From contig JAJYDC010000006.1 in assembly GCA_021777835.1 (NCBI GenBank), forward strand, positions 1 to 64,000: 64,000 nucleotides of DNA. The letters are read 5' to 3'. The notes beneath the pieces are model-generated. The model did no database searches and was not told where the DNA came from. It was given only the letters and a program-made list of their open reading frames with translations. Shown piece after piece: positions 1-64,000 of the stretch; position 1 is the first letter of the stretch, and every line of letters starts with the position of its first letter. Position numbers and translations under genes: made by a program. The stretch comes from Bacteroidota bacterium. Lineage in GTDB: Bacteria > Bacteroidota > Ignavibacteria > Ignavibacteriales > Ignavibacteriaceae.

Positions 1-1
1 T

Positions 2-202
2 ACAGTGGCTAAGGCTCAGATGGTTAACATCTCCATCTATAACATCATCGGACAGAGGATTACGACTTTAGTCAACCGGATGTATGCCCCCGGCGCTTAC
101 TCTGTTCAGTTTAATGCCGGCAATATGCCTAGCGGTATTTACTTCTACCGGCTTACTTCTAATGATTACGTTGATATTAAGAAAATGATTCTAATGAAGT
201 AA
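2..202 (+). CDS. C-terminal end of a T9SS-secreted protein (partial)
   Basis: The reading frame is open to the left edge, so only the last ~66 residues are visible. They look like a type A sorting domain of the type IX secretion system: a short beta-rich module with VNISIYNIIGQRITTLV, then GAYSVQFNA, then PSGIYFYRL, ending in KKMILMK. In the family this domain directs cargo through the outer membrane and is cleaved on export. The function of the cargo cannot be told from this fragment. A strong hairpin follows the stop codon. Confidence 0.8.
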   Translation, partial: TVAKAQMVNISIYNIIGQRITTLVNRMYAPGAYSVQFNAGNMPSGIYFYRLTSNDYVDIKKMILMK

Positions 203-235
203 AAACTTTATTCCCTTTTTGCTCATCACACCTTC

Positions 236-263
236 GAAGGCATCTTTTATTTAAGATGCCTTC
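236..263 (+). terminator. Hairpin after the T9SS cargo gene
   Basis: A perfect 11-bp stem (GAAGGCATCTT / AAGATGCCTTC) with the 6-nt loop TTATTT is followed by TGTGTTT. It lies between the plus-strand cargo gene and the end of the minus-strand aspS. The T-tract is imperfect on the plus strand. It may serve both convergent genes. Confidence 0.6.
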
Positions 264-316
264 TGTGTTTATAGCCAAATAGTTTTGGGGTTTTCTAATG
301 AAAAAGGGGGATGTGT

Positions 317-2092
317 TTATCTAATTTTAATATGCAGATCTTTCAACTGATTTTCATCTACAGTTGAAGGAGCGTCATCCATAATAGAAATTGCGCTTGC
401 AGTTTTGGGGAATGCAATTACTTCACGAATAGAATTTTCGCCAGCAAAAATCATAGCCAATCTATCGAAGCCGAATGCAATTCCGCCGTGAGGAGGAGCG
501 CCGAACTTAAATGCATTCATCAAGAATCCGAATTTATGTTCAGCTTCTTCGTCAGAGATTCCCAAAGCTTTAAACATTTTTGACTGAAGGTCAGCATTGT
601 GAATCCTAATACTTCCGCCAGCAATTTCGCTTCCGTTTAATACAAGATCATAAGCTCTAGCTTTAACTTTCGAAGGATCACTTTCCATAAACTCCACGTC
701 TTCTAGGCGCGGTGAAGTAAATGGATGATGCATTGCATAAAAGCGTTTGGTTTGCTCGTCCCATTCAAACAGAGGGAAATCAGTTACCCAAAGTAGTTTA
801 GGTTCAGCGTCGGGTTTAATTAAATCAAGCCTTCGCGCCATTTCTAACCTTAACTGTCCCATGATCGAAAGGGTTTTAATTTTCGAGCCGGTAAGAATAA
901 AAAGTAAATCACCAGGTTTAGCTTTTAGTTCACTTATAATGTTTTTCTTTTCATCATCGGATAAGAATTTAGCTATAGGTGCTTCGAGGTCAACATTTGA
1001 TTCAGATTCCTTTACACGCATCCAGATTAGTCCGCCGGCACCAAGTTTTTTTACAAAGTCAGTTAAATTATCAAGCTGATTTCTTGTATACTCGCCGCAG
1101 CCGGGTGCGAGGAGCCCAGTAATCATTCCATTATTTTTTATACTATCGTTAAAAACTTTAAATGATGTATTTTCAAAGACATGGTTCAGGGTAACCATTT
1201 CTAAATCAACTCGAAGATCAGGCTTATCACTTCCGTATTTTTCCATAGCCTCGTCAAATGAAAGCTTAGGGATAGCGGGCAAATCTTTATTCCAGATTTC
1301 CTTGTAGAGTACCTTCATTAGACCTTCGACAATTTCAAAAATATTTTCTTGATCTATGAAAGACATTTCAACGTCAATCTGAGTGAATTCCGGTTGACGG
1401 TCTGCACGCAAGTCTTCGTCGCGGAAACACTTTACAATTTGGAAATATCTATCCAATCCTGATACCATCAAAAGCTGTTTATACTGTTGAGGTGACTGGG
1501 GCAGCGCGTAAAATTTTCCTTTGTGAAGGCGACTAGGTACGAGATAATCTCGAGCTCCTTCCGGAGTACTTTTCATAAGCACAGGAGTTTCAACTTCAAC
1601 GAAATTATTCTCATCGAAATAGCGGCGGACAACCTGATACATTTTATGCCGCATTAATATATTCTTCTGCATTGACGGACGACGTAAATCGAGATACCGG
1701 TATTTTAATCTTACATCTTCGCTTGTATCTACTTCATCTTTAATTTGGAAAGGAGGAGTTTTAGCTTCATTAAGAATTATAAGCTTGTTTACCATTACAT
1801 CAACACTTCCAGTAGGAAGAGCCGGGTTCTCTGTACCCTCAGGTCTCTTTCTAACCTTGCCTTCGATAGAAACAACGAATTCACTCCTTAGACTGCCTGC
1901 AGCAATATGAGCTTCTGCATTAAAGCCAGGTTCAAAAACAATTTGAGTAATTCCGTATCGGTCGCGGAGATCAATAAAAATTAGACCGCCTAAGTCGCGT
2001 CTAGTATCGACCCATCCGTTAAGAGCCACCATTTCACCGATATGAGCTTCTCTTAATTCCCCGCAAGTATGTGTTCTTGTTTTAAATTGCAT
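317..2092 (-). CDS. aspS: Aspartyl-tRNA synthetase
   Basis: Charges tRNA-Asp (class II synthetase, cytosol). The 591 residues match the usual bacterial length. An N-terminal OB-fold anticodon-binding domain (about 1-105) is followed by the catalytic core with motif 2 (FRDEDLRADRQPEFTQID, about 215-235), a bacterial-type GAD insertion in the middle, and motif 3 (GGIAFGFDRLAMIF) near residue 540, then REVIAFPKT. The ATG start gives the expected N-terminus (RTHTCGELRE). It is transcribed away from the thymidine phosphorylase/heme cluster, separated by a 433-bp intergenic stretch. It could be discriminating or non-discriminating (AspRS/AspRS-Asn); this cannot be decided here. Confidence 0.97.
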   Translation of the reverse strand: MQFKTRTHTCGELREAHIGEMVALNGWVDTRRDLGGLIFIDLRDRYGITQIVFEPGFNAEAHIAAGSLRSEFVVSIEGKVRKRPEGTENPALPTGSVDVMVNKLIILNEAKTPPFQIKDEVDTSEDVRLKYRYLDLRRPSMQKNILMRHKMYQVVRRYFDENNFVEVETPVLMKSTPEGARDYLVPSRLHKGKFYALPQSPQQYKQLLMVSGLDRYFQIVKCFRDEDLRADRQPEFTQIDVEMSFIDQENIFEIVEGLMKVLYKEIWNKDLPAIPKLSFDEAMEKYGSDKPDLRVDLEMVTLNHVFENTSFKVFNDSIKNNGMITGLLAPGCGEYTRNQLDNLTDFVKKLGAGGLIWMRVKESESNVDLEAPIAKFLSDDEKKNIISELKAKPGDLLFILTGSKIKTLSIMGQLRLEMARRLDLIKPDAEPKLLWVTDFPLFEWDEQTKRFYAMHHPFTSPRLEDVEFMESDPSKVKARAYDLVLNGSEIAGGSIRIHNADLQSKMFKALGISDEEAEHKFGFLMNAFKFGAPPHGGIAFGFDRLAMIFAGENSIREVIAFPKTASAISIMDDAPSTVDENQLKDLHIKIR

Positions 2093-2525
2093 CTATGCTA
2101 AATTTTCTCCTAAAATGAAATATGAACTACAAAAATAATCATTTGTGCTGGGGTTATCAAATAAACGGAGCACATAGAACAAATTAGTTGGAATAATTGG
2201 ACAATTATAATGAGCCCAACTATAATAGGTTATACTCTACTAAATAATTCATCTAATATGCATAAGATACTAAAAGGCAGGAATTTCAATAGTTTCAATT
2301 AAAGAAGAAAGTTTGTCATTTTTATTTTCTTTAAGAGAAACTTCTTTTGATACTAAAACATATAAGATAAGGCAGCTAACGTAATTGCAATATTTTTGCA
2401 TTAATAAGCACTAACCTGCAAAGAAAAGTTTGTGGTGAAATGTTTTTCTCACATAGACAATGACCTTTCTTTTGCAGGAAAATAGGGTTAATTTTGATCA
2501 GTATATTTACTTAAAAGGGCAATAA
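2093..2525. other. Intergenic region between divergent aspS and deoA-like genes
   Basis: 433 bp with no convincing gene. It must hold the divergent promoters. The clearest structure is the inverted repeat at 2415-2478, described separately. A TATATTTA element at 2502 lies close to the downstream ATG. Confidence 0.5.
2415..2478 (+). repeat. Inverted repeat in the leader of the phosphorylase gene
   Basis: Arms CCTGCAAAGAAAAG (2415-2428) and CTTTCTTTTGCAGG (2465-2478) pair at 12 of 14 positions across a 36-nt loop that may itself fold. It ends 47 bp before the ATG at 2526. There is no T-tract after it, so a terminator is unlikely. A structured leader RNA or a protein-binding site are both possible. 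Confidence 0.4.
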
Positions 2526-3830
2526 ATGAACACTGTGGAATTAATTAGAAAAAAGCGCGATGGTGAGATACTTTCGAAGGATGAAATTAGGTTTTTGATT
2601 TCGGCTTATACTAAAAACAAAATACCTGATTATCAATTTTCCTCACTGTTGATGGCTATATACTTAAAGGGCATGACTACAAAAGGAACTTCAGATCTAA
2701 CTGAAGCGATGCTATACAGCGGAAAAGTAATCGATCTTAATTTCCTAAAAGGAGCTAAAATTGATAAGCATTCAACCGGCGGAGTGGGAGATAAAACCTC
2801 TTTAATAATAGCTCCTATAGCTGCAGCAGCCGGTGTTTATGTCCCAATGATTTCCGGCAGGGGTCTTGGTCATACAGGCGGAACGTTAGACAAACTTGAA
2901 TCAATTCCGGGCTTTAGAACAGATTTATCTCTTAAGGAATATAAGAGCACATTAAAAAAGTGCGGTGCTGTTTTAATCGGTCAAACAAAGGAAATAGCTC
3001 CTGCCGATAAGTTAATATACTCTTTAAGAGACGTAACAGGAACCGTAGAATCAATCCCTCTTATTACTGCGAGTATCATGAGCAAGAAACTAGCTGAAGG
3101 GCTTGATGGTCTTGTACTAGATATAAAGACTGGGAGCGGTGCTTTTATGCAAAGAGAAAAGGATGCTATTCAGTTAGCTCATTCACTCATCAATACTGCA
3201 AAATCCTTTGATAAAAAAGTCATTGGTTTTATTACAGATATGAATCAGCCGCTGGGAAATTATATAGGAAACTGGTTTGAAGTTTACGAATCGATAAAAG
3301 TCCTAAAGGGTGAAATGACAGGTGACTTACTTGAATTGAGTTTGGTTTTATCGGGCGCAATGATCTTTCTGGGAAACAAAGCATCTTCACTTAAGGAAGG
3401 GGTTGAAATTTCAAGGCATTATATTGCGAACGGTAAAGCGTATGAAAAGTTTTTAAAAATAGTAGAGCTACAAGGAGGAGAAGTTAGTTATATTGAAAAG
3501 CCTGAGAAATATCCTAAGTCTAAATTTGTTGAGAAGATTTACACAGCGACGAATGGGTACCTTAGCACAATAAATAACTTAGAAGTCGGTATGGCGGCAC
3601 TTGCACTCGGCGCCGGTAGAATGACAAAGGAAGACAAAATAGACCCAAAAGCAGGTATACTCTTCTATCCAAAATTAGGTGACTTTATAAGAAAGGGAGA
3701 TGTTTTAGCGGAGCTTCATTCTTCATCCCAATCAAGGATTGAAACCGCAAAGGAAAAACTATACAATAGCATAACTATTAGCTCAGAACCAGTAAGAAGA
3801 CCTAAGCTGATTAAGAAGATAATATATTAG
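2526..3830 (+). CDS. Pyrimidine-nucleoside (thymidine) phosphorylase
   Basis: Reversibly cleaves thymidine/uridine with phosphate to the base and (deoxy)ribose-1-phosphate. The 434 residues match the DeoA/Pdp family. Visible motifs are the phosphate-binding KHSTGGVGDKTS (about 82-93), the family signature GRGLGHTGGTLDKLE (about 111-125), and a C-terminal glycine-rich region with GAGRMTKEDKIDPKAG. Whether it prefers thymidine only (deoA) or all pyrimidine nucleosides (pdp) is not clear, so no symbol is given. It precedes the heme genes in the same direction but is separated from them by a region with its own promoter-like sequence. Confidence 0.93.
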   Translation: MNTVELIRKKRDGEILSKDEIRFLISAYTKNKIPDYQFSSLLMAIYLKGMTTKGTSDLTEAMLYSGKVIDLNFLKGAKIDKHSTGGVGDKTSLIIAPIAAAAGVYVPMISGRGLGHTGGTLDKLESIPGFRTDLSLKEYKSTLKKCGAVLIGQTKEIAPADKLIYSLRDVTGTVESIPLITASIMSKKLAEGLDGLVLDIKTGSGAFMQREKDAIQLAHSLINTAKSFDKKVIGFITDMNQPLGNYIGNWFEVYESIKVLKGEMTGDLLELSLVLSGAMIFLGNKASSLKEGVEISRHYIANGKAYEKFLKIVELQGGEVSYIEKPEKYPKSKFVEKIYTATNGYLSTINNLEVGMAALALGAGRMTKEDKIDPKAGILFYPKLGDFIRKGDVLAELHSSSQSRIETAKEKLYNSITISSEPVRRPKLIKKIIY

Positions 3831-3845
3831 AATTTACTTAAATAC

Positions 3846-3977
3846 TTGACTTTATCGGTATTTAGGGGAAGAAATCCAACAAGAATATGGTTGACCGACT
3901 GGTTAGTCATTTTTATATTGCTTGGTATAATATTTATCATTATTTTAGCCAGGTATACTTATAAAGGTTTCAGATGA
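3846..3977 (+). CDS. Possible 43-aa single-span membrane peptide
   Basis: A TTG-started frame encodes a short basic N-terminus, one hydrophobic span (WLVIFILLGIIFIIILA) and a basic tail (RYTYKGFR). Its TGA overlaps the ATG of the next membrane protein gene as ATGA, the usual sign of coupled translation, and the next gene also encodes a membrane protein. Against it: no Shine-Dalgarno, a TTG start, A+T-rich DNA encodes F/I/L by chance, and the same bases hold a good promoter with an operator-like palindrome. The two readings compete; I favour the promoter. Confidence 0.25.
   Translation: MTLSVFRGRNPTRIWLTDWLVIFILLGIIFIIILARYTYKGFR
3891..3919 (+). promoter_or_regulatory. Promoter of the HemX-hemA-hemC-tetR/hemD genes
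   Basis: TTGACC (3891-3896) and TATATT (3914-3919) are separated by exactly 17 bp, close to the sigma70 consensus. Read as a Bacteroidota-type promoter it is TTG-N20-TATATTG, the same spacing as the candidate promoter of the YceI gene in this window. Transcription would start near 3926, leaving a ~48-nt leader before the ATG at 3974, which has AAAGG in front of it. The spacer contains a TetR-operator-like palindrome. Confidence 0.55.
3892..3909 (+). promoter_or_regulatory. TetR-family operator-like palindrome
   Basis: TGACCGACTGGTTAGTCA is an 18-bp imperfect palindrome. The half sites TGACCGACT and TGACTAACC agree at 6 of 9 positions and every mismatch keeps the purine/pyrimidine pattern (TGACYRACY). 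Size and layout resemble operators of TetR-family repressors. It fills the space between the -35 and -10 elements, so a bound protein should block the promoter. The obvious candidate regulator is the TetR domain fused to HemD three genes downstream (inference). Confidence 0.5.
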
Positions 3978-4798
3978 AAGCAATTATAGACTCGATAAAT
4001 CTTCTCCTTCCGATATTTTATCTCGTTACGTTTGGGTTCTACTTTTACGATTTTATGAAAACGGGGAAGAAATTTGCAAATTCCAAGCGATTGTTTTTAT
4101 TCCTAACATTATTGATTCATTTTTGCTATCTTCTTTTCAGAACCATTTATTTTGATCATCCTCCAATTACAAATGTCTTTGAGATATTTACAGTTCTAGC
4201 ATTCGCAGTCGGATTTTCTTATTATATATTAGAGTTAGTCACCGATATTCGCGGAACTGGACCTTTTATAATTATTATATCTATTTTCTTCCAGCTAATT
4301 TCAACTGCTTTTATTCCCGATGTTTTTCAGGTAAAAGAAGTTTTGAGGAATCATCTGCTTGGTGTACATGTATTTAGCGCATTAACTGGTTACTCTGCGT
4401 TTGCCATCTCATGTGTATATGGGTTTCTATATTTAATACTTTACAAACAAATTAAACTAAATAAATACGGCTTAATATTCGACCGGCTTCCGAGTCTTGA
4501 TGTTTTAGAAAGGCTAAGCTTTATTTCGGCAATAATAGGATTCTTTCTTTTATCAATAGCAATTTTTATTGGTATTATCTGGCTTCCGAAAGCATTTCCA
4601 AAGTTTTCTTATATCGACCCAAAGCTAATAGGAACATTCTTAGTCTGGATTCTATACGGACTCGGAATACTAAGCAAAGTTGTTGGTAAGTGGCAGGGTA
4701 AGAAAGTAGTAATTTTTTCAATACTCGGTTTTGTAATAGCAATACTTTCTACAATGATGTCAAATTTCTTATCTCAAAGTTTTCATTCTTTTTATTAA
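3974..4798 (+). CDS. HemX/CcsA-family membrane protein
   Basis: A 274-residue polytopic inner-membrane protein with about eight hydrophobic spans, of the cytochrome c assembly (CcsA/HemX) superfamily. Visible features include conserved histidines (LIHFCYLLFRT, NHLLGVHVFSALTGY) and the PITNVFEIFTVLAF segment. The tryptophan-rich WWD heme-handling motif of true CcsA cytochrome c synthases is not visible, which favours a HemX-like role. In Bacillus, HemX sits before hemA and lowers HemA levels; here it is likewise followed by hemA after 6 bp. Role in controlling glutamyl-tRNA reductase is inferred from this synteny. Confidence 0.75.
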   Translation: MKAIIDSINLLLPIFYLVTFGFYFYDFMKTGKKFANSKRLFLFLTLLIHFCYLLFRTIYFDHPPITNVFEIFTVLAFAVGFSYYILELVTDIRGTGPFIIIISIFFQLISTAFIPDVFQVKEVLRNHLLGVHVFSALTGYSAFAISCVYGFLYLILYKQIKLNKYGLIFDRLPSLDVLERLSFISAIIGFFLLSIAIFIGIIWLPKAFPKFSYIDPKLIGTFLVWILYGLGILSKVVGKWQGKKVVIFSILGFVIAILSTMMSNFLSQSFHSFY

Positions 4799-4804
4799 AA
4801 TAAA

Positions 4805-6097
4805 ATGAACATATTAGCTATTTCAATAAATCATAAGACTGCTCCGGTTGAAGTTAGGGAAGCAGTTTACCTAAGCAACGAAGAGATTAAAAATCTAACG
4901 AGCAGTATAAAGAATTCTCTCTTCACGGAAGGACTAATTGTTACCACGTGCAACCGGACGGAAATTTATGGAATTCCTGCGAATCAGAATTTAAGTCACG
5001 AAGAAATTCAGAATGCATTACTGAATTTCAAATCGGTCTCAGGACTAAAGCCTGAACATTTCCAATACCTATCATCAGCAAACGCAATAAAGCATTTATT
5101 TAGTGTTGCTACCGGAATAGATTCTCTTTTAATAGGAGACAATCAGATATTCAAGCAAGTAAAGGATTCGTTTCAAACAGCAGAGGATTTGAATTTTACC
5201 GGATTCTTAATGAAGAGGATCTTTGATTCAGCAGTTAAAGCCGGAAGGCGGGCAATATCTGAGACTGGAATAAGCGAAGGGGCCGTTACAGTAAGTTATG
5301 CTGCAGTTCAATTAATTGAAAAAATATTCTCAAACCTAAGTAAGAAATCAGCGCTAGTAATAGGCGCTGGCGAAACAGGAGAGATTGCAGCCAAGCATCT
5401 TAGAGAAAGAGGGATAGGGAATTTAACAATTACGAACAGAACCTACGAGCGCGCCGAGAAACTTGCAGAATCTCTTTCGGCTAAGATATTACCGTTCACA
5501 AATTTCAAAGATTCATTACATGAATTTGATATTGTACTAAGCGCTACTAGCTCTGACAGCCTAATTCTGACTAAAGCCGACGTACTTGCCGCGATGAAAA
5601 AACGTAACTACAACTCACTGATTTTGATGGACATAGCAATTCCTCGCGACATTGACCCTGAATCAAAGAGTATTGATTATGTTTTTTACAATGATATTGA
5701 TTCGCTCAACATAATTGTTCAGCAGAATTTAATCAAGCGCAAAGAGGAAATCCCAAAGGTTGAGAAAATAATAGAAGAAGAGTTGAATACTTTTTTAAAT
5801 TGGTTTAATTCTCTTGAAGTTGCGCCGACAATAAAGGATTTGCGTGATTACTTCGAAGCCGTCAGGCTTGATGAAATTGAGAAGAACAAGAATAGATTTT
5901 CACCCGAAGATCAGGAGAAACTTGAAATTATAACAAAAAGAATTATAAACAAGATTCTGCACCACCCTACAGTTGAATTAAAGAAATACACAGAAAGCGG
6001 AGTAAACTCTGACGAGGCAGCTCAGAAAGTCAGTATAGTCCGGGAATTATTCGGAATGACAAAGAATGATGAAAAGGAAGACAAAAGTGAAAAATAA
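4805..6097 (+). CDS. hemA: Glutamyl-tRNA reductase
   Basis: NADPH-dependent reduction of glutamyl-tRNA to glutamate-1-semialdehyde, the first committed step of C5 heme synthesis. 430 residues. The catalytic cysteine is Cys49 in VTTCNRTEIYG, the substrate loop is NHKTAPVEVRE, the NADPH-binding segment VIGAGETGEIAAKHL lies near residue 186, and a C-terminal helical dimerisation domain follows. Its presence shows this organism uses the glutamate route rather than ALA synthase. It overlaps or abuts hemC, so the two are co-translated. The partner enzyme HemL is not in this window. Confidence 0.96.
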   Translation: MNILAISINHKTAPVEVREAVYLSNEEIKNLTSSIKNSLFTEGLIVTTCNRTEIYGIPANQNLSHEEIQNALLNFKSVSGLKPEHFQYLSSANAIKHLFSVATGIDSLLIGDNQIFKQVKDSFQTAEDLNFTGFLMKRIFDSAVKAGRRAISETGISEGAVTVSYAAVQLIEKIFSNLSKKSALVIGAGETGEIAAKHLRERGIGNLTITNRTYERAEKLAESLSAKILPFTNFKDSLHEFDIVLSATSSDSLILTKADVLAAMKKRNYNSLILMDIAIPRDIDPESKSIDYVFYNDIDSLNIIVQQNLIKRKEEIPKVEKIIEEELNTFLNWFNSLEVAPTIKDLRDYFEAVRLDEIEKNKNRFSPEDQEKLEIITKRIINKILHHPTVELKKYTESGVNSDEAAQKVSIVRELFGMTKNDEKEDKSEK

Positions 6098-7049
6098 GAT
6101 TACAATAGGATCACGAGGAAGTGATTTAGCACTCTGGCAAGCCAATTTCGTTAAGAGAGAGTTAGAGAAAAATAATAAGGGTATTTCAGTTCAGATTAAG
6201 ATTATTAAAACTACAGGTGATAAAATTCTTGGGGTTGCCCTTTCAAAGATCGGAGACAAGAGTTTGTTTACTAAAGAACTTGAAAATGCTCTTCTAAGCG
6301 GTCAAATAGATCTTGCAGTACATAGCTTAAAGGATTTGCAAACAGAACTTCCAGATGGACTAAAACTAGCAGCGGTTTCAAAACGTCATCCGGTTGAGGA
6401 TGTTTTAATTGGAAAGAAGAAAGGTATCACGCTTCAAACATTAAGAGAAAATGCGGTTATTGCAACCGGTTCATTAAGACGTAAATCGCAACTAATGCAT
6501 CTTCGTCCCGACATTAAAATGATTGAACTACGAGGAAATGTTCCTACTAGAATCGAAAAGTTTTTGAAATCAGATTGGGATGGGATTATCCTTGCGCGAG
6601 CAGGAGTAGAACGGTTGAAGTTAAGTAAGTATATTTCTTCGATCATTAGCTCCGACGTAATGCTGCCTGCAGTAGGTCAGGGTGCACTTGGAATAGAAAT
6701 CCACGAAGAGAACACATTTGCCGAGCATGTTCTAGAATCCATTCATGACGAAGACACTTATTTAGCAGTTTTGGCAGAACGTTCGCTATTAAGAACACTC
6801 GAAGGAGGCTGCCAGGTACCAATCGGAGCTTTTGCACAAGTAAAGTCAAATGGAATATATCTAGATGCGTTGGTTGGAGCACTTGATGGAACAGTTACAT
6901 TTAGAAAGAAGATGCGGGGAAGGAAAGACGAGTCCGAAAAGCTTGGTAAATCACTTGCTAAGGATTTATTAAAAGCCGGAGCTAAAGAAATATTAGATGA
7001 TATTTACTTGACATCCCGTCGAGTAAACATTAGCAGTAAACGAAAATGA
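6087..7049 (+). CDS. hemC: Hydroxymethylbilane synthase (porphobilinogen deaminase)
   Basis: Polymerises four porphobilinogens into hydroxymethylbilane on a dipyrromethane cofactor. The cofactor cysteine is in EGGCQVPIGAF (about residue 249 counted from the upstream ATG) and the catalytic Asp in HSLKDLQTELPDGL. I chose GTG 6087 because AAAGGAAG lies at good spacing before it and the protein then begins KNKITIGSRGSDLALWQ, as in the family; ATG 6066 or 6069 in the same frame are alternatives. Either start overlaps the end of hemA. The stop overlaps the next ATG as ATGA, so the TetR-HemD fusion is translationally coupled to it. Confidence 0.95.
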   Translation: MKNKITIGSRGSDLALWQANFVKRELEKNNKGISVQIKIIKTTGDKILGVALSKIGDKSLFTKELENALLSGQIDLAVHSLKDLQTELPDGLKLAAVSKRHPVEDVLIGKKKGITLQTLRENAVIATGSLRRKSQLMHLRPDIKMIELRGNVPTRIEKFLKSDWDGIILARAGVERLKLSKYISSIISSDVMLPAVGQGALGIEIHEENTFAEHVLESIHDEDTYLAVLAERSLLRTLEGGCQVPIGAFAQVKSNGIYLDALVGALDGTVTFRKKMRGRKDESEKLGKSLAKDLLKAGAKEILDDIYLTSRRVNISSKRK

Positions 7050-8437
7050 TCTTAGAAAAGAAACGAGACAGTAAAAAGAATATAAAGAGGAAGAAAATAA
7101 TAGATTCTGCCTCCAATCTATTTTCACGCAATAGCTACCACGAAGTAATGATGGAAGATGTAGCAAAAATGTCGGGAATAGCTAAAGGGACAGTCTATAC
7201 ATATTTTTCTTCAAAGGAGGAATTATATTTTTCCATTATGCGTCTGAGAATGGAAAAGCTAACAACATCATTAAAAGAAAAGATTAAAGATGAGACTAGC
7301 AGAGTTGATTCGCTTCATTCCTTTGTAATACATCTTTATATGTTTATGATGAAGTATCGTGATTTTTTCTTAATGTACCGGAAGGAGTCACTTAATGCAG
7401 AAAATGAGCTTTGCTCTGAATTGGTGGCGTTAGAGAAGGAATTAAAAAGTCTCTTAGCGGGTATTATTGAATCAGGCAAGTCGGAGAACCTTTTCAGAAA
7501 TATTGAAACTGACTTTGCAGTTGACATAATACTTGGCAGTGTATATGGGACCATTCATAGGGGTATTGAGAATTATTCTCCCGAAGAAAAATTGATTATT
7601 GAGAGAGAAAAAGTTTTTGATTTTATCATGCACGGATTATTTTACAGTTTTGAAACTATTAACTCGTTGCCTTTAAGAAATAAGACCATAGTTATTACAA
7701 GGGCAATAGAGCAGTCGAAAGAATCTTCTGAAACATTTAAACAACTTGGCGCAAACGTAATAATTTTCCCAACTCTTGATATTGTGCCGCCGGATAGCTG
7801 GAGTCAATTTGATTCCATAATCACAGGCAAAGCGAAGATAGATTTTATAATATTCACGTCTGCTTATGCAGTAAAGATGTTTACGTTAAGATGTAACGAA
7901 TTGAATGTAAAACTTGATTTCAATAGGATAAAGATAGTAGCAGTCGGAAATAAAACTGCAGCAATATGCGAAAGGCATAATATTCCTGTGCATATCATTC
8001 CGCAAAAATACAGCGCTAACGGAGTGATCAACGAACTATCTAACTATGATCTTGAAAGCAAAGTTATTTTTATTCCCCGATCGGCAATCGGTCGCGAAGA
8101 ACTTCCAGAAGAACTAGAGAAGCTAGGGGCAATTATAAAAAGCGCTCCCGCTTATAATGTATCTATTCCGCCGCCTGAAATTATCAAAGATAATTTGGAA
8201 AGATTAAGACAAAGCACTCCGGATATATTTATCTTTACGAGCCCTTCCACCTTTGAGAATTTCTTGACTATATTAAAAATTTCCGAGCCGGTAAATTACT
8301 TCGTAAGAAGCGAAGTAGCTGCAATAGGACCATCAACTAAAACTGCAATTGAGAATAGGGGAGTTCATGTAAGTATTATGCCGGATGAGTATACAATTGA
8401 CGGATTAGCCAAGGCAATTGTAGAATATTATAAATAA
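7046..8437 (+). CDS. TetR-family regulator fused to uroporphyrinogen-III synthase
   Basis: A single uninterrupted 463-residue frame with two complete halves. Residues ~12-205 are a TetR-family repressor: the HTH includes DVAKMSGIAKGTVYTYFSSKEEL (39-60 region), followed by an all-helical ligand/dimer domain ending near HGLFYS. Residues ~209-463 are HemD, which cyclises hydroxymethylbilane to uroporphyrinogen III: NKTIVITRA at its start, then FIIFTSAYAV, VGNKTAA, FIFTSPSTFENF and AAIGPSTKTAIE. The HemD half is of normal length (~255 aa), so it is probably active. ATG overlaps the hemC stop (ATGA). Actinobacterial HemD fused to a C-terminal winged helix is a known but different fusion. Regulation of its own operon is an inference. 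Confidence 0.92.
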   Translation: MILEKKRDSKKNIKRKKIIDSASNLFSRNSYHEVMMEDVAKMSGIAKGTVYTYFSSKEELYFSIMRLRMEKLTTSLKEKIKDETSRVDSLHSFVIHLYMFMMKYRDFFLMYRKESLNAENELCSELVALEKELKSLLAGIIESGKSENLFRNIETDFAVDIILGSVYGTIHRGIENYSPEEKLIIEREKVFDFIMHGLFYSFETINSLPLRNKTIVITRAIEQSKESSETFKQLGANVIIFPTLDIVPPDSWSQFDSIITGKAKIDFIIFTSAYAVKMFTLRCNELNVKLDFNRIKIVAVGNKTAAICERHNIPVHIIPQKYSANGVINELSNYDLESKVIFIPRSAIGREELPEELEKLGAIIKSAPAYNVSIPPPEIIKDNLERLRQSTPDIFIFTSPSTFENFLTILKISEPVNYFVRSEVAAIGPSTKTAIENRGVHVSIMPDEYTIDGLAKAIVEYYK

Positions 8438-8466
8438 AATTCAGTTATGTAATAAAGGAGATATTG

Positions 8467-9540
8467 TTGAGTAAATTAAAGAATGATTTGTTTTTAAGAG
8501 CATGCAGAAAAGAGCCTATTGAAAGAACTCCCATATGGATTATGCGACAAGCAGGAAGATATTTGCAGGAATATAAGAAAGTTAGAGAGAAAGCTGATTT
8601 TATTACGATGTGTCAAACACCTGAACTTGCGGCGGAAGTTACAATTCAGCCGGTAGATATTATAGGGGTAGATGCGGCTATTATTTTCTCTGATATTTTA
8701 GTGGTTCCCCAAGCAATGGGAATGGAGTTTCAAATGATTGAAAGCAAAGGCCCCGTTTTCCCGCAACCGATAAGAAATGAAGATGACGCTAGAAATCTAA
8801 AAGATGTTGATCCGGAAAAGAACTTAAGGTATGTTCTTGATGCAGTTTCACTTGCAAAAAAAGAGCTTGACGGAAGAGTACCATTAATTGGTTTTGCCGG
8901 TTCACCGTGGACGCTTCTAACATACATGGTTGAAGGAAGGGGTTCTAAGAATTTTACTTATGTAAAGAAAATGATTTACAATAACCCAAAACTGGCACAT
9001 AGTATATTAGATAAACTTGCAACTGCAGTAGCTAAATATCTTTCGGCAAAAATTGATGCCGGCGTTAATGCGGTTCAGATTTTTGATACATGGGGAGGAA
9101 TACTTTCGCCTTCTGATTTCGAAGAGTTTTCTTTAAGATATATTTCTCAAGTTATTTCCGAAATAAAAAGAAAAGAAGAGCCGGTGATAGTCTTTTCCAA
9201 GGGTGTTCATCATAGCCTCGATAAGCTTTCTAGCACCGGAGCCGATGTTATAGGGTTAGACTGGACTATGAATCTAGATGAGGTGAGAAAAAAGATCGGC
9301 CGTAAGGTCGCGCTGCAAGGGAACTTAGATCCTACTGTCCTCTATGCTGGCGAAAATAAAATTAGAGAAGAAGCGAAAAAAGTTCTTGATTCTTATGGTG
9401 AAGGAAGCGGGCATATCTTTAATCTGGGACACGGAATTCTTCCTGATGTTGATCCGGAAATGGCGAAGGCGCTTGTTCAAATTGTTAAGGAAGAAAGCAG
9501 AGTGTTTCACGGTAAAAATGCGGAGATACTAGGACAATGA
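8467..9540 (+). CDS. hemE: Uroporphyrinogen decarboxylase
   Basis: Removes four carboxylates from uroporphyrinogen III to give coproporphyrinogen III (cytosol). About 357 residues, normal length. The signature PIWIMRQAGRYLQEYKKVR lies at the N-terminus, with GFAGSPWTLLTYMVEG and QIFDTWGGILSP further on, and LQGNLDPTVLY and FNLGHGILPDVDPE near the end. Start: AAAGGAG is 6 bp before the second TTG (8467), better than the first TTG (8464). It lies 29 bp after the TetR-HemD stop, consistent with one operon. Confidence 0.96.
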   Translation: MSKLKNDLFLRACRKEPIERTPIWIMRQAGRYLQEYKKVREKADFITMCQTPELAAEVTIQPVDIIGVDAAIIFSDILVVPQAMGMEFQMIESKGPVFPQPIRNEDDARNLKDVDPEKNLRYVLDAVSLAKKELDGRVPLIGFAGSPWTLLTYMVEGRGSKNFTYVKKMIYNNPKLAHSILDKLATAVAKYLSAKIDAGVNAVQIFDTWGGILSPSDFEEFSLRYISQVISEIKRKEEPVIVFSKGVHHSLDKLSSTGADVIGLDWTMNLDEVRKKIGRKVALQGNLDPTVLYAGENKIREEAKKVLDSYGEGSGHIFNLGHGILPDVDPEMAKALVQIVKEESRVFHGKNAEILGQ

Positions 9541-9605
9541 ATTGAGAAGAATGAATTAGATTTTGACATATAGTAAAAATAGCAAACAAAAGATTTGGAT
9601 TTTTA

Positions 9606-9629
9606 ACTAATTTAATGTTCAAAATTAGT
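9606..9629 (+). repeat. Inverted repeat before hemN
   Basis: ACTAATTT (9606-9613) and AAATTAGT (9622-9629) form a perfect 8-bp inverted repeat with an 8-nt spacer, in the 170-bp gap between hemE and hemN. It is not followed by a T-tract. It may be a regulator site for a separate hemN promoter; no motif family is recognised. Confidence 0.3.
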
Positions 9630-9710
9630 AGAAGGATTTAATAGAAAAGTAAACAATATTTGATTCTTTGCAGCTTAGAGTCACTGCGGTAAAGAATAAA
9701 GGAGTTCATT

Positions 9711-11087
9711 ATGTTTGAAATAGATTTAGCAAAATTTAAGAAGTATGATAAGCCGGGGCCACGATACACTAGCTATCCGACGGCTCCACATTTTAATGAA
9801 GGTTTTACTTATGAAAATTACCTTGATGAAGTAATTAAGACTAATTATGGCTCCGATTTGCCTGACCTTTCTCTATATTTTCATTTACCATTCTGCGATA
9901 CTCTTTGTTATTTCTGCGGGTGTAATATGATAATAACCCGAAACAGGGATCGTGTTAGCGAATATATACATTACTTGAAAAAGGAAATCGACATGATCAG
10001 AACTTATATATTACCTGATCGTAAAGTGACACAGCTTCATTGGGGAGGCGGAACTCCGACCCATTTGCGACCCGAAGAAATTGATGAAGTAGCAGCTTAT
10101 ATCAAATCTTCTTTCGATTTCAAGGATGATTCTGAAAATGGCTGTGAAATTGATCCGCGTGATTTAACGAGGGAGCATCTTGAAGCTTTAAGAAGAAACG
10201 GTTTTAATCGTATAAGCATGGGTGTGCAGGACTTCAATGATAAAGTACAAAAAGCCGTTAATCGTATTCAGCCTGAAGATATAACCCGGCAAACAGTAAA
10301 ATGGGTAAGAGAGCTTGGATTTAACAGCATTAATTTAGATTTAATGTATGGACTCCCATTTCAAACAATTGATTCATTTTCAGATACAGTAGATAAAATA
10401 ATAGATATTTCCCCTGACAGGATTGCTGTATTCAATTACGCTCATGTTCCGTGGGTTAAGAAGCACATGGCATTAATTCACCAGGAAGATCTTCCTCATC
10501 CTGAAACGAAGCTTGAAATATTAAAAATGACTATTGAAAAATTAACCACTGCCGGATATGTTTTCATCGGAATGGATCATTTTGCGAAGCCAGATGACGA
10601 ACTAGCAATTGCACTAAAGGAAAAGAAGTTATACAGAAATTTCCAGGGCTACAGCACTCACGCAGGAAGTGATCTTTATGCAATGGGAATAACTGCCATT
10701 AGTCAGTTACAGAATGTTTATGCGCAAAATTTCAAAACCGAAAAGGAATACTTTAATTCAATTGACAATGAAAAATTACCTGTTGCTAAAGGCTACAGTC
10801 TAAGTGATGACGATATTCTTCGCAGGGATGTTATTATGAAATTAATGTGCAATTTTGAGCTTGAATTTTCGGCAATAGAAAAACAATACAATATTAACTT
10901 CAACGAATATTTTGCCTGGGGACTAAACAATTTAAAGGAGATGCAAAAGGATGAGTTGCTGCTTCTTGACGATAAAAAGATTGAAGTAACTCAAATGGGA
11001 AAATTATTGATCCGTAATATTGCAATGAACTTTGACGGCTATATAGAGCGGAAAGAGGATATGGCAAAATATTCGAGAACTGTTTAG
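9711..11087 (+). CDS. hemN: Oxygen-independent coproporphyrinogen III oxidase
   Basis: A radical-SAM enzyme that decarboxylates coproporphyrinogen III to protoporphyrinogen IX without O2. 458 residues, matching true HemN rather than the shorter HemW. The [4Fe-4S] cysteines are Cys62, Cys66 and Cys69, followed by Cys71 (FCDTLCYFCGC), after the YFHLP motif. HWGGGTPTHL and GMDHFAKPDDELA are also typical. A strong AAAGGAG ribosome-binding site precedes the ATG. The 170-bp gap in front suggests it may have its own promoter. It points to heme synthesis under anoxic conditions. Confidence 0.96.
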   Translation: MFEIDLAKFKKYDKPGPRYTSYPTAPHFNEGFTYENYLDEVIKTNYGSDLPDLSLYFHLPFCDTLCYFCGCNMIITRNRDRVSEYIHYLKKEIDMIRTYILPDRKVTQLHWGGGTPTHLRPEEIDEVAAYIKSSFDFKDDSENGCEIDPRDLTREHLEALRRNGFNRISMGVQDFNDKVQKAVNRIQPEDITRQTVKWVRELGFNSINLDLMYGLPFQTIDSFSDTVDKIIDISPDRIAVFNYAHVPWVKKHMALIHQEDLPHPETKLEILKMTIEKLTTAGYVFIGMDHFAKPDDELAIALKEKKLYRNFQGYSTHAGSDLYAMGITAISQLQNVYAQNFKTEKEYFNSIDNEKLPVAKGYSLSDDDILRRDVIMKLMCNFELEFSAIEKQYNINFNEYFAWGLNNLKEMQKDELLLLDDKKIEVTQMGKLLIRNIAMNFDGYIERKEDMAKYSRTV

Positions 11088-11118
11088 TGCTATTTAACAC
11101 AAAGGCACAGAGAAAAGA

Positions 11119-12486
11119 ATGAATAAAAAAATCGTAATTCTCGGCGCCGGAATTTCCGGGTTATCTACGGCGTACTTACTTGACAAAGACGGGTATGACG
11201 TAACCGTTTTAGAGAAAAATAGCGAAGTCGGCGGATCAATGGAAAGCATTTGGGAAGACGGCTTTATGTTCGATCGCGGTCCAAATAGCGGTCTTGAAAC
11301 AACGCCTCTAATCGGGACGATGGTAGAAGAACTCGGCTTGCAGAACCAACTTATGTATGCAAGCAAAGAAGGAAACAGAAGATACATCCTACGCAACGAT
11401 GAGCTGCATCCATTACCGATGAACCCCATTGCATTTATTAAGACAAGATTATTTTCACCTATTGCCAAGTTGAGGCTTTTTATTGAGCCGTTAATTGGAA
11501 AATCAAATGATGGCTATTACCAGAGCATTTCGGAGTTTGTCACCAGAAGATTAGGGAAGGAATTTTTAGATTATGCGATTAATCCATTTGTAGCGGGAGT
11601 ATATGCGGGCAACCCTGAAGAGTTAAGCGTTAAGTCAGCATTCCCAAAATTATATGCACTTGAAGAAGAATACGGGGGATTGATAATCGGCACTATTAAG
11701 AGTATTCGTAAAAGGAAACAACGTGCTGAAAAATCAAAGCAGAGTGCAAGGATGTTTTCATTTAAGGATGGCATGCAGGTTTTACCAAAGACAATTGCGA
11801 ATAAGCTAGGAGACAGAGTAATTAAATCGTCAGAAGTGACTGCATTGAAGAAAAATGGAGAGAGATATTCAGTAACTTACAATCACAACGAGTTATCTAA
11901 GACAATTGATTGTGATATTTTAGTTTCAACATTGCCAGCTTATGTAGGATCTGATTTGTTTAAGGAATTGGACGAAAAATTATCAAATCATTTGTCTCAG
12001 ATATATTATCCTCCAGTACTTGTAATATTTCTGTGTTATAATAAAACAGATATTGCGCAGCCACTTGATGGCTTTGGCTTTTTGATTCCGGCAAAGGAAA
12101 AAAAGTCGTTCCTAGGTGCGATATGGAGTTCAGTAATATTCCAGAACAGATCTCAGACAGATAAGGCAGTCTTCACCTTATTTGTAGGCGGAGCACGAAA
12201 TCCCGAAGTGGGAAATATTGACAAACAAGAGTTAATAAAAAAAGTAAAAGATGAATTCCATAAATTAATGAAAATATCGGCACAACCAACTTATGAATCG
12301 TACCGGTATTGGTCGAAGGCAATTCCGCAATACAACATCGGTTATATAGAGCATGAGAATTACTTTGATGAATTTGAGAATAGGAATAGGGGAATAATCC
12401 TAGGCGGTAATTACAGAGGCGGAATATCAGTCGGAGATTGCATCAAGAACTCGGAAGTCCTATCAAACAAAGTTAAATCTCTTTAA
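11119..12486 (+). CDS. Protoporphyrinogen oxidase (FAD-dependent, HemY/HemG-PPO type)
   Basis: Oxidises protoporphyrinogen IX to protoporphyrin IX (or coproporphyrinogen III to coproporphyrin in the coproporphyrin route). 455 residues. The N-terminus has the FAD dinucleotide motif VILGAGISGLSTAYLL and VLEKNSEVGGSMES; GPNSGLETTPLI and a C-terminal GNYRGGISVGDCI match the PPO family. This family normally uses O2, in contrast with the oxygen-independent HemN next to it, so the organism is probably facultative. 31 bp after hemN and 12 bp before radA. Symbols differ between annotation schemes, so none is given. Confidence 0.9.
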   Translation: MNKKIVILGAGISGLSTAYLLDKDGYDVTVLEKNSEVGGSMESIWEDGFMFDRGPNSGLETTPLIGTMVEELGLQNQLMYASKEGNRRYILRNDELHPLPMNPIAFIKTRLFSPIAKLRLFIEPLIGKSNDGYYQSISEFVTRRLGKEFLDYAINPFVAGVYAGNPEELSVKSAFPKLYALEEEYGGLIIGTIKSIRKRKQRAEKSKQSARMFSFKDGMQVLPKTIANKLGDRVIKSSEVTALKKNGERYSVTYNHNELSKTIDCDILVSTLPAYVGSDLFKELDEKLSNHLSQIYYPPVLVIFLCYNKTDIAQPLDGFGFLIPAKEKKSFLGAIWSSVIFQNRSQTDKAVFTLFVGGARNPEVGNIDKQELIKKVKDEFHKLMKISAQPTYESYRYWSKAIPQYNIGYIEHENYFDEFENRNRGIILGGNYRGGISVGDCIKNSEVLSNKVKSL

Positions 12487-12498
12487 TCTCGATAATTC

Positions 12499-13848
12499 AT
12501 GAGCAAAACTAAGATCAAATATATTTGTTCCAACTGCGGATACGAATCATTGCGTTGGATCGGTAAGTGTCCTGAGTGTAATAGTTGGAATTCATTTACC
12601 GAAGAAAAAGTAGAAAACTCAAAACATAAAACCGTAACTTACAGTGGCAATGTGCAGGTTTCACGAATTAATGAAATAGCCGGTAGTGAAGAAGAGCGTC
12701 TTAAGACCGGTATAGAAGAATTTGACAGAGTGCTAGGAGGCGGGTTGATGCCGGGAAGTATTGTGCTTCTTGGGGGTGATCCAGGTATTGGTAAGTCAAC
12801 CTTAGCAATGCAAGCTGCTTCTAATATTAAGGCAAAAGTATTATATATCACCGGAGAAGAATCTGAAAAACAAATAAAAATTAGAGCTTCGCGGCTAAAA
12901 ATTAAATCTGACAATCTATATGTTCTTGCCGAGACAGACTTATCCATGATAATATCGGCAATAAATAATTTATCTCCTTCAGTAGTAATAATAGATTCAA
13001 TTCAAACAATGTATAGAAGTGAGCTTGAAAACTCGCCGGGCACAATAACGCAGATTAGGGAATGCACTGCTCTTTTAATGCAGGAAGCAAAAAGAAATTT
13101 ATTCAGTGTACTAATCATAGGTCATGTAACTAAAGATGGAGTAATTGCCGGTCCTAAAATTCTAGAGCATATTGTCGACACCGTTATTCAATTTGAAGGA
13201 GAATCTCATCATTCATTTAGAATACTGCGAGCACAAAAGAACAGATTCGGCAGTACGAATGAAATAGGCGTATTTGAGATGCATGAAAATGGGCTAACAG
13301 AAGTCAAGAACCCAAGCGAATTATTTTTAAGCGAAAGGGAAAAGGAATCTTCGGGATCAGTAGTTACTTCCACGATGGAAGGTACGCGCCCAATACTATT
13401 GGAAGTACAAGCCCTAGTTACGCCATCAAATTACGGAAATCCGCAGCGTGTAGCCACAGGATTTGATTACCGTCGTCTTTCAATTCTTCTTGCGGTACTC
13501 GAGAAAAGAGCGGGATATAGACTATCAGCCGCAAATGTATTCCTTAATATGGCGGGAGGAGCCAAGATTAATGAACCTGCTATTGATCTTTCAGTATGCT
13601 GTTCTATAGCCTCAAGTTTACTTGATAAAATTGTAGACAATAACATAGTTGTAATAGGCGAAGTGGGATTAGGAGGAGAAATTCGAAGCGTGGGTAATAT
13701 CGAAAAAAGAATTCAGGAAGCGGAGAAATTGGGGTTCAAAAAGGTTATTATTCCTAAAAATAATTTTAAGAGTCTTAAAGGGAGTAATTCGATTCAGGTA
13801 ATTGCTGTAGAGAATTTACCCGAAGCAGTTAGTTTAATTTTTAGATAA
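12499..13848 (+). CDS. radA: DNA repair protein RadA
   Basis: RecA-like ATPase (Sms) that drives branch migration in recombination repair. 449 residues: a zinc finger with Cys10, Cys13, Cys24 and Cys27 (CSNCGYESLRWIGKCPEC), Walker A GGDPGIGKST (92-101), the RadA-specific KNRFG motif, and a C-terminal Lon-protease-like domain without a protease role. It starts 12 bp after the PPO gene, so it is likely read from the heme operon as well, though with no functional tie to heme. Confidence 0.97.
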   Translation: MSKTKIKYICSNCGYESLRWIGKCPECNSWNSFTEEKVENSKHKTVTYSGNVQVSRINEIAGSEEERLKTGIEEFDRVLGGGLMPGSIVLLGGDPGIGKSTLAMQAASNIKAKVLYITGEESEKQIKIRASRLKIKSDNLYVLAETDLSMIISAINNLSPSVVIIDSIQTMYRSELENSPGTITQIRECTALLMQEAKRNLFSVLIIGHVTKDGVIAGPKILEHIVDTVIQFEGESHHSFRILRAQKNRFGSTNEIGVFEMHENGLTEVKNPSELFLSEREKESSGSVVTSTMEGTRPILLEVQALVTPSNYGNPQRVATGFDYRRLSILLAVLEKRAGYRLSAANVFLNMAGGAKINEPAIDLSVCCSIASSLLDKIVDNNIVVIGEVGLGGEIRSVGNIEKRIQEAEKLGFKKVIIPKNNFKSLKGSNSIQVIAVENLPEAVSLIFR

Positions 13849-13954
13849 AGACCTCATAAGCCCTTGTTATAATAGTCATTTCTGGCAGAATCAAATAATT
13901 AATTTTAGTTAAGAATTATTTTGTTTTCTAAAATAATAATACTATTTTTCTCTC

Positions 13955-13969
13955 CGGTTTAAAGAACCG
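13955..13969 (+). other. Short hairpin in the 5' leader of the RRM gene
   Basis: CGGTT-TAAAG-AACCG followed by TACTGTTTT. It could be a weak terminator of radA or part of a structured leader of the downstream RNA-binding protein gene. Only 5 bp of stem, so support is modest. Confidence 0.25.
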
Positions 13970-14003
13970 TACTGTTTTATTAATATATTTTAGAGGTAAG
14001 TTA

Positions 14004-14255
14004 GTGAGTACTAAACTTTTTGTGGGATCGCTTCCCTGGGCAGTTAATGACGATGCTTTGAAATCGGCTTTCGAGGTACATGGTACCGTTGTTTCTGCAA
14101 AAGTTATTACCGATCGTCAGACCGGTAGATCAAGAGGCTTTGGATTTGTTGAAATGGAAAACGAAACCGAAGCAAGCAAGGCTATTCAAGCACTTAATGG
14201 AGCGGAGTTAAAAGGTCGCAACATTATCGTTAGTGAAGCAAAACCGAAGAGCTAA
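14004..14255 (+). CDS. Single-RRM RNA-binding protein
   Basis: An 83-residue protein that is one RNA recognition motif: RNP2 KLFVGSL (4-10) and RNP1 SRGFGFVEM (about 43-51), with the aromatic residues needed for RNA stacking. It resembles the small glycine-rich/cold-induced RNA-binding proteins common in Cyanobacteria and Bacteroidota but lacks a Gly-rich tail. GTG start with AGAGG upstream. It stands alone, ends at a strong terminator, and probably acts as an RNA chaperone in the cytosol. Confidence 0.92.
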   Translation: MSTKLFVGSLPWAVNDDALKSAFEVHGTVVSAKVITDRQTGRSRGFGFVEMENETEASKAIQALNGAELKGRNIIVSEAKPKS

Positions 14256-14283
14256 TAGAATATTTGGTTACTTGCATTTCTCT

Positions 14284-14312
14284 AAGCGCTCTTTCGAGCG
14301 CTTTTGTTTTTT
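14284..14312 (+). terminator. Rho-independent terminator of the RRM gene
   Basis: Perfect 8-bp stem AAGCGCTC / GAGCGCTT (14284-14291 and 14296-14303), loop TTTC, then TTGTTTTTT. It sits 28 bp after the RRM stop and just touches the end of the convergent DUF5686 gene. Confidence 0.85.
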
Positions 14313-16719
14313 AAAGGATGAAAGTATTTATTCCAATCCTAAAATTATTTTCCCCTCGGTAATTAAGACGCCAGGCGAAATCAAGTTCTATAGGAATTAG
14401 TACTTGACCTATTCCAAATCCTATTTCATAGAAAGGATGCCTAAAGCTCTGGACCGGCGTAATTAGAATTGATTTCGAGCCGAAACTAATATCAGAATAA
14501 GCAATATTTAGAAAAGCAGTAAGTTGGATATCCCAATCCTTTAATCCTGGAATTCTTAAAAACCTAAATAATTCGCTGCCTAAATTCTCCTCCAGGTTCA
14601 AGGTTGCAACCCTATCGCCAAGTATTTCATTTAGGTTTAATGTTCTAAATGTAAAATTCTGAGCTGTTAGATTAATGTTACCAGGAAGGGAATATAATTC
14701 TTGATATGGGAGCTTGCCGTCTGTATATATTCCAAACATGTGGAAGTTTAGAGCAGTTGAGCCAAAAGTATTTATAGTCCCATAACTTTTAATCTGATAT
14801 GAGGTAAAGTATAGGCTGCTTTTTAATAAACTTGAATTAGAAAAAGACATATTGCCGTTAAATACAGCATAGGATTTCCCAAGAGAAACCCTCCTTCTAA
14901 AATAGCCGTCTTCAACATAATTCCTAAAGTCTAATGTAAAGCCCCCCGATATAGCATTAATTTTTGTTTCAAATACGGGCTGATTATCAGGAAATAATCT
15001 ATCCTTAGCAAAAAAAGAAAACTCCGTATTTTTGAAAGCGTTGTTATCAGTATGATTTATAAATCCCGCATATAAGTTAAGTATTGGGAATACATCGCCG
15101 CTTACATTAAATGAAAAGCCCTTTGTATAATAGTAATCACGGAAGTCATATTTGGAGAAAAGAGCAAGCGCTGAAGAAGTTAAATCATTATAGTAATCCG
15201 AAGAGCCGAAAAGCACCTTCAATTTATCATAGCTATTAAGTGAGATTTTGTATGTGCGATAATTTCCGCGAAGATATGAAAAGTTAAAATCAAATTTAAA
15301 TCTTTTATCGGAAAAGCCATTTGACATTTGCAATGATGAATTCAATCTCATATTATCTGCTTGAGCTAGAAATAAGCCAAAGTCGACCGTTTGCCCTTCT
15401 ACACGATTAAAATGATACATTGCAAGCGGAGCGCTGACTGAGAAGTTATCAGATAAATCAATCCTTGTTGATAAAGGGGAAAAGCTAAAATGAAATTTGG
15501 ATTCAGTAGCACTTACGCTATCAATTCTTTTATATGCCTGCTGCTCTTCAGTTGTGTTTGGAATGGTTTGAGCATTTATCCAGTAGGTGGAATCTTTCTT
15601 ATCAGCCCCAGGCAGAACAGTTACAATAGCATGATTAAAAAAGTCATCGGCAATGTTGTGGTTAATTTTATAATCATAGAGAATTGTACTTAAATCAAAT
15701 TCCATTTTAGCAAGTCCGAGATAATCCAGTTTTATAAAAAGTCTAAGATCCGCGGGCATGTAAATTGAGTCTTGGAAAAGTGAAAACTGTTGAAAAACAT
15801 TAACGCTTTGAAACAAGCCTCCAATACTAGCAGCCTTATTTATCTTCAAATCGACTTTAATTAAATCATAAGTGCCGCCGGTAATAAAAATAGTACCCAT
15901 AAACCCAGGATCACTTTCATGCTGGGGTGCCATATAAATTTCATACACCAAATTATTATTAATTGCCACGGTGTTAATAATATTGAAATCATAATAGCTT
16001 AGGGCATTTTTTGCAAGAGGCCCGGGTAATTCTCCACCAAGAAGGTTAAAGTTATCCTTATAAAAGTCCTGGACTAATCGTCCGCCAGCGATAGTGTTTA
16101 CAAATGAAGGCAAATTTGAAGTCTGCTTTTGTGCGGTAATAATTTCCTTATAGAAGTCCGGTTTCTTGAAATATCCCTTGCTTTCGTTTTCAAGTATTCC
16201 AGTTATTTTTAATTTTGAAGTATCGCTTCCAATTCCCAGACTAACCTGATGACCACTAGCCTTAAAATCCTTTTGAGTTTTCAAAGTTCCTTTAGTGTAC
16301 GCTTCAAATTCGTAACTCAAAAGTTTTTTATTGCGTTCTTCCTTTCGCTGAATTGCTTTGCGAATTATCCGCAAAGCAGGGTTTATTCCCGGTACTACAG
16401 TGATTGCCGGTAAAGTAATTTCCGACTGATGTAAATGAAAATTTAAATTAGCAACGCTGCAGTCAAGATTTACGGTAATTGTGTCTGAATTATATCCGAT
16501 ATACGAAGCGGTTAATCTGTATTTCCCATGTCTCAACTTAATTTCAAAATCCCCGCTTCTATTAGCTGTAGTTCCGAATGTAGAATTTAACACCCTTATG
16601 TTTGAATAAGGCAGTGCCTGATGAGTATTCTTATCACTTACGTTTCCTCTAATAGAATACTGCTGAGCAAATAAAGTTGATGAGGTGATTGAGATAATTA
16701 CTAAGAAAAATAATTTCAT
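14311..16719 (-). CDS. Outer-membrane DUF5686 protein with carboxypeptidase-regulatory-like domain
   Basis: About 800 residues. A signal peptide (MKLFFLVIISITSSTLFAQQ) is followed by a CarboxypepD_reg-like beta-sandwich (ISGNVSD-type start IRGNVSDKNTHQALPYSNIRV, roughly 20-110), then the DUF5686 region beginning NPALRIIRKAIQRKEERN, with a C-terminal series of amphipathic strands ending in Phe-Ile-Leu as expected for a barrel. Similar proteins are widespread in Bacteroidota; their function is not established. I chose the ATG at 16719 because the signal peptide then begins at residue 1; ten more codons are open upstream. It stands alone. Confidence 0.85.
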   Translation of the reverse strand: MKLFFLVIISITSSTLFAQQYSIRGNVSDKNTHQALPYSNIRVLNSTFGTTANRSGDFEIKLRHGKYRLTASYIGYNSDTITVNLDCSVANLNFHLHQSEITLPAITVVPGINPALRIIRKAIQRKEERNKKLLSYEFEAYTKGTLKTQKDFKASGHQVSLGIGSDTSKLKITGILENESKGYFKKPDFYKEIITAQKQTSNLPSFVNTIAGGRLVQDFYKDNFNLLGGELPGPLAKNALSYYDFNIINTVAINNNLVYEIYMAPQHESDPGFMGTIFITGGTYDLIKVDLKINKAASIGGLFQSVNVFQQFSLFQDSIYMPADLRLFIKLDYLGLAKMEFDLSTILYDYKINHNIADDFFNHAIVTVLPGADKKDSTYWINAQTIPNTTEEQQAYKRIDSVSATESKFHFSFSPLSTRIDLSDNFSVSAPLAMYHFNRVEGQTVDFGLFLAQADNMRLNSSLQMSNGFSDKRFKFDFNFSYLRGNYRTYKISLNSYDKLKVLFGSSDYYNDLTSSALALFSKYDFRDYYYTKGFSFNVSGDVFPILNLYAGFINHTDNNAFKNTEFSFFAKDRLFPDNQPVFETKINAISGGFTLDFRNYVEDGYFRRRVSLGKSYAVFNGNMSFSNSSLLKSSLYFTSYQIKSYGTINTFGSTALNFHMFGIYTDGKLPYQELYSLPGNINLTAQNFTFRTLNLNEILGDRVATLNLEENLGSELFRFLRIPGLKDWDIQLTAFLNIAYSDISFGSKSILITPVQSFRHPFYEIGFGIGQVLIPIELDFAWRLNYRGENNFRIGINTFIL

Positions 16720-17125
16720 AATATTAATTAGAATAATTAAACTTAACAATAAAGATTAGGATCAATAAGCTAGTATCCCAGTTTGTACTAAATATTTAAT
16801 ACCCCGTGGTTTAAAATAAATAAAAAGTAGCATTGATAAGTAGATAATAAATTGTTATATAATTAGTCCTTTTTATTGTAATCTTACAGTAAACTACACA
16901 ATTCAATATCATGAATAAAAATAAACGTTAATTATTACAGCTAAAGGTATTAACTCAAGCGGTTGATATTAACTTATTCTTTCAACTTGCACAAAGGGGA
17001 AAACCAAAATACGGACGTGCCTTTGCCTCATGAAAGGCTAATACAGATTCAGGCATTGAAAATACATATTGTAATTAAGATAAAAAGAGGATGAAAAGAA
17101 CAAAGTAACAGAAACAAATGATAAT
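16720..17125. other. Intergenic stretch without a recognised feature
   Basis: About 400 bp, very A+T-rich, holding the upstream region of the DUF5686 gene and the downstream end of the DoxX gene. No open frame, hairpin terminator or repeat was convincing. Confidence 0.4.
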
Positions 17126-17602
17126 TCATTTTTTCGGTTGATCGTTAATAATCGTGTCATGAGTAAGCAGAATATTATCAAGGCTAAAGGACATAGGTCC
17201 GGCAAGAAGTATTATAACCGCACTGATTAAAACAAAAAAGGGATAGGATGCCCCGCTTGCTCCGATGAACCCATTCGGGAGCATTACTGATGTTGCTACA
17301 GCCATGTTGATTGTAACTGCAATGGCTGCCGGTCTTGTAAATAATCCAATTATTAATAGAAAGCCTCCTATAAATTCAGTATAGCAGCTTAGATACGCCA
17401 AGAAATCAGGTATACCCATTTTTGTTGTAAAATATTGAATGGTTGTCTGAAGGCCAAAGCCACCGAACCAACCGAGAACTTTACCAGAACCAACTATGAA
17501 CAAAATAACTCCAATGATACAACGAAGTAATAGTAATCCTATACTTAAATTTTTAGTATTTGTTCCGATTAAAAATCTGACAATCTTAGTATTCATTTTC
17601 AT
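17126..17602 (-). CDS. DoxX family membrane protein
   Basis: 158 residues with four hydrophobic spans (GLLLLRCIIGVILFIVGSGKVLGWFGG, the FLAYLSCYTEFIGGFLLIIGLF region, AAIAVTINMAVATSV, FVLISAVIILLAGP). This is the DoxX pattern of a small four-helix inner-membrane protein, found in oxidative-stress-linked membrane complexes in some bacteria. The C-terminal LAGPMSFSLDNILL is also typical. Substrate unknown. First of the run of small accessory genes that follows on the same strand. Confidence 0.88.
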   Translation of the reverse strand: MKMNTKIVRFLIGTNTKNLSIGLLLLRCIIGVILFIVGSGKVLGWFGGFGLQTTIQYFTTKMGIPDFLAYLSCYTEFIGGFLLIIGLFTRPAAIAVTINMAVATSVMLPNGFIGASGASYPFFVLISAVIILLAGPMSFSLDNILLTHDTIINDQPKK

Positions 17603-17686
17603 TTTAGGCTAATCCTTTTAATAATATTTTGTCCTGAGATAATTGTGTTATACAAATAAAGACTAATAAATAATTTACAATATAAG

Positions 17687-18118
17687 TTATTTCTTTTCTA
17701 AATATTCTTTTAATGAAGTACCAAGAATATAAGTCCAGCCTTGCACGAAATTATCCTTTATAAAATTCGGGTTGTTCTCCGGGAATGAGTCTAAGCCTGC
17801 GTGAGTTAATCGAACTAGTGTTTTAGCGCCGTCAGGGAACAACTCGAATGTTACGTAGGAGATTCCTTCAAAGCCATCATATCGCCAACTATACGATAGT
17901 TTTCTTTCTAAGACTATTTCAGTAATTGTACAAATGTGAAGAAATTGATTATTCTCATCCTTACCACCCATAAACCGAAATTCAAATCCGATTTCAAGTT
18001 TGAATTCCTTAAAATTAAAATACCATTTCTTCATTTCCTCATTATCTGTTAATGCCTTCCAGACTCTTGTAATTCGAGAGTTATAAGTTCGTTCAATGAC
18101 TATTGGTTCAGTTGGCAT
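17687..18118 (-). CDS. SRPBCC (AHSA1-like) domain protein
   Basis: 143 residues, a single START/Bet v1-like helix-grip fold of the AHSA1 type: IVIERTYNSRITRVWKALTDNEEMKKWYF at the N-terminus, then SYSWRYDGFEGISYVTFELFPDGAKTLVRLTHAGLDSFP, and a final helix GWTYILGTSLKEYLEK. AAGGAGAT precedes the ATG. Family members bind hydrophobic ligands or act in stress responses; no specific role can be given. Lies in a run of small genes often found together in Bacteroidota accessory regions. Confidence 0.9.
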   Translation of the reverse strand: MPTEPIVIERTYNSRITRVWKALTDNEEMKKWYFNFKEFKLEIGFEFRFMGGKDENNQFLHICTITEIVLERKLSYSWRYDGFEGISYVTFELFPDGAKTLVRLTHAGLDSFPENNPNFIKDNFVQGWTYILGTSLKEYLEKK

Positions 18119-18246
18119 TTTATCTCCTTAGATCCTATATAATAATCATTAAATATAGTCAAATATTCTTCAAGTTTTGAAAGGTGTTGATTTAGTCCAA
18201 AAACGCATTAAATACTTCCACTGTTTCATTACTTTCCTCAACCGAT

Positions 18247-18375
18247 TCAAACATCTGTATTGTAATCTTGGTTTTGCAAAATTAAATTACCTAACTCATA
18301 ATAAAGCAAAATGTTTCCTTTTTTGAAGGGCTTTGAATTAAGTGAAATTAGATTTGTTACAACTAAATTGCTCAT
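18247..18375 (-). pseudogene. Remnant of a RibD_C/DHFR-like N-terminus
   Basis: A 42-codon frame begins MSNLVVTNLISLNS, which resembles the first strand of RibD_C/dihydrofolate-reductase-like proteins (VTNxxSLDG), and then stops. Its ATG overlaps the stop of the upstream DoxX-like gene as ATGA, suggesting it was once a coupled, longer gene. Past the stop, short coding-like pieces remain in other frames (for example FESVEESNETVEVFNAF), so the stretch up to the next gene at 18118 is probably decayed coding DNA. Assignment is tentative. Confidence 0.35.
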
Positions 18376-18791
18376 TTAGACTCCGTTTTCCTAAAAGGAA
18401 TGAACTGGCTTATGAAATTATCGCGCAAATAGACTCCTCCCCAAACTAATATTGCAAAATATATAGGAAATAATGTATTGCTAAAAAGTGGATTCATAAT
18501 TCTCAGGTTGGAAGCAACTGCACCTCCTAAATAACCAGTAAGCAAGACTGCTCCGAATATTGAAGTACGCGGTATGATATAAATAATAGTAAGCAAGAGT
18601 AATATTAGTCCTATTATAGGAATAGTATTTTCGGGATATCCAAGTTTGACAGATGCCTGCATTACTTGCGGAGTTTTTAGGATCTTAGTTATGGAATCTA
18701 ATAACATAAACAAAACAGCAATACCGCTCATTATTCTCCCAATTATAACTTTCTTTTTCGAAACTGAGTCTGTTGAAGAATCTGATTTCAT
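18372..18791 (-). CDS. DoxX-like membrane protein
   Basis: 139 residues with four predicted spans (IGRIMSGIAVLFMLLDSITKIL, IPIIGLILLLLTIIYIIP, SIFGAVLLTGYLGGAVASNL, LFPIYFAILVWGGVYL). The K-ILK-x-P-V-MQASVKLGYPE segment is typical of the DoxX-like (DoxX_2) family. Its stop overlaps the start of a truncated downstream frame, so it was probably the first gene of a coupled pair. Function unknown. Confidence 0.85.
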   Translation of the reverse strand: MKSDSSTDSVSKKKVIIGRIMSGIAVLFMLLDSITKILKTPQVMQASVKLGYPENTIPIIGLILLLLTIIYIIPRTSIFGAVLLTGYLGGAVASNLRIMNPLFSNTLFPIYFAILVWGGVYLRDNFISQFIPFRKTESK

Positions 18792-18841
18792 TTTATCACC
18801 TCGAAATGTTTTTAATAAAATTATAAAGTAGTATTGTAATG

Positions 18842-18884
18842 AAGCAATCTCTTGATTCTATTCAATTCGGCGTTGAGATTGCTT
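18842..18884. repeat. REP-like hairpin
   Basis: Perfect 10-bp inverted repeat AAGCAATCTC / GAGATTGCTT with a 23-nt loop, in the gap upstream of the DoxX-like gene. GAGATTGCTT-type arms recur in dispersed intergenic palindromes of many bacteria (general knowledge), so this may be a decayed copy. There is no T-tract beside it. Confidence 0.4.
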
Positions 18885-19033
18885 TACCGCTATACCAGTA
18901 TTCGCATTAAAGAATTTAGAAACTTCTAAACAAAAATTAGTTGTTATTCTTTCTAATTAAATTACAGATCCTTTATTTGTCAACATGCAAACAACGCTAT
19001 CCGCTGTTTCAAAATATGCTATATTGTTATTTA

Positions 19034-19462
19034 CTACTGCTTGGGATATGAATAATTTACCATCCATTGAATTCCAAATTTATCATTTAGCATACCAAAG
19101 TAGGCACCCCAAAATGTATCTGCCAAAGGCACCGTTATTTTTCCTCCTGCCGATAGACTGTTAAAATATTTTGCAGCTTCTTCTTTACTATCAGTTTCGA
19201 TAGAAAGATGAAAATTATTACCGTAAGTTATTCTATGCCCCATTGACTCTATCGCATCAGTACCCATTAACACATTAGCGTTTCCAATAGGAAGTGAAAC
19301 GTGCATTAGTTTTTCTTTATCACCAGCACTTAGCTTAGCACCTTCGGGGGTATCCTTGAAGCGTGTTAAGCCAACAAATTCACCTCCAAAAACTGATTTG
19401 TAAAAATTGAAGGCTTCTTCATTATTTCCAGGAAAGTTCAAATAATAGTTTATGGCTTTCAT
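19034..19462 (-). CDS. VOC family protein (PhnB-like)
   Basis: 142 residues, one glyoxalase/bleomycin-resistance (VOC) domain of the PhnB subfamily: NYYLNFPGNNEEAFNFYKSVFGGEF, then HVSLPIGNANVLMGTDA, and DTFWGAYFGMLNDKFGIQWMVNY at the end. AAGGAG is well placed before the ATG. The enzyme activity of this subfamily is generally unknown; older annotations call it 3-demethylubiquinone methyltransferase without support. Related to the double-domain VOC protein at 20511. Confidence 0.9.
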   Translation of the reverse strand: MKAINYYLNFPGNNEEAFNFYKSVFGGEFVGLTRFKDTPEGAKLSAGDKEKLMHVSLPIGNANVLMGTDAIESMGHRITYGNNFHLSIETDSKEEAAKYFNSLSAGGKITVPLADTFWGAYFGMLNDKFGIQWMVNYSYPKQ

Positions 19463-19580
19463 GTGAGTACTCCTTAATTTATTATTAGATATTTTTTAAT
19501 TATGAGGAATATTATATAAACCGCAACTCTGGTATATAACAATTCAATACAATTCCACTCTCGAAACTAATGCTTTTTAT

Positions 19581-20083
19581 TTACCTAAGATCCAATTTAC
19601 CGTTCACATCAATTAAGATCGTTAAACCCTTTCCTATTGCCGTTGGTTTTATAAAAAGGTTATATTCATCGATAAGGTTATCTTTGATCAAAGATGACAC
19701 AAATCCAGCACCGCCATATACGCTAATATCTTTGCCAAGTTGCTTTTTAATTCCATTGACTTCTTCAACAAGATTACCTTTTGCTAATGATTTGTTTACC
19801 CAATTTGATTTGTCAAGAGTTTTGATAAAAGCTATCTTGGGTTTATATATCATCTTTTTACCAAATGCATATTCAGGATTATCCGGACTAGTTATTGTTG
19901 ATGACCAATATGAAATAAATCCGTCAGCCATTTTCCTACCCAATAGAATGGTATCGATAGAGTCTGCCAGCTCAGTAATATAGGCAGCTAGTTTATCATC
20001 CAATCCAATTCGCCCTCGAGTCTTTCAACAAATCCATCTACCGAAATCTGCATCTGTAATTTTCTCACATTGTCTGCTTCCAT
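19581..20083 (-). pseudogene. Frameshifted RibD_C/dihydrofolate-reductase-like gene
   Basis: The ATG at 20083, with AGGAG 7 bp upstream, opens a frame reading MEADNVRKLQMQISVDGFVERLEGELDWM, the usual N-terminus of this family, but it stops at once. The rest continues in another frame from about 20003: DDKLAAYITELADSIDTILLGRKMADGF, then DISVYGGAGFVSSLIKDNLIDEYNLFIKPTAIG, complete to the C-terminus. Where relatives have a few residues between DWM and DD, bases are missing here. So the gene has a small deletion with frameshift, or the assembly has an error. Confidence 0.8.
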
Positions 20084-20113
20084 TTCATGACTCCTATTTT
20101 TATATCCTATATA

Positions 20114-20464
20114 CTACAAATTAGTTTTCACTCTATATTTAACAATCTTTTCTATTAATGATAAAGGTATAGGTTTATCATAGGGAAATTGAACTGATCC
20201 TTTAGCAGATTTATATTCAGCCAATTCATTCTTAAATTTTTTAATAGCATCAGCGGTAGGGTAAAAGCCAATATGATTTTTCCATGCGGCATAGTAAACC
20301 AAATTACCATTTAATTTATATGTTGGCATTTGGTAGCTTATTGTTTCCTCTGCCATAGGCGCAGCTTTTTTAATAGACTGTCTTACTTTTTCCAAAATAT
20401 CCCAAACATTTTTCGGGAAAGTATGGACGTATTCTTCAACTGTTTTGAAGTTTGTCCTTGCCAT
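20114..20464 (-). CDS. DUF1801 (YdhG-like) domain protein
   Basis: 116 residues, a single DUF1801 domain: FKTVEEYVHTFPKNVWDILEKVRQSIKKAAPMAEETISYQMPTYK, then YYAAWKNHIGFYPTADAI and KGSVQFPYDKPIPLSLIEKIVKYR. The family includes Bacillus FrataxinYdhG-type proteins proposed to deliver iron, but most members are uncharacterised. AAGGTG precedes the ATG. Part of the accessory run; no dedicated partner is evident. Confidence 0.88.
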   Translation of the reverse strand: MARTNFKTVEEYVHTFPKNVWDILEKVRQSIKKAAPMAEETISYQMPTYKLNGNLVYYAAWKNHIGFYPTADAIKKFKNELAEYKSAKGSVQFPYDKPIPLSLIEKIVKYRVKTNL

Positions 20465-20510
20465 AATTTAACACCTTATATTTTAATATTATGTAATCTC
20501 AAAATGTGCA

Positions 20511-21419
20511 TTAGCCATTGTAAGCTTTTATTAAGTCATCTATTTCAATTTTAGTCATCTTCATCAAAGCTTCTGTTACTCTCTGTGACTTTTTAAGGTC
20601 GGGATCTCTCATTAATTTGACTATAGCCTTAGGTACGATTTGCCAAGTTACACCGAATTTGTCAGTAAGCCATCCGCACTGACCCGGTTTTCCCCCTTTT
20701 GAGAGCTTATCCCAAAGAACATCCACTTCATTCTGAGATTCGCAGTTTACAAACAAGGATATGGACGGAGTAAAGCGTTCTTTGTTGCTATCCATAGTCA
20801 TATATTCCTGTCCGTTAAGACAAAATACAGCGTGCTGAACCTTCCCCACCTGTCCATTTTCGTTGATACCAAAGCGGCTTAGTTTTTTAATTTCTGATTT
20901 ATTTTTCCCTAAAGCTGAAAACACAGATATATAGTAATTCATAGCCTCCTCAGCTTGATTTTCATACCATAAAAATGGTATAATGTTTTGAGCTTTCTTT
21001 GATAAATTCAACTGCCATGAAACTCCGAACTTATCATTGAACCATACAAATTTCTCACTGAATGGATATATATTCAGCGGCATAAGAATTTTACCATTTT
21101 CTGATAACTTCTTGAAAAGCTGAATAACTTCATTTTCGAGCCTGCAGTTTACAAAAAACGATATGGAAGTATTAAAGTAGAAATCCTTTACAGGACCCCC
21201 GTTTAGAGCAACGAATTCTTGGCCAAGAAGCTGAAAATTTGCGATCATTACACTTCCTTTTGGCCCGGGTCCAGCATCACCATATCGATTTATTATAAGC
21301 ATCTTAGAATTATTACTATCAAAAGTGACATCAAATACAGAAGAAAAAGAAGACACATAAAAATTTGCTGCCTCTTCCGCCTGAGTATCGAACCATAAGA
21401 ATGGATTAATATTTTTCAT
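20511..21419 (-). CDS. Double PhnB-like VOC protein
   Basis: 302 residues with two consecutive PhnB-like VOC domains: the first (1-~130) begins NPFLWFDTQAEEAANFYVSSF and ends WFNDKFGVSWQLN; the second (~143-285) begins IPFLWYENQAEEAMNYYISVF and ends GWLTDKFGVTWQIVP. The C-terminal tail has DPDLKKSQRVTEALMKMTKIEIDDL, typical of this family. A tandem VOC pair can form one metal site within a chain. Substrate unknown. The two halves probably arose by duplication and fusion. Confidence 0.9.
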   Translation of the reverse strand: MKNINPFLWFDTQAEEAANFYVSSFSSVFDVTFDSNNSKMLIINRYGDAGPGPKGSVMIANFQLLGQEFVALNGGPVKDFYFNTSISFFVNCRLENEVIQLFKKLSENGKILMPLNIYPFSEKFVWFNDKFGVSWQLNLSKKAQNIIPFLWYENQAEEAMNYYISVFSALGKNKSEIKKLSRFGINENGQVGKVQHAVFCLNGQEYMTMDSNKERFTPSISLFVNCESQNEVDVLWDKLSKGGKPGQCGWLTDKFGVTWQIVPKAIVKLMRDPDLKKSQRVTEALMKMTKIEIDDLIKAYNG

Positions 21420-21724
21420 GTTTGTATTCTTTCAATTGTTATGTTTAAGTTCTCAAGAATAATTTATTTCTGATATACTTTAGATAGATACAATAGTTCA
21501 GCTTCACTAAGTCTCTTATGTAAACTTAACCTTGACCTATTTAAAGCGAAAGGTGCTAATACGGCAATATAGGGGGGTATATACGTCAAAAATCAAGATA
21601 TATTGTTCTGAATATGAGCAATTTTCAAGATTCTTTGATAATTACTTCATTCATTTTGATTTCGGCCTTGAAAAGGCAATTTGTGATTCCCGCCAAATAG
21701 GATAAAGATGCTTTATTTTATTAT
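21420..21724. other. Divergent intergenic region, nothing recognised
   Basis: About 305 bp between the minus-strand VOC gene and the plus-strand DUF5519 gene. It must hold promoters for both. No clear -35/-10 pair, palindrome or small gene was seen. Confidence 0.35.
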
Positions 21725-21778
21725 ATGAGCATAGCTTTACAATTAAATATAATTTCAATTGGTATCAAAGGATATAAT

Positions 21779-22138
21779 ATGACGGTTAACAATGCTAAAG
21801 AAATAGTTCATCTTGCTATGATGGAATTTGAAGGTGTCAGTTCTAACATTCACCGTTTTGGCGGCACTGAATATAAATTAGGTAAAAGAGAAATCGGGCA
21901 TATACATGGAAATTATATTGTGGACATTCCTTTTCCATTAAAGTTAAGGACCGAAATAATTAGAAACGGTGAAGCAGAGCCTCATCACATATTACCTGAA
22001 AGCGGATGGGTAAGTGTCTTTCTGCATAATGAAAGTGATGTCAACAGGGCAATTGCGCTCTTGCGCAGATCATATGAACTTGCTTTAATACAAATGAAAA
22101 GAAGAAGTCAACAACATCAAAATTATTCAGTTTTATAA
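21779..22138 (+). CDS. DUF5519 (luciferase-domain) protein
   Basis: About 119 residues from the ATG at 21779, which places MTVNNAKEIVHLAMMEFEGV at the N-terminus; 18 more codons are open upstream to 21725. The core GGTEYKLGKREIGHIHGNYIVDIPFP and AEPHHILPESGWVSVFLHN match the small 'luciferase domain-containing' DUF5519 family, which despite the name has no shown light-emitting role. The stop is 1 bp before the next ATG, so the DUF1697 gene is co-translated. Confidence 0.82.
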   Translation: MTVNNAKEIVHLAMMEFEGVSSNIHRFGGTEYKLGKREIGHIHGNYIVDIPFPLKLRTEIIRNGEAEPHHILPESGWVSVFLHNESDVNRAIALLRRSYELALIQMKRRSQQHQNYSVL

Positions 22139-22139
22139 T

Positions 22140-22673
22140 ATGACGAAGTATGTTGCTTTATTGCGAGGCATAAATGTAGGCGGTAATAAAAAAGTTCAAA
22201 TGTCAGATCTTAAAAGAGCATTCGTGAAAATTGGATTAAGAAATATAAAGACAATCCTAGCGTCAGGTAATGTGATATTTGATTCAGAACTAGAAAGTAT
22301 TGACAAACTGACAATAGAAATTTCAAAGATGCTTGAACATACATTCAAATTTCCTATTCGAATAATACTTATGAAATTTTGCGACATTGAGAAATTAATT
22401 GCGTTAAATCCTTACAAGGCAATAAAAGTAACGCCACAGACAAGACTGTATACGACATTTCTTTCCGAAAAACACAAAAACAAATTAGGCGTCAATTATA
22501 TTTCACACGATAAATCATTCAAGATTATTTCTGTAACGGATAATACTGTATTCAGTGTTCTAGATCTTTCAATTTCAAATACTCCCGAGGCTATGAATGC
22601 ACTTGAAAAAATATACGGACCGAATATAACTACGAGAAATTGGAATACAGTATTAAAGATTGCAAAGCTCTAA
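22140..22673 (+). CDS. DUF1697 domain protein
   Basis: 177 residues. The start TKYVALLRGINVGGNKKVQMSDLKRAF and the middle ILASGNVIFDSE are diagnostic of DUF1697, and the end EKIYGPNITTRNWNTVLKIAKL fits the complete family length. The function of the family is unknown. Directly follows the DUF5519 gene with 1 bp between (TAATATG). Confidence 0.92.
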   Translation: MTKYVALLRGINVGGNKKVQMSDLKRAFVKIGLRNIKTILASGNVIFDSELESIDKLTIEISKMLEHTFKFPIRIILMKFCDIEKLIALNPYKAIKVTPQTRLYTTFLSEKHKNKLGVNYISHDKSFKIISVTDNTVFSVLDLSISNTPEAMNALEKIYGPNITTRNWNTVLKIAKL

Positions 22674-22905
22674 TAAAGAAATAATTTGTAATTTAAAATG
22701 CTGATTTTACACAATAACAAATAAGAGTATTGAGATTGAATATGGAACATAGAGTATGGCAGAAAGGATTTATTGGCAATTTTATAAACAAAGTTAGGCT
22801 TTGAATTAAAGTACAACGGTAAGTCAAGAATATTACATTTTCAAAATATCTTATAATTTTATTAATATAAGACTGATGTTAAATTAAGTCAAAAAGATTT
22901 ATAAT

Positions 22906-23886
22906 ATGAAAAGCGTATCCATTTTAATACCATACGGGCACACCAGCCTAGTAAACATAGAAGGCACTCATCAGATTCTTTCAGAGGTAAATAACCTTCT
23001 AATTCAAACGGGAAGAGATCCCATATTTAATATTCAGCTTGTCGGTCTTTCTAAAAAAACAAAACAAACAACCGGTTTATTTACTGTTAATCCAAATACT
23101 TTAATCAGCGATGTCATAAAGACAGACTTGATAATTATTCCCGCCATACACGGAGATCATAACAAAATACGCGAGGTTAATAAAGAATTTATTCCCTGGA
23201 TAATCAACCAATATATGAACGGTGCTGAAATAGCAAGTTTTTGCATAGGTTCCTTTTTTCTCGCATCTACCGGATTATTGCAAGGCAAACAATGCACAAC
23301 CCACTGGGCATTTGCTAATGACTTTAAAAATATGTTCCCTGAAATAAATTTGCTTGGTGATAAAATTATGACTGCACAGGACGGGATATACACAAGCGGC
23401 GGCGCATATTCTTATTTGAACCTCCTCCTATATTTAATTGAGAAATTTGCGGGTCGCGATGTTGCCGTCTTAATTTCCAAAACGTTTATGATTGACATTG
23501 ACAAGAATAGCCAGTCGCCGTTTATTATGTTCAAAGGTCAAAAAGGACATGACGACAAACAGGTATTAAAAGCGCAGGAGTATATTGAAAATAATTACAA
23601 CGAAAAAATATCTGTCGAACAATTAGCAAATAAATTTGCTTTAAGTAAAAGAAGTCTAGAGCGTAGATTTAAAAAAGCAACCAGTAATACCGTAAGCGAA
23701 TATATCCACCGGGTTAAAGTCGAAGCCGCAAAAATAAACCTTGAGTCTTCGCGCGAAAATGTAAACGAGGTAATGTATAAAGTAGGATATGCAGATCCTA
23801 AAACGTTTCGTATTACGTTCAAGCGCATCACCGGCTTATCACCAATTCAGTATCGCAATAAATATAATCGAGAAATTACCTACTAA
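22906..23886 (+). CDS. GlxA-type AraC family regulator with DJ-1/PfpI domain
   Basis: 326 residues. The N-terminal DJ-1/PfpI-like domain (1-~195) has the nucleophile-elbow region EIASFCIGSFFLASTGLLQGKQCTTHW; the C-terminal AraC HTH pair (~225-320) has EQLANKFALSKRSLERRFKKATSNTVSEYI and EVMYKVGYADPKTFRITFKRITGLSPIQYR. Such proteins sense small molecules through the first domain and control nearby transport or detoxification genes. The next gene downstream is a decayed methyltransferase, so its original target may be lost. Confidence 0.93.
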   Translation: MKSVSILIPYGHTSLVNIEGTHQILSEVNNLLIQTGRDPIFNIQLVGLSKKTKQTTGLFTVNPNTLISDVIKTDLIIIPAIHGDHNKIREVNKEFIPWIINQYMNGAEIASFCIGSFFLASTGLLQGKQCTTHWAFANDFKNMFPEINLLGDKIMTAQDGIYTSGGAYSYLNLLLYLIEKFAGRDVAVLISKTFMIDIDKNSQSPFIMFKGQKGHDDKQVLKAQEYIENNYNEKISVEQLANKFALSKRSLERRFKKATSNTVSEYIHRVKVEAAKINLESSRENVNEVMYKVGYADPKTFRITFKRITGLSPIQYRNKYNREITY

Positions 23887-24183
23887 GTATTAGCCTCGCT
23901 TTTATTATTTATTCATAATTTCTTTTTATTTCGTCTAATAGACAAAAGTTTACGCAAATACAGAACTTCGCACCTTTTTCGTGCGATTTAGTCTAACGAA
24001 ACGCAGTAATTTCACCAAGAATGCTTGCTAATTGGCGGCTCCTTTATGACGATGAAAACTTTTTGAAAGGCTTGAAGAGTTAAATTATCAAATCTTAATT
24101 CTCTTAATAAATAATAGACTTGCTTAATGACAGCAGATAACATAATTTTTATTAAATTACTTATCGCAAATTAATATTAGCGA
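23887..24183. other. Intergenic stretch before the methyltransferase relic
   Basis: About 300 bp with no convincing gene. The piece nearest 24183 would have held the promoter of the methyltransferase; a TAG lies in frame just before the first homologous codons. Confidence 0.35.
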
Positions 24184-25157
24184 ATTAATGCGCCACAGGA
24201 ATTAGGAGAAACAGTTTATAAATTTCAAACTAGCCGAATTATTTTAACTGCTTTAGAATTAGGAATATTTACTGCACTTGGAGATAAAGAGAAAACCTCA
24301 GGTGAAGTTTCAAAAACCATATATACAGATTTCAGAGCAACCGATAGGTTAATGAACTCATTATGTATAATAAAACTATTACTAAAGAAAGACGTAAGTT
24401 TTCAAATACTAGTTTTTCCTCTCAGTATCTGGTGCAGGGGAATCCTGATTATATTTCCAATCTTTTACACAAAGTTAATTTTGGGATTTATGGAGTAATT
24501 TAACCGATGTAGTACGTAATGGAAAACCAGCCGGCAGAACTGGCTCAAACAGGAATGATTAACTGGAAGAATTTATTGAAGCCATGCATTATAGAGCTCT
24601 TGAACAAGCCTCCGAGGATATAAATTACTTGGATCTTGCTGGTGTGCAAAATGTTCTTGACGTAGGAGGAGGATCTGCAGCTTTCTCAATGGAACTTGCA
24701 AAAATCAAAAAGGAAATTACTGCTACTGTTTTTGACCTTCCTGAAGTTATACCGCTAACACAGAAATATATTTCAAACGCAGGACTTTCTGAAAAAGATT
24801 AGAACAATAAAAGGTAATTATTTATTTCATGATTTAGGATCGGGATATGATATTATTTTTCTTTCGGCAATCGTACACAGCAATTCTGATGAAGATAATA
24901 AGAAACTAATTCAAAAGTGCGCAAATTCATTAAATCAAGAAGGACAACTTGTTATTCAAGATTATGCTATGAATGAGGAAAGAACATCTCCGCCGGGAGG
25001 GACTTTTTTCGCAATTAATATGCTAGTTAATACTCAGGGCGGAGATACTTTCACCCAATCAGAAATATATTCAAGGCCTACAAGTGCAGGATTAAAAGAG
25101 CCAAAGAGTCGTGAAATCTCTCACGGCGCTACACAATTTACATGGAGAAAACTATAA
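24184..25157 (+). pseudogene. Decayed SAM-dependent O-methyltransferase
   Basis: Three frames joined end to end give one protein of the acetylserotonin/hydroxyindole O-methyltransferase type. Frame one (24184-~24390): APQELGETVYKFQTSRIILTALELGIF and FRATDRLMNSLC (dimerisation/winged-helix domain). Frame two (~24390-24480): KFSNTSFSSQYLVQGNPDYISNLLH. Frame three (~24480-24802): DLWSNLTDVVRNGKPAGRTG, an internal TAA, then LDVGGGSAAFSMELA (SAM site) to NAGLSEK. The final part (~24797-25157) again shifts: KIRTIKGNYLF to the last stop. No ATG remains at the start. Clearly non-functional as read. Confidence 0.88.
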
Positions 25158-25400
25158 AATCTAACTGCTGTAGATGCGCTAAATAAAAATGCATATTTTA
25201 TTATTAATTTCTCTATACTTTTCTCTTTTATTGAGAAGGCTACTTTCCATCTGAATCCTCATAGGCTGAATTCGCAACATATTTGCGCTTTCATTTTTCT
25301 CCATTTAATTTAATCGTTAAAATATATTGAATTATTAATATCTATCATTATTAGTATCATAAAACTTAGCCTTTAGAAATAATCTCAAAGAAAGATAACT

Positions 25401-27200
25401 ATGAACCAAAAATTAAAACAAATAATTACATCTGCGATTTTAATAGTTCTATTAGCAATTCACCCGTTCATTATTTCCCAAACAATTAAACTTAAAGTAA
25501 TTGAAACCAGCGATGTACACGGCTCTCTTTTCCCATATGATTTTAAGGACAATAAGGAAGTAACGTCTTCACTTGCACAAATTTATACATACGTTAAGGA
25601 GGAAAGAGCTAAGAAAGATCAAAGTGTAATTCTTCTTGATGACGGCGATATTCTCCAAGGGCAACCAGTAGTTTATTATTACAATTTCGAGAAGACGAAT
25701 GTGCCGCACATATGCGCGCGAGTAATGAATTACATGAAATACGATGCGGGTACTGTTGGCAACCACGATATCGAACCAGGCCATCCGGTTTACGATAAAA
25801 TAGACAAGGAATTTAATTTCCCTTGGCTCGCTGCAAATGCTGTCAATACTAAGACAGGTAAACCATATTTTGAAAATAGATGGCAGCACAACAAACCTTA
25901 TACAATAATTAAAAGGAACGGGATTAAGATAGCTGTACTTAGCTTGATAACACCAGCAATTCCAAATTGGTTACCAGAAAAGATTTGGAGCGGGATAAGA
26001 TTTGAGGACATGCTTGAAAGCGCAAAGAAGTGGGTCGCAATTATTAAAGAAAAGGAAAAACCGGATTTATTAGTCGGTCTTTTTCATTCAGGAATAGAGT
26101 ATAATTACAACGGGCAAACAGAAAATACTCGCTTATTGGAAAATGCTTCAAAGCTAGTGGCTGAAAAAGTACCCGGATTTGATATCGTACTTGCAGGGCA
26201 TGATCATAAGGTCTGGAATTTCAATGTTAAAAACTCAGAGGGAAATAGTGTTTTAATACTTGACCCTGCAAATGCCGCTCGAAACGCTGCTGTTGCTACA
26301 GTTACTCTACAATATGATTCTTCATCATCATCCTGGAAGAAGAAAATTACCGGTGAAATTGTTGCAAGCAAGAATTATAAGCCTGATGCCGGCTATATGA
26401 AGAAGTTCGGTCATGCAATTGAAGAGGTAAAGAAATATGTTTCAAAGCCCATCGGTGTTTTTACAAGAACAATATCAACACGTGAGTCATTATTTGGAGA
26501 TTCTCCGTTCGTTGACCTTATCCAAAAAATTCAACTTGAACTTACACATGCAGATGTTTCTTTTTCAGAACCTCTTTCTTTTAGCGCCGAAATAAAAAAG
26601 GGAACTGTCTACGTCCGTGATATGTTTAATCTATACAGATTTGAAAACCTTTTATACACGATGAAAATGAGCGGGAAGGAAATAAAAGATTACCTTGAGT
26701 ATTCTTTCGGCAATTGGTTTAACCAAATGAAAAGTTCAGATGATGACCTTTTGAAATTCAAGAAGGATTCCACCGGTAATATATTATACTCATATCATCA
26801 AGCACAACTTGCAACTAACTATTATAATTTTTCTTCCGCGGCAGGAATTAATTACGCTGTTGATGTTTCAAAACCTGCAGGTGAGCGAGTTAAAATAAAA
26901 TCATTTTCTAACGGCAAACCTTTTGACATGAATAAATATTACAGTGTTGCAATGAACTCATACAGAGGAAACGGCGGAGGCGGTCACTTAATTTTAGGAG
27001 CTAAAATTCCAAAGCTGGAAATCCCAAAACGAATCATTACTTCTACTCAAAAGGATCTTCGTTATTATTTAATGAAATGGATTGAGAATAGAAAATCTGT
27101 TACACCTGAATCATTGAATAATTGGAAGATAATTCCCGGCAGCTGGTGGGAAAAAGGAAAAGAGAAAGATTATAAGATTTTATTTGGAGCACGTGACTAG
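25401..27200 (+). CDS. Secreted 5'-nucleotidase/2',3'-cyclic phosphodiesterase family protein
   Basis: 599 residues. A signal peptide (to about FIISQ) directs it to the periplasm or surface. The metallophosphatase domain (~27-330) has all five metal motifs: ETSDVHGSLFPYDF, LLDDGDILQGQP, GTVGNHDIEPG, LFHSGIEY and LAGHDHKVW. The 5'-nucleotidase C-terminal substrate domain follows (FSAEIKKGTVYVRDMFNLYRFENLL, NSYRGNGGGGHL). It probably recovers phosphate and nucleosides from extracellular nucleotides. Single gene; a long hairpin lies after its stop. Confidence 0.93.
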   Translation: MNQKLKQIITSAILIVLLAIHPFIISQTIKLKVIETSDVHGSLFPYDFKDNKEVTSSLAQIYTYVKEERAKKDQSVILLDDGDILQGQPVVYYYNFEKTNVPHICARVMNYMKYDAGTVGNHDIEPGHPVYDKIDKEFNFPWLAANAVNTKTGKPYFENRWQHNKPYTIIKRNGIKIAVLSLITPAIPNWLPEKIWSGIRFEDMLESAKKWVAIIKEKEKPDLLVGLFHSGIEYNYNGQTENTRLLENASKLVAEKVPGFDIVLAGHDHKVWNFNVKNSEGNSVLILDPANAARNAAVATVTLQYDSSSSSWKKKITGEIVASKNYKPDAGYMKKFGHAIEEVKKYVSKPIGVFTRTISTRESLFGDSPFVDLIQKIQLELTHADVSFSEPLSFSAEIKKGTVYVRDMFNLYRFENLLYTMKMSGKEIKDYLEYSFGNWFNQMKSSDDDLLKFKKDSTGNILYSYHQAQLATNYYNFSSAAGINYAVDVSKPAGERVKIKSFSNGKPFDMNKYYSVAMNSYRGNGGGGHLILGAKIPKLEIPKRIITSTQKDLRYYLMKWIENRKSVTPESLNNWKIIPGSWWEKGKEKDYKILFGARD

Positions 27201-27250
27201 AAACTTTAGAAACAAATCTTAACTTAAGAATACTTTAAAAACAATATCGT

Positions 27251-27327
27251 TGTTGTAGAGGATTCCATTTAGTCAAAGCATTATAGTTCTAATCGCCTTT
27301 GTGCTAAATAGAAAGTCCTCTACAACA
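27251..27327. repeat. Long imperfect hairpin between convergent genes
   Basis: Outer arms TGTTGTAGAGGA (27251-27262) and TCCTCTACAACA (27316-27327) are perfectly complementary. Inside, ATTTAG/CTAAAT and CAAAG/CTTTG continue the pairing, giving a ~77-nt stem-loop. It lies between convergent genes with no strong T-tract on either side. It may be a bidirectional terminator or a copy of a dispersed palindromic element. Confidence 0.55.
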
Positions 27328-27334
27328 GATTCCT

Positions 27335-28096
27335 TCAATTTTTCAAAACATTCAAATTATCTTTTATTGTTATAGCGCCTGTATAATATCTTACAAGATT
27401 AGATGCCCAACCACTTTGCGCTTCCGACAATACCGAACCTTCGAGAAGTACTGTTCCGTTATTTACAATTATATGAATTGGAGGATCTGAATCATACTCC
27501 ATTCCTTCAAACATAGGATCATTATAAATAAGTCTGGCGGCTCTTATACCTATATTTCCCGGGCCAAAAGTATTCTGAAGTTCATTGTTTACGCTTTTAA
27601 CTCCAACTACTTTTTCTGCTTCCTTTTGAAACTGAGACTTATACCACGGTAAATGAACCCAGCCTTTTAACGTTACAATACCATCTTTATAATTAACGGT
27701 AACCCAATCAAAAACGCTATAAAACACATTGCTAAATATTCTTCTTTGAACGTTCTTAACTATCACCGAATCAGGAATATACGGACTAGTTACTTTAATA
27801 TTATTTATCACTTGATAATTTTCAGCTACATCCCGAGTCTCTTGTGCAGCCTGATTTTTTTCATAAATCGTTTCCTCATTTCCAGAAAGAGTAATCTTGT
27901 CGCCAGTAATATCAACTGCTATATTATTATCATTAAGCAAGTGATCTTTTGCCAATCTATATTCGACAAATATTTTCAAAGTACTATTAGAAAGATTCTT
28001 ATTGCTTCCCCAGGTAAGCGTTAATGGCGCAAACATGATTAAACAAATAATTGAATATATTCCTCTCTTTGCAAAATTATTTATGACCGTTTTCAT
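27335..28096 (-). CDS. Periplasmic triple-BON domain protein
   Basis: 253 residues. An N-terminal signal/anchor segment (GIYSIICLIMFAPLTLTWG) precedes three BON repeats: first with LLNDNNIAVDITGDKITLSGN, second with VTVNYKDGIVTLKGWVHLPWYKSQFQKEAEKVVGVKSVNNEL, third with IHIIVNNGTVLLEGSVLSEAQ and a final NLNVLKN-like end. BON domains bind phospholipid or envelope components (OsmY type), so this is probably an envelope-stability protein. AAAGGAG precedes the ATG. The CBS gene downstream on the same strand is transcribed toward it from elsewhere. Confidence 0.9.
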   Translation of the reverse strand: MKTVINNFAKRGIYSIICLIMFAPLTLTWGSNKNLSNSTLKIFVEYRLAKDHLLNDNNIAVDITGDKITLSGNEETIYEKNQAAQETRDVAENYQVINNIKVTSPYIPDSVIVKNVQRRIFSNVFYSVFDWVTVNYKDGIVTLKGWVHLPWYKSQFQKEAEKVVGVKSVNNELQNTFGPGNIGIRAARLIYNDPMFEGMEYDSDPPIHIIVNNGTVLLEGSVLSEAQSGWASNLVRYYTGAITIKDNLNVLKN

Positions 28097-28356
28097 TTTG
28101 ATCTCCTTTTCTTTAATAGAATCTTAGCCTATAATAATTTTAAGTCTAAACTAAAACTCTACTCATTCCGAATATTATAACGAAATGAATCTTGAAAAAC
28201 TACCTTTTAGACAGAAGCAATTCTCATTTAGTTTATCAATTTTTCAGACTTGTAACCTACATCAACTATGATAAAAATTTGACTTTCCGGCAGGCTATCT
28301 AGCAGAAATGATGTGTCATTTATCTTAAACTTGAACTTCCGTTCAACACTAGACAA

Positions 28357-28803
28357 TTATTGCTTTAAGTTCGGCTTTCCAGTAATATAATTTACCAATT
28401 GATCAATAGTAAATTCTTTTTCATCTATTACAGCTTTTACAACATCACCAATAGAAATTAATCCGGCAAGTCTTTCATTCTCAAATACTGGTAAATGCCT
28501 GATTCTCTTATTGATCATTAGCGCCATACAATCTTCTGTACTTTGTTCTTTAGTAACAAAAAGAACCCTAGGAGACATGATTTCTCTAACTAGTGTATCC
28601 TTTGATAATTTACCCTGTAAAATCACTTTGCGGGCATAATCCCGCTCAGACATTATTCCTGAGACCTCACCTTCGTCCACCACAAGAAGAGCGCCAATTT
28701 GTTTATCAGCCATAATTCTTAGAGCATCATAAACTGTAGTATCCGGTGATACTGAAAAGACATCTGAACCTTTTAATTTTAATATTTCGTTAACTGTTTT
28801 CAT
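28357..28803 (-). CDS. Two-CBS-domain protein
   Basis: 148 residues consisting of a CBS pair (Bateman module): first CBS DVFSVSPDTTVYDALRIMADKQIGALLVVDEGEVSGIMSERDYAR region, second REIMSPRVLFVTKEQSTEDCMALMINKRIRHLPVFENERLAGLISIGDVV. Stand-alone CBS proteins bind adenine nucleotides and regulate partners; no partner domain is present here. It lies downstream of the gnd-zwf genes on the same strand after a ~150-bp gap, so a link to pentose phosphate metabolism is only positional. Confidence 0.9.
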   Translation of the reverse strand: MKTVNEILKLKGSDVFSVSPDTTVYDALRIMADKQIGALLVVDEGEVSGIMSERDYARKVILQGKLSKDTLVREIMSPRVLFVTKEQSTEDCMALMINKRIRHLPVFENERLAGLISIGDVVKAVIDEKEFTIDQLVNYITGKPNLKQ

Positions 28804-28951
28804 AGCGACGCCTTTTAAAATTAGTAAAAGAATAAATTCCTAAAGTGAAGTCTTATTTGTTATAATTGCTATTAGCGAGTAAGGATCAATAACTTTCTTT
28901 AGTCAAGATATTATTTTAAATAACTATTATCAATTAGCAGTCAATAAAAAA

Positions 28952-30481
28952 TTAGTAAGAATTACTATGGTTCGGTGCCGGTAAAATGAGCCAATTTTTC
29001 CCGTCACGTGCAATCAGTGACTCTGAGGTTTCCGGTCCCCAAGTGCCTGCTGAATAATTCGGAAAATCTACCGGAGCAGAAGACTCCCAAGCTTCAATTA
29101 TTGGCATGAGCAATTGCCAAGCTGCTTCAACTTGATCTGCGCGCATAAATAGAGTTGCGTCGCCGAGCATAATATCAAGCAAGAGTGTTTCATAAGCTTC
29201 AGGCGGCTCAATAGTGTATGCGTTTCCGTAATTAAAAATCATATCAACCGGAGTTAAAAGCATTTTTAAACCGGGCTGCTTAGCCTGAAAGCGTAATCGC
29301 ATCCCCATTTCGGGTTGGATATTTATAACTAATCTGTTGGGCTGCCAGTTTTCTATTGATTCACTAGGAAACGCGCTATGAGGTACAGGGCGAAATTGAA
29401 TTGTTATGACTGAAGTTTTTTGAGCTAATCTTTTTCCTGTTCTAACATAAAAAGGGACGTCTTGCCAGCGCCAATTATCAACGTAAAATTTCACGGCGGC
29501 AAAAGTCTCGATATTTGATTTTGGATTTACACCAGGCTCTTCTTTATAGCTGACAACTTTTTCTCCTTGAAGCCATCCTCCGCCGTATTGTCCGCGAATT
29601 GCATTTTTATGAACATCATCAGGATTAAACTTTCTCATTGCCCTAAGTACATCTACCTTTTTATTTCTAACTTCATCTGCAGAAAAAGAAACGGGAGGTT
29701 CCATCGCAGTTAAGCAGAGGAGCTGCAGGATATGATTTTGAATCATATCGCGAAGCGCACCGGCGTGATCGTAATAACTTCCTCGATGTTCAACACCAAC
29801 TTCCTCAGCCACAGTAATTTGAACATGGTCGATAAAATTCCTATTCCATATTGGCTCAAACAGGGCATTGGCAAACCTGAAAGCCATCATATTTTGAACA
29901 GTTTCTTTACCGAGATAATGGTCGATCCGGTAAATCTGGCATTCATCAAAAATACTATTTATTATTTTGTTAAGATTACGCGCACTATCAAGGTCATGAC
30001 CAAATGGTTTTTCAATTACAATTCTATCTAATAGATCATCCTGAGCTATGTGTGAAGTATTTAGATTTTCTATAATTGCCTCAATAAATGACGGCGGTAT
30101 CGCTAGATAAAAAACTCTGTTTGATTTCTTCCCCCAAGGTTTTTCTATAATAATCAATTGCTGTGCAAGTCTTTGATATGTTTCGTTATTTGTAAAGTCA
30201 GCTTTCTGATAGCTTAGAAAGGAAGCAAACTTCTTCCATTGCTCTTCGATGACTTTTCCTCTTCTGGAAAATTGATTTATGCCGTCAAGAATACGCTCGC
30301 GAAATTGATCATCTGACATTTCTTTAATATCCAGCCCTACAACGGCAAAATTATCAGGCAACCAATTATCAAGGTACAAATTATAAATCGCCGGCATTAA
30401 CTTTCGCCAGCATAAATCTCCGCCTCCTCCAAAAATAATTATTATTGTAGGATCAGGTTTTCGGGCAGATTGCATTCTCAC
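28952..30481 (-). CDS. zwf: Glucose-6-phosphate 1-dehydrogenase
   Basis: First step of the oxidative pentose phosphate path, giving NADPH. 509 residues. The nucleotide-binding motif reads IFGGGGDLCWRKL, where most relatives have GASGDLxxRKL; the active-site RIDHYLGKETVQNMMAFRFAN is intact, as are FYVRTGKRL and the C-terminal ADQVEAAWQLL. Strong TAAGGAG before the ATG. It starts 3 bp after gnd, so the two dehydrogenases form one operon. The usual lactonase (pgl) is not next to them. Confidence 0.96.
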   Translation of the reverse strand: MRMQSARKPDPTIIIIFGGGGDLCWRKLMPAIYNLYLDNWLPDNFAVVGLDIKEMSDDQFRERILDGINQFSRRGKVIEEQWKKFASFLSYQKADFTNNETYQRLAQQLIIIEKPWGKKSNRVFYLAIPPSFIEAIIENLNTSHIAQDDLLDRIVIEKPFGHDLDSARNLNKIINSIFDECQIYRIDHYLGKETVQNMMAFRFANALFEPIWNRNFIDHVQITVAEEVGVEHRGSYYDHAGALRDMIQNHILQLLCLTAMEPPVSFSADEVRNKKVDVLRAMRKFNPDDVHKNAIRGQYGGGWLQGEKVVSYKEEPGVNPKSNIETFAAVKFYVDNWRWQDVPFYVRTGKRLAQKTSVITIQFRPVPHSAFPSESIENWQPNRLVINIQPEMGMRLRFQAKQPGLKMLLTPVDMIFNYGNAYTIEPPEAYETLLLDIMLGDATLFMRADQVEAAWQLLMPIIEAWESSAPVDFPNYSAGTWGPETSESLIARDGKNWLILPAPNHSNSY

Positions 30482-30484
30482 TCC

Positions 30485-31900
30485 TTATATTTTATTCCAT
30501 TCTGTATGGTAAACGCCTTCCTCACCTATACGTTCATAAGTATGTGCACCAAACAAATCCCTCTGAGCCTGCACTAAATTAGCCGGAAGCTTTGCACTCC
30601 TATATGAATCAAAATAAGCTAATGATGCAGAAAAGGCCGGAACAGGAATTTCCAAATCAATAGCTGCTTTCGTTATGAACCTGATATCGTTGGATCTATT
30701 ATTAATTTCTATTGAAATTGCGGGGTCTATTAAAATATTTGAAAGTCCAGAAGACACTTCAAAGGCTTTTGTAATTTTTTCCAACAAAGATGCCCTTATT
30801 ATACAACCTCCGCGCCAAATTCTTGCAACATCCCGAAGTTTCAAATTATATTTATATTCTTCTGACGCTGAAAGTAGCATCGCCATCCCTTGTGCATATG
30901 TCGTTATCATGGAAAAATATAAGGCACTGCGAAGTTTAGTAATAAAATCATTCTTGTCCCCCTTATAAGACAGTGATTTACCCGGAAAGATTTTTGCAGC
31001 ATTTACCCTTTCAGACTTATAAGCCGACATATCCCTCATTGCAACAGCAGCATCAACAGTATTAAGCGGTACCTGCAAATTCATCGCATCCTGCGACGTC
31101 CATTTACCAGTTCCTTTTTGTTTTGCCCTATCAAGGATTTTATCAATTAGTCTTCCCGAAGCTTTATCATCCGGCTGCAAGAATATATCAGAAGTAATTT
31201 CAATAAGGAAGGATTGTAGTTCAGTTTCGTTCCATAATTTATAGACTTCATGTAGCTCATCATTCGATATATTCAAGCCGCGTTTTAGAAGATCGTATGA
31301 TTCAGATATTAATTGCATTAAGCCATACTCTATTCCGTTATGCACCATTTTTACGTAATGACCTGCAGAACCCGGACCAAGATATTCGACGCAATTACTT
31401 CCATTGACTTTTGCAGATGCCGCTTCAAACATAAGCCGTATCCTCTCATAAGCTTCGGCAGGTCCGCCAGGCATCATACTTGGGCCGAATCGCGCGCCAT
31501 TCTCTCCGCCTGATATTCCGATTCCCAAAAAATGAATTTTCTTTCTTTCAAGTTCTACAAATCTTTTATTCGTATCAGTGAAATGAGAATTACCGCCGTC
31601 AATAATTAAATCACCGGACTCCAAATATGGCAGGACATCATTTATTACAGAATCTACAGGATCACCAGAGGGAACAAGCATCATTACAACACGAGGTTTT
31701 TTTAGAATTGAAATAAATTCATTAAGTGTATTTACTCCCTTTACTTTTTTCCATTCACCTTCTTTATTTAAAGCAACTACTTTTGCTGTATCTTTATCAA
31801 AACCAGCAATAGGGAATCCATGATCGGCAAAATTTAATACTAAATTTCGTCCCATCACACCCAAACCAATCATCCCTAATTCATAAAAAGAATCGCTCAT
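30485..31900 (-). CDS. gnd: 6-phosphogluconate dehydrogenase (decarboxylating)
   Basis: Oxidises 6-phosphogluconate to ribulose-5-phosphate and CO2. 471 residues, the long dimeric type. N-terminal NADP-binding GLGVMGRNLVLNFADHGF, then IIDGGNSHFTDTNKR, the signature GISGGENGARFGPSMMPGG and catalytic GHYVKMVHNGIEYGLMQLI; IIRASLLEKITKAF and the C-terminal FGAHTYERI close it. TAAGGAG before the ATG. A HAD phosphatase gene ends 50 bp upstream and zwf begins 3 bp downstream. Confidence 0.97.
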   Translation of the reverse strand: MSDSFYELGMIGLGVMGRNLVLNFADHGFPIAGFDKDTAKVVALNKEGEWKKVKGVNTLNEFISILKKPRVVMMLVPSGDPVDSVINDVLPYLESGDLIIDGGNSHFTDTNKRFVELERKKIHFLGIGISGGENGARFGPSMMPGGPAEAYERIRLMFEAASAKVNGSNCVEYLGPGSAGHYVKMVHNGIEYGLMQLISESYDLLKRGLNISNDELHEVYKLWNETELQSFLIEITSDIFLQPDDKASGRLIDKILDRAKQKGTGKWTSQDAMNLQVPLNTVDAAVAMRDMSAYKSERVNAAKIFPGKSLSYKGDKNDFITKLRSALYFSMITTYAQGMAMLLSASEEYKYNLKLRDVARIWRGGCIIRASLLEKITKAFEVSSGLSNILIDPAISIEINNRSNDIRFITKAAIDLEIPVPAFSASLAYFDSYRSAKLPANLVQAQRDLFGAHTYERIGEEGVYHTEWNKI

Positions 31901-31950
31901 GAAATGTTCTCCTTAATAATAATACCCGGCTATATTGCTACAAGAATATG

Positions 31951-32571
31951 TCATAATCCCAGATTCAGTTTTGAAAGTTGCCGCTTCGTTGAGACTAAGC
32001 TTTTGTGATGTATTCCGTTAATACCAAGAGCACGGGCAACCTGTACAAACATTAATCTATCGTCAAGATATGCAACCTGCTGGGGCATAACCTGTGAAAT
32101 ATCAAGGGCAATTTTATAAATATCAATATCAGGTTTACGAAAATGAACAAAGCTTGAAGCAACAAATGAATCAAATATTTCATTCAGCTTAAACTGTTTA
32201 ATTCGATATTCAGTTAATTCTCTTCCTTCATTACTGACAGCAGTTACTTTTAGATTATATTTTTTCTTTAATGAACTAATAAAATTAATCATTTTCGGAA
32301 AGGCCTTGGATTGTGTAAACATGAAATTCTCAAAATCTACTTTAGTGAAATTCCTTTGTTCGTAAAAAACTACTCTTTCAAGATATTCATTCAAATCTAA
32401 CTTTCCGGCTTCGTATGTATCAAAGGTCAAATGATGCCGTTCGTTAATCTCTTCTAAATCAAGTTTGAATTTCTTTACAGCAAGATAACGAGCTTTGCGA
32501 TCCCAGCCATTGGTCAATAGCACCCCGCCGACATCGAGGAAAAGCGTTGTTATTTTTGTTTCTCTTGTCAT
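31951..32571 (-). CDS. HAD superfamily phosphatase-like hydrolase
   Basis: 206 residues of the HAD-IA type with an alpha-helical cap. Motif I reads TLFLDVGGVLLTNGWD, with the nucleophile Asp but Gly in place of the general-acid Asp, as in many DxG-type HAD proteins. Motif II is TAVSNEG, motif III lysine lies in FRKPDIDIYKIAL, and motif IV is AYLDDRLMFV. Sugar phosphate is a guess from position: it is 50 bp upstream of gnd and probably in the same operon. Confidence 0.85.
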   Translation of the reverse strand: MTRETKITTLFLDVGGVLLTNGWDRKARYLAVKKFKLDLEEINERHHLTFDTYEAGKLDLNEYLERVVFYEQRNFTKVDFENFMFTQSKAFPKMINFISSLKKKYNLKVTAVSNEGRELTEYRIKQFKLNEIFDSFVASSFVHFRKPDIDIYKIALDISQVMPQQVAYLDDRLMFVQVARALGINGIHHKSLVSTKRQLSKLNLGL

Positions 32572-32670
32572 TTTTATACTCTTATAATGTTAAAATTACG
32601 ATATGATAAAAAGAAATTATGCCAGACATAGTATCCTTCAGAATGAAAATGAAACGTCCTAGCTTGAATA

Positions 32671-32705
32671 AAAAAATTAACCGGCGCTTATCCGCTTAGC
32701 GCCGG
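32671..32705 (-). terminator. Terminator of the CHRD protein gene
   Basis: On the minus strand: stem CCGGCGCT / AGCGCCGG (32681-32688 with 32698-32705), 9-nt loop, followed by TTAATTTTTTT. It lies 38 bp beyond the stop of the CHRD gene. Confidence 0.8.
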
Positions 32706-32742
32706 CTACTGTTCTTAACGCAAACAATTAGACCAATACAAA

Positions 32743-33261
32743 TTATTTTATTAATCCGCCTATTTCGCCGTTAGGATTCATTTGAGTATGAACAAGCACA
32801 AAAGCATGGCCTGTTTTAATCCAGGTTCTTAAACTATCCAGGTTAATATCCTTATTTGTTAAAACTCCTTTGGACAGCAATCCATTAAACTTGCCTGTAA
32901 TCTTTCCTTTGTATAACCAGGCAGCAATTTGCCCTTCTTTTCCCATTGTGCCATGATGAATGTGCGCCATTGCAACACTATCAATATCGTAGACATAAAG
33001 TTTGTAAGAGAGTTCCTTCCCATCTTTGCTAAAGATAAATACAGCATGCCCTTTAGCTTTTGTCTTTACCGCCGGAGATTTGAACTTCCCAGTAAGCACG
33101 GCTTTAAAAACATATTTTTGAGTTTGCTTACCTGATTTATAAATAGTTGATTTAGAAGATTTTACGGCCTTTTTACCAGAATGGCTAATCTCCGCAAAAG
33201 AAAAATCCATAGCAATCAAAATCAACAGCATTGCTACAAATGGAACAAACAGCTTCTTCAT
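32743..33261 (-). CDS. Secreted CHRD domain protein
   Basis: About 172 residues from the ATG at 33261, chosen because TAGGAGAAG precedes it and a clean signal peptide follows (MKKLFVPFVAMLLILIAMDFSFAE); 15 more codons are open upstream. The mature part is one CHRD domain: AVFIFSKDGKELSYKLYVYDIDSVAMAHIHHG, then GQIAAWLYKG and the C-terminal GHAFVLVHTQMNPNGEIGGLI. CHRD proteins are extracellular beta proteins of unclear function in bacteria. Alone, with its own terminator. Confidence 0.9.
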   Translation of the reverse strand: MKKLFVPFVAMLLILIAMDFSFAEISHSGKKAVKSSKSTIYKSGKQTQKYVFKAVLTGKFKSPAVKTKAKGHAVFIFSKDGKELSYKLYVYDIDSVAMAHIHHGTMGKEGQIAAWLYKGKITGKFNGLLSKGVLTNKDINLDSLRTWIKTGHAFVLVHTQMNPNGEIGGLIK

Positions 33262-33306
33262 AATTGCTTCTCCTAATATATTTTTTACTTCATCATTAAC
33301 GTACAA

Positions 33307-33627
33307 AATGAAGCCCTAAATTTCTGTGATCGTCAATATAAACACCAAGATTCGATGACTAGTTAAAAAATGTTACTGCTTTGGTCATTTTGAATACAAA
33401 AAACAAGATATGGCTGTTTCTCGTCGTCTAAAAAAGACGTTGCTTTTATTCGTACATAAGAGAATGATGATGGGAAATCATTAATTAACACCATCTTTTA
33501 ACTTTGGGATGATTCTTTGCAAAATAAAGGTGTGCTTTAGCCCCTGATCCTGAATCTATCTGCCATATAGGGGAATTATCACTTTGGCACTGCATTTGAT
33601 TCTTATGCTTCAAACAAGGGTACTCAA
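33307..33627. other. Regulatory stretch upstream of the small Asp-rich gene
   Basis: About 320 bp between divergent genes. It holds the hairpin CGTCT-AAAAA-AGACG (33425-33439) and two candidate sigma54 promoters reading right: GGGATGATTCTTTGCA at 33505-33520 (-12 good, -24 weak) and the better TGGCAC-N5-TTGAT at 33585-33600. No gene was seen. Confidence 0.45.
33585..33600 (+). promoter_or_regulatory. Candidate sigma54 promoter of the small Asp-rich gene
   Basis: TGGCAC (33585-33590), five bases, then TTGAT (33596-33600). The -24 half is a perfect match to the RpoN consensus; the -12 half has TTGA where TTGC is usual. Spacing is right. The start of transcription would fall near 33612, about 16 nt before the ATG. 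The same TGGCAC-N5-TTGA pattern is found before the related gene at 38695. Confidence 0.45.
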
Positions 33628-33909
33628 ATGAAATATATAATCACCTTACTATTTGCGATTGTAGTTAGTTTTATAGCCTTGCCGGCAGATGACTCTACAA
33701 AAGTAAAACAAGAAAATAAAATTGAAAAGACTGTGGATGAAAAAGCCGATCCTTCCTTCGGAAAACAGAAGAAAAAGAAAGATGTTTTTATCGATAAGGA
33801 TGGAGACGGCATTTGCGATCACCGCGCTAATGGAATGAGCTTTGAGAAAATGCAGCAGAGGCATCAATACAAAAGGGGCATCTCCGGAGATAAAGGCGGA
33901 AGAAGATGA
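33628..33909 (+). CDS. Small secreted Asp-rich protein (EF-hand-like loop)
   Basis: 93 residues. Signal peptide MKYIITLLFAIVVSFIALPA, then a highly charged linker rich in Lys/Glu, then DKDGDGICDHRANGM, an Asp-rich loop like those that bind calcium in dockerins and thrombospondin type 3 repeats, and a basic tail. It resembles the 128-residue protein at 38695 (both have a DGDG-type loop and N/C-D-x-R-A). The last codons overlap the next ATG (ATGA), so it is coupled to the barrel-like protein. Metal binding is inferred. Confidence 0.7.
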   Translation: MKYIITLLFAIVVSFIALPADDSTKVKQENKIEKTVDEKADPSFGKQKKKKDVFIDKDGDGICDHRANGMSFEKMQQRHQYKRGISGDKGGRR

Positions 33910-35000
33910 AGAATTATTTCTTAATAATTCCTGTGGTAATCTTCCTTAGCGCTCAAGATAAAATATATTCGCAGATTCCAATAACATTAAAATTTGAAAA
34001 TTACTATGATGATAATATTTATAATAATTCAATGAAAACCTCCGACTTTATAAGCAGTGTTTCCTTTAGCACTGGTTATAATTTCGAAAGCGAAAGAAAT
34101 AATCTGCAATTCTATTACATGAACAATTTCGGCTATTTTAATGAGAACTTATCTAAATCCTCAAATTCTCATAAGCTCGGAATAGTAAATACATTTCTTT
34201 TTGCAGAGGATGATAACCCACTAAACTTAGGCGTTAATTACAGTTTTAGAAACAACCGCGATGAATATTCTACATTTGATTTTAATCAATTGTCCTTATA
34301 CGCTAATTACCGCCATTCTCTAAGCGAAGATAGCTTTATGCTTTTGGGATATCTGTTTAGCAAAAACGATTATAAAAATCTATCTGTGTTTTCGTATAAT
34401 GAAAACAAAGGCTTTGTAAAATATTCTACAACCTTTTCCACTAGAACTACTCTATTGATCGGCTCGGAGATTTACTTTAAAAGCTATCTTGAAAATACTG
34501 CGGATTCTTCATCGAAGAATGGTACCTCTCAGCTAAGTTTATATCTTAATCTATCACAATCATTAGCCGAGAATTCAGGTTTGTCTGGATATTTTAACCT
34601 GAGAACAAATCTAACAACTACAACAAGGTATTTATATTCGGGGGATTTGATTTTTTATGAAGAAGAAATATTTAATGATATATACTCTAATGATGGGTAT
34701 GACTTTGGAGTTGCCTTTACCCAAATAATAACGCCAAAAATAAGCTCTAAAATTGAGCTTGGTTATTCTACTAAGAATTTTTCTAATCTCCCTGCTGCAA
34801 CTATTGATGGTTATTACTTAAACGAAAACCGAAATGATAAACAATATGCGGTGGGAATTGAATTGTTAACTAATCTGAATAGTATAGTAACCGGTTTAAC
34901 AGCATCAATTAAATGGAATTATATAAAGAATAATTCAAACGATGCCTTTTATTTGTACGATAATCAAATATTCTCAATAAGTTTTGAATGGGGATTATAG
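33906..35000 (+). CDS. Predicted outer-membrane beta-barrel protein
   Basis: 364 residues. Signal peptide (MKNYFLIIPVVIFLSA) then a protein made almost wholly of alternating polar/aromatic strands (FENYYDDNIYNNSMK, NNLQFYYMNNFGYF, LGVNYSFRNNRDEYSTFDF, QLSLYLNLSQSL), ending in FSISFEWGL. The terminal aromatic/hydrophobic strand suits outer-membrane insertion. No specific family is recognised; the pattern resembles barrel proteins that handle surface polysaccharide or act as porins. Translationally coupled to the small Asp-rich protein and convergent to the sigma54 regulator gene. Confidence 0.65.
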   Translation: MKNYFLIIPVVIFLSAQDKIYSQIPITLKFENYYDDNIYNNSMKTSDFISSVSFSTGYNFESERNNLQFYYMNNFGYFNENLSKSSNSHKLGIVNTFLFAEDDNPLNLGVNYSFRNNRDEYSTFDFNQLSLYANYRHSLSEDSFMLLGYLFSKNDYKNLSVFSYNENKGFVKYSTTFSTRTTLLIGSEIYFKSYLENTADSSSKNGTSQLSLYLNLSQSLAENSGLSGYFNLRTNLTTTTRYLYSGDLIFYEEEIFNDIYSNDGYDFGVAFTQIITPKISSKIELGYSTKNFSNLPAATIDGYYLNENRNDKQYAVGIELLTNLNSIVTGLTASIKWNYIKNNSNDAFYLYDNQIFSISFEWGL

Positions 35001-35056
35001 AAACACGACCAAATTAACGGGAAAGCTCGCCTTAAACGTCGAATTATAGGGCTATA

Positions 35057-36421
35057 TTAATTTTGAATATTGTATTTATTCAGTTTGTACCTCAAGTTTC
35101 TTTCTGTAAGACCAAGAAGCTTCCCGGCTTGAGTTTGATTTCCGTTGGTTTTCTTCAAAGCGTTATATATCATTTTCTTCTCGAGAGCTTCTACCTGTTC
35201 GGATAGCGTGCCAGTGGTCAGATCATCTAATCTTTCATCTTCAACAAGACCTTTAACGCCAAATGGCAAATCATCAACACTAACGACATTTCTTCTTGAA
35301 AGTACAACCGCTCTTTCTATTATGTTTTCTAGCTCTCTTACATTGCCGGGATAATTATATTTCAACAACCTATCCAGTGCTTCCTTAGATATTTCGATAT
35401 CTTTTTTGTGATTTTCTTCGGAGTATTTCTTTATAAAAAACTCTATTAACGGAATAATATCTTCCTTCCTTTCACGAAGCGGTGGAATATTTATTGACAC
35501 AATATTCAATCTGTAAAATAAATCTTCTCTGAAGGTACCATCCTTGATTTTCTTATCAAGGTTCTGATTAGTAGCTGCAATAATCCGTGTATCAATGTTG
35601 ATGCCTTCGGCAGAGCCCACTCTTTCAATTTGTTGTTCTTGCAGTACACGCAGAAGCTTTATCTGTGTGGCAAGAGGAATATCACCTATTTCATCCAAGA
35701 AAATCGTACCTTTATCTGCAAGTTCAAATCGTCCTTTACTCATTTTATCTGCTCCTGTAAAAGAACCTTTTTCGTGTCCGAACAATTCACTCTCAATTAG
35801 AGTGGCTGAAAGTGCGGGAATATTAACAGCAACAAAAGGGTTGTCTTTCCTAGAGCTTAGATAGTGAATTGATTTCGCAATTACTTCTTTACCAGTTCCG
35901 CTTTCGCCTGTAATAAGTACAGTAGCTTTACTTTCCGCAACACGTACTGCAATATTAATTACACTAGCCATATTCGGCGATTCTGATATTACAGCAGATA
36001 TTCTATACTTCTCCTGCAGTTGTGTTTTGAGCATTTCGTTTTCAGATTTCAGGTCTTTATGCCCAATAATTTTATCAATAAGAATATCAAGTTCATCTAG
36101 ATCAACAGGTTTTGAGATGTAGTCATCGGCACCAAGTCGCATTGCCCTAACTGCATTTTCGACTGTTCCAAACGCTGTTATCATTATGAAGCTGATTTCC
36201 GGGTTCATCTTTTTAACCACTTCAAGAACCTCTATACCGGTCATATCCGGCATCTTAAAATCAGAAAGTATAATATCGATTAAATTCTCTTTTGCAATCT
36301 TTATTCCGTCTTCCCCTGATATTGCTATAAATATCGTGTAACCCTTCTTCTTTAGATAGCCGCTTAAAATATCTCTTTGAGACTTTTCGTCGTCGATTAT
36401 TAATATAGAATATTTTTTCAT
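35057..36421 (-). CDS. NtrC-family sigma54-dependent response regulator
   Basis: 454 residues in the classical order: receiver (1-~120; acidic Asp8/Asp9 in IIDDEKSQRD, phospho-Asp in ILSDFKMPDMTG, Thr/Lys in ITAF and SKPVDL), AAA+ domain (~140-375; Walker A GESGTGKE, sigma54-contact loop GSFTGA, Walker B LDEIGD, arginine finger region FREDLFYRLN), and a Fis-type HTH at the end (NQTQAGKLLGLTERNLRYKL). It activates RpoN promoters when phosphorylated. It starts inside the last codons of the histidine kinase gene (4-bp overlap), so they are a cognate pair. Confidence 0.96.
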   Translation of the reverse strand: MKKYSILIIDDEKSQRDILSGYLKKKGYTIFIAISGEDGIKIAKENLIDIILSDFKMPDMTGIEVLEVVKKMNPEISFIMITAFGTVENAVRAMRLGADDYISKPVDLDELDILIDKIIGHKDLKSENEMLKTQLQEKYRISAVISESPNMASVINIAVRVAESKATVLITGESGTGKEVIAKSIHYLSSRKDNPFVAVNIPALSATLIESELFGHEKGSFTGADKMSKGRFELADKGTIFLDEIGDIPLATQIKLLRVLQEQQIERVGSAEGINIDTRIIAATNQNLDKKIKDGTFREDLFYRLNIVSINIPPLRERKEDIIPLIEFFIKKYSEENHKKDIEISKEALDRLLKYNYPGNVRELENIIERAVVLSRRNVVSVDDLPFGVKGLVEDERLDDLTTGTLSEQVEALEKKMIYNALKKTNGNQTQAGKLLGLTERNLRYKLNKYNIQN

Positions 36422-38445
36422 GTTATCGGTAATTTAATTTTAAACATTGTTCCATTATTAATTTGACTCTTTACTTCTATTGAGCCGTTATGCTGGCTAA
36501 TAATCTTCTGGGATATGCTTAGCCCTAAACCATTGCCGTCCTTCTTAGTTGTATAATATAAATCGAATATCCTCTTTAATCGATCTTCGGGAATACCTGT
36601 ACCGTTGTCTTCTACAACAATAATAAAATTGTCTTCTTTTTTATAGTACTTGATTGAAACTTTTCCTCCATTAGAAACAGCATCCATAGCATTTTGTACT
36701 ACGTTAAGTAATGCCTGTTTCATTAATTCAGGATCAATATTAATTTTCAATGAATTATCATGTATAATTTCAAAGTCAATCTTCTTCAACTTAGACTGAT
36801 CTATAAATAATTGATATATTCCATCAAAAAAGGTTTTAGCATTAATCCTTTGCTGCTGAATTTCCAAAGGCTTCGCATAGTTTAGAAACTGAGTAATGAT
36901 CCTATTTATTCGGGTTACTTCATCCTTAAGAATCATGGTAATTGACGAGTATTCTTCAGTATCAGCTGCCGGCTTAAATTCTTTATTTAACCTTTGAGCT
37001 ATCATTCCGATAGCATTGATAGGGTTACGAATTTCATGTGCAACTCCTGAGGCAAGTTCTCCCATTGCCACAAGCTTTTCCTGACGTCTTGTCTGATCTT
37101 CTAAATCCTTTCTCTCCGTATAATCCTTGATTACAATTGTAAAATTTTCTATCTCACCCTTGTCGTTAGTATTTCTACTTATGTTTAACGACAAGTATTT
37201 CATCTGTCCATCAATTTCTATTAACTTTTGAATATCGTCTGTATCGCTATCTTGATTTAATATTTCATCAGTAATAAAATCTACCGCACCAGTTGAGCCT
37301 TCATTTAATTTATGATTAATTACAGCATCACTTTTAATCTTAAATAGATCTTCTGCAGATTTATTAAATAGTGTAATCGTGTTATCAATATTAATTACAA
37401 TCACTGCCTCGCCCATATTTTCCAATACAGTGCCTGTGAAAGTCTTAAACTTGCTGAATTCCTTTGACACTGTCTTTAGATTTTGGGTTGTAAATATTAT
37501 GCTTAATACTATAATAGAAATAGCTGCCAGCAATAGGGAAATAACTATCATTCTCCGGTACATCTTGGCTTCTATATTTTTTACCTCATCTAGAGAAATA
37601 CCGATTCTATATATGCCTATAATGTCACCTTCGATCTCCAAACGCTTGACGACTTCATACACCTCTTGATCATTGAACGTAGCTAACCTTATGAATATTG
37701 AATCCAAGTGCATTGCCCTTCCGAGAAATTCATCTCCTGTTATTGGGTCCATCGACTTAACGCTTGTACTTGCAGCAAGTATTCCTTCAGTATCCTGCAG
37801 AGCGATATATTCAATACCCGCATTATCCGCAATATCACGGATAATTCTGCCTATACCTATTTTCTTTCTAAACTCAAGAAAATCTTTTGCATCAAGATTA
37901 ATAACTATAGCACCTCTATCGTGGACTCTTGCAACGGCAACTGCAAATCTTTCTCCCTCAACGTACTGGGCGTTTTTCAATCCAATGACCATCTCATTTG
38001 TTTCTCCCGTTAGGATTGGCTTTAACTCGTTAAACCTGTTTACATTTCCTTCGGGATGAATATGACCAGGTAAAGGAATACGGTTGGATAATATCCTGTT
38101 TCCTTTTTTATCAAATATATTAATTCTGTATAGTTTATTTACTTTCCCTATTTGTGTGAGGCTTTGTTCGGACAGTAGATTCAGACTGTCTAAGTTTCTA
38201 ATTAACCTTGCATTATCTAAAAGACGCTCGGCGATTAGGTTTTCTATCTCATTACTTGAACTAAGAGTGTTTAAGCTGCTTAAAGAAATTGTCTCAATAA
38301 GTGATGAGGATTGCTCTGAAAGTACACGGAATATTTCCTTTTTACTTTCATTTAATTCAAAGTAGGCTGAGGTAATCATTACAATTCCGATTATTACGGA
38401 AATGATTATAACGATTTTAGGCTGCAGCTTAAATCTGTTTTTCAT
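36418..38445 (-). CDS. Membrane sensor histidine kinase
   Basis: About 675 residues. First membrane span IVIIISVIIGIVMITSAYF, then a ~260-residue periplasmic sensor region, second span MIVISLLLAAISIIVLSIIF (~302-322), a PAS domain (TVLENMGEAVIVINIDNTITLFNKSAEDLF), HisKA with H-box GVAHEIRNPINAIG, and HATPase with NVVQNAMDAV, DNGTGIP and NGLGLSIS. This is the NtrB/ZraS layout. I chose the ATG at 38445 over the TTG at 38454. Overlaps the response regulator downstream. Signal unknown. Confidence 0.95.
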   Translation of the reverse strand: MKNRFKLQPKIVIIISVIIGIVMITSAYFELNESKKEIFRVLSEQSSSLIETISLSSLNTLSSSNEIENLIAERLLDNARLIRNLDSLNLLSEQSLTQIGKVNKLYRINIFDKKGNRILSNRIPLPGHIHPEGNVNRFNELKPILTGETNEMVIGLKNAQYVEGERFAVAVARVHDRGAIVINLDAKDFLEFRKKIGIGRIIRDIADNAGIEYIALQDTEGILAASTSVKSMDPITGDEFLGRAMHLDSIFIRLATFNDQEVYEVVKRLEIEGDIIGIYRIGISLDEVKNIEAKMYRRMIVISLLLAAISIIVLSIIFTTQNLKTVSKEFSKFKTFTGTVLENMGEAVIVINIDNTITLFNKSAEDLFKIKSDAVINHKLNEGSTGAVDFITDEILNQDSDTDDIQKLIEIDGQMKYLSLNISRNTNDKGEIENFTIVIKDYTERKDLEDQTRRQEKLVAMGELASGVAHEIRNPINAIGMIAQRLNKEFKPAADTEEYSSITMILKDEVTRINRIITQFLNYAKPLEIQQQRINAKTFFDGIYQLFIDQSKLKKIDFEIIHDNSLKINIDPELMKQALLNVVQNAMDAVSNGGKVSIKYYKKEDNFIIVVEDNGTGIPEDRLKRIFDLYYTTKKDGNGLGLSISQKIISQHNGSIEVKSQINNGTMFKIKLPIT

Positions 38446-38632
38446 GTTAAACAATCTTTTTACACCCTTTTATAAAACAATTTAAATACCACTATTATAA
38501 GATTATAAAATTTATAACAATTACATAATAATATTTATCGACCTTAATGTCGCCACTTTACGCCTGAATAGTCGAAGCTGATCTTTAATATATATATTTC
38601 CTTCAATTTAGATCTATAACTAAATATTTTAA

Positions 38633-38648
38633 TGGCACTCCAATTGAA
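38633..38648 (+). promoter_or_regulatory. Candidate sigma54 promoter of the 128-aa Asp-rich gene
   Basis: TGGCAC (38633-38638), five bases, TTGAA (38644-38648). Transcription would start near 38660, about 35 nt before the ATG, leaving room for the strong AAAGGAG. The inverted repeat CGAC-N6-GTCG (38539-38552) lies ~80 bp further upstream, where an activator could bind. The gene is divergent from the sigma54 two-component system that would be its natural activator. Confidence 0.5.
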
Positions 38649-38694
38649 TATACACCTTTTGTAAATATCAACATAAAATTAAAGGAGTTATATC

Positions 38695-39081
38695 ATGAAA
38701 ACCACATCAAGAATGTTCATTGCCTTCAGTCTTGTTTTATTACTTGGATTATTTTTCTTAAGCAGCAATTCTTTTGCTCAGCAAAATAAAGGACCGAGGA
38801 CCGGCATGGGTTTCGTCGATGCGAATGGCGACGGTATAAATGACAGAGCGATTGATTCTGACGGCGATGGAATAATAAATTGCCTAGACTCTGACTATGT
38901 TCGCCCATTGGATGGAAGCGGAAATAAATTTATGAAAGGCAGAGGATCCAATTCTGGCAATGTACCCGGAAAACACAGCTTAGGTCCTAATACGGGTAGC
39001 GGCTATGGTACAGGATCGGGAACCGGAATATGTGACGGCACTGGTCCTAAAGGAAATGCTCAAAGAAGCGGACGAAAGTAG
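38695..39081 (+). CDS. Secreted Asp/Gly-rich protein with calcium-loop-like repeats
   Basis: 128 residues. Signal peptide ending SNSFAQQ, then DANGDGINDRAIDSDGDGIINCLDSDY, two or three Asp-rich loops of thrombospondin type 3 style (DxDGDGxxD), then a Gly/Ser-rich tail (GRGSNSGNVPGKHS, TGSGYGTGSGTGI). A strong AAAGGAG precedes the ATG and a 12-bp hairpin follows the stop, so it is a single-gene unit. It is divergent from the kinase/regulator operon. Calcium binding is inferred from the loops; function unknown. Confidence 0.75.
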   Translation: MKTTSRMFIAFSLVLLLGLFFLSSNSFAQQNKGPRTGMGFVDANGDGINDRAIDSDGDGIINCLDSDYVRPLDGSGNKFMKGRGSNSGNVPGKHSLGPNTGSGYGTGSGTGICDGTGPKGNAQRSGRK

Positions 39082-39094
39082 TTTTCTAATCAAT

Positions 39095-39124
39095 AATGAG
39101 CAGCAGATAATACTGCTGCTCATT
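39095..39124 (+). terminator. Hairpin after the 128-aa Asp-rich gene
   Basis: A perfect 12-bp stem AATGAGCAGCAG / CTGCTGCTCATT with loop ATAATA, 13 bp after the stop. The following ACTTATTTT is a weak T-tract. Confidence 0.7.
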
Positions 39125-39463
39125 ACTTATTTTAAATATGCTATTCAATCCTTTGCTTGATTAAGACTTTTCAATTTAACAACTTTGTTCTAGCCAAGCA
39201 TTTGATCTTATCTCGTGTAACTAATAACCAAATAATTGATACCGACTCTTTCAGCAAATCATTCACCTAGCTTAAACAAAAGCATTATACGAATACCTTG
39301 GTAAACATCTTGAATACGTTCCTCTATCTATATTAGCTAAGTGTGATTCTAATATTAAAGTAATCAATTTACTGAAATTCAACACCGCACATTAGATTTA
39401 GTTATTTTATAACTTTTGGGACAATTTCTTAATTGAATACTTTAAAAAGAAAACAGTAATAAA
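39125..39463. other. Intergenic stretch, nothing recognised
   Basis: About 340 A+T-rich bases between the hairpin and the VOC gene at 39464. No convincing small gene, repeat or promoter motif. Confidence 0.35.
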
Positions 39464-40024
39464 TTGTCAGGTATTAATTATCTTTACAATCAAAAATTTC
39501 AACAATTAACAAGAGATAAGTATCCATTGAAAACTATTATTCACCCGGAAGTTAAAATTGGACATATTCATTTATCAGTAGCTGATCTTGAGCGCTCATT
39601 AAAGTTTTACCGCGACTTGCTCGGCTTTGAAGTGACATCATATTTCGGTGACTCTGCCGTATTCTTATCTGCCGGCGGTTATCATCATCATATCGGATTA
39701 AATACATGGCGCGGTTCTAACGCTACTCCACCCCCGCCCGGACATACGGGGCTTTACCATTTTGCCATACTTTTTCCAAGTAGATTAGAACTTGCCAGGG
39801 TATTAAAGAAATTATATGAAGTAAATTATCCTCTTGAGGGTGCTTCCGATCACGGTGTTTCAGAATCAATTTATCTTACTGATCCGGACGGCAACGGCGT
39901 TGAGCTTTATGCTGACCGCATTCTTGACCAATGGCCTATCGATGAGGAAGGTCATCTGCAAATGGTGACTAAACATCTGGATATTTTGGACTTGCTATCA
40001 GAACTTGATAGCGAAGGAAGCTAA
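39464..40024 (+). CDS. VOC family dioxygenase-like protein (CatE-like)
   Basis: 186 residues with one extended VOC module: HPEVKIGHIHLSVADLERSLKFYRDLLGFEV, the second metal-ligand region GLYHFAILFPSRLELARVLKKL, and DHGVSESIYLTDPDGNGVELYADR. His in GHIHLS, His in LYHFAI and Glu in NGVELY are the expected metal ligands. It resembles Bacillus-type catechol 2,3-dioxygenase-like/glyoxalase proteins, but the substrate is uncertain. The start is a TTG without a clear ribosome-binding site; a downstream start is possible. Stands alone. Confidence 0.88.
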   Translation: MSGINYLYNQKFQQLTRDKYPLKTIIHPEVKIGHIHLSVADLERSLKFYRDLLGFEVTSYFGDSAVFLSAGGYHHHIGLNTWRGSNATPPPPGHTGLYHFAILFPSRLELARVLKKLYEVNYPLEGASDHGVSESIYLTDPDGNGVELYADRILDQWPIDEEGHLQMVTKHLDILDLLSELDSEGS

Positions 40025-40108
40025 TAAACGTAAGATTTGAACACTTGAATATTTAGCAGAGTCATTTCCAAGCCCAATAAAATATATTACTATAAATCCA
40101 GGCGTTTT

Positions 40109-41341
40109 TTAGTGAAGAAATATATAATAGACGAGAACATTAGCTATAGTTAGAGGAATTCCAATCTTTGCAAAGTCAATAAATGTTAATGTATCTCCAG
40201 TTCTCTTTTCTGCATTCTGAATGATTATAATATTGCTTGCTGCACCAAGTATAAAGAGATTCCCAGCAATAGTGCTACCTGCCGATAATGCAAGCATTCC
40301 CCTAGTTCCTACTCCAAGTCTCATTAGTAGGGGGAGATACAAAGCCACTAATGGAACATTTGAGATCAATTGACTTAGAATTACGCTTACACTTAAAATC
40401 ATGGGAGTTGATTTTAAGTTAAATGTTGTTCCTTCAATGCCCTTTTGGAATATCCCGCTATTCCATACGCTTTGCATCAGAATGAACATTGCTGCAAAGA
40501 AGATCAATGTATGCCAATCAATCTTTTTAATAATTTGAAATCTATTCCTATCAAAAAGAACAATTGGCAAAGCAGCAATTACAGCAATATCTGTTAATCT
40601 AAAATCATAATTTAGTTTAAAAGATATTAATGCAATTTTTAGCGCCACCAATACAAGGATTAAAACTAAAGATACTTTTGAAAGCATTGCCAGTCTATTA
40701 TCGTGAATAGGCTGAGGAGGAATGCTTGTTAACCTCTTTTTGAATTCCTTCCTAAAGAATAGCTTAAGAAGTAAATAAGCAAAGAACAGATTTAGAATAG
40801 TTGGAATAAACAAGAATTTAAGAAATTTAACAAAAGAATCCTTAATTCCTCCATTAACTGCAATTATTAGATTCTGCGGGTTACCTATGGGGCTCATTAC
40901 GCTGCCTATAGTTACTGCAAAAGCCAAAGCAAGTAATAAAATTTTAGATTCAATTTTGTTCCGTTTAGCAACAAGCAAGACTGCTGGGGTTCCAATTATT
41001 GCAATAGTATCGTTCATCAAGAATGAAGATGCAATTCCCATAGTGAATAAAATAATTAGAATTATAAGATCTAAAGATTTTGCGCGATTAAATAAGAGAT
41101 AAGAAAGGTGGGATAGAAAACCGCTTTCCTCGAGTGCCCGTCCTACGATAAACATACCGAGCAGAAATATAATTACATCAAAGTTAATTGAACGAAATGA
41201 ATCAGGAAATGAGATTTGTCCCGTAAATAGAACAACAATGGCACCGCCAAGCATTATCTGCCATATTTGTAATTTTATTTCTCCTACCTGACGAATAGCA
41301 ATAAGAATAAAAACTACTAATAGAATAATAAAAGAAATCAT
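40109..41341 (-). CDS. SLC13/ArsB-NhaD superfamily permease
   Basis: 410 residues with about 10-11 membrane spans. Two family motifs are visible: SSFLMNDTIAIIGTPAVLLVAKR in the first half and GSVMSPIGNPQNLI after it, with LSQLISNVPLVALYLPLL and LSAGSTIAGNLFILGAASNIIII as the second inverted repeat. Ion-transporter superfamily members carry arsenite, Na+/H+, citrate or phosphate; the cargo cannot be told. It begins 1 bp after the Nudix gene, so the two are one operon. Confidence 0.9.
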   Translation of the reverse strand: MISFIILLVVFILIAIRQVGEIKLQIWQIMLGGAIVVLFTGQISFPDSFRSINFDVIIFLLGMFIVGRALEESGFLSHLSYLLFNRAKSLDLIILIILFTMGIASSFLMNDTIAIIGTPAVLLVAKRNKIESKILLLALAFAVTIGSVMSPIGNPQNLIIAVNGGIKDSFVKFLKFLFIPTILNLFFAYLLLKLFFRKEFKKRLTSIPPQPIHDNRLAMLSKVSLVLILVLVALKIALISFKLNYDFRLTDIAVIAALPIVLFDRNRFQIIKKIDWHTLIFFAAMFILMQSVWNSGIFQKGIEGTTFNLKSTPMILSVSVILSQLISNVPLVALYLPLLMRLGVGTRGMLALSAGSTIAGNLFILGAASNIIIIQNAEKRTGDTLTFIDFAKIGIPLTIANVLVYYIFLH

Positions 41342-41342
41342 T

Positions 41343-41807
41343 TTAATAAAAACTAACTAGGTGACTCTTAAGCTTTCCCTTTTCGTATACAAACTTTGCG
41401 CTGAAGAACTTATCTTCTTTTAGCCAATTGAGAAATATTGCATCGCCGTCCCACAGATTTAATGATGTAACTCCTTCATTGGGAATCCATTCAAGAATCC
41501 CTTCTGCCGAATCAATTAACTCACCGGAGAAGTTTTCAGCTGTAAAAACAAACACATACCAATCATCAACTCCGTCAAATAATGGAAACGTAATAAAACC
41601 ATGCAATTTCGGATTAATGATAGTCAATCCGGATTCCTCTTTTACCTCCCTAATAACACAATCTTCGGGAGTTTCTCCTATTTCTAACTTGCCCCCAAGC
41701 CCATTCCACTTACCTTCATGAACATCATTTTCTTTTTTCACACGGTGCAGCATTAAAGTGCTATTTTTCATTCTATCAATGACGTAACATAGAGTTGCAA
41801 GTTTCAT
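41343..41807 (-). CDS. Nudix hydrolase (MutT/8-oxo-dGTPase-like)
   Basis: 154 residues. The Nudix box GGKLEIGETPEDCVIREVKEESGL fits GX5EX7REUXEEXGU exactly. The N-terminus ATLCYVIDRMKNSTLMLHRVKKENDVHEGKWNGLGGK and the later WYVFVFTAENFSG match the 8-oxo-dGTP diphosphatase/YjhB-like group. Probable role: cleaning the nucleotide pool. First gene of a pair with the SLC13 permease. Confidence 0.92.
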   Translation of the reverse strand: MKLATLCYVIDRMKNSTLMLHRVKKENDVHEGKWNGLGGKLEIGETPEDCVIREVKEESGLTIINPKLHGFITFPLFDGVDDWYVFVFTAENFSGELIDSAEGILEWIPNEGVTSLNLWDGDAIFLNWLKEDKFFSAKFVYEKGKLKSHLVSFY

Positions 41808-41946
41808 TATTAATTTTCTTTAATGATTAACAAATGTATTGACACTATTTATTAAGTGCTTTAAGTTTTAGCATAAGAAGAAAAACATTTTCTAAAAATA
41901 GAAATTTATCTTCTTTAAGACAGAAAAAATAATTTAATAATTTATT

Positions 41947-41954
41947 TATATTTG
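41947..41954 (+). promoter_or_regulatory. TATATTTG -7 element of the acidic protein gene
   Basis: TATATTTG matches the Bacteroidota -7 consensus TAnnTTTG. It lies 45 bp before the ATG at 41992, which has AAAGGAG in front. No clear TTG -33 element was seen at the matching distance. Confidence 0.4.
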
Positions 41955-41991
41955 CCGGTAAAGATAATTTTTTTAAAGGAGACTTTTTGTA

Positions 41992-42336
41992 ATGGAAGGC
42001 ATAATAAATTCATCAGAAGAATTTTTTGTGAATATCGAAGAAGAACTATTGAACGATATAATTTGTCAAGAGAATCTTCCATCAAGTGACAAAGTCGAAG
42101 ACTTCAAGATTGACTTAGCTAAAAAGAAAAGCGATCCAGACGAAGATGATGACTATGATGACGAGGACGACTTTGATGATGATGATGATTTCGAAGACGA
42201 AGACGATCTTGAGGATGAAGAAGCTATTGACGAAGACGATCTAAAAGAAGAGCCCACTGAAGAAGAGGATTTCTACGAAGAGGACTTTGATTTCGACGAG
42301 GAAGAAGATGACTTAGAAGGCGATGACAATTTCTAA
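41992..42336 (+). CDS. Highly acidic 114-residue protein
   Basis: The first ~45 residues look structured (GIINSSEEFFVNIEEELLNDIICQ). From about residue 46 the chain is almost wholly Asp/Glu with spaced Phe, Tyr, Leu (DDDFEDEDDLEDEEAIDEDD, EEDFYEEDFDFDEEED). A strong AAAGGAG and a TATATTTG element precede the ATG, so it is a real gene. It ends in a 4-bp overlap with the convergent hldD. The tail recalls the acidic region of the RNA polymerase delta subunit, but no HARE-type domain is visible. Family not recognised. Confidence 0.75.
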   Translation: MEGIINSSEEFFVNIEEELLNDIICQENLPSSDKVEDFKIDLAKKKSDPDEDDDYDDEDDFDDDDDFEDEDDLEDEEAIDEDDLKEEPTEEEDFYEEDFDFDEEEDDLEGDDNF

Positions 42337-43313
42337 TCATCAAGAGAATCAAGATACTTGCTTTTCATTAGGTAGTTCTTTACATAGTCGGTTACGCCTT
42401 CTTCAAGTGAAGAAATAGGACTTAAGTAACCGGCTTTTTTTATCTTATCAAGCCTAGCTTGGGTTAAATACTGATATTTTGATGCCAGGTAAGCTGGCAT
42501 TTCAATGTATTCAATATTTACAGGTTTGTTCAATGCATTAAAGATTGCTGTTACAAGATCATTCCATGTTCTTGACTTACCAGAGCCGACATTAAACAAA
42601 CCGTTTTTATCTTTTTTATCCAAAAAGTATAAAGTCATATCAATAGCATCTTTTACATAAACAAAGTCGCGCAACTGTTCGCCGTCTTTGTATGCTACAT
42701 GCTGTGATTTAAATAATTTAACCTTACCCGTAGTAAGTATCTGATCGTAGGCTTTACTCACTACACTACGCATATCGCCTTTATGATATTCATTAGGGCC
42801 AAAGACATTAAAATATTTTATACCTGCTATTTTATTAATAATATTCTCTTTAATAGCCCAAATATCAAATAGGTTTTTAGAATACCCATACATATTTAAT
42901 GGTCTTAACCGAGGTACAATTGATTCATCGTCGTTAAAGCCAAAAGTGCCGTCACCGTATGTGGCAGCAGAGGAGGCGTATATAAATCTTATATTATTAG
43001 TTATAGAAAACTGTGCAAGTTTTCGTGTGTATTCAAAGTTATTATGCATTAAATGGTCTGCATCTTTTTCCGTCGTTGAAGAGTTCGCACCCATATGAAT
43101 AATAGCTTTAATGCCGTAATCACGAAACATTTCGAGACGATTTATAAATTCATCTTTGTTAATGAAGTCATAGAAGTTTATACCTATAAGGTTTTTCCAT
43201 TTTTCATCTTTACCTAGTTCATCGACTATAATGACATTACTTTCACCAAGCTTATTTAGCCTCCACACAATTGCGCTTCCGATAAAGCCGGCGCCTCCTG
43301 TAACTACGATCAT
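42333..43313 (-). CDS. hldD: ADP-L-glycero-D-manno-heptose 6-epimerase
   Basis: Last step of ADP-heptose synthesis for lipopolysaccharide core. 326 residues, an extended short-chain dehydrogenase. NADP-binding VTGGAGFIGSAIVWRL at the N-terminus, catalytic Ser in IYASSAATYGDG and YxxxK in MYGYSKNLFD, with IKYFNVFGPNEYHKGDMRSVVSK and QLRDFVYVKDAID typical of HldD. Confirms a gram-negative envelope. Convergent with, and overlapping by 4 bp, the acidic protein gene. Confidence 0.94.
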   Translation of the reverse strand: MIVVTGGAGFIGSAIVWRLNKLGESNVIIVDELGKDEKWKNLIGINFYDFINKDEFINRLEMFRDYGIKAIIHMGANSSTTEKDADHLMHNNFEYTRKLAQFSITNNIRFIYASSAATYGDGTFGFNDDESIVPRLRPLNMYGYSKNLFDIWAIKENIINKIAGIKYFNVFGPNEYHKGDMRSVVSKAYDQILTTGKVKLFKSQHVAYKDGEQLRDFVYVKDAIDMTLYFLDKKDKNGLFNVGSGKSRTWNDLVTAIFNALNKPVNIEYIEMPAYLASKYQYLTQARLDKIKKAGYLSPISSLEEGVTDYVKNYLMKSKYLDSLDD

Positions 43314-43362
43314 CTTAAAACTCCAATTAACAAAGAATAATTTTTCTTACTTTCAATTTAAT

Positions 43363-43370
43363 TATATTTG
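43363..43370 (+). promoter_or_regulatory. TATATTTG -7 element upstream of metH
   Basis: TATATTTG, Bacteroidota -7 type, 112 bp before the metH ATG. No -33 TTG at 20 bp. No cobalamin or SAM riboswitch was recognised in the leader. Confidence 0.35.
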
Positions 43371-43482
43371 TAATTGGTTACAAAGAAACGATCCCTAAAA
43401 GGGAATTCCTTTGTGTATAGACAAGACTTAAGCGCATAACATAAAAGCGCAGAGATTATTAAACAAGACAATTAAGATTATA

Positions 43483-46400
43483 ATGGAAAATAAATTAGAA
43501 AAACTAAAAGCTATATTGAAAGAAAGGATTCTCGTCCTAGACGGTGCAATGGGAACGATGATTCAGCGACATAGATTACATGAAGAAGATTTCAGAGGCG
43601 AAAGGTTCAAAGATCATAATTCAGATTTAAAAGGTGATAACGATCTTTTGTCAATTACGCAGCCGAAAATCATTAAAGAAATTCACAATGCTTATCTGCT
43701 AGCGGGGGCAGATATAATAGAGACCAATACTTTCAATTCGACTTCAATCGCCCAATCAGATTATAAATTAGAACATTTAGTTTATGAACTTAATTTTAGT
43801 GCAGCAAAGCTAGCAAGGGAAGCAGCAGAAGAGTTTACCAAGAAGAATCCAAACAAGCCAAGATTTGTTGCAGGTGCATTAGGACCGACCAATAAGACAG
43901 CTTCGCTTTCCCCTGACGTAAACGATCCGGGTTACCGTGCAGTTTCATTCGACCAGCTTGTAGAATCTTATCAAGAGCAAATAAATGGATTGATTGATGG
44001 AGGCGTGGACATTCTTTTAATAGAAACAGTTTTTGATACGCTTAACTGTAAAACAGCAATTTATGCCATCTCAGATTATTGTGAAAAAAACAATCTACAA
44101 ATACCTGTAATGATATCAGGCACAATTGTAGATCAAAGCGGCAGAACATTATCAGGCCAAACAACAGAAGCATTTTGGATCTCGATAGCGCACACAAAAA
44201 ATTTATTGAGTGTTGGATTAAACTGTTCTTTGGGCGCAAAACAGATGCGACCATTTATTGAAGAGCTTTCTCGAATAGCAAATTGTTTTGTTAGTATTTA
44301 TCCAAACGCCGGACTTCCGAATGAGATGGGCGAATATGACGAAACCGCAAGTGAAATGTCGTCAGTACTACAGGAATTTGCTGAGAATAATTTTTTCAAT
44401 ATAGTAGGCGGATGCTGCGGTACAACGCCAGATCACATCAAGTCAATAGCAAATATGGCGGCAACATTCAAGCCGAGAGAAATTCCTATTATTGATCCAT
44501 ATCTAAGATTAAGCGGTTTAGAGCCTCTGGTAATAAGACCTGAAACCAATTTCGTAAATATTGGTGAGAGAACTAATATAACAGGTTCAAAGAAATTTGA
44601 AAGGTTAATATTATCGGGTGATTATGAAAGCGCACTAGCTGTTGCACGAAGTCAAGTCGAGGGCGGCGCACAGGTTTTAGATGTAAACATGGATGAGGGA
44701 TTGATAGACTCTGAAGAAGCAATGAGGAAATTTCTGAACTTACTACAGGCAGAGCCTGATATTGCAAAGCTTCCAATAATGATTGATTCCTCAAAATGGT
44801 CGGTTATAGAAAGCGGATTAAGATGTCTTCAAGGAAAAAGCATTGTAAATTCAATAAGCTTAAAGGAGGGCGAGGAAGTATTTAAGAATCACGCAAGAGA
44901 AGTATTAAAATTTGGTGCGGCTGTAATTGTAATGGCTTTCGATGAGAAAGGTCAAGGAGATACATTACAAAAACGAATTGAGATTTGTAAGCGTGCATAT
45001 AAGATATTGACCGAAGAGATAGGCTTTGCTCCCCAGGATATAATATTTGATCCGAACATTTTGACAATCGGAACGGGCATAGAAGAGCATAATAATTATG
45101 CTGTTGATTATATTGAGACTGTACGTTGGATAAAACAAAATCTTCCGATGGCAAAAGTAAGCGGAGGGGTCAGCAATATTTCTTTTTCATTTAGAGGTAA
45201 TAACGTAGTACGCGAAGCAATGCATTCGGCATTCTTATATCATGCAATAAAGGCTGGAATGGATATGGGCATTGTTAATGCAGGACAGCTTGAAGTGTAT
45301 GAGGAAATTCCAAAAGATCTTTTGATATTAATTGAAGACGTTTTGTTTAACCGTCGAAGCGACTCAACAGAAAGGCTAGTAGAGTTTGCAGAATCAGTAA
45401 AACAAAAAGGAAAAGAAGCAGTAAAGGAAGATGAATGGCGTAATGAGAGTGTTTACGAAAGATTAAAACATGCATTAATTAAAGGGATAGTTGATTATAT
45501 AGAAGAAGATACCGAAGAAGCACGTCAACAATTTGAAAAACCAATCGATGTGATTGAAGGCCCCCTAATGGCGGGAATGAACGTTGTGGGAGATTTATTC
45601 GGTGCTGGCAAAATGTTCTTGCCTCAAGTCGTAAAGAGCGCCAGAGTTATGAAAAAGGCAGTGGCATATTTGATTCCTTATATAGAACAGGAAAAAATTA
45701 ATTCAAATGACACTCGCGAAGCGGGTAAGGTTCTTATGGCGACTGTTAAGGGAGACGTACACGACATTGGAAAGAATATTGTTGGAGTCGTTCTTGGCTG
45801 CAATAATTATTCTGTTATTGATTTGGGAGTAATGGTAAGCACCGAGAAAATTCTTCAGACAGCCATTGACGAAAAGGTAGATGTAATTGGCGTTAGTGGT
45901 TTAATTACTCCATCACTCGAGGAAATGGTACATATAGCAAAGGAAATGGAACGAAGGAGATTAAAACTTCCGCTGCTTATTGGCGGCGCGACAACCTCGC
46001 GCATTCATACAGCAGTAAAGATTGCACCTAATTACAGTGGGGCAACAATACATGTGCTGGATGCTTCACGCAGTGTTCCTGTGGTTAGTAATTTAATTAA
46101 CCCGGATTTGCAGATTAAGACAGCCTTTGAAAATGGTATTAAAGAAGAGTATAAAAAACTTCGAGAAGAGCACTTAAAGAAGAAAGCTGCAAAAACTTTT
46201 ATATCTATTGAAGAGGCAAGAAAAAACAAGTTAAAAATTGATTGGAATAAGGCGGAAATCTTTAGACCCTTGAAAATGGGTATAACAGTTTTAAGAAATT
46301 TTTCATTACATACTTTAAGAAAATATATCGATTGGACTCCATTCTTTTTAACGTGGGAATTAAAAGGAAAGTATCCTGCAATTTTTGATAATGAAAAATA

Positions 46401-47184
46401 TGGTAAAGAGTCTTATAAACTTTTTCAGGACGCTAACAAGCTACTTGATCAGATAATAGAAAAAAAATTATTTACCGCTAACGGTGTAGTCGGAATATTT
46501 CCGGCAAATTCTTCAGGCGACGATATTGAAATATACTCAGATGAAAAACGCACTGGAGTTAAAACAGTACTTCACACTCTTAGATCACAAGCTGATAAAT
46601 CCGAGAATGTGCCCAACCTTGCCCTTGCAGATTTTATTGCCCCAAAAGACTCTGGTAAGCTTGATTATGTTGGTGCATTTGCAGTTACAACCGGGCACGG
46701 AGTTGATGAGCTTGTTAAGAAATTCGAAGCGGAGCATGATGATTATAGTGGAATACTAGTCAAATCTGTCGCAGACAGATTAGCAGAGGCTTTTGCGGAA
46801 CAACTACATGAGCTTGTAAGACAAAAATATTGGGGATATTCTAGAGACGAACAATTACCTCAAGAGGAGTTGATAAAGGAGAGTTACATAGGAATTCGTC
46901 CAGCACCGGGATACCCGGCTCAACCTGATCACACTGAGAAATTAATAATTTTCGATTTGCTTGAAGCAGAAAAAAACACGTCGATAAAATTAACTGAGAA
47001 CTTAGCGATGTATCCCGCTGCTTCTGTTAGTGGGTTGTACTTTGCGCAACGCGAAGCTAAATATTTTAACGTTGGTAAAATAGGAAAAGATCAGGTGCTT
47101 GATTATCACAAGCGCAAGGGAATGAGTCTTGAAGAAGCGGAGAGATGGCTGTCCCCTATTTTGAATTATGACCAGGGGGAATAA
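43483..47184 (+). CDS. metH: Cobalamin-dependent methionine synthase
   Basis: Moves a methyl group from methyltetrahydrofolate to homocysteine through cobalamin. 1233 residues with all four modules: homocysteine-binding barrel (1-~325; [12 protein letters not shown], zinc ligands in VGGCCGT), pterin domain (~335-620; [14 protein letters not shown]), cobalamin cap and binding domain (~650-900; B12-ligand histidine in [18 protein letters not shown]), and the SAM-dependent reactivation domain (~915-1225; [14 protein letters not shown]). Full length, so self-reactivating. The phosphoesterase gene starts 48 bp downstream. Confidence 0.97.
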
Positions 47185-47232
47185 GATTATTTGGATAAGA
47201 AGATAGGCAAAAAAATAATTTGAAGGTATAAA

Positions 47233-49695
47233 ATGAAAAACTACTGCGAGAGCTACCATAAATATCTAAAAATGATACTGTATATAATAATTATAATCGG
47301 AATAGCTCATTCAAATTCATTTTCACAAAACGAAACCTTGCCGGGTAAATATAAAAATTACACACTATTGCATAACGGTTGGAAGCTTACTCCTGCAGGA
47401 AGGCAAGTAAGCATTGGCCCATTGCCCTTAAATATTGTAGTAACTAAAGATGGGAAATATGCCATTACCTCCAACAGCGGCATGGGGGAAAATTCTTTAT
47501 CAGTCGTTAACTTAAAAAGCGCTAAGGAAGTTCAAAGAGTAATTTTAAGCAATACATGGTATGGTTTGACTTTTAACGCTGGGGATACAAAACTATTCGT
47601 GTCAGGCGGAAATAATAATTTAATATACATTTATAAATTTCACTCGGGTAAATTAGTACTTGATGATTCATTATTGCTTGGCAAGCGATATCCTAAAGAA
47701 AACATTTCCGTCACCGGAATAGATTACGTAAATGGAAAAAATTACGTTCTTGCAGTATCAAAGGAATCAAAGTCACTTTATATCTGTGATATCAACTCAA
47801 AAAAAATAATTCACACTATAAAGCTTAACGGAGAATGCTATGATGTAAAAGCAAATCACGCCGGAACATTTGCTTACGTTTCAATATGGGGAAAATCAGA
47901 AATAGCGGAAATCAACCTTGATAACTTTCAGATAACAAACGAAATAAGGGTTGGAGATCATCCTTGTCAAATAATTATAACTAAAGACGATTCTCGATTG
48001 TTCGTAGCTAACGCAAATAATAATTCGACATCGGTTGTAGATTTAAATTCAAAAAAGGAAGTAGAGAGATTAAACTCTTCATTAAGCACTGACGCTCCCT
48101 TCGGGAGTACACCGGATGCACTAAGCTTTGCAGGTAAGGATCAATCACTATTAATGGTGGCAAATGCAAATAATAATTATGTGGCTATATTTAATATCAG
48201 CAAAAAAGGAAGATCAAAAAGTATCGGATTTATTCCAACAGGCTGGTATCCGACAGCAATTAAATTTATTTCGCGGACAAATGAAATAGTGGTAGCCGAC
48301 GGTAAGGGATTAAGCTCATTACCAAATCCTCAAGGGCCCAAACCGGGAGAAAGAGGCTCAAAAGTTAAACAATACATAGGTGTTTTGTTTAATGGAACGG
48401 TATCAATTATAAAATTTCCAGGAAATAAAATGCTTGCAAGTTATAGTAAGAAGGTTTATGAAAATACTCCCTACATTTCAAAAGACAAAAATTGGATAGG
48501 AATACAAAATGTAATTCCTGATAAACAAGAACTTAAAAGAAGTAAAAAGATACAGCATGTCTTTTACATCATAAAAGAAAACAGAACTTACGATCAAGTA
48601 TTTGGAGATATACGGGAAGGAAACGGCGATAGCTCGCTATGTTTCTTCCCTCAAAAAATTACGCCGAATCAGCATAAATTGACAGAAGATTTTACGCTTT
48701 ACGATAATTTTTATGACGATGCAGAAGTTAGCGCAAGCGGGCACAACTGGTCAACAGCGGCATACGCGACTGATTATGTAGATAAGCTCTGGCCAGTTAA
48801 TTATAGCGGACGCGGGCAGCAGTATAATTTTGAAGGCGGCTCTCCAATTGCAGCTCCATCCTCTGGTTACATTTGGAATGATGTTATTAATCATAAACTT
48901 ACAATGAGGAACTATGGAGAGTTTGTTGAGGAAAAAAACGGAATATATGCTGCTAGGGATTCCGATTTGAATGAATATACTAGTCATATCTACCCAGGTT
49001 GGGATTTGAACATCAGCGATGTTTACCGATATGAACAATGGGCAAAGGAATTCAACGAATATGTAAAAGGAGATTCGCTTCCGGCTTTTACTTTGATGCG
49101 ATTACCGAATGATCATACATACGGAACTAAAAGAGGTGCATTGACTCCACAGGCTTACGTGGCAACAAATGATTACGCCGTTGGATTAATAGTTCACAAG
49201 ATATCAATTAGTAAATATTGGAAGAATTCAATCATCTTTGTTTTAGAAGATGATGCACAGGACGGTTCAGATCACGTTGACGCTCATCGTTCAACCCTGC
49301 TTGTTATCAGCCCCTATATAAAACGTCATTACGTCGATCATACTATGTATTCTACTTCCAGTGTATTGAAAACTATCGAATTAATCCTTGGATTGCCACC
49401 TATGACACAGTTTGATTTATCGGCGACGCCAATTTTATTTTCTATTACAGATAAACCTGACTTAAAGACATACCCGATTATAAATCCTGAGATAGACATC
49501 AACGTAAAAAATACAGCTGAGGCTTATGGTTCAAAGAGATGCGATCACCTCAATTTTACTCGAGAGGACGCAGTACCAGAAGATGAGTTTAATGAAATAC
49601 TTTGGAAGGCTATAAAAGGAAAAGATTCACCAATGCCTCCGCCTGTTCACAGCGCATTTGTAAGAGTAAAAGAAGATGGAAAAGATAACGACTAA
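47233..49695 (+). CDS. Secreted YncE-like beta-propeller fused to alkaline-phosphatase-superfamily phosphoesterase
   Basis: 820 residues. N-terminal signal/anchor (MILYIIIIIGIAHSNSFSQ), then a YncE/SMP-30-like seven-bladed propeller (~50-410; repeats such as NIVVTKDGKYAITSN, IIITKDDSRLFVANANNNS), then a phosphoesterase domain (~430-790; FYIIKENRTYDQVFGD, DNFYDDAEVSASGHNW, LEDDAQDGSDHVDAHRSTLLVISPY). The second half is the phospholipase C/acid phosphatase-like fold with His/Asp metal ligands. This fusion is a known periplasmic family; the natural substrate is unknown. Confidence 0.9.
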   Translation: MKNYCESYHKYLKMILYIIIIIGIAHSNSFSQNETLPGKYKNYTLLHNGWKLTPAGRQVSIGPLPLNIVVTKDGKYAITSNSGMGENSLSVVNLKSAKEVQRVILSNTWYGLTFNAGDTKLFVSGGNNNLIYIYKFHSGKLVLDDSLLLGKRYPKENISVTGIDYVNGKNYVLAVSKESKSLYICDINSKKIIHTIKLNGECYDVKANHAGTFAYVSIWGKSEIAEINLDNFQITNEIRVGDHPCQIIITKDDSRLFVANANNNSTSVVDLNSKKEVERLNSSLSTDAPFGSTPDALSFAGKDQSLLMVANANNNYVAIFNISKKGRSKSIGFIPTGWYPTAIKFISRTNEIVVADGKGLSSLPNPQGPKPGERGSKVKQYIGVLFNGTVSIIKFPGNKMLASYSKKVYENTPYISKDKNWIGIQNVIPDKQELKRSKKIQHVFYIIKENRTYDQVFGDIREGNGDSSLCFFPQKITPNQHKLTEDFTLYDNFYDDAEVSASGHNWSTAAYATDYVDKLWPVNYSGRGQQYNFEGGSPIAAPSSGYIWNDVINHKLTMRNYGEFVEEKNGIYAARDSDLNEYTSHIYPGWDLNISDVYRYEQWAKEFNEYVKGDSLPAFTLMRLPNDHTYGTKRGALTPQAYVATNDYAVGLIVHKISISKYWKNSIIFVLEDDAQDGSDHVDAHRSTLLVISPYIKRHYVDHTMYSTSSVLKTIELILGLPPMTQFDLSATPILFSITDKPDLKTYPIINPEIDINVKNTAEAYGSKRCDHLNFTREDAVPEDEFNEILWKAIKGKDSPMPPPVHSAFVRVKEDGKDND

Positions 49696-49718
49696 TTATT
49701 GATAAGTCATTGCATAGC

Positions 49719-49750
49719 TAAAAAAACAGCGAGCGGAATATTATCCTCGC
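49719..49750 (-). terminator. Probable terminator of the YceI-pirin-MarR operon
   Basis: On the minus strand a short stem GCGAG/CTCGC (with a bulged extra G-C pair) is followed by TGTTTTTTT. It overlaps the MarR stop codon. The stem is short, so confidence is moderate. Confidence 0.5.
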
Positions 49751-50190
49751 ATTTTATCAAGTAATTCATTCAATTGCATAACTTCAGTTTCACTAAGAGA
49801 GGATATTTTTGCAATTACTTCATCATCGTGATTATCAATTTCTTTAAGTAGATCCAATCCGGATTGTGTAATCAATACATCTACCTTTCGACGTTCGTGT
49901 GGACAAACTTTACGGTCTACTAAATTTTTAAGACGAAGCTTTTCAACAATTCTTGAAGCATCCGACATTTTGTCAAGCATTCTATCTTTAATTATCTTAA
50001 TGCTTGTCGGATTAGGAAACTGCCCTCGCAATATTCTAAGAATATTAAATTGTTGAAGGGTAATGTCATAAGGCTTAAGAAGATCAATTTGATAATTTAC
50101 CAGCCAATTATAAGTATAAATTAAATTAATCGTAGCTTTATGATAATCTGATTTGAATGATTTTTGAGATATCTCTTCTTCTAATTTCAT
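49741..50190 (-). CDS. MarR family transcriptional regulator
   Basis: 149 residues with the winged helix of MarR: YDITLQQFNILRILRGQFPNPTSIKIIKDRMLDKMSDASRIVEKLRLKNLVDRKVCPHERRKVDVLITQSG. It is third in a YceI-pirin-MarR run on one strand, a grouping seen in Bacteroidota. The perfect palindrome upstream of the YceI gene is its likely operator, giving self-control. The ligand is not known; a single Cys in KVCPHERR could sense oxidants, but that is speculative. Confidence 0.92.
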   Translation of the reverse strand: MKLEEEISQKSFKSDYHKATINLIYTYNWLVNYQIDLLKPYDITLQQFNILRILRGQFPNPTSIKIIKDRMLDKMSDASRIVEKLRLKNLVDRKVCPHERRKVDVLITQSGLDLLKEIDNHDDEVIAKISSLSETEVMQLNELLDKMRG

Positions 50191-50253
50191 ATATATATAC
50201 TATTTAAAGTCTTGCCTTTAGTAATACTTAGCAGACCTGATTTTGATTTTAGA

Positions 50254-50964
50254 TTAATTCATAGGAACTTCTATAAACACAAACTCACTGTCAGTTAACG
50301 CTGAAATTTCAAAATTATCAACTTCATAAATACCTGCAGAGTCCCGTGCGTTTAGCTCGGCACCATCTATGGAAACATTTCCTTTTATTACAAATAAATA
50401 TACGCCGTTTCCTTTATATGAAAAATTATAAACTAACTTATTCCCCTTATCTAATTTTCCAAGAGAAATTGCAGCATTCTGATGAATATAAAGGGTATCA
50501 TTCGATTTTGTGCCCGAAACTACTTTGAGTAAACTATTTTTAATCTCATCCAGAGGAAATAATTTTTGGTCATATCGTGGCGCAATATTTCTTTCCTTAG
50601 GAATAATCCATAACTGAAGAAGATTAACAAGATCAAGTTGCGAATGATTAAATTCTGAATGAAGAATCCCCGTACCCGCAGACATTACCTGGATTTCTCC
50701 TGGTCCGATAACCGAGCCTGACCCCGAGCTATCCTTATGTTCAAGTTCGCCCTGCAGCATTATGGTTATTATCTCCATATTATTATGTGGATGCTTCCCA
50801 AAACCTTCACTGGGTTCGATAATATCATCGTTCAAAACGCGTAATAATCCAAAGCCCATTTTCATGGGATTGTAATATTCAGCAAAGCTAAAACTAAATT
50901 TACTGTGCAGCCAACCATGTTCTGCAATGCCCCTTTCATCTGCTTTGTGAATTATCTTTTTCAT
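50254..50964 (-). CDS. Pirin family protein
   Basis: 236 residues, two cupin halves as in bacterial pirin (YhhW type). Metal ligands of the first cupin are visible in GFGKHPHNNMEIITIMLQGELEHKDSSG (two His) and GTGILHSEFN (His/Glu). YPNPMK-type segment here is YYNPMKMGFGLLRVLNDDII. YhhW can have quercetinase activity; in-cell role uncertain. Lies between YceI and MarR genes. Confidence 0.92.
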   Translation of the reverse strand: MKKIIHKADERGIAEHGWLHSKFSFSFAEYYNPMKMGFGLLRVLNDDIIEPSEGFGKHPHNNMEIITIMLQGELEHKDSSGSGSVIGPGEIQVMSAGTGILHSEFNHSQLDLVNLLQLWIIPKERNIAPRYDQKLFPLDEIKNSLLKVVSGTKSNDTLYIHQNAAISLGKLDKGNKLVYNFSYKGNGVYLFVIKGNVSIDGAELNARDSAGIYEVDNFEISALTDSEFVFIEVPMN

Positions 50965-51086
50965 ATTAAATCACCATAATCATTTAGTCAAAAAATATTT
51001 GAATTACATTTCAATATGCTGCAAAATACCTTAGACAATATTTTATCAACAACAACTGTACTATGCGCTAATTTGTTCTACAAAAA

Positions 51087-51629
51087 TTATTTATTTTTTG
51101 TAACTTCAACATCAAAAATTAAGTTTATATTCTTACCGACAATTGCGCCGCCCGTTTCCATGAGCGCATTCCACTGTAAATTATAATCGAAACGATTTAA
51201 TGTTCCAACGACTTTAAAACCTGCTCTGTTCATACCCCATGGGTCAACTATCTGACCGTTATAAGTTACTTCTAGCTCAATTGGCTTAGTAATATCTTTA
51301 ATGGTAAGGTTGCCGTTTAACTTGTACTTTTCATCATTGATTTTTTTTATGGAAGTACTTTTGAAGGTAATTTTATCAAACTTTTCAACATCAAAAAAAT
51401 CGGCACTTCTTAAGTGATTGTCGCGATCTACTATACCGGTATCAATACTCTTGGCATCTATAGACACGCTAATATCAGCCTCGGAAAAATCATCGTTCGC
51501 ATTCGTAATTTCCAAACTGAAAATATTAAACTTCCCGGCAACTTCTGAAATTATGAGGTGACGAACCGAAAACTGAATTTTGGTATGGGCAAGATCAACC
51601 GTCCATGAGCTTTTAGTTGTGTTTTCCAT
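51087..51629 (-). CDS. YceI family lipid-binding protein
   Basis: 180 residues, a lipocalin-like YceI barrel: WTVDLAHTKIQFSVRHLIISEVAGKF, DIDTGIVDRDNHLRSADFFDVEKF-type core (SIDTGIVDRDNHLRS), NLTIKDITKPIELEVTY. It binds long-chain isoprenoids in characterised members. There is no signal peptide, unlike the periplasmic YceI, so this copy is cytosolic. TAGGAG precedes the ATG, and a promoter with a perfect palindromic operator lies just upstream. Confidence 0.93.
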   Translation of the reverse strand: MENTTKSSWTVDLAHTKIQFSVRHLIISEVAGKFNIFSLEITNANDDFSEADISVSIDAKSIDTGIVDRDNHLRSADFFDVEKFDKITFKSTSIKKINDEKYKLNGNLTIKDITKPIELEVTYNGQIVDPWGMNRAGFKVVGTLNRFDYNLQWNALMETGGAIVGKNINLIFDVEVTKNK

Positions 51630-51671
51630 TTTTAACTCCTAATTAATAATTATTAAGACATATTTACATGC

Positions 51672-51702
51672 CAAATATACGTGACAACATTTAATGTTGC
51701 AA
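51672..51702 (-). promoter_or_regulatory. Promoter of the YceI-pirin-MarR operon
   Basis: On the minus strand TTG (51702-51700), 20 bp, then TATATTTG (51679-51672): the Bacteroidota -33/-7 arrangement. The start codon at 51629 is ~43 bp further on. The palindromic operator covers the TTG element. Confidence 0.5.
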
Positions 51703-51708
51703 CATTAA
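51685..51708. promoter_or_regulatory. Probable MarR operator (overlapping palindromes)
   Basis: TTAATGTTGCAACATTAA (51691-51708) is a perfect 18-bp palindrome with the TTGCAA core common in MarR operators. It overlaps a second palindrome CAACATT-T-AATGTTG (51685-51699), so three half sites lie in a row. Both cover the -33 region of the YceI promoter. Confidence 0.6.
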
Positions 51709-51837
51709 TTATTATTTAATAGTTAATACATGACTTAAATCACTCATAATACATAATTAATTCTTTTTTGAACAAATTTGAGCTAGATAATTATGAGCTT
51801 GCTGTTACTGAATGGAGGGGCAATGTTGACCAGGAAG

Positions 51838-52194
51838 TCATTTTAATTTGAATAATTTTTCCTTCTCAGATTTCTTTAATCCTTCAACTATAAGATTATA
51901 GGAATCGTCAATCCAGTCTAAAATATATTTATTTGGAATGTTGTTTTCGAGAAGGATAGTATTCCAATGCATTTTATTCATATGATATCCCGGAGTAACA
52001 TCAGCATAATGCTCTCGTAATTCAACAGCTTTCTCAGGATCGCATTTAAGATTTATACTGACCGGCGGATTTATGTTTGCTATAAGAAAGATTTTACCCA
52101 TTACTTTATAAACAGGGGTATCACCACCAAATGGAAGGCTTTCTGTGACTCCCTTCTTATTTAGGCAATATTCTCTAACAGTTTCTAAATCCAT
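51838..52194 (-). CDS. MmcQ/YjbR family protein
   Basis: 118 residues, a complete YjbR fold: VREYCLNKKGVTESLPFGGDTPVYKVMGKIFLIANI, then SINLKCDPEKAVELREHYADVTPGYHMNKMHWNTILL and a last helix YILDWIDDSYNLIVEGLKKSEK. A cytosolic family with a DNA-binding-like fold but no shown function. 11 bp after hemB on the same strand, hence probably co-transcribed with it. Confidence 0.92.
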   Translation of the reverse strand: MDLETVREYCLNKKGVTESLPFGGDTPVYKVMGKIFLIANINPPVSINLKCDPEKAVELREHYADVTPGYHMNKMHWNTILLENNIPNKYILDWIDDSYNLIVEGLKKSEKEKLFKLK

Positions 52195-52205
52195 CTTGAA
52201 TAGTT

Positions 52206-53192
52206 TTATTTTTTGGTCTTATCCAAATACTTAGCAGCATCCTTTGCAAAGTAAGTTAAGAACATATCGGCGCCGGCGCGTTTGATAGCAATCAATGATT
52301 CAATCATTACTCTTTCTTCATCAATCCAACCATTAATGCCAGCTGCTTTTATCATTGCATATTCTCCGCTTACCTGGTAAGCACACGTGGGCATTCCAAA
52401 TTTATCTTTCACCATACGGATAATATCAAGATACGGTCCTGCGGGTTTAACCATTACAATATCAGCCCCTTCTTCGATATCAGTCTCAACCTCACGCAAA
52501 GCTTCGTTTGCATTAGCGCTATCCATTTGATGAGAACGCCTATCGCCAAAAGCAGGAGTTGAATCAGCAGCCTCTCTAAAAGGACCATAATATCCCGAAG
52601 CAAATTTTGCAGCGTAGCTTATAATCGGAATTTTATTAAAGCCTTTATAATCAAGCGCTTTTCTGATAGCAGCAATTCTTCCGTCCATCATGTCTGATGG
52701 AGCAATAATATCGGCGCCTGCTTCTGCGTGTGAAACAGCTTCCTTGGCAAGTAAAGAAACCGTTTCGTCATTTAAAATTTCTTCACCGTTAAGCAAACCG
52801 CAATGCCCGTGAGAAGTATATTCGCACAGACATACATCTGTTATTACAAGTAAATCTCTTACCTCCGCTTTAATAGCCCTAATTGCTCTCTGAATAATGC
52901 CGTTGGAGTCATATGCCTCAGATCCTTGCTCATCCTTATGTTCGGGTATGCCGAATAAAATTATTGCGGGAATTCCTAATGCAGCCACTTCTTTGCATTC
53001 TTCAATCAGGTTATCAATTGAAAATTGATAAACTCCGGGCATAGATCTAATCGGATTTTTAACATTTTTGCCAGGTACTACAAATAGAGGGTAAATAAAG
53101 TCATTCTTCGATAATTCCGTTTCGCGGACCATGTCTCTTACAAGAGGATTATATCTAAGTCGTCTTAGTCTTTTTGTTGGATAATTTGCCAT
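52206..53192 (-). CDS. hemB: Porphobilinogen synthase (delta-aminolevulinate dehydratase)
   Basis: Joins two aminolevulinates into porphobilinogen. 328 residues. The Cys-rich zinc site [14 protein letters not shown] is intact, so this is the zinc-type enzyme. Schiff-base lysines are in [16 protein letters not shown] and [13 protein letters not shown]. It lies ~39 kb from the other heme genes, in the order alaS-hemB-MmcQ, so the heme pathway is split between loci. No copy of the TetR-like operator is seen before it. Confidence 0.96.
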
Positions 53193-53269
53193 AATAAACT
53201 TTCTCTTAGCAATTTATATCTCATGGATAACATTTTTTTAAGATATAATCTACTAAGTATATTTAATTG

Positions 53270-55855
53270 TTATAAGAAATTACTTACAATCCTTTCAACC
53301 TGCAAAATAGTTTCCGGAATTTTTTCCTTATCCTTACCGCCTGCAGTAGCCAAATGCGGGCGTCCGCCGCCTCCGCCGCCAACAAGCTTTGCTAGTTCGC
53401 CGACAATTTTTCCTGCACTGAGTTTTTTTTCTTTTATTAAATCATCGGAAACAACGCAGACAATCCCTGCTTTGCCTTCAACTTCAGAGAACAATACTGC
53501 AACACCTGATTTTATTTTATTTCTAATTTCGTCTCCGAAAGATTTGAGCTCTTCCATATTTTCTGCGCTAACTACGTCCTTATAAACTTTGATTCCGTTT
53601 AAATTAATAGGTGATGAAAGTATTGAATCTAGCTGCCCAAGCTTATCATGAAGTTTAAAATCTGCAATTTCCTTTTCTAATTTCTTTTTTACTTCGATAA
53701 GACCGGCAACTTTTTCATCATACTGCTTAAGATGTTCTATCTGAGAATGAATATATTTCTCAACTCCTAAACCTGTAATTGCCTCAATTCTTCTAATACC
53801 GCTTGATATGGATGATTCGCTAATAATCTTAAAAAGTCCTATCTCGGAAGAATTCTTAACATGAGTACCTCCACAAAATTCCAAGCTGAAATCTCCGAAT
53901 TGAACCACATTTACAAAATCGCCGTACTTATCTCCGAAGAACATAAGAGCGCCCATTTTTTTTGCAACATCAAATGGAACATTTTTATGGTGCTGAAGAG
54001 GTATGTTTAGTCTAAGCTGTTCATTAACTAATGATTCAATATCTCTAATTTCGCTTTCGGATAATTTTGCGAAGTGAGAAAAGTCAAACCGGAGTCTGTC
54101 CGGGCCAACATAAGAACCTGCTTGCTGAACATGCGTACCAAGAATTTTTCTTAAGGCAGCATCAAGAAAATGCGTAGCAGAGTGATTACGCATAATATCC
54201 CAACGGCGAGATTCATCAATTTTTGCAATTACTTCTGTACCTGGGATTAACTGGCTATCAGTTTCATTTTCAATTACATGAATAATCTTCTTCTCAATTT
54301 TTGTTACATCAATTACTCTAAAGTTATTCGCTTCGACTGATATATTTCCGGTGTCGTCTATCTGCCCGCCCGCTTCAACATAAAAAGGAGTTTTATTCAG
54401 GATAATAAAATCATTTCCATCTTCCTTTTTTCTTCCAATGATTGTAGATTTTGAAGAGAAGTTATCGTAGCCAACAAACTCTGACTTCTCATTTGTAGTT
54501 AAATCAAATGAATCAAGATTATTGATTGAAATATTAACAGAAGCAAACTTATCTTTTGAAGCTTCTCTTGCACGCTGCTTCTGCTCGTCCATTAGTCTAT
54601 TGAATTCGGCTTCGTCCAAAGAAAATCCCTTTTCATTAGCCATTACGTTTGTAAGATCAACTGGGAAGCCAAAGGTATCGTATAATTTAAAAATCTCTTC
54701 ACCCGGTATTACTTTTGAATTAGAAGCCGATAGTCTCTTAATCACCTCTTCAAACAAATCAATTCCATGGTCAAGCGTTGTATTAAAACTTTCTTCTTCA
54801 GCATTAATAACCTTTTCCACATAGCTTTGTTTCTCTATAATTTCTGGGAAAACATTTCCCATAGATGAAGTAACGACATCAACAAGACTAAAGAGAAAGG
54901 GCTTATTCAAATTTAATTTTCTTCCATAGCGTGCAGCTCTTCGGAGGATTCGTCTAAGAACATAACCGCGTCCGTCATTACCCGGAACAGCACCGTCTGC
55001 TATTGCAAAAGTAAGAGTTCTAATATGATCAGCAATTACGCGCATTGGTATTTTATGTTCATCCTTTTCATACTTGATACCGGATAATTTTGAAACGGCG
55101 TTTATTAAGGGCATAAAAACATCCGTATCATAATTTGAATTCTTCTTTTGCATTACAGCGCATACACGCTCAAATCCCATTCCTGTATCAACGTGTTTTG
55201 ACGGTAATTCGTGCAGAGTTCCATTTTCGTCCCTATTATATTGGATAAAGACAAGGTTCCAAATTTCAATACAATCAGGCAAACCTGCATTAACAAATTT
55301 AGGGTTATCAAAATCATCACTAAGGTTTATATGAATTTCTGAACAGGGTCCGCATGGGCCGGTTTCCCCCATTTCCCAAAAATTATCTTTCTCATCAAAC
55401 CTCAAGATATGGCTTGGATTGATATCTGTTTTTGCTTTCCATAACTCAAAGGCTTCGTCATCTTTTCGATATACCGTAGCCCACAGTCTTTTCTTTGGCA
55501 ACTTCCATACCTCGGTCAACAGTTCCCACGCCCATTCTATTGCTTCGGGTTTATAGTAATCACCAAAGGACCAATTACCGAGCATTTCAAAAAAAGTGTG
55601 GTGGTAAGTATCGTGACCGACTTCTTCAAGATCATTATGCTTACCGCTTACTCGGATGCATTTTTGGGTATCTGCTGCTCGCTTATACTCCCTGGTTCCT
55701 GTTCCCAAAAAAACATCCTTAAATTGATTCATACCCGCATTTGTAAATAGAAGAGTCGGATCATCAAAAGGAACAACGGGTGAAGAATGTACGATCTTAT
55801 GCTGTTTGTTTTGAAAAAAATCTAAGAATTGCTTTCTAATTTCTGTTGAAGTCAT
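53270..55855 (-). CDS. alaS: Alanyl-tRNA synthetase
   Basis: 861 residues with the full architecture: class II catalytic core (1-~240; DDPTLLFTNAGMNQFKDVFLG, VGHDTYHHTFFEMLGNWSFGDYY, DTGMGFERV), tRNA-recognition region with NDGRGYVLRRILRRAARYGRK, editing domain (NHSATHFLDAALRKILG and CGGTHV zinc/editing motifs, ~560-665), and a C-Ala domain (VGGGGGGRPHLATAGG). Normal length. hemB follows after 77 bp on the same strand. Confidence 0.97.
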   Translation of the reverse strand: MTSTEIRKQFLDFFQNKQHKIVHSSPVVPFDDPTLLFTNAGMNQFKDVFLGTGTREYKRAADTQKCIRVSGKHNDLEEVGHDTYHHTFFEMLGNWSFGDYYKPEAIEWAWELLTEVWKLPKKRLWATVYRKDDEAFELWKAKTDINPSHILRFDEKDNFWEMGETGPCGPCSEIHINLSDDFDNPKFVNAGLPDCIEIWNLVFIQYNRDENGTLHELPSKHVDTGMGFERVCAVMQKKNSNYDTDVFMPLINAVSKLSGIKYEKDEHKIPMRVIADHIRTLTFAIADGAVPGNDGRGYVLRRILRRAARYGRKLNLNKPFLFSLVDVVTSSMGNVFPEIIEKQSYVEKVINAEEESFNTTLDHGIDLFEEVIKRLSASNSKVIPGEEIFKLYDTFGFPVDLTNVMANEKGFSLDEAEFNRLMDEQKQRAREASKDKFASVNISINNLDSFDLTTNEKSEFVGYDNFSSKSTIIGRKKEDGNDFIILNKTPFYVEAGGQIDDTGNISVEANNFRVIDVTKIEKKIIHVIENETDSQLIPGTEVIAKIDESRRWDIMRNHSATHFLDAALRKILGTHVQQAGSYVGPDRLRFDFSHFAKLSESEIRDIESLVNEQLRLNIPLQHHKNVPFDVAKKMGALMFFGDKYGDFVNVVQFGDFSLEFCGGTHVKNSSEIGLFKIISESSISSGIRRIEAITGLGVEKYIHSQIEHLKQYDEKVAGLIEVKKKLEKEIADFKLHDKLGQLDSILSSPINLNGIKVYKDVVSAENMEELKSFGDEIRNKIKSGVAVLFSEVEGKAGIVCVVSDDLIKEKKLSAGKIVGELAKLVGGGGGGRPHLATAGGKDKEKIPETILQVERIVSNFL

Positions 55856-55932
55856 CTTTATCTAATCTTTAAGTTTTTTGAAATATAAAGATAAGAAAAA
55901 CGGAGATCAGCATAAATACAAATTATTAACGG

Positions 55933-55940
55933 CAAATATA
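55933..55940 (-). promoter_or_regulatory. TATATTTG -7 element of alaS
   Basis: TATATTTGCCG on the minus strand, ~77 bp before the alaS ATG. The same 11 bases TATATTTGCCG precede the acidic protein gene at 41992. No clear -33 TTG at the matching distance. Confidence 0.4.
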
Positions 55941-56021
55941 GATTTTTTAATAAAATCACATTTTTATTCAAAATTATAAGTTGTTAATTGAAGAAATGTA
56001 AGAAGTAAAAGTAGAATCGAT

Positions 56022-57260
56022 TTATTCTTTAATTGTTTTTATGTAGCAATTAATTTTATCTGATATTTCTTTATTGTTAATACTATTATAATATCTAAGG
56101 GATTTTTCCCAGCTATTTATTGCTCCGTTTTTATTTCCAATGTCTTTATAAAGTAGCCCCATTTCAAAATAAGTTTCAGCTTGGTTCATCATATTATTAA
56201 GCTCTCTATTAATTCTTAGGCTTTTCAATAAAAACTCTTTTGCAATTTTATAGTTTTTCTGTTCTCGTTCTATTATCCCCTTTATTTTATAAAGATCGGC
56301 TATTGAGATTCTGTCATTAATTTTGTTACAAATATCCATAGATTTATCTGCAAATGCATTGGCAAGTGCGAAGTCTTTTACCTGTGAAAAAACATATGCT
56401 TTGCCTAAATAAGAAATAGCCAAATTGGGAAGGAACTTTACATTTTGATAAATAGAAATACTTATATCAAATTCTTTTAGAGCCGAGTTATAGTCGCCTT
56501 TATTTATAAAAAACATTCCGAGATTATTCCTTAACTCTCCAATTCTTCGATACTCTTTACTTTGTTCATATTTTATTAATGCCCTTTTATAATAGGTTAA
56601 AGCGTCATCATGATTACCCCGCATACTTTCTGTAATTCCTAAATTTATTTCGACCATTCCAATTAAACTAAAATCCTTTTTGGGATTTAAATAAGAAAGG
56701 CTTTTCTCAAGATGATGCCTGGTTTTTTTAAGATCTCCTTTGTCGCCGAATATAGTTCCCAAGAGATTTTCACATCTTGCACATCCCTTATAATCCTTTC
56801 CCTTATCAAATATCTTTTTTGCGCGGCTAATGTAACTAATGCTGTCTTTCCACTGTGCCTGGCGGCTTGTAAGCTCACCTAGAGCAAGAAGAGAATATGC
56901 ATGAAGATTTTCTAAGTCGGGCTCTGATTTAGCAACTTTTGAAACATGAATGTAGACCTCAATAGCAAGGATAAACTCACCTTGTGCAATTAGAACTTCA
57001 CCGGTGAAAACAAGAAATTCAGTAAGCTTGAATTTCGACATCTTGTTTTGGGAGAATGCAATTAATAAATCAATTTGCGAAAGGTTCTTTGCTGAAGCAG
57101 CATTACCGTCATCTAACTTCTTCTTATCTGTTGCCGATAAATGACTCTTATCATTATATGGTGACTCATTATTTGATATTATATTATTTAATTCAAATAT
57201 TTCATCGGGCTCAAAGAAATTTCTTAAAACCTTATCTAATATTTCTAAATTTAGAGACAT
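56022..57260 (-). CDS. Tetratricopeptide repeat protein
   Basis: 412 residues with about six to seven TPR units from residue ~90 on, e.g. KGCARCENLLGTIFGDKGDLKKTRHHLEKSLSYL, MRGNHDDALTYYKRALIKYEQ, NLGMFFINKGDYNSALKEFDISISIYQ and QAETYFEMGLLYKDIGNKNGAINSWEKSLRYY. The first ~85 residues are helical and unlike a known domain. No signal peptide or HTH, so a cytosolic scaffold. Its repeats resemble those in the C-terminal half of the kinase at the right edge; it may be a partner of that system (inference from closeness). Confidence 0.85.
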   Translation of the reverse strand: MSLNLEILDKVLRNFFEPDEIFELNNIISNNESPYNDKSHLSATDKKKLDDGNAASAKNLSQIDLLIAFSQNKMSKFKLTEFLVFTGEVLIAQGEFILAIEVYIHVSKVAKSEPDLENLHAYSLLALGELTSRQAQWKDSISYISRAKKIFDKGKDYKGCARCENLLGTIFGDKGDLKKTRHHLEKSLSYLNPKKDFSLIGMVEINLGITESMRGNHDDALTYYKRALIKYEQSKEYRRIGELRNNLGMFFINKGDYNSALKEFDISISIYQNVKFLPNLAISYLGKAYVFSQVKDFALANAFADKSMDICNKINDRISIADLYKIKGIIEREQKNYKIAKEFLLKSLRINRELNNMMNQAETYFEMGLLYKDIGNKNGAINSWEKSLRYYNSINNKEISDKINCYIKTIKE

Positions 57261-57762
57261 TACTAAAATAAATTCCGTAAAAGCTTATACAATAAAAAAT
57301 AATAATCTGGATTTGGTTTCAATATCAAAATTCTGCAGTTTAATAATAATGTTGCGTCATATATAACTCTGGTTTGGCTTAATAACAAAATTAGAAATAT
57401 CATTTAATTCTAATTTGTTAAAAAGCAGAAAGCTGAGTTCAATTTTCATTCAAAAATTTATCTTACGAGTAAAAAGACTAATTTATATTGTTTTGTGTTT
57501 GAATTGAAATTACCCGTTTTTTCTAATGCTACCTATTCACCTAATCCCAAAAATTACCCCAAATTTTATCTAATATGTTCTTATAACTGATAAAATATGA
57601 ATCTTATCACTTTTTGAGATCCATTTTTCATGTTCAAACCCTATTCTAAATACGAGGTAAAATCACAATAAAGACTAAGTGTTAATCATTACTGACATAA
57701 AACAATAAATATATTTGCTTAGATCCTGTATAAATCAATTAAATCTATATTTTCTCAAATTC
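57261..57762. other. Intergenic stretch, nothing recognised
   Basis: About 500 very A+T-rich bases between the TPR gene start and the terminator of the repeat-protein gene. It holds the TPR gene promoter, which I could not define. No small gene is convincing. Confidence 0.35.
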
Positions 57763-57795
57763 ATAAAAAAAGCCTGCAAGCATTAGTTGCAGGCT
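57763..57795 (-). terminator. Rho-independent terminator of the tandem-repeat gene
   Basis: On the minus strand: AGCCTGCAA / TTGCAGGCT 9-bp stem (57771-57779 with 57787-57795), 7-nt loop, then TTTTTTT. It lies ~55 bp beyond the stop of the repeat-protein gene. Confidence 0.85.
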
Positions 57796-57850
57796 CAATT
57801 TCAAAAATCATTATAAAACTTCTCATTCATAATGATAGAAGGTTTAATCC

Positions 57851-58486
57851 TTATTTAGCCCAACCGTATCTGCTTCCCAGATTAGCTAATTGTGTGTTTG
57901 ATTTTGAATATCCCCAAGAGCTGCCTAGATTCTCTAATTGTGTGTTTGATTTTGAATATCCCCAAGAGCTACCTAGATTCTCTAATTGTGTGTTTGATTT
58001 TGAATATCCCCAAGAGCTACCTAGATTCTCTAATTGTGTATTTGATTTTGAATATCCCCAAGAGCTACCTAGATTCTCTAATTGTGTATTTGATTTTGAA
58101 TATCCCCAAGAGCTACCTAGATTCTCTAATTGTGTGTTTGATTTTGAATATCCCCAAGAGCTACCTAGATTCTCTAATTGTGTGTTTGATTTTGAATATC
58201 CCCAAGAGCTACCTAGATTCTCTAATTGTGTGTTTGATTTTGAATATCCCCAAGAGCTACCTAGATTCTCTAATTGTGCTGATGAATTATCAACTAGCGT
58301 TCTTGTGCGAGTAACTGAAGTAATGGTCCTCGTACGTGTGAAATTATTGAATTGGACAGTGCGTGTATTTTGAATAACTTGGTAGCGTAAAGCTTGTTCA
58401 ACATTATTCCTTTTAATTGGGCTACTCGCTTGTGCTGAAATCATAAAAGCACCCAATAACAATAAGGTAAAAATAGTCCTTGACAT
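57851..58486 (-). CDS. Secreted protein with eight 16-residue tandem repeats
   Basis: 211 residues. Signal peptide (MSRTIFTLLLLGAFMISAQA), a ~50-residue spacer rich in Arg/Thr (TRTVQFNNFTRTRTITSVTRTRTL), then eight copies of the 16-residue unit NTQLENLGSSWGYSKS and a diverged ninth (QLANLGSRYGWAK) that ends the protein. GAGGG precedes the ATG and a good terminator follows. Gln/Asn/Ser/Gly with spaced Trp and Tyr suits a stacking beta-repeat, such as a surface fibre or matrix protein, but no known family is recognised. A sigma54-like promoter and an upstream palindrome suggest control by the neighbouring activator. Confidence 0.85.
   Translation of the reverse strand: MSRTIFTLLLLGAFMISAQASSPIKRNNVEQALRYQVIQNTRTVQFNNFTRTRTITSVTRTRTLVDNSSAQLENLGSSWGYSKSNTQLENLGSSWGYSKSNTQLENLGSSWGYSKSNTQLENLGSSWGYSKSNTQLENLGSSWGYSKSNTQLENLGSSWGYSKSNTQLENLGSSWGYSKSNTQLENLGSSWGYSKSNTQLANLGSRYGWAK
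57888..58281. repeat. 48-bp coding tandem repeat, eight near-identical copies
   Basis: Eight head-to-tail 48-bp units with only one or two variable positions (an A/G in the GCTACC/GCTGCC part and G/A in TGTGTTT/TGTATTT), plus a diverged partial unit at the left end. Identity at DNA level, including silent sites, points to recent expansion or gene conversion. All reading frames stay open through it because 48 is a multiple of three. Confidence 0.95.
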
Positions 58487-58537
58487 AAATCCCTCAAAAA
58501 AAAATTTGAAAATAGTATTTTTAAGCGGTCTTTAAGG

Positions 58538-58553
58538 TTCAACCATTATGCCA
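58538..58553 (-). promoter_or_regulatory. Candidate sigma54 promoter of the tandem-repeat gene
   Basis: Minus strand TGGCAT-AATGG-TTGAA. The -24 part differs from TGGCAC in one base and the -12 part has TTGA in place of TTGC, as in the two candidates at 33585 and 38633. Transcription would start near 58526, ~40 nt before the ATG. Confidence 0.4.
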
Positions 58554-58645
58554 TGCTCAAGAATTGGGCAATTTTATAATATTTCGTTTATAGAAAATAT
58601 CGAGCGGTAATAATTACCTGTTTGAAACGGTAAAATTTGGATAGG

Positions 58646-58662
58646 TGTAAAAAATTTTTACA
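58646..58662. promoter_or_regulatory. Perfect palindrome, possible activator site
   Basis: TGTAAAAA-A-TTTTTACA, a 17-bp perfect palindrome ~93 bp upstream of the sigma54-like -24 element, the distance range typical of enhancer sites for NtrC-type activators. A+T-rich, so chance is not excluded. Confidence 0.35.
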
Positions 58663-59273
58663 ACTTTTTTATACTCAAGGGACGTGTTAAAGTTAGTTAA
58701 ACTCTTTTATTTAACTGCATTTCAAGTAATACTTGTCTTTATTTAGTTTTATAAATTTAATATCCTTGCTTCACATATTTCAATTTTTTATCTTATCCAT
58801 AAACAAGTATTAGCTTATTTTCTTAAAACTGTACTTTCTCGGAAGCCAAGATATTATTGAATCCTTTTAGCCTTGCTGATTCTCAGAGGAGTCTCTCTTA
58901 AGAGACTATGCAGAAATTCTTTTAGATGTTGTATAACAAAAGGATAACTATTTAAATCATCCAAAAGAAATACCATTCCGAATGACATACACCCATAATT
59001 TGAATGCACTCTGAATGCACATCTACTTCTTTATTATTGCTTACTATTTAGTATCTAACCTCAGGCCAACCGAAAGACAAAATATAAACTATGGTTATAT
59101 ATAGCCTACTTATCAAATAATACAAAATAAAAGTAATCAAAATTTGCAGCATTATGGGAGGACAGTAAATTTAAGTATTCAGACTAAAAAATGAAGACTG
59201 CATGTTGTTGTGGTGAAGTAATAATTGAAAATCGAATATTACTAGAGTGAAAGAAAATGATAGCAATGTTCTT

Positions 59274-60656
59274 TTAAGATAAAAGAGCATCCAAACTCGG
59301 TCGGGAAATTCCTAGTATTCTTGCAGCCTGTGATTTATTGCCGTTTGTTCTTGATAGAATTTCTTTAGCATAAGTAACGGATAATTGTCTCAGCCCTGTT
59401 TTCATATAATTCAGATCAAGTCTTATAAACTGAGGCAACATTTTAGCTTCTTCAGTTGATAATCCTGATTTCACCAAATTTACAAATAACAAATTTGAGA
59501 AATCTTTAAGTTTGATTGAACTACCCTCACCCAGCAAAACTGCTCTTTCAATTGTATTTCTAAATTCACGGATATTCCCGGGCCAGGGGTAATGCAAGAT
59601 AAATTCCCTTGCTGATTTTTCTATTGATTTAATAGATTTATTGAATTGTAAATTAAATTCTGAAATAAAATGATCTGCAAGTATAAATATATCTTCGCGA
59701 CGATTACGCAGCGGAGGAAGTTCAAGTGAAATTACATTTAATCGATGATACAAATCCCTTCTAAATAAGTTGTTTTCTATCATCTCAACTAAATTCTTAT
59801 TAGTAGCTGATATAACACGTGAATTTATTTGTATATCATCAACTCCACCGAGTCTTCTAATAATTTTCTTTTCAATCGTTCTTAAGAGCTTTGTTTGAAT
59901 ATTTAATGATAAATCTCCAATTTCATCAAGAAATAAAGTACCGTTTCCGGCAATTTCAAACAGACCTAGTTTTCTGTTTTGAGCATTTGTAAAAGCCCCT
60001 GGTTCAAAACCGAAGAGCTCGGATTCTAATAAACTTTCAGGAATTGCAGTACATACAATATCGACAAAGGGGAATATACTATTCTCTCCGTATTTATGGA
60101 TAGCCTTAGCAAGATGGCCTTTGCCGGTACCTGTTTCCCCAAGTATCATTACATTAACGTTGCTTTTCTGAGCGACCTTTTTTGCAAGCTCAATTATTTT
60201 CAAGAACTCCGGAGAATTACCAATCAGAGTATCAAAATTATCATAATCATTACTTAATAAGCCGTCAGATTCTTCAGTTATGTAAGAACAATTGGTTATT
60301 ATTTCATTTAGATATGCAATAAATTTATACAGCTCATAAGGAAAGACAAAAATATCAGAAAAGCCTAGTTTAACTAAGGAACTTACTAGAAGTGCACTAT
60401 CATTTTGAGTAACAAATATAATTTTGTTTTTAAAATTATCCTTTTTCTGTAGCAATTTATTTAGATATTTTGACTCAATACTATCAATTTGAATTATTAT
60501 AATTTCATTTGGCTTAATATCAAATACTTTTGGAAAACTTGAATGTGTATTAAAGTCCTTTAATTCAAGCTGCCTTACCGAGGAATCAATGGACGAAACA
60601 TCCTTGATATCAGAGAAAATTTTAATATTAATCTTTTCGTTTGCGACCAAGGTCAA
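59274..60656 (-). CDS. Sigma54 activator with degenerate receiver and GAFTNA loop
   Basis: 460 residues. The N-terminal ~125 residues look like a receiver fold (IIIIQIDS, IIFVTQND, GFSDIFVFPYEL) but lack the acidic pocket and phospho-Asp, so it is not a normal two-component partner. The AAA+ domain (~145-375) has Walker A GETGTGKG, Walker B LDEIGD and RRDLYHRLN; its sigma54-contact loop reads GAFTNA rather than GAFTGA. A Fis-type HTH ends it (NKSQAARILGISRPSLDALL). Its TTG start overlaps the kinase stop (TTGA), so it is coupled to the kinase-AAA-TPR gene and probably receives its signal from it. Confidence 0.92.
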   Translation of the reverse strand: MTLVANEKINIKIFSDIKDVSSIDSSVRQLELKDFNTHSSFPKVFDIKPNEIIIIQIDSIESKYLNKLLQKKDNFKNKIIFVTQNDSALLVSSLVKLGFSDIFVFPYELYKFIAYLNEIITNCSYITEESDGLLSNDYDNFDTLIGNSPEFLKIIELAKKVAQKSNVNVMILGETGTGKGHLAKAIHKYGENSIFPFVDIVCTAIPESLLESELFGFEPGAFTNAQNRKLGLFEIAGNGTLFLDEIGDLSLNIQTKLLRTIEKKIIRRLGGVDDIQINSRVISATNKNLVEMIENNLFRRDLYHRLNVISLELPPLRNRREDIFILADHFISEFNLQFNKSIKSIEKSAREFILHYPWPGNIREFRNTIERAVLLGEGSSIKLKDFSNLLFVNLVKSGLSTEEAKMLPQFIRLDLNYMKTGLRQLSVTYAKEILSRTNGNKSQAARILGISRPSLDALLS

Positions 60657-63600
60657 ATACCCAACTTATCTATTTTCATTAAGGCTTCTTTTCGTTCTGG
60701 TTTATTAAAAAAGGCATCTCGCATTTGATGATTCTTAATATTATCCCCAAAATAATAAATAATCTCTTTTGAATACCTAAAGTTTTCTCTTGCTTTACTA
60801 TAGTTTCCCCTTTGATAAAAATAATTTCCAAGCTCATATAAAATTTTCCAGGTTAGCTCCGTAACACTGAAATCTTCAAGTATTTCAAGTGCGGAATTGT
60901 AATATTCTACCGATGTCTTTATTTGCAGATCCGGATTCATTTCTGATAATTTACCCAACATATATTCACGCTCAGCTAAAATGAGTGCATTTTTTTGGCA
61001 TATCTCGTTAAATCTTTCATTGCACAGGGTTACTATAGCTTCGTCATATTTATTTATTCTAATTAAATCTTTAACAATTAGAATTGTTGTCGAAAAATAA
61101 TGCAAGATATCTTCTTGCTCAAAAAAGTCATTTTGTAAGGCATACAGTACATTTAAATCAGATTTAGAAAAATCATTTTTTACTTTTGCCAATTGAAGTA
61201 TGTACTTCAATTGGGCTATATTTTTCTTAACAACAGTTCCTTTTTCATTTAAAAGATTAAATCTTTCGATTACTTTTGGCAATTCCTCAAAATAGCCAAT
61301 AAAGGAATATAATTTTGCTAAAATAAATTGTGCCTCTAGTTCCTCTTGAGGGATTTGTAACTGCGAAAAGATATTAATTGATTTTATTAGCGAGTTTAAT
61401 GCATTTTGATAATCACAAGAAGCAAGATAAACTTCACCAATATTAGTCTGAACTTGACCTTCTCCAAATTTATTTCCCATACTTACAAAAATTATTGAAG
61501 CCTTTTTATATAATTCAGACGCTTTTTCGTAATTCAATTTTTCATAGTAGAAGATACCTAAATTAATAAGTAGCTTTCCTTCTTGTTCAAGATTTCCAAT
61601 CCGTATGTTGGCGGTTAAAGAATTATTCCATATTAGTTCTGCTTTATCATGCTCACCTTTTAAATAATAAATAATACCAATATTTTTATCCATTTGAGCT
61701 ATTCTATCTTCGAAATTTAGTTGTTTGTAGATTTCTTTTGCTTTGCTTATATGGACAAATGCATCTGTTAAATTCTTTATTTTGAACAGCTCAGTTAACC
61801 CTAAAATATTATAACACTTTCCTTTATCTTCATTTCTTGAATATGAATTTGAAACTACATTCTTACATAATTGGGTAACTGATTCTAAATTGTTTAATTC
61901 AAATTCTGCACTTGCAATTTCAACCAATACAGATTGTTTTCTCGTCTCATTTTCAGTTCTATTAATGATAGAAGTTAATATATTTTTCCCTTCTTCATTC
62001 TCTCCAAGCCCTATTAAGCTACTGCCTCTTAAAATCATCAATTCTTGGAGAACTTCTTCATCTAATTTCTTTTTTATAAGTTCATTAACAACTTTTAATG
62101 ATTTCTGATAATCTCCGAGCTTATACAAAATTTTACAAAGCCGGATGTTTGTATCCGTTACTAATGATTCTTCAAGATTCAATTCAAGAAGATGCAATAA
62201 GATATTCCTTTGATATGAATAGGCAGACAATCTTTCCGCAGCTTCCAATTCGCCCATATAAATTTGATAGCTATTATAGTGATATTCCGCTAACTCGAAA
62301 TGTCTGGCAGTTTCGGTACGGTTAAACGATGGAATTTTCTTATCTAATTGTTCTGCAATACTTAAATGATATTTTGCTTTATCATCAATTTTAGAGTAAA
62401 CAAATCTTTTTAGTCCCTCAGAAGTATAAAGAATTCCCTCTTTCTTGTTTCGTTGCTGAATGATATTCTTGTTTTGAAGGGTTGAAATTACTGAAAGAAT
62501 TTGTTCCGGTGTAATATCGAAGAATTCTGAAAGCACAGTTTCATCCAAGGCAATATTAAAACAAGAGATAATTTTTGCAACTGCCATTTCTTCTTTAGTA
62601 AGCATTTGAAAACGTAGCGCGTATATTCCATCCTGAGAATTTTTCAGCACTAAAGTTTCGGTATCGCTAGTCTTTATTATAACTCCAGCGGCGGTATATT
62701 GAATTATTTTAAGGAATATTAGGTCATGGAGGAATGTTTCAATACTACCCGGAAGAAGATCAGCATGGAGCAAAATTAAACTCTTTACCTCGTCTACTGG
62801 ATATTCATCATAAAAACTCTTAGCTAGGTACTCTTCCAGGTGCAACTCAGTAAATGGATTTAGATTTACTTCGCGAAGATTAAAAATAAAGTTTGAATGA
62901 TAATCGAAATCGGAATTTTCAGTCAGTACTAATTTAATTTTATTAACCTGCATAATAGGAATTATGCTTCTTAATAATTCGACTGTAAACTCGTCATAGA
63001 GATTAAAATCGTCAAGGAGAAGTTTGAAGTCATTCTGTGTGGAAACAGCAGTAATTATTGCTTTGAGCTCTCCAATAATATCGTTTGACTGCGCTGTAAA
63101 CACATTGTCTATTCTACTAAGAATTTCTTTTGAAAGTCTTTGATAAACAAATTCACTAAATACAATTTCCTTTAAGATTATTTTTACAAATTCTACTCCT
63201 GTTTTAGACTTATTGTTTTTTATTAATATTACATTTTCATACTGGAAATATAATTCATCAAGGAGTGCGGATTTGCCGGCGCCTTCAAATCCCTTAATAG
63301 TAAATACCTCTCCGCTTGTCTCATCGGAAAAGTATGAACTCATTATAGTTAAAATATCTTTTCTATTCGAAAAAACTCTAGCAGGTACCCAATTCTTCGC
63401 AAGTTCTTCATCTATATTAAAATTAAGAGCTCCTAATATTTGAAGTGAATTATGAAAACGCTCTTCCGGGTTCTTCGACAATAATTTTTTTATTACTTCA
63501 ATTAATTCCTGAGAAAATTTTGACTTAGGAAATTCAAATTCACTTTCCAGATGTGATTTATATATTTCAAGTTCGTTTTCTCTTTCAAAAGGAAATTTCC

Positions 63601-64000
63601 CATAAACTATCCTATATAGCATTATCCCAAAAGAGTATAAATCTATTCGGTGATCGTGTTTCTCTTTTCTTAAAATTTCCGGAGCTATATATTCTGCTGT
63701 CCCTCTAATAAGTTCTTCATTATTTTGATAATTGTGTTGTGCAAAACCAAGGTCTATTAGCTTAATATTAAGCCTGCCGTTAGTTTCGTTTAACAATATA
63801 TTTTCGAGCTTTAAATCGTAATAAATATAATTTGATAGATGAAGATAATAGAGAACCGAACAGATTTGCTTTACAATTTCACGAAGAGACGGTTCATCTG
63901 AAAGCTTTTTATAATAGAATAACTCTTCACCATGGAAATATTCCATAGTAATAAATTTTGACCCGCATAAAATTCCCTCTTCCTCATCAACCTTCGTAAT
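60653..64000 (-). CDS. Ser/Thr protein kinase-AAA ATPase-TPR protein (partial)
   Basis: Open to the right edge; ~1115 residues seen, with the kinase N-lobe (Gly loop, Lys) cut off. The C-lobe shows FITMEYFHGEEL (hinge), YYDLKLENILL in place of HRDLKxEN (catalytic Asp and Asn kept, HR lost), DLG for DFG, GTAEYIAPE and DLYSFGIMLYR. Next comes a STAND-like ATPase (Walker A GFEGAGKSAL; LLLDDFNLYDE as Walker B), then a long TPR array (AQMDKNIGIIYYLKGEHDKAELIWNNSL, INLGIFYYEKLNYEKASELYKKA and others). This is the PknK/large-sensor layout. Coupled to the sigma54 activator downstream. Confidence 0.92.
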   Translation of the reverse strand: MTKVDEEEGILCGSKFITMEYFHGEELFYYKKLSDEPSLREIVKQICSVLYYLHLSNYIYYDLKLENILLNETNGRLNIKLIDLGFAQHNYQNNEELIRGTAEYIAPEILRKEKHDHRIDLYSFGIMLYRIVYGKFPFERENELEIYKSHLESEFEFPKSKFSQELIEVIKKLLSKNPEERFHNSLQILGALNFNIDEELAKNWVPARVFSNRKDILTIMSSYFSDETSGEVFTIKGFEGAGKSALLDELYFQYENVILIKNNKSKTGVEFVKIILKEIVFSEFVYQRLSKEILSRIDNVFTAQSNDIIGELKAIITAVSTQNDFKLLLDDFNLYDEFTVELLRSIIPIMQVNKIKLVLTENSDFDYHSNFIFNLREVNLNPFTELHLEEYLAKSFYDEYPVDEVKSLILLHADLLPGSIETFLHDLIFLKIIQYTAAGVIIKTSDTETLVLKNSQDGIYALRFQMLTKEEMAVAKIISCFNIALDETVLSEFFDITPEQILSVISTLQNKNIIQQRNKKEGILYTSEGLKRFVYSKIDDKAKYHLSIAEQLDKKIPSFNRTETARHFELAEYHYNSYQIYMGELEAAERLSAYSYQRNILLHLLELNLEESLVTDTNIRLCKILYKLGDYQKSLKVVNELIKKKLDEEVLQELMILRGSSLIGLGENEEGKNILTSIINRTENETRKQSVLVEIASAEFELNNLESVTQLCKNVVSNSYSRNEDKGKCYNILGLTELFKIKNLTDAFVHISKAKEIYKQLNFEDRIAQMDKNIGIIYYLKGEHDKAELIWNNSLTANIRIGNLEQEGKLLINLGIFYYEKLNYEKASELYKKASIIFVSMGNKFGEGQVQTNIGEVYLASCDYQNALNSLIKSINIFSQLQIPQEELEAQFILAKLYSFIGYFEELPKVIERFNLLNEKGTVVKKNIAQLKYILQLAKVKNDFSKSDLNVLYALQNDFFEQEDILHYFSTTILIVKDLIRINKYDEAIVTLCNERFNEICQKNALILAEREYMLGKLSEMNPDLQIKTSVEYYNSALEILEDFSVTELTWKILYELGNYFYQRGNYSKARENFRYSKEIIYYFGDNIKNHQMRDAFFNKPERKEALMKIDKLGI

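Follow-up and report, generated by a model that had tools for sequence, protein, structure and literature searches.

The 18-bp palindrome TGACCGACTGGTTAGTCA that lies before the heme operon of an Ignavibacteria genome is a real and conserved predicted operator, and comparative evidence supports its assignment to the TetR protein linked in the same operon to HemD, the enzyme that performs ring closure in heme synthesis. In the window, that is, the whole stretch of 64,000 nucleotides analysed here, this protein is encoded as a TetR-HemD fusion, which very probably binds the palindrome and regulates its own operon. A second operon, headed by lpdA, is a likely further target.

The palindrome and its operon

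The earlier note had described a palindrome at 3892-3909 with the half sites TGACCGACT and TGACTAACC, and both were present exactly as claimed. The palindrome, called O1 below, was the sole match in the window with at most three mismatches, none being found in 100 shuffles, and its end lies 64 bp before the hemX ATG (3974). The gene order that the note had read directly downstream, hemX-hemA-hemC-tetR/hemD, was confirmed, with hemE as the next gene (Table 1). In the window and its closest relatives, O1 is an 18-mer composed of two overlapping 14-bp sites, 4 bp apart. The degenerate form TGACYRACYRGTYRGTCA, searched with at most two mismatches in the 3.6-Mb genome, matched the palindrome (0 mismatches) and one further place (2 mismatches); its reversed control gave one match. 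The form YGACYNRYNRGTCA was no commoner in the window's genome than its control (2 and 1 vs 3 and 1). Six operator positions were invariant in 31 sites, which is partly by construction, as the sites were picked by the TGAC/GTCA pattern.

Table 1. Positions of the predicted control elements and of the heme operon genes in the window
Feature	Position	Strand	Remark
Operator O1 TGACCGACTGGTTAGTCA (predicted)	3892..3909	.	18 bp; -61 to -44 from predicted start
Canonical 14-bp operator register CGACTGGTTAGTCA	3896..3909	.	Spacing to promoter conserved in relatives
-33 element TTG, Bacteroidota-type promoter (predicted)	3918..3920	+	
-7 element TATTTTAG (predicted)	3941..3948	+	5/6 consensus positions
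hemX, cytochrome c assembly / CcsB-like membrane protein	3974..4798	+	First operon gene
hemA, glutamyl-tRNA reductase	4805..6097	+	
hemC, porphobilinogen deaminase	6066..7049	+	
tetR-hemD fusion	7046..8437	+	Proposed O1-binding regulator
hemE, uroporphyrinogen decarboxylase	8464..9540	+	Next gene downstream

The TetR-HemD protein

The fusion comprises TetR_N (residues 18-62), TetR_C_24 (85-168), a low-confidence linker (201-206), and HEM4 (227-455). All three Pfam models scored above their cut-offs: PF00440 with 50.5 bits (cut-off 24), PF17932 with 28.3 (26.4), and PF02602 (HEM4) with 166.7 (27.5). With TetR_N above the Pfam cut-off and an all-helical C domain, the first half belongs to the TetR/AcrR family; the HEM4 domain, the fold, and the place in the heme operon identify the second half as HemD. 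This assignment is at the level of the domain family, as the best of the narrower NCBIfam uroporphyrinogen-III synthase equivalogs reached 123.6 bits against a cut-off of 275. The NCBIfam FadR equivalog gave 77.9 bits against a cut-off of 200. The AlphaFold model (pLDDT 88) shows two confident domains around the low-confidence stretch, and with a pTM of 0.51 their relative placement is not fixed by the model. The best fold match of the HemD half was 1jr2, and the TetR half matched FadR-type TetR structures, among them 3whc, the stearoyl-CoA complex of FadR. TetR-HemD was the only HEM4 protein found in the 98.4% complete genome, and hemC and hemE adjoin it; as the sole HEM4 protein found, it would be expected to have HemD catalytic activity.

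Among the 98 frames of at least 80 amino acids in the window, the fusion was the only TetR-like one, as the earlier note had stated; the scan used a model built from these TetRs and one other, which a very remote TetR could escape. In 32 fusions, the majority residue averaged 96% in the recognition helix (46-53), 59-71% in the ligand domain, and 70% in HemD. H96 and K103 of the ligand domain occurred in 37 and 38, respectively, of 39 aligned hem-linked TetRs. The nearest titled relatives came from Bacteroidetes/Ignavibacteriales MAGs. When 345 genomes were sampled evenly across the phylum, seven matched the TetR part (E at most 1e-22), all from the window's order, and a sample of 149 genomes of the class contained full-length fusions in family f13 as well.

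Some gene arrangements deviated from that of the window. The tetR-hemD frame at L127:240-1625 (G010:C458) holds a stop codon, reflecting either a sequencing error or decay. At L091:7062-8789 (G019), a 576-aa frame carries two HemD-like stretches in tandem and no TetR. Between hemC and hemD, a gene coding for about 200 aa, whose start looks lipoprotein-like by eye, is present at L067:5634-6338 and also in L076, L083, L086, and L089; it is not in the window.

Footprinting across genomes

Of 59 genomes, 58 contained hemA relatives. Leaving the window aside, operon sequences were retrieved from 56 of these, giving 57 loci; G026, in which hemA is split, was left out, and G035 had no hemA match. Three rows (L104, L116, and L118) were omitted for having no hemX upstream sequence. 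The simple pattern TGAC-N6-GTCA or TGAC-N10-GTCA, with at most one mismatch, was counted in 55 loci, the window among them, whose upstream sequence was long enough. It occurred in 27 of 29 upstreams from TetR-HemD genomes and in none of 26 upstreams without TetR, and the sites were mostly located 74-88 bp before the hemX ATG.

To keep the test from being circular, 13 sites from the window's genus served to train a matrix, which was then applied to other loci. The genus loci L063-L074 formed the training set and stood outside the 32 tested loci with TetR; the loci scanned were 3.9-15 kb long, all from outside the training genus. Among 32 loci with TetR, fused or beside hemD, 25 had their locus-wide best 14-mer in the 200 bp before hemX; of 27 loci without TetR, none did (Fisher p 1e-10, relatedness ignored). 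Upstream scores were at most 5.6 in every TetR-less locus and above 8 in 27 of the 32 TetR loci. This footprinting before hemA, which the earlier note had proposed as its own test, came out in its favour: the palindrome follows TetR and is absent where TetR is absent. A palindromic operator near the regulator's own operon is the TetR-family pattern, and here the conserved palindrome, a predicted operator, tracks the TetR protein.

Seven TetR loci ranked below first: L078 (rank 2), L143 (3), L194 (7), L148 (11), L140 (14), L076 (40), and L077 (43). Five fusion loci among these (L076, L077, L140, L143, and L148) have no O1, and four of the five keep a half site resembling O2, a second operator near the start site described below. 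The four form the G013 clade (L077, L140, L143, with L148), where only this half site is kept. The remaining one, L076 (G030), has no site before hemX and no strict site genome-wide; its recognition helix is intact, and its TetR is also without H96 and K103. At L079 the upstream site is found at -144, and L092 has the start-site operator only. Genome G025 carries a second, non-fused hem contig (L081) with the same score as G174 (288 bits); it is probably contamination and was counted among the TetR-less rows and in the tree.

Phylogeny and unfused relatives

A HemA tree of 74 rows was labelled for 71, with operator labels set by hand and L194 taken as positive. On this tree, the TetR state changes at least seven times and the operator state at least nine. 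Well-supported branches yielded five independent pairs; operator and TetR agreed in an average of 4.8 of these and conflicted in none. The sign test p of 0.0625 is the minimum attainable with five pairs, so that the tree-aware test alone stays above 0.05. Family f3 gives one example, G046 having neither TetR nor operator and its sister G038 having both.

In three distant genomes, G130 and G148 of family f22 and G066 of f11, tetR stands on its own between hemC and hemD, a like operator is present, and the hemD ATG overlaps the tetR end. Just before hemX, the site reads TGACTGACCGGTCAGT in f22 and ACTGACCGGTCAGT in f11, and ACTGACCAGTCAGTCA was found in four fused f13 loci. The strict pattern TGACYNRYNRGTCA occurred once each in G130 (unfused) and G068 (fused), both times before hemX; its reversed control matched elsewhere, once in G130 and five times in G068. 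The separate tetR with its hemD-overlapping end and like operator in distant families suggests that tetR was translationally coupled to hemD before the two genes fused.

Promoter and spacing of the operators

The earlier note had placed the palindrome inside a promoter made up of TTGACC, which starts at 3891, and TATATT, which ends at 3919, at a spacing of 17 bp. The hexamers and their spacing are there in the sequence, and their promoter role did not hold. Between 3000 and 5000, 11 sigma70-like pairs were counted vs 8.4 +/- 2.9 in shuffles, which is chance level, and among 38 fusion upstreams the pair around the palindrome is kept only in the window, L063, and L064; L075 has a different pair. 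A sigma70 promoter at 3891-3919 was rejected on these grounds.

Aligning the upstreams on the operator revealed a conserved TTG, 20 bp, and TAnnTTTG downstream of it. The pattern TTG-19..21-TAnnTT[TA][GA] within 100 bp of the ATG was found in 32 of the 38 fusion upstreams, with 1.3 expected, and in 6 of 26 non-fusion upstreams, with 1.2 expected; TAHHTTTG occurred in 14 of the 26 non-fusion upstreams. The Bacteroidota promoter consensus is TTTG/TAnnTTTG with G at -5, according to PMC6847099, and the conserved element before hemX is, by sequence, a promoter of this type. The numbering in that paper predicts a transcription start near 3953, in place of the 5' end near 3926 that the earlier note had expected. 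With this start, O1 would cover -61 to -44, upstream of the -33 box.

In many loci, the second operator, O2, lies directly after the -7 box (ACYNATNAGTCA). In families f13, f22, and f11, no site other than O2 was found before hemX, and at the hem promoter of the window no O2 was recognisable. Counted between the final bases of operator and -7 element, the hem distance was 39 or 40 in 25 of 31 cases; the others were 31, 32, 36, and 37, with two not called, and helix phase was broken in 4 of 31. Before lpdA, the same distance was 49 in six genomes, 60 in five, and 70 in five. In some genomes the lpdA -7 element was chosen among several candidates, partly by eye, and two of these 16 sites were below threshold (G013 and G030), the one in G030 being a variant seen by eye. 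As steps of 10-11 bp equal one helical turn, the distances are compatible with a regulator in contact with RNA polymerase; the independent changes are few, and this helix-phased spacing is suggestive of such contact.

A likely second target

Strict operators were found about 80-120 bp before the dihydrolipoamide dehydrogenase gene in eleven fusion genomes (G000, G001, G004, G005, G007, G012, G022, G024, G025, G031, and G034), and G003 has one before a partial copy of this gene. In the window's genome (G000), lpdA heads a series of lpdA, lipB, fused E1, E2, and lipA outside the window (L281:6578-13554, G000:C95), with the operator starting 117 bp before lpdA. Of 21 fusion genomes, 14 had a site before lpdA that scored above 8 with the hem-trained matrix; none of 26 genomes without the fusion had one. 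By family, these were 14 of 17 fusion genomes in the window's family and 0 of 4 in f3; the site was absent in G028. The threshold of 8 was set by us; the best non-fusion genome reached 7.2 (G035), and G013 missed with 7.6. Because lpdA was found via pattern matches in G000, G001, G004, and G024, with G003 added in the same way, the count was repeated without these five discovery genomes and gave 9 of 16 fusion genomes. L245/G033 and L285/G027, with no lpdA upstream, were left out, and 11 of 59 genomes had no lpdA match at the search threshold. From this placement, the lpdA-lipB-E1-E2-lipA operon is likely a second target of TetR-HemD. The hem operon appears to have been targeted first and the oxoacid dehydrogenase operon to have been recruited later, a view of lpdA that covers families other than f13, f22, and f11.

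Over 26 genomes, the strict pattern was not commoner than its reversed control (40 sites vs 36). With a number so near the control, the argument rests on placement: 22 of the 40 sites lie before hemX or lpdA, 7 inside a ybaB-like frame, and 11 are scattered. G046, which is without this TetR, has two strict sites elsewhere. The sites in the ybaB-like coding frame, named by eye, occur in eight genomes (G001, G002, G003, G004, G007, G010, G012, and G024) and were taken as homologous codons. As a further target, hemB was rejected, with no conserved site before it in 30 loci scanned; these loci were unoriented, and the symmetric matrix covers both strands.

Several isolated sites were also recorded. 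Operator-like sites lie downstream of hemB in G000 (window 51827-51840), G001, and G004 (L180:2911-2924 and L159:2912). The site precedes a gene judged by eye to be yceI-like by 198 bp in G000 and by 185 bp in G001; no site as strong was present in the remaining hemB loci scanned. In G001, a strict operator lies 124 bp before a CcmB-like heme exporter gene (L220:1501-1625, G001:C11:315400); the gene scored 36.4 bits, below the NCBIfam cut-off of 156.2, and no other genome showed an operator before a ccmB-like gene. The incomplete genome G016 has four strict sites, one of which, TGACTGACCGGTCA (L277:1501, G016:C95:3589), lies 263 bp before a HemW/HemN-like radical SAM gene, judged by eye.

Discussion

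The autoregulatory loop is well supported, because the operator tracks TetR and a separate tetR occurs with a like operator in three distant genomes. The earlier note had proposed that a heme enzyme represses its own transcription; the loop stands on the co-occurrence and the unfused loci, and the site within a hexamer promoter is not supported. In the proposed loop, the TetR half would bind TGACY-N4-RGTCA as a homodimer, and the bound protein would control transcription of hemX-hemA-hemC-tetR/hemD-hemE. A heme-pathway enzyme would thereby help to set the level of its own expression. Lying over the start site, and the sole operator in distant lineages, O2 would repress, and the helix-phased upstream sites (hem O1 and those of lpdA) may act by contact with RNA polymerase. 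The signal could be a ligand of the TetR pocket, with an acyl-CoA or a tetrapyrrole of the pathway as candidates; alternatively, it could be whether the active site of HemD is occupied. The acyl-CoA idea derives from the closeness of the TetR part to FadR and from the newer target, which makes acyl-CoAs; the tetrapyrrole idea derives from the fusion to HemD and the H96/K103 signature.

Three readings would give the palindrome a different role, and each appears improbable. A TetR-HemD dimer seated between TTGACC and TATATT might sterically repress a sigma70-type promoter, which the presence of both hexamers at 17-bp spacing and the general tendency of TetR proteins to repress would favour. The chance-level hexamer pair, its retention in only three fusion upstreams, the widespread Bacteroidota-type pattern, and the consensus in PMC6847099 make this very improbable. 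Less credible still is that the palindrome serves the pyrimidine-nucleoside phosphorylase gene upstream as an intrinsic terminator. At 3887-3910 there is indeed a stem of 10 pairs with T-rich sequence after it, one such structure being found vs 1.1 expected by chance, but the conserved part is the TGAC/GTCA sequence (partly by construction of the site picking), the T tract is absent in many relatives, the distance to the upstream gene varies widely among loci, and loci without TetR do not have the palindrome. A terminator was rejected for the unconserved T tract and the varying place of the upstream gene. The operator might also belong to an unlinked TetR or another regulator that correlates with the fusion, as other TetR proteins occur in the compared genomes; distant families whose hem operon has an unfused tetR carry a like operator, and the operator goes with this TetR in independent tree pairs, which renders an unlinked owner unlikely.

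A more serious alternative concerns the sign of regulation. TetR-HemD may be a pure feedback repressor, with O1 extending into the footprint of the polymerase immediately before the -33 box and a tetrapyrrole or acyl-CoA relieving repression. The start-site O2 in distant lineages and at many derived loci is the classic repressor position, O2 has decayed in the window's subclade while O1 is 18 bp there, and repression is the habit of the TetR family. Against this, the sites before lpdA, at about -54 to -88, are too distant upstream to act by simple blocking and step by about one helical turn; no second site was noticed there. We give the pure repressor a little under an even chance. The predicted geometry at lpdA does not fit plain promoter blocking, and the upstream site there more probably activates than represses; at the hem promoter of the window, where O2 is lost, activation and repression appear about evenly balanced. 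A broader reading, which we hold only tentatively and consider rather unlikely as a whole, is that TetR-HemD is an enzyme-sensor contacting RNA polymerase from helix-phased upstream sites and jointly driving heme synthesis and 2-oxoacid dehydrogenase/lipoylation. The ligand would then be a tetrapyrrole intermediate seen by HemD or one bound in the H96/K103 pocket, and a coupled repressor would have fused to hemD, turning from a start-site repressor into an upstream contactor.

TetR-HemD offers a testable case of a tetrapyrrole enzyme that is predicted to be a transcription factor as well, with fused and unfused states in living relatives. A defined candidate operator, promoter, and two-operon regulon are available for it. 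If true, the model would explain how Ignavibacteria set their heme supply and would tie heme synthesis to 2-oxoacid oxidation and lipoate.

Comparison with known systems

NnaR of mycobacteria and Streptomyces resembles TetR-HemD in that a HEM4/HemD domain is fused to a DNA-binding domain; its HemD part is N-terminal, its DNA-binding domain is of the response-regulator type, and it serves nitrate/nitrite use, as described in PMC6277429. Streptomyces NnaR is reported there to be without HemD activity, another HemD being the likely catalyst (PMC6277429). Unlike NnaR, the protein studied here has its TetR part N-terminal, is the only HEM4 protein found, and has sites before its own heme operon. 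The Pfam models place TetR_N before HEM4 and show no other DNA-binding domain. NCBIfam PRK07239, which we take to be the NnaR kind of HemD fusion, gave 35.8 of 273 bits, far below its cut-off.

Among proteins of solved structure, the TetR part is by sequence closest to the FadR/PfmR proteins (B. subtilis 3whb/3whc, B. halodurans 5gp9, and T. thermophilus 3vpr), whose structures are also among its best fold matches. The GAC/GTC half sites resemble the T. thermophilus FadR site TTRNACYNRGTNYAA, as given in PMC5597230. TetR-HemD differs from FadR/PfmR in half-site spacing and in the fusion to HemD, and H96/K103 are present here and were not seen in the aligned B. subtilis FadR. FasR of mycobacteria is a distant TetR-family relative that is named an activator; TetR-HemD gave 48.8 of 330 bits, below the NCBIfam cut-off, and differs in that its TetR part is fused. 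The targets of FasR differ from those here.

Trigger enzymes such as BirA and PutA are enzymes that also regulate the genes of their own pathway. For TetR-HemD, the fusion architecture, the predicted operator, and their co-occurrence were seen by sequence; the enzyme and the DNA-binding domain are others than in BirA/PutA. Among the open-access literature matches listed, no TetR-HemD fusion and no TetR regulator of the hem operon in Ignavibacteria was apparent. TetR-HemD would be a new enzyme-regulator, in a setting where HemD-like DNA-binding fusions and enzyme-repressors are already known.
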